Source: a virus. From it: a stretch of DNA of 28,924 nucleotides. Within the stretch, counting starts at the first letter, position 1. The number at the start of each line of letters is the position of its first letter. Where the stretch lies: positions 1 to 28,924 of the IMG/VR virus record IMGVR_UViG_3300035034_003813, one strand, 5' to 3'. Made by a program: the position numbers and the translations under genes. Shown one piece after another: positions 1 to 28,924 of this stretch. The notes under the pieces were generated by a model. The model was not told the DNA's origin. It made no database searches and saw only the letters and a list, made by a program, of their open reading frames with translations.

Positions 1-11
1 GGAAAAGAAAA

Positions 12-356
12 ATGAAATCCAAATTATTTGATACTAAAATCCAATCTAAAAATATTACAGAATCCTCAATTGTTAAAAAACTCCAAGAGTTTCTTTATGA
101 GAAAAAAAATAGTTCCAAGTTTGATTTCTCTGTCTCTATTTGTTCAAGCTCCTTTTTTATTGAATTACATGAAATAAAAAATCAGGGATGGAAAATCCTT
201 GTTTTCGATTCAAATGATGATTTTGAAGAACAGATTGAAAAAAATTATGAACAGGACCTATATAGCTATGAAACTGCTGTTATTTTTCAAGTCAGACACA
301 ATATATCGGAAACAGTTGCTAATTTAACTAAGTTGCTTCTTTTAATGGATGAATAA
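12..356 (+). CDS. Hypothetical protein, 114 aa
   Basis: I do not recognise this small soluble-looking protein. It has a basic, polar N-terminal third, a central hydrophobic beta-like stretch (SVSICSSSFFIELHEI), an acidic middle (DSNDDFEEQIEKNYEQD) and a C-terminal amphipathic helix ending LLLLMDE. There is no transmembrane segment or metal motif. The ATG is preceded by a purine-rich GGAAAAG about 5 bases upstream. It lies just ahead of the deazaguanine locus and is probably co-transcribed from a promoter outside the window. The stop is followed by a tiny ORF and then queD. The ORF and ribosome site make a real gene likely; its function is unknown. Confidence 0.7.
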   Translation: MKSKLFDTKIQSKNITESSIVKKLQEFLYEKKNSSKFDFSVSICSSSFFIELHEIKNQGWKILVFDSNDDFEEQIEKNYEQDLYSYETAVIFQVRHNISETVANLTKLLLLMDE

Positions 357-360
357 GGTA

Positions 361-405
361 ATGGAACAAATGACAGAAGTTTGCAAAAATGAATGGTTAA
401 AATAA
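361..405 (+). CDS. Possible 14-codon leader peptide upstream of queD
   Basis: An ATG four bases after the preceding stop, with an AAGG-like element just upstream, opens a 14-residue frame (MEQMTEVCKNEWLK) that stops a few bases before the queD ribosome-binding site AAGGAG. The spacing would allow translational coupling. At this length a chance ORF is quite possible, so this is a weak call. Confidence 0.2.
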   Translation: MEQMTEVCKNEWLK

Positions 406-415
406 GGAGAATAAA

Positions 416-775
416 ATGCTCAAAACCCAAGTTACAAAAATTTTCAAATTCGAAGCTGGTCATCAATTAGAAAACAGTTTCACGAAAGAATGTGAATCCC
501 CACACGGACATAGTTATAAAGTGGAAGTAACTTTTGAAGGAAGGGTCTATACTGACACAGGAATGGTGATTGATTTTGGAGAACTGAAACAAATTGTAAA
601 ACCTATTATTGATGAATATGATCATAAATTTTTTACCAAAGAAAATTATGGCAAAAATCCCACAGCCGAAAATATGGCAAGTGATATTTTCTGGAAAATT
701 AGAGAAAAAACATTAATGATAAAACAAGTGAAACTATGGGAAACAGATACAAGTTATGTTATAGTTAGGTGTTAA
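416..775 (+). CDS. queD: 6-carboxy-5,6,7,8-tetrahydropterin synthase (QueD)
   Basis: QueD converts 7,8-dihydroneopterin triphosphate to 6-carboxytetrahydropterin, the second step of 7-deazaguanine synthesis. At 119 aa it has the family's usual length. The zinc histidines are seen in FEAGH (His16) and PHGH (His30, His32), with the catalytic Cys26 four residues before His30. The MVIDFGELK strand-helix follows, then the Asp69-His70 dyad, PTAENMA and a C-terminal LWET substrate-binding Glu. The start has a good AAGGAG site. Its role is set by the neighbours: queE, folE and dpdA follow on the same strand, so it most likely feeds DNA modification rather than host tRNA queuosine. The stop is followed directly by a perfect 10-bp hairpin. 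Confidence 0.95.
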   Translation: MLKTQVTKIFKFEAGHQLENSFTKECESPHGHSYKVEVTFEGRVYTDTGMVIDFGELKQIVKPIIDEYDHKFFTKENYGKNPTAENMASDIFWKIREKTLMIKQVKLWETDTSYVIVRC

Positions 776-949
776 AGTTTAGGATAGGTTTTGGGTTACT
801 ATCCTAAAAGGGGTACTCCAAGGTCGGATATGCTCCCGGCGTCCTTTAAGGATTCCTCCCCTGTAGTCTTCTAAAGCTGTCATTGCTACTAAAAGGAATT
901 CATCCGGGACACTTATTTGACTTATTTAATTTTTAAAAGGCTTTTTTAA
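776..949 (+). ncRNA. GC-richer, structured intergenic region between queD and queE (candidate RNA element)
   Basis: A perfect 10-bp hairpin (TTTAGGATAG at 778-787 with CTATCCTAAA at 799-808, 11-base loop) sits at the queD stop. A possible branched structure follows: AGGGG (809-813) pairs with CCCCT (858-862) around TCGG/CCGG (824-827 with 836-839) and TCC/GGA (842-844 with 850-852). A second small hairpin (AGC...GCT) lies further on. The stretch 809-862 is clearly richer in G and C than its surroundings. No T-run follows the first hairpin, so it is not an ordinary terminator. It does not match the preQ1-I or preQ1-II consensus as I know them. A 14-codon ORF (MLPASFKDSSPVVF) lies inside. It could be a cis-regulatory RNA, a processing site or a decayed insert. 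The hairpin is seen; the function is not known. Confidence 0.35.
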
Positions 950-1600
950 ATGAAAATTACAGAAATATTTGAATCAATTCACGGGGAAGTAAATGGTCAT
1001 CACCAAGGAAGAATCTGCACATTTATAAGAACCTCTGGATGTAATTTGAGGTGTTATTATTGTGATACTCCCGGAACACAAAATCCTATTGGAGAAAATA
1101 CTACTTTTGATTCTATTTTGGATAAAATTAAATACTATAACAATCAATACCTTTGTATAACAGGAGGAGAACCTTTACTTAATAAATCACAAATGGTAGA
1201 TTTATTATCATTACTTCATTTCCAAAATTATAAAATTTCAGTAGAAACAAATGGAACTATAGATATTACTCCTTTTTACCGATATGTAGAAAGTTTTGTT
1301 GTTGATTACAAAGTGGGAGTGGATAACTATAAACCCTTTTTAAAAAATTATATAAATTTACGAAACACTGATGTTATAAAATTTGTAGTGGGTTCTGAAA
1401 AGGACATAATAGAAATTGTAAACAATTTTTCTTTTTTAGAACACCAATATAAAAATAAAACACAAAAACCTGTTATCTCTTTTTCTCCTATTATATCTGA
1501 AACCTTCACACCAAAAATATTATTTACTGGCCTAAAGAATAACGGAATCCATAACGTATTGATATCTGTTCAAATACATAAGTATATAGGATTTAATTGA
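950..1600 (+). CDS. queE: 7-carboxy-7-deazaguanine synthase, radical SAM (QueE)
   Basis: QueE is a radical-SAM enzyme that contracts 6-carboxytetrahydropterin to 7-carboxy-7-deazaguanine. The N-terminus reads EIFESIHGE, then SGCNLRCYYCDT with the 4Fe-4S cysteines Cys31, Cys35 and Cys38 in CxxxCxxC form, and the SAM-binding GGEP motif at residues 72-75. At 216 aa it is a normal compact QueE. The ATG follows an AAAAGG site. Its C-terminus (LISVQIHKYIGFN) is encoded a second time about 124 bases downstream, beyond an HNH-like remnant, so the 3' end has been rebuilt by an insertion or recombination event. With queD and folE it completes the route to CDG. Confidence 0.95.
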   Translation: MKITEIFESIHGEVNGHHQGRICTFIRTSGCNLRCYYCDTPGTQNPIGENTTFDSILDKIKYYNNQYLCITGGEPLLNKSQMVDLLSLLHFQNYKISVETNGTIDITPFYRYVESFVVDYKVGVDNYKPFLKNYINLRNTDVIKFVVGSEKDIIEIVNNFSFLEHQYKNKTQKPVISFSPIISETFTPKILFTGLKNNGIHNVLISVQIHKYIGFN

Positions 1601-1602
1601 AC

Positions 1603-1686
1603 ATGGAAAAATTAACCCAAACAAGATTAAAAGAAATTTTACACTATAATTCAAAAATAGGTACAAACCAAATCGCAACTATTTGA
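1603..1686 (+). pseudogene. Remnant of an HNH-type homing endonuclease N-terminus
   Basis: A 27-codon frame begins 3 bases after the queE stop and reads MEKLTQTRLKEILHYNSKIG before ending early. From family knowledge, LTQ-RLKE-LHY-P-TG is the usual opening of phage HNH/AP2-type free-standing endonucleases. Here the frame stops exactly where the conserved tryptophan-containing strand and the HNH core should follow, so only the opening remains. The displaced duplicate of the queE end directly after it fits an insertion followed by deletion of most of the endonuclease. The peptide is too short to prove ancestry. Confidence 0.45.
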
Positions 1687-1724
1687 TTTCCTTTAAGATA
1701 CATAAATATGTAGGATTTCATTAA
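1683..1724 (+). repeat. Displaced duplicate of the queE 3' end
   Basis: Read in frame from 1683, this segment encodes LISFKIHKYVGFH followed by TAA, which matches the true QueE C-terminus LISVQIHKYIGFN at 9 of 13 residues. At DNA level, 1698-1718 and 1574-1594 agree at 19 of 21 positions, and one of the two differences is synonymous. It has no start codon and is not expected to be translated. It marks either the original queE end pushed downstream by an insertion, or a crossover with a related queE. Confidence 0.75.
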
Positions 1725-1731
1725 AAAGTAC

Positions 1732-1760
1732 TTGACATTTTAATAAGAATTGATTATGAT
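1732..1760 (+). promoter_or_regulatory. Sigma70-like promoter for the lysine-tailed DNA-binding protein and folE
   Basis: A perfect -35 box TTGACA (1732-1737) is separated by exactly 17 bases from a -10 box TATGAT (1755-1760). Transcription would begin near 1767, leaving a leader of about 70 bases before the ATG at 1836. This is the best consensus promoter in the window. Confidence 0.8.
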
Positions 1761-1773
1761 TTATCATTATCTA

Positions 1774-1809
1774 ATTATTATCAAAACGGTAATAATTTTA
1801 ATTTTTTTT
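1774..1809 (+). promoter_or_regulatory. Leader hairpin with U-run (possible attenuator or operator)
   Basis: In the leader of the transcript, ATTATTATC (1774-1782) can pair with GGTAATAAT (1788-1796) around a 5-base loop, with one G-U pair, followed by a T-rich run (TTTTAATTTTTTTT). The layout is that of an intrinsic terminator placed before the gene, although the stem is AT-rich and weak. It could also be a protein operator overlapping the initial transcribed region. Confidence 0.35.
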
Positions 1810-1835
1810 AAATTAATTTTTTAAGGAGACAGAAC

Positions 1836-2486
1836 ATGTCAGAAGAAAAGAACATCACAGAAGAATCCATCAAAGTAGCCATTAAAGATTTTAATGCCCA
1901 TTTTAAATCAAAGGAAAAAGAAGAGATTTCCATTGAAGGAATTGAAGGCGTTGAAGCTCAGATTCAGGTATTTCTTGTGCCTGTTTTGGAAGAAATTGAA
2001 AACGGTACTGCTGCTGAACTTCCGGAAAAAGTAATTGAACTTTATAATCAGATAGCAGAAGACGAAGAAGAACCTGAAGAACCTAAAAAGAAAAAGAAAG
2101 AACCCAAAGAAAAGAAACCCAGAAAAGAAATTGAAAAAGATGCTTACGGTGTATCCATGAACAGTGGAGCACACAAACTCAATCTGATGCTGGAAAAAGG
2201 AGCTTCAATTGCTGATATGATTGATGGAGTAGGTACTACTCGCAGTAGAGTTCAATCACACATGGCTTCTTTGAAAACCAAGGGTTTCTTTATTAATAAT
2301 ATTGATGGGGTTTTTACTGTTATGTCTGAAGAACCCCCGGAAAGACTTAAAAAAGAAAAAGTTGACGGTGCCAAAGAAGGAGAAAAAACTGAAAAGAAAA
2401 AAGCTCCTGCTAAAAAATCATCTTCCAAAAAATCATCTTCCAAAAAATCATCTTCCAAAAAATCATCTTCCAAAAAAGGAAAATAA
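1836..2486 (+). CDS. Putative winged-helix DNA-binding protein with a histone-like Lys/Ser tail
   Basis: This 216-aa protein has an acidic helical N-terminus (about 1-80), a charged linker rich in EEPEEPKKKKKEPKEKK, then a compact domain at about 103-165 (AYGVSMNSGAHKLNLMLEKG, ASIADMIDGV, SRVQSHMASLKTKGFF, FTVMSEE) with the helix-turn-helix plus beta-wing pattern of small phage DNA-binding domains. The C-terminus is a lysine/serine tail with KKSSS repeated four times, like histone H1 or bacterial H1-like tails. It has its own consensus promoter and a strong AAGGAG site, so it may be abundant. Nucleoid-type DNA binding or regulation is inferred; the family was not identified by name. The folE start follows 4 bases after its stop. 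Confidence 0.65.
   Translation: MSEEKNITEESIKVAIKDFNAHFKSKEKEEISIEGIEGVEAQIQVFLVPVLEEIENGTAAELPEKVIELYNQIAEDEEEPEEPKKKKKEPKEKKPRKEIEKDAYGVSMNSGAHKLNLMLEKGASIADMIDGVGTTRSRVQSHMASLKTKGFFINNIDGVFTVMSEEPPERLKKEKVDGAKEGEKTEKKKAPAKKSSSKKSSSKKSSSKKSSSKKGK
2412..2471. repeat. 15-bp tandem repeat, four exact copies, encoding KKSSS
   Basis: The unit AAAAAATCATCTTCC occurs four times in perfect register and is followed by a partial fifth A-tract. It codes for the Lys/Ser tail. Exact nucleotide identity among copies points to recent expansion by slippage, so copy number may vary between relatives. Confidence 0.9.
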
Positions 2487-2490
2487 AACT

Positions 2491-3063
2491 GTGACGGAAA
2501 TTCAAAAAGATTTCCATCACATTATATCTGAGGGATTGGGGCTCGATATGTCGGACCCCAATCTCAAAGACACTCCTAAGAGATTGGAAAAAATGTATAA
2601 AGATTTTGTCAAAAATACTGACAAACCTTTTAAAGGACTTACTGTTTTTCCAAACAGTGATGGATATGATCAAATAATTCTATTGGATACCATTCATTTC
2701 ACTTCTATATGTTCTCATCATTTTATACCTTTTGCTGGTAAAGCCTGGTTTGCTTATATTCCGGATGAATTATTATTAGGGGCCTCTAAACCGGCAAGAG
2801 TGATAGAACATTATGCAGCAAGACCTCAACTACAAGAAAACCTTTGTCAACAGGTTGTTAAATTTATTAGCAAACAACTTAAACCATTAGGAATTATGCT
2901 TGTAATGAGAGCAATACACGGTTGTATGTCTTGTCGTGGAATTTATCAATATCACGGAGCCGGAATGATGACTTCTTCTATTACCGGTATTTTCAAAGAA
3001 AACAAAGCACCTCATGATGAAGTTATGGATTTGATAAAAATGTCAATAATGATGGAAAAATGA
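2491..3063 (+). CDS. folE: GTP cyclohydrolase I (FolE)
   Basis: FolE turns GTP into 7,8-dihydroneopterin triphosphate, the entry step for both folate and 7-deazaguanines. The zinc-site motif SICSHHFIPF (Cys74, His76, His77) and the second ligand motif HGCMSCRG (Cys144) are intact, along with IEHYAARPQLQE. I place the start at the GTG at 2491, ten bases after AAGGA and 4 bases after the preceding stop. This gives 190 aa and keeps the N-terminal TEIQ helix. The frame stays open upstream to a TTG at 2302, but that part overlaps the previous gene out of frame and encodes only its repeat shadow. The stop overlaps the next ATG, so translation is coupled to the QueD-like gene. Confidence 0.93.
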   Translation: MTEIQKDFHHIISEGLGLDMSDPNLKDTPKRLEKMYKDFVKNTDKPFKGLTVFPNSDGYDQIILLDTIHFTSICSHHFIPFAGKAWFAYIPDELLLGASKPARVIEHYAARPQLQENLCQQVVKFISKQLKPLGIMLVMRAIHGCMSCRGIYQYHGAGMMTSSITGIFKENKAPHDEVMDLIKMSIMMEK

Positions 3064-3398
3064 AAACAATGAATATAATTATTAATACTCGATTTTCAGC
3101 TATTCATTTTTGGCCTGATTGTCCTATAAAGGAAGTTGCTTATCTTAGAAATCCTCATAGACATGAATTTCATGTTCAAGTAAAAGCTCCAGTAAAACAT
3201 GGTGATAGGGATATTGAATTTATCCAATTAAAAAACAAGATTCAACTGTGGATTTCTAAGAATTGGGATAAACAAAATCTTGAAAACAAATCCTGTGAAA
3301 ATATGTGTTCTCTATTACTGTTTGTTTTTCCTGAATTATCTTATGTTCGGGTTTTGGAAGACGGAGAAAATGGCGCAGAAATAGAGAAACCTAAATAA
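3060..3398 (+). CDS. Divergent QueD/PTPS-fold protein, second copy in the cluster
   Basis: This 112-aa protein follows the QueD plan: FSAIH (His16) and PHRHEFH (His33, His35) reproduce the three zinc histidines, DIEFIQLKN matches the IDFGELK element, KSCENM stands where PTAENM normally is, and the C-terminal strand reads VRVLEDGENGAEI, keeping the substrate-type Glu. The Asp-His catalytic dyad is not visible, and the only nearby Cys (Cys21) is 12 residues before the first His of HxH instead of 4. It is therefore unlikely to be a plain duplicate of QueD. It may act on another pterin or deazaguanine intermediate, or be structural. It overlaps the folE stop by ATGA. Confidence 0.7.
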   Translation: MKTMNIIINTRFSAIHFWPDCPIKEVAYLRNPHRHEFHVQVKAPVKHGDRDIEFIQLKNKIQLWISKNWDKQNLENKSCENMCSLLLFVFPELSYVRVLEDGENGAEIEKPK

Positions 3399-3407
3399 GG
3401 AGATAAA

Positions 3408-3752
3408 ATGCCATTAACAATAATTCCAGATTGGGATCCTACAAAACAAGCTTTGAATTTAAGAAATCAGTATGACCCTATTCTACAATATAACGCAAAA
3501 ATTATTTGTGATAAATGTGGGACAAGACATTTTCCAGATGAAGACACCTTTATTGTAATTTATGGAAATATTACAATAAATTTTGGCAGAGGTGTAGTAG
3601 GAAATAATTTCAGGCAAGACGACGAGTTAGATGGGGCTGCAATATTTTGTAGAAGTAAAAAATGTATTGAATCCTTCACAAAATCTTTATTGCTACCTTC
3701 AGAAGATGAATATGAAGACGAAGACGTTGAAGATCCTTATAAAGATATATGA
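3408..3752 (+). CDS. Hypothetical zinc-ribbon-like protein, 114 aa
   Basis: The family is not recognised. Two cysteine pairs, CDKCG near residue 34 and CRSKKC near residue 81, could bind one zinc as a ribbon, with a beta-rich stretch (TFIVIYGNITINFG) between them. The C-terminus is strongly acidic (SEDEYEDEDVEDPYKD), a common feature of proteins that contact basic partners or mimic nucleic acid. It has a good AAGGAG site and lies inside the modification locus, just upstream of the tRNA-like gene. Confidence 0.7.
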   Translation: MPLTIIPDWDPTKQALNLRNQYDPILQYNAKIICDKCGTRHFPDEDTFIVIYGNITINFGRGVVGNNFRQDDELDGAAIFCRSKKCIESFTKSLLLPSEDEYEDEDVEDPYKDI

Positions 3753-3782
3753 GAAATTGTACTGAAATTGGATAAATTTTAA

Positions 3783-3888
3783 GCGGGAGTAGATGTAAAT
3801 TGGTAGACACTCTGGCCGGTGAAATATAGTAACCGGAGGGACAGATAAAAAGAGTCTGTTGCGGGTTCGAGTCCCGTCTCCCGTACCA
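3783..3888 (+). tRNA. Class II tRNA-like gene (Leu-like) with an abnormal anticodon arm
   Basis: The 7-bp acceptor GCGGGAG (3783-3789) pairs with CTCCCGT (3878-3884), followed by discriminator A and an encoded CCA (3886-3888). The T arm is GCGGG/TTCGAGT/CCCGT. The D arm AAATTGGTAGACAC is Leu-like, and a long variable arm ACAGA/TCTGT (3841-3859) marks class II. The anticodon region is too long (about 30 bases, not 17). Either TCTGG/CCGGA closes a 17-base loop or CCGGT/ACCGG closes an 11-base loop, so no anticodon can be read. Total length is 106 rather than about 87 nt. It may be degenerate, carry a small insertion, or be a tRNA mimic. The following gene starts 11 bases later. Confidence 0.7.
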
Positions 3889-3898
3889 AAGGATTATC

Positions 3899-4330
3899 AT
3901 GATTAAAAATTATGTGTTCACGGGACAAGAAGCAGAAGGACCTCAAAAAGGTATTCTAACTCTTTTTATTCCTAAAAACGCAATAAACAGAACATCTTTT
4001 TTTGAGTTTGCTAAAAAATACAATATAACCAGATTGTATTTTGGAGCTGGGAATGATCGAGGAATTAATCCTGATTTAATTGGACATCTTAAATGGATTC
4101 CTAAGCATTTTACTATTTTTTTAGAAATTTTAAAAGGAGATGATTTAAAATTAATCCCTCCCTCTTTTTTAAAAAGAACCAATATTATTTATGTTATTCA
4201 AGATTATTTAGAAGTTAATCCTTCTGTTTTTAAGATTGAAAGTAAAAAAGAAGTTAATTGGTACGAACTACAAAAACCCTTTACAAACTCACTTGACTCA
4301 AAACTATATGAATGGGACCAGGACTTATGA
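3899..4330 (+). CDS. Hypothetical protein in the modification operon, 143 aa
   Basis: I do not recognise this protein. It is rich in aromatic and basic residues. An N-terminal beta-type segment (KGILTLFIPKNAI) is followed by RLYFGAGNDRGINPDLI and by HFTIFLEILKG. The C-terminus (EVNWYELQKPF, YEWDQDL) looks like an exposed tail. No metal site or signal peptide is visible. Its stop overlaps the start of the glycosyltransferase gene (ATGA), which itself lies 7 bases before dpdA, so the three are probably translated together. A role linked to base modification is inferred only from this coupling. Confidence 0.75.
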   Translation: MIKNYVFTGQEAEGPQKGILTLFIPKNAINRTSFFEFAKKYNITRLYFGAGNDRGINPDLIGHLKWIPKHFTIFLEILKGDDLKLIPPSFLKRTNIIYVIQDYLEVNPSVFKIESKKEVNWYELQKPFTNSLDSKLYEWDQDL

Positions 4331-5475
4331 GAAAATTATTTTATCTTCCTTTAGAATCGTACAAAGAAAGGTATACTTGCCAATTATCAGCCCCTGAAAC
4401 AGGATGGTTAGAAAGAAATTGGATGAAAGAAGGTGTAAATTATACCAGAGTAGAAGGAGACAGCAACTTAGCTTCTTCTCTTATTACTGATGGTGTTGTT
4501 CTTGATTCAACAAATAGAGGAATGTGGTGTTGTTCTCAAATTAAAAACCTATTAAGTCATTTGAAGGCAGGCCATATCACCTCAGACGATGTTATTTATT
4601 TTGATGATTTTTGGACTCCAGGGTTTTCTGCTTTGCCATATGCGTTTCACTTAACAGGTATTCAACCAAGAATGTACGCCATGCTACATGCCCAAAGTAT
4701 TGACAAATTTGATTTCACATATGATATGCGCCATTGGATGAGACATTTTGAAAAAGGTACTGCTAAATGTTTAAGTGGAATTTTTGTTACTTCAACTTGT
4801 CTTCGTGATCTTTGTCTTTATCATAATGTTGGTCATCCTGGTAATGTTTTCTTAACTGGTTTGCCTTATAATAGTGAAGAAGTAGAATCCCATTTCCCTA
4901 AACACGTACCTCTTAAAGCAGATAATCAAGTAATTTATTCAAGCAGATGGGACAAAGAAAAAGATCCTGGATTTTTTATGGATGTTATAGAGAGATGCAT
5001 CCAATTGAAAATAGATGTGAATTTCCTTATTACTACTTCTTCAGAAAAATTAAGAAGTAATGACTCTGCCCTTCTTGAAAGATTACAAAATTTAATCAAT
5101 AAATATCCTTATGTAGTTAAATTAAGAGAAAATTGTTCTAAGGAAGAATATTATACCAATTTATTAGAATCTAAGATACAAATGAATACCGCAGATCAAG
5201 ATTTTGTAAGTTGGACTCTTTTAGAAGCCACCACTTGTGGATGTAGACCTTTATATCCTAATTTTTTAAGTTTCCCAGAAGCATTGAACTATAACTATGA
5301 TTACATGTATGAAAAGAATGATGTGACAAGTGCGGTTTTAGCCTTAAAAAAGGCATTAAGTGCTGCTATATCAGATTATTCACACATTTACAAACCATTT
5401 GATAATTCTTGGAAAAGAATGCTCAGTATTATGCAAGGTGATTTTAAATACTATGTAGATAACCCTTTATTTTAG
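4327..5475 (+). CDS. GT-B (GT4-like) glycosyltransferase adjacent to dpdA
   Basis: This 382-aa protein has a GT-B layout. The N-terminal half has LFYLPLESYKERYTCQLS and VIYFDDFWTPG. The C-terminal donor-binding half has VIYSSRWDKEKDPGFFMDVI (about 202-221), YYTNLLESKIQMNTADQDF and the signature LLEATTCGCRPLYPNFLSFPE (about 298-318). From memory, RW..-KDP..FF and LEA..CGC.PL.P..L..PE are also the pattern of the GTDC1/QTMAN queuosine mannosyltransferases. The start is set at 4327 (ATGA overlap with a GGAC site just upstream); an in-frame ATG at 4312 has no better site. Placement directly before dpdA suggests it decorates the deazaguanine base, its nucleoside or the DNA; the substrate is not established. 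Other GT4 enzymes remain possible. Confidence 0.75.
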   Translation: MRKLFYLPLESYKERYTCQLSAPETGWLERNWMKEGVNYTRVEGDSNLASSLITDGVVLDSTNRGMWCCSQIKNLLSHLKAGHITSDDVIYFDDFWTPGFSALPYAFHLTGIQPRMYAMLHAQSIDKFDFTYDMRHWMRHFEKGTAKCLSGIFVTSTCLRDLCLYHNVGHPGNVFLTGLPYNSEEVESHFPKHVPLKADNQVIYSSRWDKEKDPGFFMDVIERCIQLKIDVNFLITTSSEKLRSNDSALLERLQNLINKYPYVVKLRENCSKEEYYTNLLESKIQMNTADQDFVSWTLLEATTCGCRPLYPNFLSFPEALNYNYDYMYEKNDVTSAVLALKKALSAAISDYSHIYKPFDNSWKRMLSIMQGDFKYYVDNPLF

Positions 5476-5482
5476 GATTAAA

Positions 5483-7375
5483 ATGAGAAGTATTTTTGTT
5501 GATTCAGGTGCTCACTCTCTATATACCAAATATGTTATCAATCGACAACATGTGAATGGTTATTCTTTTTATGAATCTGACGCATTTTGGAATTATGTTG
5601 ATCAATATGCAGAATGGGTAAAGCAAAGACTTCATTTGATTGATGTTTATGTAAATGTGGATGTTATTTTCAATCCTGAATTAAGTTGGAAAACCCTCAA
5701 ATATTTAGAAAATACTCACGACTTAAATCCATTACCTGTTATTCATGCCAATACTGATAAAAAATGGTTATACAAACATCTTGATAATTATGAATACTTA
5801 GGAATAGGAGGCGTAGGTCAAGAGAAAACAGTAAAAGAATTTCTTCCTTTTGGAGATATGGTATTTAATGCTATTACTGACACAAAAGGATATCCTACAC
5901 ATAAAACACATGGTTTTGCTATGACTTCTAATTTTCTATTAAATCGTTTTCCTTGGTATTGCATGACCGAAGAAGACCATGAAGTTCTTACTAAAAAAGG
6001 TTGGAAAAAGAGAAGCAAACTACAGATAGGAGAAGAAATATTAGCATTTGATGAAGGAGTAACCAAATGGGAACCTATTTTAGATATTCCAGTATTCCCA
6101 GTAAAAAATGAAAAAATAACCCATATTGAAAACCGAAATATTGATGCTCATATTTCAAATAATCATAGGTGGATAACAACCGACCATAATAAAAGAGGAT
6201 TAAAATGGAGATTTAAAGAAACTGATTATTTAACAAAAAGTGATGCTATTCCAAGGGTAGGTAAAGATTATAAATTTCCAACTGAAAAAAAATATTCAGA
6301 TGAGCAAGTTAAATTATTAGGATGGATTTGGACAGATGGGTCTATGAGAGACAGATCTAAAAAAGGATGCAAATTCAACAGCATAATTATATACCAATCT
6401 AAAACAGCTAATCCTAAAAAATGTAAAGAAATTGAAACCCTTTTAAATAAAAGTAAAGAAAAATACTGTATTTGTAAAGGGGAATGTGGAATGAACAATT
6501 ATGAGATATATGGTAATATTTCTAAATGGATATGGTCTCTAGCTCCTGATAAAAAAATACCTTTACCTTTTATTTTTGATTTAACAAAAGACCAATTAAA
6601 AATGTTTATAGATGCTTCTATAAAAGGAGATGGAACTTTAACAAAATTAATTAGAAGAAAAGGAATAGAAATTACAGTAAATAGATCTGTTAAAAAAGAA
6701 AATTTAGAAATTTTACGCATAGGTTATTTATTATTAGGTATTCCTACTTCTATTTTTTACGGTAAAAATAATAAAAAAAGTCTGCGTACTTCCTCAGTAG
6801 ATTATATCTATAATAATCAAACAAGACATTGGATTGAGAACTATACTGGTAATTTGTGGTGTGTAAAAGTTAAAAGTGGAGCTTTTTTTACAAGATGTAA
6901 TGAAAAAATTTATGTAACAGGAAATTCAGTTGATTCCACAGCTTGGGCCCACTTCGGAAGATTTGGAGCTATATTGATACCTAAGTTAAAAAACGGAAAA
7001 TATGATTACAAAACTACACCTATTATTCTTTTTATTTCTGATCGGTCAACAAAAAAAGATTTAGCAGGAAAACATTTAGATAATTTTTCCAAAATTGAAA
7101 GAAAAATGATCCTAAAATACATTAAAGATAAGGGATATATTTTAGGAAAATCTGAATACAAAAAAGTTCCATTAGATTATAAAGTTACTCCAGGTAAAGA
7201 ATTTAGAATTTCAAAACACAAAAACCATACACTAATCGAAAACTGTATTGAAAAAGGTGTAAAAAATAACAACCTAATGAGGGATTTTTTCAATGCAGAA
7301 TACTACAAAGATTTAGCTAATTCTTTACCTGAATGGCCTTGGAAGTTCAAACACAAAGAAAGGACATTATTTTAA
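5483..7375 (+). CDS. dpdA: DNA 7-deazaguanine transglycosylase DpdA, intein-interrupted
   Basis: Phage DpdA swaps guanine in DNA for a 7-deazaguanine base and belongs to the TGT superfamily. The N-extein (1-159) has FVDSGAHSLYTK, DVYVNVDVIFNPE, LNPLPVIHA, YEYLGIGGVG and HGFAMTSNFLLNRFPWY. The C-extein (482-630) begins SVDSTAWAHFGRFGA. Joined, they restore the PWY-SVDST-W-GRFG run that I associate with phage TGT/DpdA proteins, giving a 308-aa mature enzyme. Residues 160-481 are an intein. The AGGA site lies close before the ATG. Its partners queD, queE and folE lie upstream. Its substrate may be CDG, since no queC is seen. The assignment of the family is strong; the exact base is inferred. Confidence 0.85.
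   Translation: MRSIFVDSGAHSLYTKYVINRQHVNGYSFYESDAFWNYVDQYAEWVKQRLHLIDVYVNVDVIFNPELSWKTLKYLENTHDLNPLPVIHANTDKKWLYKHLDNYEYLGIGGVGQEKTVKEFLPFGDMVFNAITDTKGYPTHKTHGFAMTSNFLLNRFPWYCMTEEDHEVLTKKGWKKRSKLQIGEEILAFDEGVTKWEPILDIPVFPVKNEKITHIENRNIDAHISNNHRWITTDHNKRGLKWRFKETDYLTKSDAIPRVGKDYKFPTEKKYSDEQVKLLGWIWTDGSMRDRSKKGCKFNSIIIYQSKTANPKKCKEIETLLNKSKEKYCICKGECGMNNYEIYGNISKWIWSLAPDKKIPLPFIFDLTKDQLKMFIDASIKGDGTLTKLIRRKGIEITVNRSVKKENLEILRIGYLLLGIPTSIFYGKNNKKSLRTSSVDYIYNNQTRHWIENYTGNLWCVKVKSGAFFTRCNEKIYVTGNSVDSTAWAHFGRFGAILIPKLKNGKYDYKTTPIILFISDRSTKKDLAGKHLDNFSKIERKMILKYIKDKGYILGKSEYKKVPLDYKVTPGKEFRISKHKNHTLIENCIEKGVKNNNLMRDFFNAEYYKDLANSLPEWPWKFKHKERTLF
5960..6925 (+). mobile_element. Intein with LAGLIDADG endonuclease inside DpdA (322 aa)
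   Basis: The element starts at Cys160 (CMTEEDHEVLTKKGWK, block A) and ends with VYVTG-type block F/G (EKIYVTGN) at Asn481, followed by Ser482 as the +1 nucleophile. Block B is seen as HISNNHRW. The two LAGLIDADG helices are LLGWIWTDGS (278-287) and FIDASIKGDGT (375-385), so the homing endonuclease looks intact. The penultimate residue is Gly rather than the usual His, a variant also found in active inteins. The insertion sits at the most conserved extein motif (WY/SVDS), as is typical of inteins. Confidence 0.9.
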
Positions 7376-7376
7376 A

Positions 7377-7682
7377 ATGAAGCTATATTTAGCAGGTAAT
7401 TTTACTGTTACAGATGAGGTTCAAAATGAAGTTGCTTTAGAAAAAACAATGAAAGAAGATTATAATCGCCTTTGCACATTTTTTTATCCTAAAGCTGCTG
7501 ATGTTGTAATCCAAAATAAAAAACCAAAAATCAAAAAAGAAGTAGAAATTAAAGAAAAAGATTTATCCTTAAAAACACACCCAGCAATAGGAGAAGTTAG
7601 TAATGGCAAAGAAGATAAAACTAAAGAAAAAAACACCAAAAAAAGAGTTAAAGTTACAATCAAAAGAAGCAAAAATTTATGA
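7377..7682 (+). CDS. Hypothetical protein, 101 aa, overlapping the clamp gene
   Basis: The N-terminus MKLYLAGNFTVT and the NRLCTFFYPKAADVVI segment look like a small folded domain. The remaining half is a lysine/glutamate-rich tail that overlaps the start of the sliding-clamp gene by 80 bases in another frame. The family is not recognised. KLYLAGNF resembles the first strand and loop of nucleotide-binding folds, but the rest of such a fold is missing. It begins 1 base after the dpdA stop, so it may be coupled to dpdA translation and could be an accessory of the modification system. Confidence 0.55.
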   Translation: MKLYLAGNFTVTDEVQNEVALEKTMKEDYNRLCTFFYPKAADVVIQNKKPKIKKEVEIKEKDLSLKTHPAIGEVSNGKEDKTKEKNTKKRVKVTIKRSKNL

Positions 7683-8730
7683 TAAAGGAAAAACTTTAAA
7701 AATTCTTTCAGCCATTAAACCAGGATTAGCTATGAAAGATATTGTTGAAGGAATGAAAAATTTCTACTTTGATGGTAAGAATATAATTACCTATAATGAC
7801 AAAGTATCAATAATGCATCCTTTTGTAACTGATTTCAAATCATTTATTCATGCCGAAACTTTTTATAAATTGATCAGCAAGCTTCCTTCTGATCAATTTA
7901 AAATGTCACCTATAACTGATGCCCAAATAAAAATTGAATCAAAGGGTGTTGATGTGACTTTAGTGGCTATAACAGATTCAGAAATTATTAAACGAATTTC
8001 GGTTGTAAATAAAGGGATTAAAAAAGTAGAATGGAAGAAGCTTCCTAAAAATTTCATAGAAAGTATAAATCTTTGTTCTTTTGCTGCTTCGAAATCTGAT
8101 ACTGATTCCACTATTTCTTGCATTAGATTAATAAACAAAACCTGTGTAGCTACAGATAAGAAAAGAATAGCATACGCAAAATTAAAATCAAAAATTGAAC
8201 CTATGTTCATTAAAGCAAGCGAAGTGAAACATCTTCTTGGAATAGAACCTACTAATTATGGAAGTAACAAAGGGTGGTTATTTTTCAAAAACAAAGATGG
8301 ATGTGTTTTTTCAATTCGAAAAATAGAAGGAAATTTTCCTAAATGGAAACATCTTTTTGATTTTGAAGGATCAAAAGTTGATTTGCCGTCTGAACTTTTA
8401 AATGGTATAGATCTTGCTTCTGTTTTTACTAATGATGGCAATGCTCCTCCTTTAAAAATTAAGATTGAAAAAAATCTTTGTAAATTAGAAGTCCAAACCG
8501 ATGAAGGCAAACTAAAATATTCTGCACCAGTTGATTACAACTTAGATTTGATTGATTTTACAATAAATCCAGATTTTCTAAAAGAAATGATTAAGTTCGC
8601 CACCACAATAACTTTTGTTGAGGGTAAGGCAAAGCTTGAGACAAAAACCTTTGCTGTTTTAACTGCTTTTTTCTCTAAAGATGAAGACGCAGGAGAAAGA
8701 TATACTCGTTACGGTAAAAAGGAAAAATAA
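7603..8730 (+). CDS. dnaN: DNA polymerase sliding clamp, DnaN-like beta subunit
   Basis: This 375-aa protein has the size and repeated-domain pattern of bacterial-type beta clamps. The best local signal is TCVATDKKRIAYAKL, matching the conserved ATD-RLA element at the domain 2 edge, followed by IKASEVKHLLG, CVFSIRKIEGNFPKW (compare IEGxFPdy) and a third domain ending TAFFSKDEDAGERYTRYGKK. A basic N-terminal extension (MAKKIKLKKKTPKKELK) precedes the fold. It would encircle DNA and tether the polymerase encoded downstream, loaded by the DnaX-like protein. A GGAG site precedes the ATG; the first 80 bases overlap the previous gene. Confidence 0.85.
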   Translation: MAKKIKLKKKTPKKELKLQSKEAKIYDKGKTLKILSAIKPGLAMKDIVEGMKNFYFDGKNIITYNDKVSIMHPFVTDFKSFIHAETFYKLISKLPSDQFKMSPITDAQIKIESKGVDVTLVAITDSEIIKRISVVNKGIKKVEWKKLPKNFIESINLCSFAASKSDTDSTISCIRLINKTCVATDKKRIAYAKLKSKIEPMFIKASEVKHLLGIEPTNYGSNKGWLFFKNKDGCVFSIRKIEGNFPKWKHLFDFEGSKVDLPSELLNGIDLASVFTNDGNAPPLKIKIEKNLCKLEVQTDEGKLKYSAPVDYNLDLIDFTINPDFLKEMIKFATTITFVEGKAKLETKTFAVLTAFFSKDEDAGERYTRYGKKEK

Positions 8731-8731
8731 A

Positions 8732-8929
8732 ATGGACGAACAAGACAACAGAAAACCTGATTGGGTTAAATATTATCAAGTTACCAATTATGAATGGGAT
8801 TGCCCCTCGTGTAACTACACAAATGTAAACACCCAAGACCCTACAGGTAGAGTTTTAAGATGTTTTAAATGCGGTTCACATTTTGATCACGTACGGGATG
8901 GGGGATATTTAGAAAAAGGAAACTATTGA
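8732..8929 (+). CDS. Small zinc-ribbon protein, 65 aa
   Basis: Two cysteine pairs (CPSC in YEWDCPSCNYTN and CFKC in LRCFKCGSHF) 21 residues apart form a classic zinc ribbon, with a basic-aromatic lead-in (KPDWVKYYQV). The start is the ATG at 8732, 1 base after the clamp gene stop and with an AAAAGG site. An upstream in-frame ATG at 8681 lies within the clamp gene and is less likely. Its stop overlaps the TTG/ATG region of the polymerase gene. It may be a small DNA- or protein-binding cofactor of the replisome; the function is unknown. Confidence 0.75.
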   Translation: MDEQDNRKPDWVKYYQVTNYEWDCPSCNYTNVNTQDPTGRVLRCFKCGSHFDHVRDGGYLEKGNY

Positions 8930-8931
8930 AT

Positions 8932-11580
8932 ATGAGTTTGTTTTCGAAGTCTGAGATTAAAAAAACCTGTGAAATAAAAACAGACATTTCTGAATTGAAA
9001 TCGGATTGTTTGAAATGCGGTTTATATAAAAATAAGAATCATCCTCAAATAGAATATGAAGGAGAAGGGAGAAGGAAAATACTCATTATCGGGGAAGGGG
9101 CAACCTTAGATGATGAGTTATACGGAACACCTTTCAGTGGAGAAGAAGGAGAATTGCTTGAAAAAAAACTTCGATTCACAGGAATAAATTTACACAGAGA
9201 TTGCTGGAGAATGAAAGCAGTTAGGTGTGAAACTTACAAACCTACTTATAATCAAATTAGAGCCTGTTATCCTTTTGTCAAAAAAACAATTCTGACTTTA
9301 AAGCCTTCCCTTGTGATTCTTTTAGGTTCCACTCCTATTGCTTCTTTATTTGGTCAAGATTTTTCTAATAGAGAGATCGAAAGATGGAGAGGTTATCTGA
9401 TTCCTGATCAAGAATTACAATGTAATGCTTTTCCACTAAATCCAATAATTGATCTCATAGATGATCCAAAGAACAAAAATCTTAAAAGTCTATTTGAACG
9501 AGATTTACAAAACGCCATTGATAGCCTAAACCAGCCGTTTATTAAGCAAACAGATCATGAGCAGTACATTACTATACTTAAAGATTTCAAAGCTCTTAAA
9601 TCGACATTATTAAAGGTAATAAAAAAACAACCCTTAATTACTTATGACTATGAAACTACAGGTTTAAAACCTTTTAAAAACGGACATAAAATTGTCACCA
9701 TAAGTTTTTCTGTGAATGAGAAAAAAGCTTTTTCATTTCCTTATCAATATCGAGATTTCTGGACAAAACAAGAACAAAAAGAAATAAGGCTTCTCTGGCG
9801 AAAAATTTTAAAAATTCCTAAGATAAAAAAGATAGCGCAAAACTCCAAGTACGAAGAAATCTGGGGAAAAGTTTTCTTTAAAAAGAGACATAAATGGCAT
9901 TTTGATACTATGATGTGTGCCCATATTCTTGATAATAGACAAGGCATAAGTGGTTTAAAATTTCTTGCATTTGTAAATTTTGGAGTTAGGCCGTATGATA
10001 AAGATATTAAACCTTTTCTAAAATCAAAGGGTGAATTTAACTCAATAGAAAAATTTCCTTTGAATGATGCATTAATGTATAATGGATTAGATTGTATCTA
10101 TACTCATATGCTCTACAATAAACAAATCCAAATAATCACCAAACAAAGAGGATTACTTCAAGCTTACAATTTCTTTATGAAAGGCAATAAAGAAATGGCT
10201 ACCTTGCAATTAAATGGTTTTTGTATGAATACAAAATACTACAAAATAACAAGGAGGAAACTTGAAAAGAAAATTGCCCAATTAGAAAAAGAATTATTAA
10301 CAGGTCGAGAAGCAAGAGCATTTAAAAAACAGTATGGAAAGCCTTTGCTTTTGACCTCAAATCAAGACTTAGGTAATCTTTTTTATGAAGTTCTTGGAAA
10401 AGATCCAGTTTTCACATCAAAAGACAATTATAAAACAGATAAGGAAACACTTGAAAAACTAAATTTACCTTTTGTGAAGAAACTCCTCATCAAAAAAAAA
10501 TATGAAAAAGCCTTAGGTACTTATTTAGGTCAATTTGAAAGAGAAATCGTAAGAAAAAAATTACATCCGTTCTTTGATTTAATTATTCCTATTTCTTATA
10601 GATCAAGTAGTTCTGGACCTAACTTCCAAAACCAACCTAAACGAGACGAAGAAATTAAAATTTTAGTGCGATCAGGAATAATTCCAAGAAAAGGTTGTGC
10701 TATATCAGAAACAGACTTTTCCGGAGCAGAAGTTATAGCCTCAGCATCTTGCCATAAAGATCCAAATTTTATAGCATATTTAAAAGACAAATCTACCGAC
10801 ATGCATAGAGACAATGCAACTGACCTTTTATTATTGCCTCCTGATATGTTAGAACGGCCAGACTACACTAAAAAACAGAAAAAATTAATTAAAATTATTA
10901 GATTCTTTGCAAAAAATAATTGGACCTTTGCACAATTTTATGGTGATTGGTTCGGATCATGCGCGCCTGTCTTTTGGGCCAACGTAGTTGAAGCAGGATT
11001 AAAATTACCTAATGGTCAGACTTGTAAAGAATGGTTAGAATCTAAAGGTATTATTGAATTAGGTGAAATGGAGAATGGTCGTCCTACTCCTGGTAGTTTT
11101 CTTGAACATTGTAAAGAAGTAGAAGACAAAATGTGGAATAAAAGATTTCCACAATATACACAATGGAAAAAGAATATCATTGAATTTTATCAAAAGTATG
11201 GATATATAGAAAGTTTATTTGGATTCAAATTTACCGGATATATGTCTAATAATCAGTGTAATAATTTTCCTATTCAATCTGCAAGTTTTCATCTGCTTCT
11301 CTATACTTTGGTTCAAGTGCAAAAAATGATCAAAAGGAAAAAATTAAAAACAAAACTTATTGGTCAAATACATGATTCAATTATTGCAGATGTTCCTAAA
11401 GAGGAATTAAAACTTTATCATAGAGAAGTGCATAAAATAGTCTCAGGTTTAAAGGATAAGTTTGATTGGTTAGTGGTTCCTATGGGAATAGAAGTTGAAC
11501 TTTCTAAACTCCGAGAGGATGGAGGAAGCTTGGCAGAAATGCAAGAAGTTGATCCATTGAATGTTGAACTTTGGAATTAA
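8932..11580 (+). CDS. polA: Uracil-DNA glycosylase (family 4-like)/3'-5' exonuclease/family A DNA polymerase fusion
   Basis: This is the replicative polymerase, about 882 aa. Domain 1 (about 25-180) is family 4 UDG-like: CLKC, GEGATLDDELYGTPFSGEEG, KAVRCE, RACYPF and VILLGSTPIA; all four Fe-S-type cysteines are present. Domain 2 is the DEDD exonuclease: TYDYETTGLKP, AQNSKYEEIW (exo II Asp replaced by Glu) and YNGLDCIYT. Domain 3 is Pol I: motif A ETDFSGAEV, motif B RFFAKNNWTFAQFYG, motif C QIHDSIIADV. I choose the ATG at 8932; a TTG at 8926 is better spaced (5 bases) from AAGGA and adds two residues. A comparable fusion is known from phage SPO1. Confidence 0.93.
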   Translation: MSLFSKSEIKKTCEIKTDISELKSDCLKCGLYKNKNHPQIEYEGEGRRKILIIGEGATLDDELYGTPFSGEEGELLEKKLRFTGINLHRDCWRMKAVRCETYKPTYNQIRACYPFVKKTILTLKPSLVILLGSTPIASLFGQDFSNREIERWRGYLIPDQELQCNAFPLNPIIDLIDDPKNKNLKSLFERDLQNAIDSLNQPFIKQTDHEQYITILKDFKALKSTLLKVIKKQPLITYDYETTGLKPFKNGHKIVTISFSVNEKKAFSFPYQYRDFWTKQEQKEIRLLWRKILKIPKIKKIAQNSKYEEIWGKVFFKKRHKWHFDTMMCAHILDNRQGISGLKFLAFVNFGVRPYDKDIKPFLKSKGEFNSIEKFPLNDALMYNGLDCIYTHMLYNKQIQIITKQRGLLQAYNFFMKGNKEMATLQLNGFCMNTKYYKITRRKLEKKIAQLEKELLTGREARAFKKQYGKPLLLTSNQDLGNLFYEVLGKDPVFTSKDNYKTDKETLEKLNLPFVKKLLIKKKYEKALGTYLGQFEREIVRKKLHPFFDLIIPISYRSSSSGPNFQNQPKRDEEIKILVRSGIIPRKGCAISETDFSGAEVIASASCHKDPNFIAYLKDKSTDMHRDNATDLLLLPPDMLERPDYTKKQKKLIKIIRFFAKNNWTFAQFYGDWFGSCAPVFWANVVEAGLKLPNGQTCKEWLESKGIIELGEMENGRPTPGSFLEHCKEVEDKMWNKRFPQYTQWKKNIIEFYQKYGYIESLFGFKFTGYMSNNQCNNFPIQSASFHLLLYTLVQVQKMIKRKKLKTKLIGQIHDSIIADVPKEELKLYHREVHKIVSGLKDKFDWLVVPMGIEVELSKLREDGGSLAEMQEVDPLNVELWN

Positions 11581-11611
11581 GATAGGTCATTAAGAAAACA
11601 ATAAATTCTTA

Positions 11612-11640
11612 TTGACTTTTGCATAAGAATGTAATATACT
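11612..11640 (+). promoter_or_regulatory. Sigma70-like promoter before the methyltransferase
   Basis: TTGACT (11612-11617) and TATACT (11635-11640) are separated by 17 bases. The block TTCTTATTGACTTTTGCAT (11606-11624) recurs exactly at 21907-21925 in front of another gene, so this is probably a conserved phage promoter type. Transcription would start near 11647, which argues for the downstream ATG at 11666 as the start of the gene. Confidence 0.75.
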
Positions 11641-11665
11641 TATAGCACAAATGAAGGTAATACAC

Positions 11666-12208
11666 ATGAAAAAATATTTAACGTTTGAGTCTTTTTTTGA
11701 TAAAGTTGTCAAAAGAGATGAGGATTATTGGAATAGTTCTTATAAAAAAAGATGGGTCTATATGGAACCTATAATCCAAAAAATTAAACAATTAAATCCG
11801 ACAACTGCTATTGAAATAGGGACTGCCGGTATCTCTTTAATGAATTTCAGTGACTCTATGGATATAAAAGAAAAATATGTAGGAAATAAACATACTGAAT
11901 CTTACGTATTTGATATTAGAGAAACACCATGGAACATTCCTAATAAAAAATATGATATTTTAGTAGCATTACAAGTCCTTGAACATTTGAGTCCAAACCA
12001 GTCTGAAGTATTTAAAGAAATAAAAAGAATATCAAAACAAGCCATAATAACTTTACCTTATTTATGGGTTTGTAAAAATCCGAAAGATCGTCATCATAAT
12101 GTAGATGATCAAAAAATAGCAGAATGGACTAATCATGAAGAACCACATACAAAGGAAATCTGGACTGCAAATAATAAAAAACGAATTGAATTATATTATA
12201 AATTTTAA
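11666..12208 (+). CDS. Class I SAM-dependent methyltransferase, 180 aa
   Basis: The SAM-binding motif I (TAIEIGTAG, about 47-55) and the motif IV/post region (YDILVALQVLEHL) give a class I methyltransferase of the Methyltransf_11 type. There is no target-recognition domain and no DPPY or PC motif, so it is not a typical DNA base methylase; the substrate is unknown. The start at 11666 has GAAGG 8 bases upstream. The ATG at 11651 would be nearly leaderless given the promoter just before it. It leads a transcription unit that continues into a ribbon-helix-helix gene and the clamp loader. A role in tailoring a modified base is possible but is speculation. Confidence 0.75.
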   Translation: MKKYLTFESFFDKVVKRDEDYWNSSYKKRWVYMEPIIQKIKQLNPTTAIEIGTAGISLMNFSDSMDIKEKYVGNKHTESYVFDIRETPWNIPNKKYDILVALQVLEHLSPNQSEVFKEIKRISKQAIITLPYLWVCKNPKDRHHNVDDQKIAEWTNHEEPHTKEIWTANNKKRIELYYKF

Positions 12209-12220
12209 AGGAGATACATA

Positions 12221-12385
12221 ATGAGCAAAACAATTTCAATTACAATTCCAACTCCTCTTGAAAAAGAACTAAAAGAGGAATCAAAAAAACAAGGAGTTTC
12301 TCGAAGTAGGTTTATTTGTAACCTACTATTAACTTGGAGTGAGAATAAAAAGGAAAAATTAAATGAGTTTACAAGTCCTTTATAG
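12221..12385 (+). CDS. Ribbon-helix-helix (CopG/Arc-like) DNA-binding protein, 54 aa
   Basis: A 54-residue frame with an excellent AAAGGAGA site reads KTISITIPTPLEKELKEESK, then KQGVSRSRFICNLLLTW. The alternating hydrophobic beta-strand, two helices and the VSRSRFI turn are the standard ribbon-helix-helix plan. It overlaps the clamp-loader gene by 23 bases. A dimeric repressor acting on phage promoters is the likely role; the palindrome at 13832-13856 is one candidate operator. Confidence 0.8.
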   Translation: MSKTISITIPTPLEKELKEESKKQGVSRSRFICNLLLTWSENKKEKLNEFTSPL

Positions 12386-13301
12386 ACCTGCAACATTTAA
12401 AATGTTTGCCGGAAACAAGGAATTAAAAGAGAATCTACAACAAGTAGTGAAAAGAAAAAACCCACCTTCTTCTTTTCTAATTGTAGGTCCAAGTGGTTGT
12501 GGAAAAACAACTCTTGGTAGAATTATCAAAAGGGCGCTATCCTGTCATGATGATGATTATAAGGAAATGAATGCTGCAAATGATAGAACCTTACCTGCTA
12601 TTCGAAACGTATTAGAAGACATGAAATATACACCTATGTCTGGTGAAAAAAAAGTCATCTTAATGGATGAATGCCATCAATTATTAGGTAATGTTCAAGA
12701 AGCCCTTCTTAAAGGCTTAGAAGAACCGCCAGCACACGTTCATTTTATTTTATGTACTACAAACCCAGAAGCTTTGAAAGATACGTTTAAACGAAGATGC
12801 CATATTTATGAAGTTGCTCCATTAAACAGCAACGAAATGATGAAGCACCTTAAAATTATTATCCAAGCAGAAAAGATTGAAAATTATCCTAATTCCATTC
12901 TTGAAAAAGTTATTGAATTATCGAATGGGTCTCCTGGTATTGCTTTAAAATATCTGGATATGGTAATTGACATGAAAAATGATGAAGAATCAGCAATCAA
13001 ACTGTTGAAATCTTCAGGTACTTCTGAAAAAGATGTATACGAAATCTGTCAAGCTTTGGTTAATTTCAAAATAAACGATAAAACAAGATGGTATAAAGTA
13101 AAAAAACTTCTCAAAGAATTTAAAGGAGATGGTGAATCGGCCAGACGGCCTATTCTTGGTTATTTAAATTCATGCATTTTGAATAATCCAGAAGGAGATA
13201 ACTTTGCTTTAATTATGGATGAATTTAAAGATAATTTTTATGATTCTGGAAAAGCTGGATTATCCTTAGCTTGTTTTAAAGCTTGCCATATTATTGATTA
13301 A
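12363..13301 (+). CDS. Clamp loader AAA+ ATPase, DnaX/gp44-like
   Basis: This 312-aa AAA+ protein has the clamp-loader signature set: VLYRPATFKMFAGN at the N-terminus, Walker A GPSGCGKTT (42-50), Walker B VILMDE (98-103), sensor 1 CTTN (131-134), the KRRC arginine-finger region and sensor 2 region GSPGIALK. It would load the DnaN-like clamp onto primed DNA. No zinc-binding cysteine module or tau-like extension is present, and no second clamp-loader subunit is seen in the window, so it may assemble as a homo-oligomer or use a partner elsewhere. It has an AAAAAGG site and overlaps the ribbon-helix-helix gene. Confidence 0.9.
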   Translation: MSLQVLYRPATFKMFAGNKELKENLQQVVKRKNPPSSFLIVGPSGCGKTTLGRIIKRALSCHDDDYKEMNAANDRTLPAIRNVLEDMKYTPMSGEKKVILMDECHQLLGNVQEALLKGLEEPPAHVHFILCTTNPEALKDTFKRRCHIYEVAPLNSNEMMKHLKIIIQAEKIENYPNSILEKVIELSNGSPGIALKYLDMVIDMKNDEESAIKLLKSSGTSEKDVYEICQALVNFKINDKTRWYKVKKLLKEFKGDGESARRPILGYLNSCILNNPEGDNFALIMDEFKDNFYDSGKAGLSLACFKACHIID

Positions 13302-13318
13302 AAAGGAAAGTACTACAG

Positions 13319-13831
13319 ATGATTGATAAAAATGAAATGCGGAATTACAGGCGAGATATAGATATAGATAAATCCAACTTAGAAGATGAATGGGAATTGC
13401 ATTCCTCTTTATATCTACATTATGCAGATGAGTATGCAGATGCTTTTGACCATAAAGAAACAGCAAAAGCAAAATTAGAATGGATTAGTTCTAAATTGGA
13501 TTTAGAGATTCGTCAAAATTACAAACAATATGGATTTAATTCTAAACCAGCGGAAGGCGGAATAAAAAGCACAATAATTATCAATAAAAACTATCAAAAA
13601 GCATTAAAAAAATACAACAAAGCAAATGCCTTGTTTGTTAGACTTACAGGAGTAAAAACCTCATTTGAACATCGTAAACATGCTATTGGAAATCTTGTAG
13701 CTTTAAGGATAGGTGGATTTTATTCCGAACCAAGAAACATAGTAAAGGATGTTAAGAAAATACAGTCAGTTAAAGGTCATGAAGCTCGAAAAAAAGCCAT
13801 AAATGAAAAGATGAAAAACCGTAAAAAGTAA
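13319..13831 (+). CDS. Helical phage protein, possible recombination/ssDNA-binding mediator
   Basis: This 170-aa, mostly helical, charged protein has an N-terminal heptad-like region (ADEYADAFDHKETAKAKLEWI), LDLEIRQNYKQYG, and a C-terminal part with HRKHAIGNLVALRIGGFYSEPR and a basic tail. Proteins of this look are common in phages directly upstream of gp32-like and RecA-like genes, where T4 places the recombination mediator UvsY; that function is inferred from size, helicity and neighbourhood, not from a clear motif. It is followed by a promoter and the ssDNA-binding protein. Confidence 0.7.
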   Translation: MIDKNEMRNYRRDIDIDKSNLEDEWELHSSLYLHYADEYADAFDHKETAKAKLEWISSKLDLEIRQNYKQYGFNSKPAEGGIKSTIIINKNYQKALKKYNKANALFVRLTGVKTSFEHRKHAIGNLVALRIGGFYSEPRNIVKDVKKIQSVKGHEARKKAINEKMKNRKK

Positions 13832-13860
13832 TAGCTACAGATAAAAATCTGTGCTATACT
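13832..13860 (+). promoter_or_regulatory. Extended -10 promoter overlapping a palindromic operator candidate
   Basis: TGCTATACT (13852-13860) is an extended -10 element; the -35 region 17 bases upstream (TAGCTA) is poor. Immediately before it, TAGC(T)ACAGAT and ATCTGTGCTA (13832-13842 and 13847-13856) form a 10-bp inverted repeat around AAAA, overlapping the spacer and the -10. This is the right place for a repressor or activator site. It drives the ssDNA-binding protein and probably the recombinase. Confidence 0.6.
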
Positions 13861-13927
13861 TATATTGTAGTTTTGGATATAGGGCGAATGGTCCCATTTT
13901 ACCAATTATTAAAAAAGGAGTAAAGAC

Positions 13928-14788
13928 ATGTCCTCATTTCGGGAAAGAATGAAAAAAAAGAAAAACAGCCTCAAAAAAAGACACAACACGCCAGCGAAAA
14001 GTACCGCTTTTCCAACAGTTTTCAACAAATCAAAAATCCCCACAGGAGTAGAATTTTTTCGGTGCAAAGAAGGCCAGCACATCGTTGATATTTTACCTTG
14101 GGAAGTTGGTCCAGACATGCCTGTTGATACAACCGGGGAAAATCCTATTACTGACGAAGGTGACTTTGATTATGTTTTAGACTTGTTTGTTCACCAAAAC
14201 GTAGGTTCAATGCGTCAGCCTTATGTTTGTCCTTGGGAAAATTTCAGACTTCCTTGTCCGATTTGTGAATTTATAAAAGCAAATCGTCTACCTAAAGAAG
14301 AATGGAGTAAACACAGACCAAAAAGAAGGTCCATCTATCTTATTTGGGATCGTACTGATGCCAAAGAAGAAAATAAAGGTGTTCAAATTTTTGATGCAGC
14401 TCATTTTTTCATGGAAGAAAAAATTGAAGAAATTGCAAAGCTTCCTAGGGGTGGGGGTTACGATACTTTTTCAGATCCAGATGAAGGTAAAAGTGTTTGC
14501 TGGACTCGTAAAGGTTCTGGTAAAGAAAATACATCCTATCTTGGTCACAGATTTATTAAAAGAGAATCAAAAATACCAGATAAGATTCTTGACTCTACTT
14601 TTTCTTTGGATCAAGTAATTGATATGCACCCTTCTTATGAAGAAATCGAAAAAGCCTTTAATGGTGTGGCTGAGGAAGAAGAAAAAACCGAAAAGCCTAA
14701 AACCAAAGAAAAGAAAAAAACCAAACCTGGGAAGAAAAAAGTCAAAGTAAAACCGAAGAAAAAAACTGATGATGACATTCCTTATTAA
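13928..14788 (+). CDS. Single-stranded DNA-binding protein, gp32-like
   Basis: This 286-aa protein has the T4 gp32-like plan: basic N-terminus (MSSFRERMKKKK), an OB-fold core carrying a putative zinc cluster (HQNVGS, then CPWENFRLPCPICEF), aromatic-rich strands (RRSIYLIWDR, VQIFDAAHFF) and an alternating charged tail. The tail is long and lysine-rich but ends with DDDIPY, nearly the DDDIPF tip of bacterial SSB that recruits host repair proteins. It would coat replication intermediates and work with the downstream recombinase. It is preceded by its own regulated promoter and an AAAGGAG site, as expected for an abundant protein. Confidence 0.87.
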   Translation: MSSFRERMKKKKNSLKKRHNTPAKSTAFPTVFNKSKIPTGVEFFRCKEGQHIVDILPWEVGPDMPVDTTGENPITDEGDFDYVLDLFVHQNVGSMRQPYVCPWENFRLPCPICEFIKANRLPKEEWSKHRPKRRSIYLIWDRTDAKEENKGVQIFDAAHFFMEEKIEEIAKLPRGGGYDTFSDPDEGKSVCWTRKGSGKENTSYLGHRFIKRESKIPDKILDSTFSLDQVIDMHPSYEEIEKAFNGVAEEEEKTEKPKTKEKKKTKPGKKKVKVKPKKKTDDDIPY

Positions 14789-14799
14789 GGATTCTAATT

Positions 14800-17226
14800 A
14801 TGGCCAAAAAGATAAAAATCAAACCTATTAAAAAAATTATAAGTACTGCTGATTCTTTTGAAGCCATGATGGATGAAGAAGAGGTTGTTGATCCTGAATT
14901 TATTGATGTTAATAATTTAGTTCCAATGGGATCAACAACCGGTCATCTTGAATGTTCTGGTAATTGGCAAGGAGCTTTTAACTTAGGAAAAATGATTAAT
15001 TTAATAGGTGATTCTCACGCAGGTAAATGTATTAAAAATTCATATATTTTAACTTCAAAAGGAATGGAGTTAATAGATGATATAGGTAAAAATAAAAAAG
15101 AGGGGATAAGCCCTTATATTGAAACTTTATCTATAGATAAAAACCGAAAAGACGTAACCTCACTTTTTTGGAAAGAAAAAGTCTCTAAGACAATAAAAAT
15201 TATCACTAAAAAAGGATATTCTATTGAAGGAACTCTAGATCATCCTATTATGATAATGAATAAAAATTTCCAATTCAAAATGCGTAAATTACAAGATATT
15301 AAAAAAGACGATTGTGCTATAATAGCAAGAGGTACTAATAATTTTACGGAAGAATATTTTCCTATTAAAAATATAAATTTATCTGAAACTAATGTAAAGA
15401 AAGCAAATATTCCTAAATTTATAAACGAATCTTTTGCTAGATTATTAGGTTATATTGTAGCAGATGGAAATATATACCCTAATACTATTTTTCTTTCTAC
15501 TACTAAATCTTATATTAGGGAAGATTTAAGCACAATAGCATCTAATTTAAATATATCTTTAAAACAACAATCTATAGGAGGAAAACATTTAGCTACTGTT
15601 ATTGCTAATTTATTTGATAATCCTGATAAATTTACAGCAAGGTATAAATTTGTTCCAGAATGTATTTTAAAATCACCTAAAAATATTCAAACTTCTTTTT
15701 TAAAAGCTTTAATAGATTGTGATGGGTATGGAACTAAAACACAAATAAGTTATTATACTGCATCGAAACAATTAGCAAAACAAGTCCATTTAATGCTCTT
15801 AAATTTAGGTATAATTTCTACTTTATCTTTTAAAAATGGTGCTTTTGACGGAGTAAATTATCATGATCATATTTATTGGGCTGTAAATATTTATGGAGAT
15901 GAACTAATTCTTTATAATAATTTAATCGGAAGTTCTAAATATAATGAATTTTTAAAACGAAAAAATACTCAAAGAAATAGTGATTATGATTCAATACCAA
16001 ATTTAATTAAAAAAATGAAAGGAGATATTGAAAAATTAAGGAAAAAAGTAGGATGGTCTAAAAACGGAAAATGTACAAATGATCCAAGACGTTTTCCGAG
16101 AATAAAATTTGCAAATACTGAAAATGGCTCAAAAAAAATGATTAAACGATTTATTGAATTATTTTTAGAATGGCCTATTGATTTATCTTTTTATAACACA
16201 ATTCTTTCATCAGGATATTGTTTTGATTCAATTTCGATTATTGAAGAAAAGATAAATCAAACAATAGTTTATGATGTTCATATTCCAAATTCACATTTAT
16301 TTTGGAGTAATGGGTTTATAAGTCATAATACCTTATTAGCTTTTACTATATTTGCGGAATGTAATAAGTTAAAAAGATTTGATGATTACCTTTTTAAATA
16401 TGATGATGTAGAAGCAGCAAATGAGTTTAATATTTCCCTTCTGTTTGGTTCACAATGCGCTAATAGGATAGATCAAACTGAACGAAGCAGGACTATTGAA
16501 GATTTTAATGATCGAATTGCTTCTCTTTTGGATGAAGGAGAACCTTTTATTTATGTGCTTGATTCATTCGATGGATTAACTAGTGAAGCTGCTATTAAAA
16601 AAGATATCGAAAATCGTAAAAAAAGAGAAAAAGGAAATGAAACAACAGGTGATTTTGGTGACGGCAAAGCTAAAATCTTTTCAAGATTCTGCTCTATGAG
16701 AATACAAGAATTAAAAGATACTAATTCCCTTCTTATTATTATTTCACAAACAAGAGATAACATAGGTTTCGGTGCTCAATTTACTCCAAAAACAAGATCA
16801 GGAGGAAGGGCATTAAAATTTTACTCAGCTTTTGAAATATGGTTAGCATGTCAGAAAAAAGAGAAAAAGGGCAAAAGAACCATCATTACTAATGTTCAAG
16901 GTAAAATAACTAAAAACAAGTTAACTGGTAAGCATGGTGAATTTTACTTTCCTATTCTTAATGATTACGGAATAGATAACATAAAGTCTTGTATCAATTT
17001 TTTGATGGATGAAGGGGATTGGACAGGAACTAAAAAAGCAGTAAACACAAAAGGTTTCTTAGAGTTAAAAGATTCTAAAGGTAAAAAGAAACACCCATCT
17101 GTCAAAGAACTTATTGATTATATTGAAGAGGAAAATAAAGAAGTCAGTTTGTATAAACTGTGCAAAAAAGCATATGATGATGTAATGGAAAGTTTAAAAC
17201 CAGAACGTAAACCAAAATATGAATAA
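14800..17226 (+). CDS. RecA/UvsX-family recombinase, intein-interrupted
   Basis: The spliced product is about 374 aa. Walker A GDSHAGK (70-76) is split from its Thr (511) by a 434-residue intein. After it come TLLAFTIFAECNK, Walker B FIYVLDSFDGL, SLLIIISQTRDNIG and the L2/Gly-rich segment KTRSGGRALKFYSAFEIWL, as in UvsX and RecA. It catalyses strand exchange on DNA coated by the gp32-like protein. The N-terminus MAKKIKIKPIKK is basic and shared with two other genes here. TAAGGA precedes the ATG. No stop codons or frame breaks are seen, so splicing should give an active enzyme. Confidence 0.9.
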   Translation: MAKKIKIKPIKKIISTADSFEAMMDEEEVVDPEFIDVNNLVPMGSTTGHLECSGNWQGAFNLGKMINLIGDSHAGKCIKNSYILTSKGMELIDDIGKNKKEGISPYIETLSIDKNRKDVTSLFWKEKVSKTIKIITKKGYSIEGTLDHPIMIMNKNFQFKMRKLQDIKKDDCAIIARGTNNFTEEYFPIKNINLSETNVKKANIPKFINESFARLLGYIVADGNIYPNTIFLSTTKSYIREDLSTIASNLNISLKQQSIGGKHLATVIANLFDNPDKFTARYKFVPECILKSPKNIQTSFLKALIDCDGYGTKTQISYYTASKQLAKQVHLMLLNLGIISTLSFKNGAFDGVNYHDHIYWAVNIYGDELILYNNLIGSSKYNEFLKRKNTQRNSDYDSIPNLIKKMKGDIEKLRKKVGWSKNGKCTNDPRRFPRIKFANTENGSKKMIKRFIELFLEWPIDLSFYNTILSSGYCFDSISIIEEKINQTIVYDVHIPNSHLFWSNGFISHNTLLAFTIFAECNKLKRFDDYLFKYDDVEAANEFNISLLFGSQCANRIDQTERSRTIEDFNDRIASLLDEGEPFIYVLDSFDGLTSEAAIKKDIENRKKREKGNETTGDFGDGKAKIFSRFCSMRIQELKDTNSLLIIISQTRDNIGFGAQFTPKTRSGGRALKFYSAFEIWLACQKKEKKGKRTIITNVQGKITKNKLTGKHGEFYFPILNDYGIDNIKSCINFLMDEGDWTGTKKAVNTKGFLELKDSKGKKKHPSVKELIDYIEEENKEVSLYKLCKKAYDDVMESLKPERKPKYE
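15028..16329 (+). mobile_element. Intein with LAGLIDADG endonuclease inside the recombinase P-loop (434 aa)
   Basis: The intein begins at Cys77 (CIKNSYILTSKGMELI, block A) right after the P-loop Lys, has block B GTLDHPIMI, and ends NGFISHN (Ser508-His509-Asn510) before Thr511, a textbook His-Asn/Thr junction. Both endonuclease helices are present: LLGYIVADGN (215-224) and ALIDCDGYG (303-311). The insertion inside Walker A makes the unspliced protein ATPase-dead. P-loop insertion is a known hot spot for inteins in RecA-like and other ATPase genes. Confidence 0.93.
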
Positions 17227-17237
17227 GGAGATTTACC

Positions 17238-17963
17238 ATGGCGAAAAAAATCAAAACTATAACTTCGACAAAGGCAGACATTATTGATTTTGACCCTAAA
17301 CCTCGTATTAGAGTTTCTTTTTCAAAAACAATACAAGTTGGCGGAGAAGAATGGAACAAAGCAGAAGCCGGAATGGATTATTCGATTCCATCTTTAGAGC
17401 AGGCAGAAAAAACATTTGAAGAACTATGGGAACTTTGCGGTACTCAAGTAGAAAGTCTTTTAGGAGATTCACACGAGGATCCTGAAGATGATGATCCTGA
17501 AGATGATGATCCTGAAGAAGATGATCCTGAAGAAGATGAAGAAGAAGATGATCCTGAAGAAGATGAAGAAGAAGATGAAGAAGAAGATGATTCCGATGAA
17601 GATGAAGAAGAAGATGATTCCGATGAAGATGAAGAAGATGAAGAAGATGATCCTGAAGAAGAAGAAGAAGATGATCCTGAAGAAGATGAAGAAGATGAAG
17701 AAGAAGATGATCCTGAAGAAGAAGATGATTCCGATGAAGATGAAGAAGATGAAGAAGAAGATCCTGAAGAAGAAGAACTTTCTGAGGATGAAATTAATGA
17801 AATGTCTTCGAAGGAATTAAGAGAACTATGTGAAACAGCAGAAGGTTTAGAAGGTATAGACCACACACAAAAAATAAAAACTTTACGAAAAGAAATTATC
17901 GCCTGCCTTTTTGCTGAAGAGGAAGAAGATACTGACTGGGAAAACACAGACTGGGAAGAATAA
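17238..17963 (+). CDS. Extremely acidic Asp/Glu-repeat protein, 241 aa
   Basis: Residues 1-78 form a small basic-to-neutral domain (MAKKIKTITSTKAD, RIRVSFSKTIQVGGEEWNKA). Residues 79-180 are almost only Asp and Glu with regular Pro and Ser (DDPEED, DDSDEDEE). Residues 181-222 look like a SAP/HeH-type helix-extended-loop-helix (INEMSSKELRELCE, KIKTLRKEIIACLF). The tail is DTDWENTDWEE. The acidic block could mimic DNA or act as a chaperone for DNA-binding proteins. It directly follows the recombinase and ends at a strong terminator. The family was not recognised; SAP-like is a cautious reading. Confidence 0.75.
   Translation: MAKKIKTITSTKADIIDFDPKPRIRVSFSKTIQVGGEEWNKAEAGMDYSIPSLEQAEKTFEELWELCGTQVESLLGDSHEDPEDDDPEDDDPEEDDPEEDEEEDDPEEDEEEDEEEDDSDEDEEEDDSDEDEEDEEDDPEEEEEDDPEEDEEDEEEDDPEEEDDSDEDEEDEEEDPEEEELSEDEINEMSSKELRELCETAEGLEGIDHTQKIKTLRKEIIACLFAEEEEDTDWENTDWEE
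17475..17785. repeat. Low-complexity GAT/GAA repeat coding the acidic block
   Basis: Imperfect units such as GATGATCCTGAAGAAGAT and GATGATTCCGATGAAGAT recur throughout. They generate long false ORFs in other frames, including a Ser-rich one on the - strand. Repeat number is expected to vary between relatives by slippage. Confidence 0.9.
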
Positions 17964-17984
17964 TCAAATGTGGTTTTAATCTAT

Positions 17985-18026
17985 AAAAGGGTGCTTATCA
18001 AATAGATAAGTGCCCTTTTACTTTAT
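17985..18026 (+). terminator. Rho-independent terminator after the acidic-protein gene
   Basis: The stem of 15 pairs (17985-17999 with 18005-18019, two G-U wobbles) encloses a 5-base loop AAATA and runs into TTTTACTTTAT. It closes the ssDNA-binding/recombinase transcription unit. No clear promoter is seen between it and the next gene at 18039, so downstream genes may rely on partial readthrough. Confidence 0.9.
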
Positions 18027-18038
18027 ATAGGAACAAAC

Positions 18039-18914
18039 ATGCAAAATCGAATATTATTAATAGATACTTCCGCCATATTGCACATATTAAAACACAACAA
18101 GGATTTTAAAAGATTAAAATTAAATGAAAGACCTACTTATATTATTTTTAACTTTTTATTTAGACTCCAATACTTAATGAGAAAAGTAAGACCAACTGTA
18201 TGCGTTTTTGCAAAAGACAGCCATAATGAACAAGCAGAAAGACGTAAAATCTTTCCTGACTATAAAATAAAACGAACTAAGGAGAAAAAACCAGAGCAAA
18301 TAGTACTTGATGATATTGCTTATCCTCAATTTACAGAAGTTGAAGAAAATATTCTACCTATGTTAGGTTATACTAACATATTTAAAACTCCTGGTTTAGA
18401 AGCTGATGATGTAATAGCCAGTGTATGCAAAAATAATCCTTCATGTGAAATAATTATAGTAACCACGGACGAAGATATGTATCAACTACTTACAAATACA
18501 GTTTGCATACTGAATGCCAGAAGATCAAAGTATTTCACAAAGCAGGATTTTATTGAAAAATATGGAATAGAACCTATTGATTGGAAAAAGGTCAAGTCAG
18601 TTGGAGGTTGCAGAACTGACGAGGTGCCAGGAATACCTGGAATAGGAGAAAAAACAATAATAAAATATCTTCGACAAGAATTACCTTCTCACCATAAAAC
18701 CTATCAAAAAATAAAAAATAAAAAATATTTTGATTTAATCCAAAGAAACAAAAAGCTTGTAATATTGCCTTTTCAGGGTACTCCAACTTATGAAATTAAT
18801 TTTAATAATCGTCCTACAAAAAAAGGAATAAAAAGAGTAGGAGAAGAATATGATTTCTTACCTATTAAAAAAGATTTTAATTATTGGTACAAAGCTCTTA
18901 GGGGCATTAAGTGA
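18039..18914 (+). CDS. 5'-3' exonuclease / flap endonuclease (FEN family)
   Basis: This 291-aa FEN-like nuclease has N-terminal LLIDTSAILH, the RRKIFPDYKIKR motif, the metal-binding LEADDVIA and TTDEDMYQLL acidic clusters, and the helix-hairpin-helix region DEVPGIPGIGEKTI. The usual GDxSDN is GCRTDE here, so one metal-ligand Asp is changed. This activity would remove RNA primers and 5' flaps, a function Pol I carries in its N-terminus in bacteria but which this phage polymerase has replaced with a UDG domain. Its stop overlaps the GTG of the next gene. Confidence 0.9.
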   Translation: MQNRILLIDTSAILHILKHNKDFKRLKLNERPTYIIFNFLFRLQYLMRKVRPTVCVFAKDSHNEQAERRKIFPDYKIKRTKEKKPEQIVLDDIAYPQFTEVEENILPMLGYTNIFKTPGLEADDVIASVCKNNPSCEIIIVTTDEDMYQLLTNTVCILNARRSKYFTKQDFIEKYGIEPIDWKKVKSVGGCRTDEVPGIPGIGEKTIIKYLRQELPSHHKTYQKIKNKKYFDLIQRNKKLVILPFQGTPTYEINFNNRPTKKGIKRVGEEYDFLPIKKDFNYWYKALRGIK

Positions 18915-19531
18915 AGAAAATGAAAAAAACGAAAATAAAAATAAGGAAAATAAAAAAGATAAAGAAAACAAAACCCAAAGAACTAACTGGGTTAGATCTT
19001 TCAAATTTTCGAAAAAAAATACACATAAAACAAAGAGGTATTTGTCCTATACTAAAAAAAGAATTTCCTGTGGAATCTATGGTAGTTGATCACTTGCATA
19101 AAAAACATGCAAAACTTTTAAAATTACCTAATTCAGGTCAAATTAGAGGCGTTATTCATAGACAAGCGAACAGCTTTGAAGGAAAAATTGCTAATGTATT
19201 GATTAGACTAGGATTACACAAATTTAATATTAGTTTACCAGACCTATTAAGAAATACTGCAAATTATTTAGAAAGAGAACCTTATCCTTATTTGCATCCT
19301 TCAGAAAAACCAAAAGCAAAAGAATTAAGCAAAAATAGTTTTAACCTACTTAAAAAGTTAGTCTTACTTAACTATCCGAATAGAAAACCTTTAGAATATC
19401 CTAAATCAGGAAAACTAACAAAGAAATTAAAAGAGTACTACGAAGAATTTGGAGTAGAACCTAAATTCAATAAGAGGTCAATCAAAAAAAGAACGAAGAG
19501 AAAGAAAAAAACAATTGAAGAGATCCATTAG
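18911..19531 (+). CDS. Endonuclease VII-like (gp49-type) junction resolvase
   Basis: A very basic N-terminus (about 1-28, mostly Lys/Ile/Arg) precedes an HNH-type core: RGICPILKKEFP, VVDHLHKKH, GQIRGVIHRQANSFEGKIANVLIRLGL. This is the endonuclease VII pattern, with the DH pair and the later Asn kept. Of the four zinc cysteines expected, only the first remains, and the second pair reads HRQA, so zinc binding is probably lost or replaced. The GTG at 18911 (AGGGG 6 bases upstream, overlapping the preceding stop) is favoured over the ATG at 18920. A role in cutting branched DNA during recombination or packaging is inferred. Confidence 0.8.
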   Translation: MKKMKKTKIKIRKIKKIKKTKPKELTGLDLSNFRKKIHIKQRGICPILKKEFPVESMVVDHLHKKHAKLLKLPNSGQIRGVIHRQANSFEGKIANVLIRLGLHKFNISLPDLLRNTANYLEREPYPYLHPSEKPKAKELSKNSFNLLKKLVLLNYPNRKPLEYPKSGKLTKKLKEYYEEFGVEPKFNKRSIKKRTKRKKKTIEEIH

Positions 19532-19547
19532 ACAAAGGAGAATTATT

Positions 19548-20093
19548 ATGTTTGATTCCATTGATTTATTGGCCCAACAACATTTAACACCTAATGGTTA
19601 CAAATTGTTTCTTGTTGTTAATTCTAAATTACCTGATATTTGGAATAGATACTCATCCTCTACTATGAAATATCATAAAAGAGCAGATGGTTCAGTTCCA
19701 ACCATCGTAGAACACACCTACGAAATGGTAAATTCTGCAATTAAGATTTTGCCTATGTTCGGAACACCTTTAAAATCAACAAAAAATGATGCTATTTTAT
19801 TTTCTATAATTTTCCACGATTCTTTGAAATACGGTAAAACAGGAAAAAATCCCCATACTACAAGAAATCATGACCAGGAAATGGCTAACCTTTTTGTTAA
19901 AAACAAAAAACTATTCCTATATCATTTTTCTGAAGAAGAATTTACTCTAATGGAAACTTGTATTAGATTTCATTCAGGCAGATGGTCGCCGGATGCGAAA
20001 AAAATCGTTAATTTCTCCTTTGAAAATTTACCTCCTGAGGTTATGTTTGTTCATATGTTTGACATGTTAAGTACGAAGGATTGCTTACAATAA
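19548..20093 (+). CDS. HD-superfamily phosphohydrolase, 181 aa
   Basis: The metal-binding HD set is seen in order: VEHTYEMVN (His), IIFHDSLKYG (His-Asp), TRNHDQEMA and HMFDMLSTK (Asp). FHSGRWSP lies between the last two. This is compatible with a nucleotidase or (d)NTP hydrolase that reshapes the nucleotide pool, in line with the dCMP deaminase that follows. The start at 19548 has AAGGAG 7 bases upstream; a longer frame from a TTG at 19515 overlaps the resolvase gene and has no better site. The exact substrate is not known. Confidence 0.8.
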   Translation: MFDSIDLLAQQHLTPNGYKLFLVVNSKLPDIWNRYSSSTMKYHKRADGSVPTIVEHTYEMVNSAIKILPMFGTPLKSTKNDAILFSIIFHDSLKYGKTGKNPHTTRNHDQEMANLFVKNKKLFLYHFSEEEFTLMETCIRFHSGRWSPDAKKIVNFSFENLPPEVMFVHMFDMLSTKDCLQ

Positions 20094-20106
20094 AAGGAAA
20101 TAGGAA

Positions 20107-20556
20107 ATGTATAATAACAAAAAATGGGATCTTAGGTTTTTAAACTTAGCAAAAGAAGTTTCAACTTGGTCAAAAGACCCTTCATATGGAATCGGAGCTA
20201 TAATTGCAAATAACAAAAACAGACTTGTAAGTCTTGGTTATAATGGATACCCAAGAGGTATAAAAGATAAAGGGATGGAAAATAGAGAAGAAAAATTAGC
20301 CAAAACTATCCATGCTGAAGTAAATGCGATTCTATTTGCTAACAGGAATTTAGAAGATCATTCTCTTTTTGTTTATCCTCTTTTGCCTTGTTCTGTTTGT
20401 ATGTCTATTATTCTTCAAGTAGGTATAACAAGAGTAGTTGCTATGGTTTCTATTGAAAATAATGATTTGATAGAGCGTTGGGAAAAATCAAATAAAATAG
20501 GACTTGATATAGCTAAAGAATTAAATATACCAATAATTATTTATAAAGAAGGATAG
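20107..20556 (+). CDS. dCMP deaminase
   Basis: This 149-aa zinc cytidine/deoxycytidylate deaminase-fold enzyme has IHAEVNAI (His69, Glu71) and PCSVC (Cys95, Cys98) providing the zinc and proton-shuttle residues. The N-terminal WSKDPSYGIGAIIA and GYNGYPRGIKD are typical of dCMP deaminases. It would make dUMP, the substrate of the ThyX encoded downstream; the UDG domain on the polymerase fits a need to exclude uracil. The start has AGGAAATAGGAA just upstream. Confidence 0.9.
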   Translation: MYNNKKWDLRFLNLAKEVSTWSKDPSYGIGAIIANNKNRLVSLGYNGYPRGIKDKGMENREEKLAKTIHAEVNAILFANRNLEDHSLFVYPLLPCSVCMSIILQVGITRVVAMVSIENNDLIERWEKSNKIGLDIAKELNIPIIIYKEG

Positions 20557-20560
20557 AAAA

Positions 20561-21904
20561 ATGTCTTTAAAATCAGTATACGATAAACTAATGGAGATTA
20601 AAAAAACTTCTTCAACTAATCAAAAAGTTGAATTATTAAAAACACACTTACAAGAAACAGAATTTAGAACGGTAATTCAGCTAATGTATGATAGTTCAAA
20701 ACATTACAAGATCAAAGTACTGCCGAGAATGATTAAACCTAAGAAAGATTTATTTTCTGAGGATAATAAAACAACCAATGAGGATATATTTGCTTTTCTA
20801 AATAAATTGGCAAAACAAAAAGGAACTTCTGATCAGGATAAAAAAGAATTAGCTAAATTATCATCTATTGATCCTGAAACATACAAAGTGGTTCAAATGA
20901 TTGTGAGAAAAGACGCTAAATGTGGATTTAGTCAAAAACTCATTAATAAAGCTAGTCCTGGATTAATTTTTATTATACCCTATTGTCGATGCTCTACTGC
21001 TAAAAACAAACGCCACACCATTGTTTGGGAAGATGAAGTCTTTGTTCAAGAAAAAGCAGATGGGATGTTTGTAAATATTGTCATTAAAAATGATGAGATT
21101 ATATTAAGATCAAGAAATGGAAACGAAATTCACCAATTAGATCATATAAAAGATTGGATTAAAAAATACCATAAATCCAAATCAGACATAGTTTATATGG
21201 GTGAATTATTAATCCAACAAAATAAGAAAACTCTTCCTCGGAAAGCCGGAAACGGAATTTTAAATTCTTGTATTCAAAATACTGCTAATCCTGAAATGGC
21301 AAAAGGTGCTATTGTTAAATTATGGGATGCGGTTCTTTATGAAGATTGGTTAAAAAGTGAGTGTGATTGGGAATATAAAAAAAGATGGTCTGTTGTTGTT
21401 TATTTTGTAAATAATGTAGATCCAACTAGAAAAATATTCTCTTTAATACGTACTCGTTTAGTAAAAACAGAAAAAGAAGCTGATGATTTTTACAAAGAGA
21501 TAAGGAAAAAAGGCGGGGAAGGCACCATACTCAAAAAAATTACTGCTCTTTGGAAAAACCACACTTCTCCTGATCAGATAAAAGAAAAAAACGTATCTGA
21601 AGCAGAATTAAGAATAATAGGTTGGTCTTATGGAGAAAAAGATACCAAGTATGAAAAATTATTAGGATCATTACAATGCGAATCAGATGATGGAAAAATA
21701 AAAGTTTCTATTTCCGGTTTTACAGATGATCAAAGAAAACTTGATTGGGATCAAGAAATAGGTACAATTGTTTCAATAGAATATGAGTCTCTTATCTCGG
21801 ACAAAAAACGAGAAGGTGTTTATTCTTTATATTTACCAAGATATGATGAATTAAGGTATGATAGAAATGATACTGATACGTTGGAAGACGTACTAAAAAG
21901 ATAA
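20561..21904 (+). CDS. ATP-dependent DNA ligase
   Basis: This 447-aa ligase has an N-terminal helical region, then nucleotidyltransferase motif I EKADG with the AMP-accepting Lys165, RSRNG, motif III YMGELLI, motif IV GGEGTILKK and the motif V/VI part (IKEKNVSEAELRIIGWSYG). The C-terminal OB-fold includes KVSISGFTDDQR and VSIEYESLISDKK. This is the T4-like phage form. It seals Okazaki fragments and repair nicks. The start, 4 bases after the deaminase stop, has a GAAGGA site. A promoter follows its stop. Confidence 0.92.
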   Translation: MSLKSVYDKLMEIKKTSSTNQKVELLKTHLQETEFRTVIQLMYDSSKHYKIKVLPRMIKPKKDLFSEDNKTTNEDIFAFLNKLAKQKGTSDQDKKELAKLSSIDPETYKVVQMIVRKDAKCGFSQKLINKASPGLIFIIPYCRCSTAKNKRHTIVWEDEVFVQEKADGMFVNIVIKNDEIILRSRNGNEIHQLDHIKDWIKKYHKSKSDIVYMGELLIQQNKKTLPRKAGNGILNSCIQNTANPEMAKGAIVKLWDAVLYEDWLKSECDWEYKKRWSVVVYFVNNVDPTRKIFSLIRTRLVKTEKEADDFYKEIRKKGGEGTILKKITALWKNHTSPDQIKEKNVSEAELRIIGWSYGEKDTKYEKLLGSLQCESDDGKIKVSISGFTDDQRKLDWDQEIGTIVSIEYESLISDKKREGVYSLYLPRYDELRYDRNDTDTLEDVLKR

Positions 21905-21912
21905 ATTTCTTA

Positions 21913-21941
21913 TTGACTTTTGCATGAAAATATAATAACAT
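21913..21941 (+). promoter_or_regulatory. Sigma70-like promoter sharing a 19-bp block with the one at 11612
   Basis: TTGACT (21913-21918), a 17-base spacer and TAACAT (21936-21941) make a weaker -10 than its partner; an alternative TATAAT at 21931-21936 is too close to the -35. The block TTCTTATTGACTTTTGCAT is identical to that at 11606-11624. It would drive the small Cys-rich gene and the SbcCD group. Confidence 0.6.
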
Positions 21942-21975
21942 CTTAATAAGATGTAAAAATAAAAAGGAGTAGCTA

Positions 21976-22170
21976 ATGGTAAAAGAAGTATGGTTAATTT
22001 GTAATGCTCCTAAAAAATCAAAACATTGTAAAGAGAATTGTTTTTGTGGAGTTCCTCATCTTAAAGAACCAGGACATGATTCATGTCATTTAAATAGGGA
22101 AACATGCGCATTAAGTAATAGTGGTATAATTAGGGTAATTTGTAAACCTATTAAAAGGAAAAAAATTTAA
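21976..22170 (+). CDS. Small Cys/His-rich protein, 64 aa
   Basis: The sequence has clustered cysteines and histidines (CNAPKKSKHCKENCFCG, VPHLKEPGHDSCHLNRETC) with a basic C-terminus ending KPIKRKKI. It could bind one or two zinc ions and nucleic acid or a host protein. It is the first gene after the promoter and has a strong AAAGGAG site, the position of an early or regulatory gene. The family was not recognised. Its stop overlaps the next ATG. Confidence 0.7.
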   Translation: MVKEVWLICNAPKKSKHCKENCFCGVPHLKEPGHDSCHLNRETCALSNSGIIRVICKPIKRKKI

Positions 22171-22640
22171 TGAGAATTTCTAACGAACAAGCCAAACATA
22201 TTGCCGAATTAGGTATTCTTAAAACTATTCCTGATTTTTTAGCTCAACCTCTGCACCCAGGTAGATTAAAAAAAGCTTTTTTAGAAATTGAGTATTTGGT
22301 TGGTAAAGAACTGCAAAAAATATATAAAAATAATCCTAATGTATATGCTGATAATAAAGAAGCTCTTTCTTATTATTTAGATGAATTTGGAAAACAAGCT
22401 GAATGGATCGGAAACGAAACTCATGTAGGTTCTGTAGTATCTTTTTGTTTGGCTTTTTTGGAAACTTCTAATTATTCTTATCCTGACAAATTGTTTGATT
22501 CTTTGAATAAAATTGTAGACTATTATGAGAGAGATGGTTATATTGATACTGATGATCTCATAAATGCTGAAAATTTCCATAATGTTTGGGAAAACGTAAA
22601 AGATTATAATAATTCAGAACAAGCGAATAATACTATATAA
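22170..22640 (+). CDS. Hypothetical helical protein, 156 aa
   Basis: I do not recognise this protein. It is acidic and largely helical, with an N-terminal basic-hydrophobic part (AKHIAELGILKTIPDFL, LKKAFLEIEYLVGKEL), a central LDEFGKQAEWIGNETHVGSVVSFCLAFLE and an acidic tail. There is no metal motif or membrane span. It is coupled to the preceding gene through an overlapping stop and start, and lies upstream of a DUF3820-like gene and rad50. Confidence 0.7.
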   Translation: MRISNEQAKHIAELGILKTIPDFLAQPLHPGRLKKAFLEIEYLVGKELQKIYKNNPNVYADNKEALSYYLDEFGKQAEWIGNETHVGSVVSFCLAFLETSNYSYPDKLFDSLNKIVDYYERDGYIDTDDLINAENFHNVWENVKDYNNSEQANNTI

Positions 22641-22661
22641 TTACACAATAAGGAAAAGAAA

Positions 22662-22838
22662 ATGATAATGCCTTGGGGAAAACATAAAGATAAAGATATC
22701 GAAGATATTCCTTCTTATTATTTGCAATGGTTGGCTGAAAATTGTGATAATGAAAGAATAGCTGTTGCAGCAGACGAGGAATGGGACTTTAGAGAAAGAA
22801 CCAATTCACACATTTTTGAGGAATTAAAAAACTATTAG
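22662..22838 (+). CDS. DUF3820-like small protein, 58 aa
   Basis: The N-terminus MPWGKHKDKDIEDIPSYYLQ, then WLAENCD, matches the pattern of the DUF3820 family (MPFGKHKGK--EDIP--YL-WL). The rest is an acidic helix (AVAADEEWDFRERTNSHIFEEL). The ATG has an AAGGAAAAG site. It sits 8 bases before the rad50 start, so it may be a small partner of recombination or repair; nothing more specific can be said from sequence. Confidence 0.8.
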   Translation: MIMPWGKHKDKDIEDIPSYYLQWLAENCDNERIAVAADEEWDFRERTNSHIFEELKNY

Positions 22839-22846
22839 GATAATTT

Positions 22847-23917
22847 ATGATTAAATCCGCCAAAATCAAAAATTTTGAATCTTGGAAAGATGCAGAAATA
22901 GAATTTCATCCAGGTATAAATGTAATAATTGGAGAATCGGATGAAGGTAAGTCTGGATTAATTCGGGCTTTAAAATTCAACACATTAAATCGTCCTAAAG
23001 GATTTCCTTTCAGAAGTGATTTTGTTAGTGATAACAAACAAATGACTTCAGTTGAAATTACCTATGATTCAGAGGACACAGTACTACGCCAAAGAAATTT
23101 ATCTGGAACTAATGAATATAGAATAAATAATGGAGAACCTTTTGTTGCCTTACGAACAGACGTACCTGATGAGGTTTTTAAAATTTCCAAAATCTCTTCA
23201 ATTAATATACAAGGCCAACATCCTTCTGAGCAATATTTTCTTTTAACTGAAAAACCAGGTTATGTAGCAAAAGAATTTAATAAGGTTTCTGATTTAGTTA
23301 TAATGGATAAAGCTATGGCTGAAGCGAACAGTAGAATTCGTTCTGCTAAATCTACCTTAGATGTTTATCAAAAAGAATTAAAAGAAAAAGAAACCTCATT
23401 AAAAGAAAATGAATGGATCATAGAGGCAAAAGAAAAAACAGAAGAAATTAAAAATTTAAATAATCAAATCCAAAAAATAGAAGAAAAACAAGCAGAATTG
23501 GATAATCTAATTCAATCTTTAGCTGATAATAAGAAAAAATTGGTTAAATACAAGTATGTTAAAAAAGCCCAAAAAGATCTTTTAAATCTTTCAATTGCAA
23601 GAAACAAATTTATACATTGTGAAAATCAGATAGAATCTTTAAATACCGCTATAAATCATATCAAAAAAGTGACTTTTGAGTTAAAAGCGATGTCTGATAT
23701 CTCTAACGCTTTAAAAGATCTTAAAACGCTTAAAAATTCAAAGGGTGAATTTAATCAAATTGATAAAGAAGATCAAGAATTAGGTAAAGTATTAACAAAA
23801 ATAGAGACCTTAGATTTACAAATAGACAAAACTAAACTCGAATTTGATGAATCTTTGGTTTTATTTAATGAAATCCGAGAAAAAGAAGCGTGCCCTACTT
23901 GTGGAAGGAACAATTAA
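22847..23917 (+). CDS. sbcC: Rad50/SbcC N-terminal half, ending at a zinc hook
   Basis: The N-terminal ABC half has KIKNFESWKDAEIEF, Walker A IGESDEGKSG (Lys35) and a Q-loop-like NIQGQHPSEQYFLL, followed by about 170 residues of coiled coil (KTEEIKNLNNQIQKIEEKQ and more). The protein stops right after CPTCGR (Cys349, Cys352), the zinc-hook motif at which a normal Rad50 coil turns back. The second coil and the ATPase half are encoded separately, beyond SbcD. This is not obvious decay: both halves keep their key motifs and have ribosome sites. Assembly would be heteromeric. Confidence 0.88.
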   Translation: MIKSAKIKNFESWKDAEIEFHPGINVIIGESDEGKSGLIRALKFNTLNRPKGFPFRSDFVSDNKQMTSVEITYDSEDTVLRQRNLSGTNEYRINNGEPFVALRTDVPDEVFKISKISSINIQGQHPSEQYFLLTEKPGYVAKEFNKVSDLVIMDKAMAEANSRIRSAKSTLDVYQKELKEKETSLKENEWIIEAKEKTEEIKNLNNQIQKIEEKQAELDNLIQSLADNKKKLVKYKYVKKAQKDLLNLSIARNKFIHCENQIESLNTAINHIKKVTFELKAMSDISNALKDLKTLKNSKGEFNQIDKEDQELGKVLTKIETLDLQIDKTKLEFDESLVLFNEIREKEACPTCGRNN

Positions 23918-23986
23918 ATGCCAGTAAGAATACAACCAAGACATGGATATACAAAACAGGAGGATAAAGGTTTTTATGGAATATGA
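23918..23986 (+). CDS. Possible 22-codon ORF between the split rad50 and sbcD
   Basis: An ATG immediately after the Rad50 stop, with AAGGAA 7 bases upstream, opens a frame of 22 residues (MPVRIQPRHGYTKQED and KGFYGI) that stops just inside the sbcD start region. The good site argues for translation, perhaps to couple to sbcD. It is too short to be certain. Confidence 0.35.
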   Translation: MPVRIQPRHGYTKQEDKGFYGI

Positions 23987-24884
23987 TTTCATAGCAGCAG
24001 CAGACCTCCATCTCACTGATTCTGCTCCGAACAAAAGAAAAGGAGATTATCTTTCCCAAGTTCTGGATAAATTTGAACAAATATTAATAATTACCAAAAA
24101 CAAAACACATTCCAATCTTTTATTAGTTGCGGGTGATTTTTTTGATTCCGCTACAACTTCATATCACGTAACCAGAGAAATAATAAAAATCATAAAAAAA
24201 CACAATGTAACTATAATAGTAATTCCAGGTCAACATGATTTACGATACCATCAATCAGGATTAAAAAATACTCCTTTAGGTGTTTTAGTTGAATCTGGAT
24301 TTGTTTTCACCGACAACAATTCTGAATTTAGTATTAGTTTTTCTGGATGGAATGAAGAACCTAAAGAAAAAACAGATGTTCTCTTAACTCATAGAATGGT
24401 AATTAAAAAAGAAAAAATATTTTTTGAGCAAAAGGATTTTATAAGTGCTAAAGATCTATTAAAAAAATACCCTTGGGCTAAAATAATTATTTCTGGAGAT
24501 AACCATACTCCTCATGTTTTAAAATACAAAAACAGAATACAATTAAATTGTGGATCTATGGTGAGAAAAACAAAAGAGCAAGTTGATTACAAACCAGCTG
24601 TTTGGGGAATTAAATTAGAACCTGAGCTAATTGTTAAAAGAATTCCATTAAAAATTTTACATCCTGATGAAGTTTTCGATTTTCATAAAATAGAAAAAGA
24701 AGAAGAACTCCAAACTATAAAAAAAGAAGCTGAAGAAAAAATAAATAATTTTATTAAGGTTCTTCCTGAAATGGACCAAAACAAACCTAAATTTCCTTTA
24801 ATCCTTCAAAGCATTGTAAAAGAAACCAACCCAGGTAAAAAAGTAGAAAGAATCATAAATAATATTATGGAGAAAGTTTCATGA
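23976..24884 (+). CDS. sbcD: SbcD/Mre11-family nuclease
   Basis: This 302-aa calcineurin-like phosphoesterase has the five metal-binding motifs: AAADLHL (Asp10, His12), VAGDFFDS (Asp54), IPGQHD (85-88, with Gln for the usual Asn), LLTHRMV and ISGDNHTPH. It is the nuclease partner of the Rad50 fragments encoded on either side. The start at 23976 has AAAGG 5 bases upstream; the in-frame ATG at 23943 lacks a comparable site. The Asn-to-Gln change in the GNHD motif touches an active-site residue, so activity may be altered. Its stop overlaps the next ATG. Confidence 0.85.
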   Translation: MEYDFIAAADLHLTDSAPNKRKGDYLSQVLDKFEQILIITKNKTHSNLLLVAGDFFDSATTSYHVTREIIKIIKKHNVTIIVIPGQHDLRYHQSGLKNTPLGVLVESGFVFTDNNSEFSISFSGWNEEPKEKTDVLLTHRMVIKKEKIFFEQKDFISAKDLLKKYPWAKIIISGDNHTPHVLKYKNRIQLNCGSMVRKTKEQVDYKPAVWGIKLEPELIVKRIPLKILHPDEVFDFHKIEKEEELQTIKKEAEEKINNFIKVLPEMDQNKPKFPLILQSIVKETNPGKKVERIINNIMEKVS

Positions 24885-25117
24885 ATTTAATTGAAGTCCA
24901 AAAACAATTAGAAGAAAAAAACAAAAAAAGAAACCAATTAGTAGGTCAAAAAGAAATGCTTATGGATCATTTGAAAGAAGTAGGTTACGAAAGTATAAAA
25001 GAAGCAAAAAAAGCAAGGAAAAAATTTGAAAGCAAAAAACAAAAACTTAAAGAAACCTATCAACGCAAGGAAACAGAATTTAAAGAAAAATACGAGGAAT
25101 TACTAAATGCAGATTGA
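24881..25117 (+). CDS. Coiled-coil fragment, middle part of the split Rad50
   Basis: The whole 78-aa product is a charged coiled coil (LIEVQKQLEEKNKKRNQLV, KAKKARKKFESKKQKLKE), the type of strand that would run back from the zinc hook. It has its own GGAG site and overlaps sbcD by ATGA. Its end overlaps the next gene by 11 bases in the +1 frame. With the downstream ORF it rebuilds the C-terminal coil of Rad50. No hook cysteines are present, so the hook would come only from the N-terminal fragment. Confidence 0.7.
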   Translation: MNLIEVQKQLEEKNKKRNQLVGQKEMLMDHLKEVGYESIKEAKKARKKFESKKQKLKETYQRKETEFKEKYEELLNAD

Positions 25118-25718
25118 TAATCTTTTTACTAAATTGGATGAAAAAGTTACGGACTATCATTATTTAGAAAAGGAAATAATTGATCTAAAAAAGAAAACAA
25201 AAATCCAATACGAATCTCTAAATAATTTAACCAAAGCAAGGGGTATTTTTCAAGCAGCATCCAAATTAACTCAAAATATGTTATCCAAACGAATCTCCAC
25301 AATTGTCTCTAATGCCTTAGAAGCTATTTTTTTAGATCCATATAAGTTTATTATTGATTTTGTGGAAAGAAGAAACTCCACCGAATGTGATTTATTGTTT
25401 GAAAAAAACGGAAATAAAAAAAATCCATTAGAATCTTGTGGGTACGGAGCTGCTGATATAGCTTCATTGGCTTTACGGGTAGCTATTTGGAAATTAACAA
25501 CCCACAGTAGAAATACATTAATTCTTGATGAACCTACAAGAGCATTGAGTAAATATAAACAAAAATTGGCTTCAGTTATGTTCAAAAGCCTTAGCCGTAT
25601 GGAAGGAGGATTGCAATTTATTATAGTTACTCATAATCCTGATCTTTCCGATTCTGCTGATCGTACTTTTCAAATTACGCAAGAAAATGGAATAAGCTCA
25701 ATAAAACAAATAAAATAA
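25107..25718 (+). CDS. Rad50/SbcC C-terminal half (ATPase)
   Basis: The first 60 residues are coiled coil, then the ABC C-terminal lobe: a signature-type element ESCGYGAADIASLALRVA (109-126), Walker B TLILDEPT (137-144) and the H-loop VTHNPD (His176). The sequence lacks a Walker A motif, which is on the N-terminal fragment, so the two must pair to hydrolyse ATP. The ATG has its own GAGGA site 8 bases upstream, which argues against a simple frameshift artefact. Together the three pieces total about 637 aa, similar to a small phage gp46. Confidence 0.88.
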   Translation: MQIDNLFTKLDEKVTDYHYLEKEIIDLKKKTKIQYESLNNLTKARGIFQAASKLTQNMLSKRISTIVSNALEAIFLDPYKFIIDFVERRNSTECDLLFEKNGNKKNPLESCGYGAADIASLALRVAIWKLTTHSRNTLILDEPTRALSKYKQKLASVMFKSLSRMEGGLQFIIVTHNPDLSDSADRTFQITQENGISSIKQIK

Positions 25719-25731
25719 AGGATCTAAGTTA

Positions 25732-26220
25732 ATGTGTCTTCCTACAATTTACAAAACTGAAAAAGAGATTCTTCCTGGTCCTGTTTATGTTAAGTTCACT
25801 TGTGGTTGTATTTTTTTAGATACAGAAGATCAAAAAAGAAAAAAACGTTCCCTTTTTGAGATTAGAAATGGAAAAAGAACAAACAGAGTTTTTTGTCCTA
25901 ATCATAAAAAGGATTCTTTTGTAAAACAAAGGATGAAGATTTGCCCTGTTTGTAATGAACTCATTGTAGCTTCAAAAAACACAACTCCAGGATTATGTCG
26001 AAAGTGTTTAAACCATGTAGAAGCTCGAAAAAGTAAAAAAGTAAAAATTAAGAATTGTATTCAATATGGAAAGCCGTATGAATTACGAAAAAATGAAAAA
26101 ATCATAAGTAAACATATGTGTAGAAATAGGGAATATTGTTTATCCTTTATAAAAAAACACGCAACCTTAATGCAATGTGCTAATTGTCCACATTTAAAAG
26201 ACAATATCTTTGGAGATTAA
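25732..26220 (+). CDS. Cys-rich zinc-binding protein, 162 aa
   Basis: At least four Cys pairs are visible: the CGC motif near 24, CPNH near 55, CPVC plus CRKC near 71-95, and CANC near 152. MCRNREYCL lies before the last pair. This gives perhaps two or three zinc modules, with a basic linker (EARKSKKVKIKN). The fold family is not recognised. It follows the Rad50 C-terminal gene by 13 bases and is followed by another Cys-rich small gene. Possible roles include nucleic-acid binding or a transcription-type adaptor; there is no decisive motif. Confidence 0.7.
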   Translation: MCLPTIYKTEKEILPGPVYVKFTCGCIFLDTEDQKRKKRSLFEIRNGKRTNRVFCPNHKKDSFVKQRMKICPVCNELIVASKNTTPGLCRKCLNHVEARKSKKVKIKNCIQYGKPYELRKNEKIISKHMCRNREYCLSFIKKHATLMQCANCPHLKDNIFGD

Positions 26221-26221
26221 A

Positions 26222-26389
26222 ATGAAAAGATGCTATATCTGTTCTAGGATTTTAACTGACTTGAATACTGATAATTTTCCACATAATGATAGATGTGTTA
26301 ATTGTTCTCTTAATTTTGAGGAATATACGGAAAGGTTAAAAAATGAAATCGAAAGCACCAAAAAACACCGAAAAAGAAAAAAAACCTGA
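26222..26389 (+). CDS. Small zinc-finger protein, 55 aa
   Basis: The frame reads MKRCYICSRILTD, then RCVNCSLNFEEY and a basic C-terminus (STKKHRKRKKT). Two CxxC pairs make a compact zinc finger like HNH-associated or treble-clef motifs, but no nuclease residues follow. It begins 1 base after the preceding stop and overlaps the next gene by 47 bases. Confidence 0.65.
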   Translation: MKRCYICSRILTDLNTDNFPHNDRCVNCSLNFEEYTERLKNEIESTKKHRKRKKT

Positions 26390-26708
26390 TGCAAGTTTAA
26401 TTCCTTTAGACTTATTAATTGAATTTTTAGTTCCTGCTTATGAAGAAGGGTTAATAAAATATTACAGAGATTCGTGGAGAGAGGGCTTTACAACTACACA
26501 TATGATAGGAGCTTCATTAAGGCATTTATCCAAATATGAAGAAGGTGAAGATTATGACCAACAAACTTTAGAAGATTATGGTATACTAAAACACCATTTA
26601 GGTGCATTATTTTTTAGTGTTCTTTGTATGTGTGATACTTTTAAAAATCATCCTGAATTAGATAATCGAAGATGTAAAATAAAGAAACCAAGTAAAACTG
26701 AAAATTAA
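26343..26708 (+). CDS. DUF5664-type dATP/dGTP diphosphohydrolase-like protein, 121 aa
   Basis: The run KKPDASLIPLDLLIEFLVPA, YEEGLIKYYRDSWREGF, IGASLRHLSKYEEGEDYD and ILKHHLGALFFSVLCM follows the phage DUF5664 pattern (KPD-SLIP--L, YG--KY---NWR-G, RHL--- G-D-D, H---NLL-L). Members are described as dATP/dGTP diphosphohydrolase-like domains. Here it would fit the nucleotide-metabolism group (dCMP deaminase, HD protein, ThyX). The start at 26343 has GAAAGG upstream. Functional detail is inferred from family naming. Confidence 0.7.
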   Translation: MKSKAPKNTEKEKKPDASLIPLDLLIEFLVPAYEEGLIKYYRDSWREGFTTTHMIGASLRHLSKYEEGEDYDQQTLEDYGILKHHLGALFFSVLCMCDTFKNHPELDNRRCKIKKPSKTEN

Positions 26709-26717
26709 GGATAAAAA

Positions 26718-26996
26718 ATGAAACATAAAGACATTACTATTTTTTATATGGTCAAAAAAGCAAGCGACACTCCTGACATGGAAAAAATTATTCAATTAGT
26801 TATGGCTTATGTCCAAAATAATCCGATATACTTTCAATCAGAGCCTACTTTTGTTAATAATATTATTATGTTCGGGATAGTAGGATATGAAACTGATCAT
26901 AATAAATTGCAAAAATATTTAGGTTCTGATCTTGAAAAATTAGGAGGAAATTTAAGTATATTAATAAAAAAGGAGCTAAAAAATGAAAATTATTGA
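26718..26996 (+). CDS. Hypothetical protein, 92 aa
   Basis: The small protein starts MKHKDITIFYMVKKAS and has an amphipathic middle helix (MEKIIQLVMAYVQNN) and a hydrophobic strand (FVNNIIMFGIVGYETD). No known motif is seen. It has a TAAGGA site and its 3' end overlaps the thyX start by 14 bases. It is still AT-rich like most of the window, unlike the thyX body that follows. Confidence 0.65.
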   Translation: MKHKDITIFYMVKKASDTPDMEKIIQLVMAYVQNNPIYFQSEPTFVNNIIMFGIVGYETDHNKLQKYLGSDLEKLGGNLSILIKKELKNENY

Positions 26997-27672
26997 TCAG
27001 TCTTATAAAATTATCAGTCTGCCTGAAAATATTTTGAGCATGATTGAAGCAGCCGGCCGCACCTGCTACAAGTCAGAAGATAAAATTGGGTGCACAGAGG
27101 CCCATGAGGGTATTTGTGCAGATGTAAAATTTGATGCCTGGGGTAACGGGTGTTTAAACTCACAATGCAGCGCACATTCATCTGTGAAATTTGTTGGAAG
27201 AATGCGGGACCGGGGCCACCATGCCATGATTGAGTTTGGCGACATCATCGTCAAGTTTGTCACCAACCGGGGCGTAACCCATGAACTGGTACGGCATAGA
27301 TTATTTTCTTTTGCCCAGGAGTCAACCCGGTATGTTCGGTATGAGGGCAGGATGGAATTTATCCGCCCCTGCTGGTGGGAAGACAGCACTACAACACAAC
27401 AAATCATTTGGAAGGATGCTTTATTGTGTGCAGAAAGACATTACAAAGAGTTGCTTGATTTTGGCTGGCGTCCGGAACAATCAAGGGAGGTACTGCCAAA
27501 TTCCCTGAAAACCGAAATTGTGGTCAAAGGAAATATCCGAGAGTGGCGGTGGTGCCTACAACTCCGAACCAGTAAGAAAGCTCACCCGCAGATCCGGGCG
27601 TTGATGCTTCCACTATTGGCAGAGTTGAAAGAACGGGTACCTGTTTTGTTTAATGATATTGAAGCCGGGTAA
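26983..27672 (+). CDS. thyX: Flavin-dependent thymidylate synthase (ThyX)
   Basis: ThyX methylates dUMP to dTMP with FAD and methylenetetrahydrofolate. The signature RHRLFSFAQESTR (104-116) and the following RYVRYEG identify it, with RGHHAMIEF upstream and SREVLPNSLKTEIVVKGN, then RTSKKAHPQIR downstream. At 229 aa the length is normal, but residues 36-62 form a Cys-rich insertion (Cys37, 45, 57, 62) between CYKSEDK and the GHH motif. From about codon 20 onward the gene is markedly richer in G and C, with CGG, GGC and CCG codons rare elsewhere in the window. It therefore looks acquired from a higher-GC source. AAAGGAG precedes the ATG. Confidence 0.92.
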   Translation: MKIIDQSYKIISLPENILSMIEAAGRTCYKSEDKIGCTEAHEGICADVKFDAWGNGCLNSQCSAHSSVKFVGRMRDRGHHAMIEFGDIIVKFVTNRGVTHELVRHRLFSFAQESTRYVRYEGRMEFIRPCWWEDSTTTQQIIWKDALLCAERHYKELLDFGWRPEQSREVLPNSLKTEIVVKGNIREWRWCLQLRTSKKAHPQIRALMLPLLAELKERVPVLFNDIEAG

Positions 27673-27950
27673 GTTACCCATAGCTAAGGCATCGGGTTTT
27701 ACGGCCCGAAGGCCAAAAGATAAGGAAACAGTATCATGGGTGATGTCGTAAACCTGGACGAGTTCAAACCTAACAAAGTGTCAGAGGTGGTTTGTTTGAA
27801 GTGCCTGGACAGATGGATCGCCATCCGACCGATAGAAGTAAAGCTCAAGAGGCTGGAGTGTGAAAAGTGCGGCAGCGGATTTGTCATCGAGACTGGTGAG
27901 GATTTCGATGATCAGTATCTTGATGAGCTACTTAAGCTTCCTTTTTAATT
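27040..27950. other. GC-richer island (most of thyX plus a zinc-ribbon gene)
   Basis: Base composition and codon choice change visibly near 27040 and return to AT-rich near 27950. The two genes inside use GC-ending codons. The contrast suggests recent horizontal acquisition as a unit. No direct repeats, integrase or transposase were seen at the edges. Confidence 0.7.
27736..27948 (+). CDS. Zinc-ribbon protein, 70 aa
   Basis: Two CxxC knuckles (VVCLKCLDRW and LECEKCGSGF) 20 residues apart form a zinc ribbon, followed by an acidic C-terminus (ETGEDFDDQYLDELL). The ATG has an AAGGAAA site. It shares the GC-rich codon usage of thyX and ends 17 bases inside the convergent - strand gene, so the two 3' ends overlap. 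The function is unknown. Confidence 0.75.
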   Translation: MGDVVNLDEFKPNKVSEVVCLKCLDRWIAIRPIEVKLKRLECEKCGSGFVIETGEDFDDQYLDELLKLPF

Positions 27951-28477
27951 TCTACATAAAGACTCGGAAAATCTTTTTCAGGTATGTTTGTTTTTTTCCT
28001 CATACTTCTCCAAGTAAATAACCCAAAAAATGATAAAGTATTTCTTGCAAGACCTGAAGCAATTCTCATCCCGGTCTCTTCGGCACAAAGATTATCAAAT
28101 ATTAAATCCAATTCTCTTTTTGACATTTCTTTAAAACTTACTTCTCCAGATTCAGGATCTACTAAAAATAATCCACCATATCTATAACCTAAATCATGAG
28201 GGCCAGATCCAACATATAAAACCCCTACTGAGCTGTATATTGTTCCTAAAATTTTAGGAACACTTGCTCCATCATAAATAAACGATGCAGGCAATAAAAT
28301 GTACATTTTCAAATCTTCATACCAAAGAAGATAATCTTTCATTATTTCAAACCTACGAACAAAAGTAAAAAATCGCAAAACCCTTTTAAAAAAAGAAAGC
28401 CGTTTTGTTTCTATTATTCCACGAGTGATAGGTAAATGTAATTTTTTACTTAATAAGGCAACATCAAATTTCTTCAT
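27932..28477 (-). CDS. DUF1353 protein, 181 aa
   Basis: The segment FIYDGASVPKIL, then GSGPHDLGYRYGG, matches the DUF1353 pattern (DG-S-P---W, HD--Y) seen in many phage proteins near tail or lysis genes. The N-terminal third is basic and hydrophobic (RVLRFFTFVRRFEIMKDYL). It has an AAAGGA site on the - strand, a few bases after the stop of the membrane-protein gene upstream. This begins the opposite-strand block, probably late or structural genes. The molecular function of the family is not settled. Confidence 0.8.
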   Translation of the reverse strand: MKKFDVALLSKKLHLPITRGIIETKRLSFFKRVLRFFTFVRRFEIMKDYLLWYEDLKMYILLPASFIYDGASVPKILGTIYSSVGVLYVGSGPHDLGYRYGGLFLVDPESGEVSFKEMSKRELDLIFDNLCAEETGMRIASGLARNTLSFFGLFTWRSMRKKTNIPEKDFPSLYVEIKKEA

Positions 28478-28488
28478 TTTAATTCCTT

Positions 28489-28924
28489 TTAATAAAGATT
28501 CTGTTTAGGTAAACTTGCGACAATACCTTGTGAAAGTTTTTTTGCTTCTGAAGTTAATTCTCTAATATTGTTTAAATTATTTACCAATCTAATATTTTCA
28601 GTTTCTCCTAAAGCTGCATCAATCTGACTATTGATAGAATTTAAAACCGAATAATATTCTTCTGAAATCTTATCAACCATTTGATTAATTTCTTCTATTT
28701 GCTGAATTAATTCCAAATTTGTTTTAAACGCTGAACTCCTTTTTAATTCACTTTCAGCCTTTTTCATTCCTAATAAAATAAAATAAGCTGAACTTACTAC
28801 AATAACTGTAATCAATGAGTAAGAACCTATAGTAATATGCCATACCGTCGGTCCTTGTTCAATAGGAATAAGCAAATTAAATGAATTATTATATCCTGCC
28901 CCTAAAAGAGCTATTAAGGATAAA
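28489..28924 (-). CDS. Membrane protein with coiled coil, 5' end outside the window
   Basis: The frame is open from the window edge: before the TTG at 28875 the sequence still codes LSLIALLGAGYNNSFN without a stop, so the true start lies beyond 28924. A hydrophobic stretch (GSYSLITVIVVSSAYFILLG) is a single membrane span, and a second hydrophobic segment (LSLIALLGAG) may be a signal or another span. The remainder is a coiled coil (ELIQQIEEINQMVDKISEEYYSVL). This layout suits spanin-like, holin-accessory or structural membrane proteins; it is not assigned. It probably forms an operon with the DUF1353 gene. Confidence 0.75.
   Translation of the reverse strand, partial: LSLIALLGAGYNNSFNLLIPIEQGPTVWHITIGSYSLITVIVVSSAYFILLGMKKAESELKRSSAFKTNLELIQQIEEINQMVDKISEEYYSVLNSINSQIDAALGETENIRLVNNLNNIRELTSEAKKLSQGIVASLPKQNLY

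Follow-up and report, generated by a model that had tools for sequence, protein, structure and literature searches.

The alpha- and beta-glucosyltransferases of T4 are GT-B enzymes that place a sugar on 5-hydroxymethylcytosine in phage DNA, and the known examples of sugar on phage DNA bases include pyrimidines. Phage 7-deazaguanine DNA modification pairs DpdA with FolE, QueD, QueE and QueC (e.g., in phages 9g, CAjan and nt-1; PMC6884629). QTMAN (GTDC1) acts on a 7-deazaguanine nucleoside, queuosine in tRNA (PMC12518689). A literature search of incomplete coverage found neither a sugar on a deazaguanine base nor a glycosylated deazaguanine in the searchable papers.

The window (the whole stretch of viral DNA analysed, 28,924 nucleotides) resembles the described phage DpdA system in holding FolE, QueD, QueE and DpdA in one cluster, and guanine replacement in DNA is expected. 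Unlike that system, the viral set marked by the glycosyltransferase (GT) has no QueC and adds PTPS2, the GT and often s143. We consider it likely that the GT is a phage-specific retaining GT-B (GT4-like) enzyme that sugar-modifies 7-deazaguanine either on its way into phage DNA or once it is there. The cluster comprises the following features:

416..775, plus strand: QueD, 6-carboxytetrahydropterin synthase, 119 aa (PF01242, E 1.8e-33; phrog_2389)
950..1600, plus strand: QueE, 7-carboxy-7-deazaguanine synthase, 216 aa (Radical_SAM, E 7.6e-16; phrog_2076, QueE-like, E 2.6e-34)
2302..3063, plus strand: FolE, GTP cyclohydrolase I (PF01227, E 1.6e-46 over ORF residues 68-245)
3060..3398, plus strand: PTPS2, divergent QueD-like (T-fold) protein, 112 aa (phrog_17812, E 1.3e-22; hhalign to QueD, probability 96.9)
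3899..4330, plus strand: s143, small protein, 143 aa (conserved across 28 of the 54 GT loci that have full flanks)
4327..5475, plus strand: glycosyltransferase, GT-B fold, GT4-like, with QTMAN-related C-half, 382 aa (profile, fold and conservation)
5483..7375, plus strand: dpdA, DNA guanine transglycosylase, 630 aa including intein (phrog_887, queuine tRNA-ribosyltransferase, E 1.5e-28)
about 5960..6925, plus strand: intein inside dpdA, about 322 aa (Cys start, WY/CMTEED; end VTGN/SVDST; intein-free homologues)

Pathway genes in the window

The window QueD retains the Cys and Asp-His positions that are invariant or nearly so in A8. The true start of folE is uncertain, and its conserved domain begins near 2500. 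PTPS2, whose gene overlaps folE by 4 bp, retains three zinc-type His residues (16, 33 and 35) along with Glu 80 and Glu 100, but has neither the Cys nor the Asp-His found in QueD; it probably acts on the QueE product. Two further phages with PTPS2, Cellulophaga phiST and Chryseobacterium MA9V-3, have deazaguanine genes and no GT found nearby. A fold search with s143 gave no significant match and so no support for a degenerate QueE, which s143 might be, given a weak N-terminal likeness to QueE (hhalign probability 84.8 over 78 residues). No nucleotide-sugar gene was recognised in the window; this and the occurrence of PTPS2 apart from a GT count against the reading preferred here.

The dpdA exteins lie at 5483-5959 and 6926-7375, and intein-free homologues are about 293 aa long (e.g., L012:4849-5730, E 6.6e-41). 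The intein, which has a weak LAGLIDADG_3 match (E 0.2), does not appear in the preliminary description of this DNA. PF01702 barely matches, indicating a DpdA-type rather than a canonical TGT enzyme.

The glycosyltransferase family

The GT ATG overlaps the s143 stop by 4 bp (an alternative in-frame ATG is possible at 4312), and a spacer of 7 bp (5476-5482) separates the gene from dpdA. The preliminary description was accurate in placing the GT end 7 bp upstream of dpdA and in quoting the motifs RWDKEKDPGFF, LLEATTCGCRPLYPNFL and SFPE, all of which are found, and its phrase 'fused by context to dpdA' is right in the sense of adjacency. The open reading frame is far beyond chance, because the closely related contig L001 encodes an identical protein and more than 100 viral contigs hold relatives that are 33-58% identical. 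In total, 587 relatives were found among the viral stretches scanned.

The AlphaFold2 model is a confident GT-B fold with two Rossmann-like domains (pLDDT 95). Foldseek ranked retaining GT4 enzymes highest in the PDB (MeT1 at E 1e-13, then MshA and BshA), with PsBGluT (9v0l) seventh; the GT-B type proposed earlier is thus borne out. Matches of this kind to other GT4 enzymes had been named beforehand as refuting the QTMAN link, but since the PDB searches yielded no solved QTMAN, the outcome tells neither for nor against it. The window GT alone matched no glycosyltransferase model in Pfam, PHROG or NCBIfam, and a single-sequence PDB search with it found no glycosyltransferase; the assignment needs a family profile rather than a single sequence. 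Glycos_transf_1 (PF00534) was matched by 48 of 68 aligned family members (best E 1.1e-9). Across these 68 sequences 24 alignment columns are invariant, including the donor-site-type residues R207 and K212 and the motif D292-x7-E300, whose leading D stands where E-x7-E normally has Glu. Furthermore, the phage-specific N-half carries an invariant E10-R15-Y16.

By profile comparison, QTMAN is the nearest cellular family. The best cellular matches of the GT profile in 199 bacterial genomes were QTMAN proteins in 30 of 31 cases, and hhalign of the GT family against QTMAN gave a probability of 98.7 (E 3.7e-16). As far as domain content can tell, the phage GT is itself not a QTMAN, because the likeness lies mainly over the C-terminal donor half and QTMAN_N (PF12038) was matched neither in the window nor in any of the 68 family members at E 0.01. 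The queuosine-mannosyltransferase type suggested earlier therefore holds as a relationship of the C-half and not as an identity of the whole protein.

Its distribution suggests that the family is essentially phage-only. A cellular origin was rejected, since just nine loci were found in 84,980 species genomes, all on MAG contigs and several of these only 3-7 kb long; the nine loci are probably viral. Among 50,697 phage records, related GT queries matched only 20, in six groups. The cultured phages with the family, of which PA5oct is one, have Pseudomonas, Xanthomonas, Acidovorax, Sinorhizobium and Synechococcus as hosts. A viral search using the GT of Xanthomonas X1 as query gave no match.

Gene linkage and the nature of the acceptor

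Linkage was assessed in 54 non-duplicate viral GT loci with flanks of at least 4 kb. A DpdA/TGT-like gene is present in all 54, PTPS2 in 50 and queE in 49. The TGT-like gene lies within 200 bp of the GT in 68 of the 108 loci that have one, and after clustering of the GTs at 70% identity a TGT accompanies 43 of 44 clusters. GT relatives without the window-type dpdA might have been taken to lack a transglycosylase; this was rejected, as a second TGT-like family takes its place.

All six groups of isolate phages with the GT are linked to deazaguanine genes, the background rate of QueE being 285 in 50,697 phage records. In the most distant group, PhiXhv, no DpdA was recognised; the gene order is GT, PIG-L deacetylase and Gat-QueC, with QueE at another genome position. 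Its Gat-QueC is misannotated as a fructose-6-phosphate aminotransferase, and the idea that this GT relative is unrelated to deazaguanine (the neighbour being annotated GlmS) was rejected once the gene was recognised as Gat-QueC. In some lineages the gene for a nucleotidyltransferase/mannose-P-isomerase fusion runs into the GT start, and in others an NDP-sugar epimerase lies directly 3' of the GT.

This linkage bears on the possibility that the GT acts on a surface polysaccharide of host or phage, on protein or on lipid, and lies near dpdA through the clustering of anti-host genes. Polysaccharide building is common for GT4 enzymes, phages often have such genes, and in some jumbo phages clusters of GT and nucleotide-sugar genes have been read as polysaccharide synthesis (PMC7824862). 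However, a passenger gene would be expected elsewhere too, and the association with deazaguanine genes holds in 54/54 viral loci and 6/6 isolate groups at 20-58% identity; the overlap of the GT start with s143 in the window also argues against this explanation, which we consider improbable.

Modification of deazaguanine is therefore the preferred reading, and the gene linkage fits a base, DNA or pathway-intermediate acceptor alike. A queuosine-like acceptor is unlikely because QueC is missing from all 32 viral records that carry the GT. Among 12 phage records, QueC exceeded the cut-off only in PhiXhv (as Gat-QueC) and as a partial match in Vibrio D479, which has no GT; X1 has a partial match below threshold. 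QueC represents the preQ0 branch and is absent in some accepted members of the DpdA system. The gene content thus points to an acceptor that probably derives from 7-carboxy-7-deazaguanine (CDG) and not from queuosine. The same absence of QueC from the viral records weighs against a QTMAN-like enzyme that glycosylates queuosine or deazaguanine in tRNA and alters host translation. The profile relation to QTMAN and the membership of DpdA in the TGT superfamily favour such an activity, but with a DpdA-type rather than canonical TGT and QTMAN_N undetected in the GT, we regard it as very improbable.

Proposed pathway and relation to known systems

In the proposed pathway, FolE, QueD and QueE would convert GTP to CDG, according to their family-level annotation, and PTPS2 would turn CDG into a CDG-derived base. 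The GT would then transfer a sugar from a nucleotide-sugar, either onto the free base before DpdA acts or onto DNA afterwards; the product, sugar identity, attachment atom and order of steps in this scheme are inferred. The likely role of the sugared base, by analogy, would be to shield DNA by its bulk from restriction and other DNA-recognising defences, as T4 glucosylation likewise shields DNA. Should PTPS2 be a CDG decarboxylase, as DpdL is, an O-linked sugar would find no C7 substituent on the base, which is a point against this pathway. It is a rather unlikely extension that many phages carry a sugar-hypermodified 7-deazaguanine DNA base made via CDG and never via preQ0, with a C7 C-glycoside possible if PTPS2 decarboxylates.

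FolE and the PTPS-family proteins are also pterin enzymes, and PsBGluT, the seventh-ranked fold match, is of the tetrahydrobiopterin glucosyltransferase type, so the GT might glycosylate a pterin from FolE and the PTPS-like proteins, as BGluT does, rather than a DNA base. Yet QueE and DpdA beside the GT almost everywhere, and Gat-QueC in PhiXhv, would serve no purpose in making a pterin glycoside, a PDB search with the GT profile at E 0.1 recovered no BGluT, and QTMAN leads among cellular proteins; the chance of this is slighter still than that of tRNA modification. Least probable of all is a protein that no longer transfers sugar and instead binds or regulates DpdA or PTPS2 as a partner, as the invariant D at the first Glu of E-x7-E and the close gene coupling might suggest, because the donor-site-type residues do not vary over the 68 sequences and the nucleotide-sugar genes that adjoin the GT in some lineages argue for live transfer.

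Glycosylated 7-deazaguanine, if true, would extend sugar modification to the purine side of phage DNA, reuse the queuosine sugar-transfer theme on DNA and confront restriction and other defences that target DNA with a new obstacle; a C-glycoside at carbon 7 would bring to DNA a type of chemistry new to it. The family is large and present in cultured phages, and therefore the prediction is testable at once.

QTMAN and its bacterial homologues (QTMAN_N plus GT4) share the donor-half motifs RW-x2-(D/E)K-x-P-x-FF and EA-x3-GC-x-P...S(F/Y)PE with the phage GT. They differ in having QTMAN_N where the phage enzyme has its own N-half with E10-R15-Y16, and they work in a tRNA context, whereas the phage GT stands in a DNA context without the QueC needed for a queuosine-type acceptor. 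MshA and BshA are among its best PDB fold neighbours, and the GT and PIG-L deacetylase pair of PhiXhv resembles BshA-BshB and MshA-MshB; those enzymes, however, help to make small thiols and use inositol phosphate or malate as acceptor, while the PhiXhv pair adjoins Gat-QueC. The T4 glucosyltransferases do not figure in the sequence and fold matches listed for the GT. Nevertheless, the logic of a base change followed by glycosylation is the same, with the T4 acceptor being a pyrimidine incorporated during replication and the proposed acceptor of the phage GT being 7-deazaguanine.

Gene order and linkage

The window is a virus record of 28,924 bases. The deazaguanine genes and the glycosyltransferase gene (GT) are all encoded on its + strand, within the first 7.4 kb.

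Gene order in the window (positions, strand, gene)
416-775, +, queD
950-1600, +, queE
2302-3063, +, folE (ORF)
3060-3398, +, PTPS2, a second QueD-like gene
between PTPS2 and s143, +, ORF of 114 aa
3899-4330, +, s143, ORF of 143 aa
4327-5475, +, GT
5483-7375, +, dpdA

The stop of s143 and the start of GT overlap by 4 bp. GT ends 7 bp before dpdA, as the preliminary description had stated; the GT motifs quoted there were also confirmed in the window sequence. The s143 gene encodes a small, conserved protein bearing a GxE(V/A)EG motif; it is present in approximately half of the GT loci, and no recognised fold match was found for it. The window dpdA carries an intein of ~322 aa (5960-6925) beside the conserved VDST motif, its relatives being intein-free. 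A second intein of ~434 aa (15028-16329) lies within the Walker A motif (GDSHAGK) of a RecA-like gene (14800-17226), downstream of which an ORF (17238-17963) encodes an unusual acidic protein with long Asp/Glu/Pro-rich repeats (DDPEEDEEE...).

The pairing of GT with dpdA recurs in other phages. GT relatives were collected by GT similarity alone, and 54 non-duplicate loci had at least 4 kb on each side. A DpdA/TGT-like gene was present in 54/54 (36 of the window type; the other 18 belong to a second type marked by a DSGGFQ-like motif), alongside PTPS2 (50), queE (49), folE (46), queD (44) and s143 (28). The TGT gene lies within 200 bp of GT in 68 of 108 TGT-containing loci, and when 58 loci including isolates were grouped into 44 clusters at 70% identity, TGT was found in 43. 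Four divergent GT queries against 50,697 phage records returned a single closed set, 20 records that fall into six groups; QueE was detectable in 285 of the 50,697 (0.56%, a lower bound). Judged from one representative per group, QueE is in the cluster in the PA5oct group, X1, BUCT-ZZ01, ACP17 and Phosso; the sixth group is PhiXhv/Ep032. Cellular genomes almost completely lack the GT family, with nine MAG loci, and the plasmids searched yielded none. The MAG contigs with GT relatives labelled archaeal or bacterial (L132-L140), several only 3-7 kb long, probably represent contaminating viral sequence or fragments of prophages.

Xanthomonas phage PhiXhv-12 was considered as an exception to this linkage and rejected as such, because its supposed fructose-6-phosphate aminotransferase gene is Gat-QueC (L010:9648-11171), with a PF06508 match at E 2.3e-49 and a glutamine amidotransferase domain. 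Gat-QueC is followed by a PIG-L deacetylase, which hints at an amino sugar, and then by GT, and QueE is present away from the GT cluster in the same genome. The neighbourhood also contains a GFO/IDH/MocA oxidoreductase gene, with genes of GNAT and Leu/Phe-transferase-like type upstream, and the set as a whole possibly serves a more elaborate base modification.

Fold of GT and its relation to QTMAN

As a single sequence, the window GT matched no glycosyltransferase family; in an alignment with 67 viral relatives, Glycos_transf_1 was matched by 48 of the 68 members. The GT-B assignment made earlier was borne out by an AlphaFold2 model (pLDDT 95, pTM 0.92), which a fold search of the PDB placed beside retaining GT-B enzymes of the GT4 family. 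Among proteins of the viral fold library, the closest two (one unnamed, the other the GT relative from ACP17) lead other viral glycosyltransferases by ten orders of magnitude. The alignment contains 24 invariant residues; E10, R15 and Y16 are among those of the N-half, and R207, K212, D292 and E300 among those of the C-half. The family carries D-x7-E in place of the usual E-x7-E.

The preliminary description had also placed GT with the tRNA-queuosine mannosyltransferase QTMAN. Bacterial QTMAN proteins were collected with the N-terminal domain QTMAN_N (PF12038), and the phage GT profile was then run on the same 199 genomes. After one phage-like match, QTMAN accounted for 30 of the 31 best cellular matches (E 1e-16 to 1e-8), a ranking that is strong but not exhaustive, as a pre-filter left some GT4 proteins of some genomes unscored. 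The sole other protein is on a short contig, the QTMAN_N match of that genome being on a different one. Within eight of the 199 genomes, which together hold 164 PF00534 matches, the phage profile placed QTMAN first in 8/8, although generic PF00534 ranked it low. Profile-profile comparison gave a probability of 98.7 (E 3.7e-16), mainly over the C-half, whereas QTMAN_N was not found in the window or in GT family members, which rules out a true QTMAN. Thus, the relation holds for the C-terminal donor half, which on profile evidence is of common ancestry in both enzymes, and QTMAN identity does not. A role of QTMAN in mannosylating queuosine has been established with the animal enzyme (PMC12518689, PMC11705514); the proteins compared here are bacterial homologues, for which this function is putative.

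Probable acceptor base and donor sugar

QueC was found in 0/32 GT-bearing viral records, many of them 60-220 kb, and among named GT-bearing isolates only PhiXhv had QueC above the cut-off; the host could supply it. The phage pathway seems to end at 7-carboxy-7-deazaguanine (CDG), with PTPS2 acting next. Profile comparison shows PTPS2 to be a homologue of QueD (probability 96.9). Three histidines of the zinc type and two conserved glutamates are retained in PTPS2, and the Cys and Asp-His positions of QueD are missing, a residue pattern suggesting that it probably binds a similar ring and performs different chemistry. In work by Cui in 2023, DpdL was reportedly proposed as a CDG decarboxylase, on which our conclusions do not lean. 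PTPS2 also occurs without a nearby GT, in Cellulophaga phiST and others, which argues that its step is independent of the sugar. The phiST and Chryseobacterium MA9V-3 loci carry PTPS2 with queD, queE and folE, and no GT in the retrieved regions. A nearby ~260-aa gene of phrog_20335 is a DpdA candidate.

In the L075/L080/L088 lineage, a nucleotidyltransferase gene (L075:7241-8008, L080:3507-4277, L088:7238-8008) shares a few bases with the start of GT, and in L075, which was scanned, it is fused to a mannose-6-phosphate-isomerase cupin. An NDP-sugar epimerase is at the GT end or directly after it in seven loci. Second glycosyltransferase-like genes in the cluster (L087:4928-6292, a weak GT4 match; L007:12010-13353) might add a second sugar. 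No nucleotide-sugar gene like those of other lineages was found in the window lineage, which therefore likely uses a host nucleotide-sugar. The identity of the sugar may vary.

Proposed function and known systems

The fold and family of GT, its gene linkage and the absence of QueC from the viral set are directly supported. GT probably moves a sugar onto the deazaguanine base, or onto DNA carrying that base; its activity and acceptor atom, its order relative to DpdA and a protective role of the sugar-modified base are what we infer. Synthesis of a pterin glycoside, modification of a surface glycan, action on tRNA and a catalytically dead partner are all disfavoured, each being opposed by the linkage or by the conservation.

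Deazaguanine in phage DNA is already known (PMC6884629), and a deazaguanine system was previously noted in PA5oct (PMC7824862); deazaguanine is unmentioned in the Paride and MIJ3 papers. Glycosylated deazaguanine was named in none of the searched literature, a weak negative given that the main specialist papers were outside its coverage.

Follow-up and report, generated by a model that had tools for sequence, protein, structure and literature searches.

A LAGLIDADG intein family occupies one fixed site in the phage DNA-modification enzyme DpdA and moves horizontally

DpdA is an enzyme of the tRNA-guanine transglycosylase (TGT) fold that replaces guanines of DNA by 7-deazaguanine bases. The 28,924-nucleotide stretch of viral DNA analysed here, referred to throughout as the window, carries a dpdA reading frame of 630 codons (5483 to 7375, plus strand). 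The same strand encodes QueD of the 7-deazaguanine pathway (PTPS family, 416 to 775; PF01242, E 1.8e-33), a radical SAM protein that we call QueE-like from its context (950 to 1600; PF04055, E 7.6e-16), the GTP cyclohydrolase I FolE (2302 to 3063; PF01227, E 1.6e-46), whose true start is probably downstream of the TTG, and a DNA polymerase sliding clamp (7603 to 8730; phrog_947, E 2.6e-28), which lies downstream of dpdA in synteny with phage 9g. The gene order folE, dpdA, clamp, polymerase resembles that of phage 9g and Vibrio phages. Directly after folE, a second PTPS/QueD-like ORF (3060 to 3398) matches PF01242 with an E value of 0.0021, below the cut-off, and the family A DNA polymerase (8926 to 11580) shares a single ORF with a 3'-5' exonuclease domain and, at the N-terminus, a domain of the uracil-DNA-glycosylase superfamily. 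QueC was found neither in G001, the 29.6 kb contig of a near-identical twin of the window (L001), nor in G009, the 63 kb contig of the nearest intein-free relative (L012); in these two cases, the base may be made short of preQ0, or QueC may lie outside the fragments. Five other contigs with an intein-bearing DpdA do contain QueC.

The dpdA product consists of two DpdA segments separated by an insert at residues 160 to 481. The N-terminal segment (N-extein, 159 residues, 5483 to 5959), recognized by PHROG_887 and by alignment with phage 9g DpdA, contains the DSGA motif and an HGF motif with the DpdA-specific His143, and ends in FPWY. The C-terminal segment (C-extein, 149 residues and the stop codon, 6926 to 7375) opens with the +1 Ser (6926 to 6928), followed two residues later by an invariant Asp (6932 to 6934). 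In a PHROG scan of the whole protein, PHROG_887 (queuine tRNA-ribosyltransferase) matched extein sequence only (residues 3 to 159, E 1.5e-28), and joining the exteins in silico yields a DpdA of 308 residues. Both PHROG_887 and the alignments assign this protein to the sequence family of phage 9g DpdA, and not to DpdA2. The 9g enzyme, which has no intein, is about 30% identical to the window exteins, shares the DSGA and S(V/C)DS motifs as well as the DpdA-specific His196, the counterpart of His143, and is likewise adjoined by folE/queD genes and the polymerase clamp. In an alignment of 60 DpdAs, this His, the +1 Ser and the Asp were invariant in every sequence. Knowledge of the enzyme family, together with this conservation, suggests that the Asp, residue 484 of the precursor, is the probable TGT nucleophile. 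One intein-bearing DpdA (L099, from 4952) has SADTASG where the others have SVDSTSW, thus keeping the Asp and losing the Trp.

To the structural model of the intein-free homologue L012 (mean pLDDT 93), Foldseek returned a weak TGT match, and a later structure comparison matched the model to TGTs and to the DpdA crystal structure 7ui4 with a Z score of about 13 (12.9 for 7ui4), the TGT fold being common to both. A sequence search of the PDB with a DpdA profile gave no match. At three other loci, adjacent ORF pairs both match DpdA and are possibly tandem paralogues (L084, 2877 to 4816; L082, 1935 to 3805; L032, 2863 to 4437). By its likeness to 9g DpdA, the window enzyme is predicted to insert a 7-deazaguanine base into DNA; the phage 9g enzyme puts preQ0 into DNA, and such bases shield phage DNA from restriction (PMC6884629).

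The original prediction had placed at 5960 to 6925 a 322-residue intein with Cys1, a block B His, two LAGLIDADG helices and a Gly-Asn/Ser junction; the coordinates proved exact, and all of these features are present. Alignment, intein-free homologues and a structural model delineate, on the plus strand, a HINT splicing domain that is split by a LAGLIDADG endonuclease. The insert starts with Cys1 at the N-terminal splice junction (5960 to 5962), followed by block B with His69 and Trp71 (NNHRW, 6164 to 6172). The two LAGLIDADG helices, LLGWIWTDGSM (6314 to 6346) and FIDASIKGDGT (6605 to 6637), were located by alignment and by the match of the model to I-DmoI, and each carries an acidic residue (WTDG and GDG). 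Block F comprises Trp300-Cys301 (6857 to 6862), with Cys301 at the position of the class 3 nucleophile (PMC7891396), and block G, Thr320-Gly321-Asn322 (6917 to 6925; Asn codon 6923 to 6925), forms the C-terminal splice junction. When the inteins at this site from nine different viruses, described below, were aligned, Cys1, His69, Trp71, Trp300, Cys301, Thr320, Gly321 and Asn322 were all invariant. In the model of the precursor (mean pLDDT 88; pTM 0.56, the relative orientation of the domains being uncertain), the HINT domain and the endonuclease fall exactly within the insert. Residues 161 to 481 match the TliVMA intein (Z 18.8), showing a HINT fold with both ends of the insert together, the HINT part matches the class 3 intein AceL NrdHF (Z 17.6, rmsd 2.0), and residues 269 to 441 match I-DmoI (Z 14.5). 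These data support the assignment of the insert as an intein with an endonuclease domain, located between Tyr159 and Ser482 of DpdA. Because Pfam finds nothing in the precursor, and the intein alone stays below the curated cut-off (LAGLIDADG_3, E 0.043), routine annotation would miss it.

An open reading frame through 322 extra residues would equally be expected of a normal additional domain of DpdA, and this reading draws on nothing beyond the open frame. We therefore turn to the relatives, for which the original prediction had called for intein-less dpdA genes and had named homologues carrying the block as a normal domain as the outcome that would speak against an intein. The opposite was found: about 60 DpdA homologues, coliphage 9g among them, lack the 322-residue block and read straight through PWY/SVDSTSW (the slash marks the insertion point), confirming a clean site. 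In the DpdAs of coliphage 9g and of Vibrio, Edwardsiella, Achromobacter, Aminobacter, Sulfitobacter and Mycobacterium phages, both flanks align with nothing between them, and dozens of relatives from viral contigs, up to 50% identical (L012), show PWY/SVDSTSW or close variants. The clearest case is the intein-bearing L098, whose extein is 86% identical to that of the intein-free L033. Compared to L033 and its kin, with about 77 to 79% DNA identity on each side, L098 carries a clean insertion of 960 nucleotides at the codon boundary. The insertion site itself is invariant, two residues ahead of the invariant Asp. As the block is absent from about 60 homologues, occurs sporadically in the DpdA tree, has a history in conflict with that of its host protein (see below) and possesses an intein fold with splice residues, we rejected the normal domain, the probability of which we consider practically negligible.

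Searches that used first the intein and next alignments built from its relatives revealed inserts at the same site and the same codon boundary at L092, L093, L097, L098, L099, L100/L101, L102 and L131. The DpdA intein thus occupies an identical site in at least nine different viruses, the window and eight more, with the window and its twin L001, which has the same intein, counted as one of the nine. The other eight inteins are 41 to 56% identical to that of the window, and the exteins of these carriers are 33 to 38% identical to the window exteins (seven cases measured). A search for other types of intein at the DpdA junction added L131, which belongs to the same family; the other pattern matches that we read lay in other genes. 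Among GenBank phages, we did not find the DpdA intein, but only remote inteins in other genes with at most 27% identity. Likewise, it was not found in GTDB genomes, an intein search of bacteria and archaea giving one remote match of 23% identity. Between the window and L001, we counted no substitutions in the intein and 24 elsewhere, a difference that is not significant (p 0.054). The two sequences are nearly identical apart from a 30-nucleotide indel and a cluster of substitutions around 2092, in a Lys/Glu-rich ORF (1836 to 2486) whose C-terminal tail is repetitive.

On a tree of 60 DpdAs, the presence of the intein requires at least seven changes, close to the mean of 7.7 obtained with shuffled labels, and the starred branches force five; in these counts, gain and loss are not separable. 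Moreover, for eight loci, the topologies of intein and extein reject each other in AU tests (p 0.0008 on the extein alignment, 0.0004 on the intein alignment). L098 illustrates the conflict: its nearest extein is that of the intein-free L033, and its nearest intein is that of L097 (85% identical), the exteins of L097 and L098 being 63% identical. A comparison of L097 with L098, aimed at dating the transfer, found synonymous sites near saturation. Given the conflict between the trees, and an occupied site in L098 next to an empty one in its close relative L033, the intein moves horizontally into one fixed site of DpdA. This movement suggests that the endonuclease is probably active. It would cut the intein-free dpdA of co-infecting phages at the conserved PWY/SVDS codons, and repair of the cut allele would copy the intein in. 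We are highly confident in the account as a whole, namely that a mobile LAGLIDADG intein resides in phage DpdA, splices to leave an enzyme of 308 residues and homes into intein-free dpdA.

The penultimate Gly, in place of the usual His, had been regarded as an unusual splice-site variant in the original prediction. This view did not hold up, since a (T/S)GN end is common among phage inteins, occurring in portal, polymerase, terminase, methylase, metallophosphoesterase and RDF proteins. As judged from these sequences, the Gly is a trait of a broad phage intein family and not a rarity. The Bethlehem RDF intein splices well with its native penultimate Gly, and more slowly once this residue is replaced by His (PMC5050341). 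For sequence comparison with the RDF family, we used Switzer gp53, the homologue of Bethlehem gp51, whose alignment to the DpdA inteins spans almost their full length (E down to 8e-20). This mycobacteriophage RDF/metallophosphoesterase intein shares with the DpdA intein Cys1, a LAGLIDADG endonuclease, the block F Cys and the TGN/S end, but differs in its host protein, has Val for the block B Trp and is about 23% identical. The phage DNA methylase inteins (PMC9957025; Bobi gp73) are similar in belonging to the same broad family, residing in a phage DNA-modifying enzyme and moving horizontally, whereas their host is a methyltransferase, their site is another and their identity is about 25%. The AceL NrdHF class 3 split intein (6zgq) also lacks the penultimate and block F His and has the Cys and Thr of the triplet; in contrast to the DpdA intein, it is split, has no endonuclease, and carries Glu1 for Cys1 and Met for the triplet Trp.

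By analogy to the related RDF intein, which has been shown to splice, the HINT domain of the window DpdA would excise itself after translation and join the exteins to the 308-residue enzyme. The first acyl shift would involve either Cys1, by the class 1 route that we favour, or the internal Cys301, by the class 3 route. Transfer to Ser+1 would follow, then cyclisation of Asn322, unaided by a penultimate His, and finally ligation. Since the penultimate and block F His are both absent, Asn cyclisation should need another helper. The three residues of the class 3 triplet in blocks B, F and G (positions as in PMC7891396) are present as Trp71, Cys301 and Thr320, a combination with Cys1 that the original prediction had overlooked. 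Their invariance across the nine DpdA inteins is consistent with an attack of Cys301 on the N-terminal scissile bond that leaves Cys1 dispensable, as is the fact that the profile-nearest solved intein is the class 3 AceL NrdHF (E 0.0025), whose HINT part superimposes at an rmsd of 2.0 and which lacks both C-terminal His residues as well. However, the class 3 rule specifies that there is no Cys at the N-terminal intein position (PMC7891396), and Cys1 is as invariant in the nine DpdA inteins as the triplet is. We thus set class 3 membership aside, the triplet being complete yet Cys1 present. Furthermore, Cys1 and the block F Cys persist in family members that lack the Trp, and also in the RDF intein, which is treated as class 1 (PMC5050341). 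For these reasons, we favour class 1, consider the class 3 route a doubtful though serious possibility, and file the DpdA intein, on its sequence motifs, as one with apparent class 1 termini and a class 3-like triplet. Cys1 together with the HRW, WC and TGN blocks is also found in inteins of other phage genes (L132, around 3001; L137, around 3001; L109, 1501 to 2523), the combination therefore being wider than DpdA.

The two missing helper His residues could also mark a degenerate intein that has lost splicing and left the window dpdA inactive. Such decay is very improbable in our view, because the remaining splice residues are intact and invariant across nine viruses, the exteins are open and conserved, and the sequence is related to a splicing-competent intein family. 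A precursor that has yet to splice is a different matter: the insert splits the segment that holds the invariant Asp, a probable catalytic residue, and DpdA is therefore very probably inactive before splicing. With the insertion only two residues before this Asp, the intein might have been retained as a regulator of DpdA, DNA modification being delayed or conditional until splicing occurs; the original prediction had raised such conditional modification, and conditional splicing has been documented for certain other inteins, such as the mycobacterial DnaB intein (PMC6195587). On the other hand, selfish homing accounts in full for the patchy presence, the conflicting trees and an endonuclease that appears intact, and most related phages lack the intein. 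A regulatory role, plausible in itself, is thus not needed for the pattern, for which a selfish homing element suffices, and we consider retention as a regulator improbable. Slightly less probable still is a hybrid intein, with Cys1 and a full class 3 triplet, that gates DNA modification by condition-responsive splicing and has an endonuclease adapted to 7-deazaguanine-modified dpdA, spreading only among modifying phages.

Consistent with the original prediction, which knew of no inteins in DpdA, we found none described for DpdA, tRNA-ribosyltransferase or queuosine-enzyme hosts in the open-licence literature; a report outside these papers may exist. Phage DNA methylases are already known to host inteins (PMC9957025), and a DNA-modifying enzyme as host is therefore not new in itself. 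DpdA, in turn, seems to be new both as an intein host and as a site: in divergent phages, members of a mobile intein family reside at one fixed position. Through the product of the invaded gene, phage DNA withstands many restriction nucleases. Because the target is a DNA-modification gene, a phage offering it may also carry modified DNA, and whether homing endonucleases cut 7-deazaguanine-modified DNA becomes a testable question. In addition, Cys1 combined with Trp-Cys-Thr falls outside the published class 3 sequence rule and may help to relate class 1 and class 3 splicing.

The window also contains a second intein of 434 residues (15028 to 16329, within the ORF 14800 to 17226), which sits in the P-loop of a UvsX/RecA-like recombinase (GDSHAGK/C ... 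SHN/T), has a canonical Cys1 and penultimate His, and matches Pfam Intein_splicing with an E value of 7.9e-14. The ORF adjoining the recombinase gene downstream (17238 to 17963) encodes long acidic repeats (EEDDPEE and similar).
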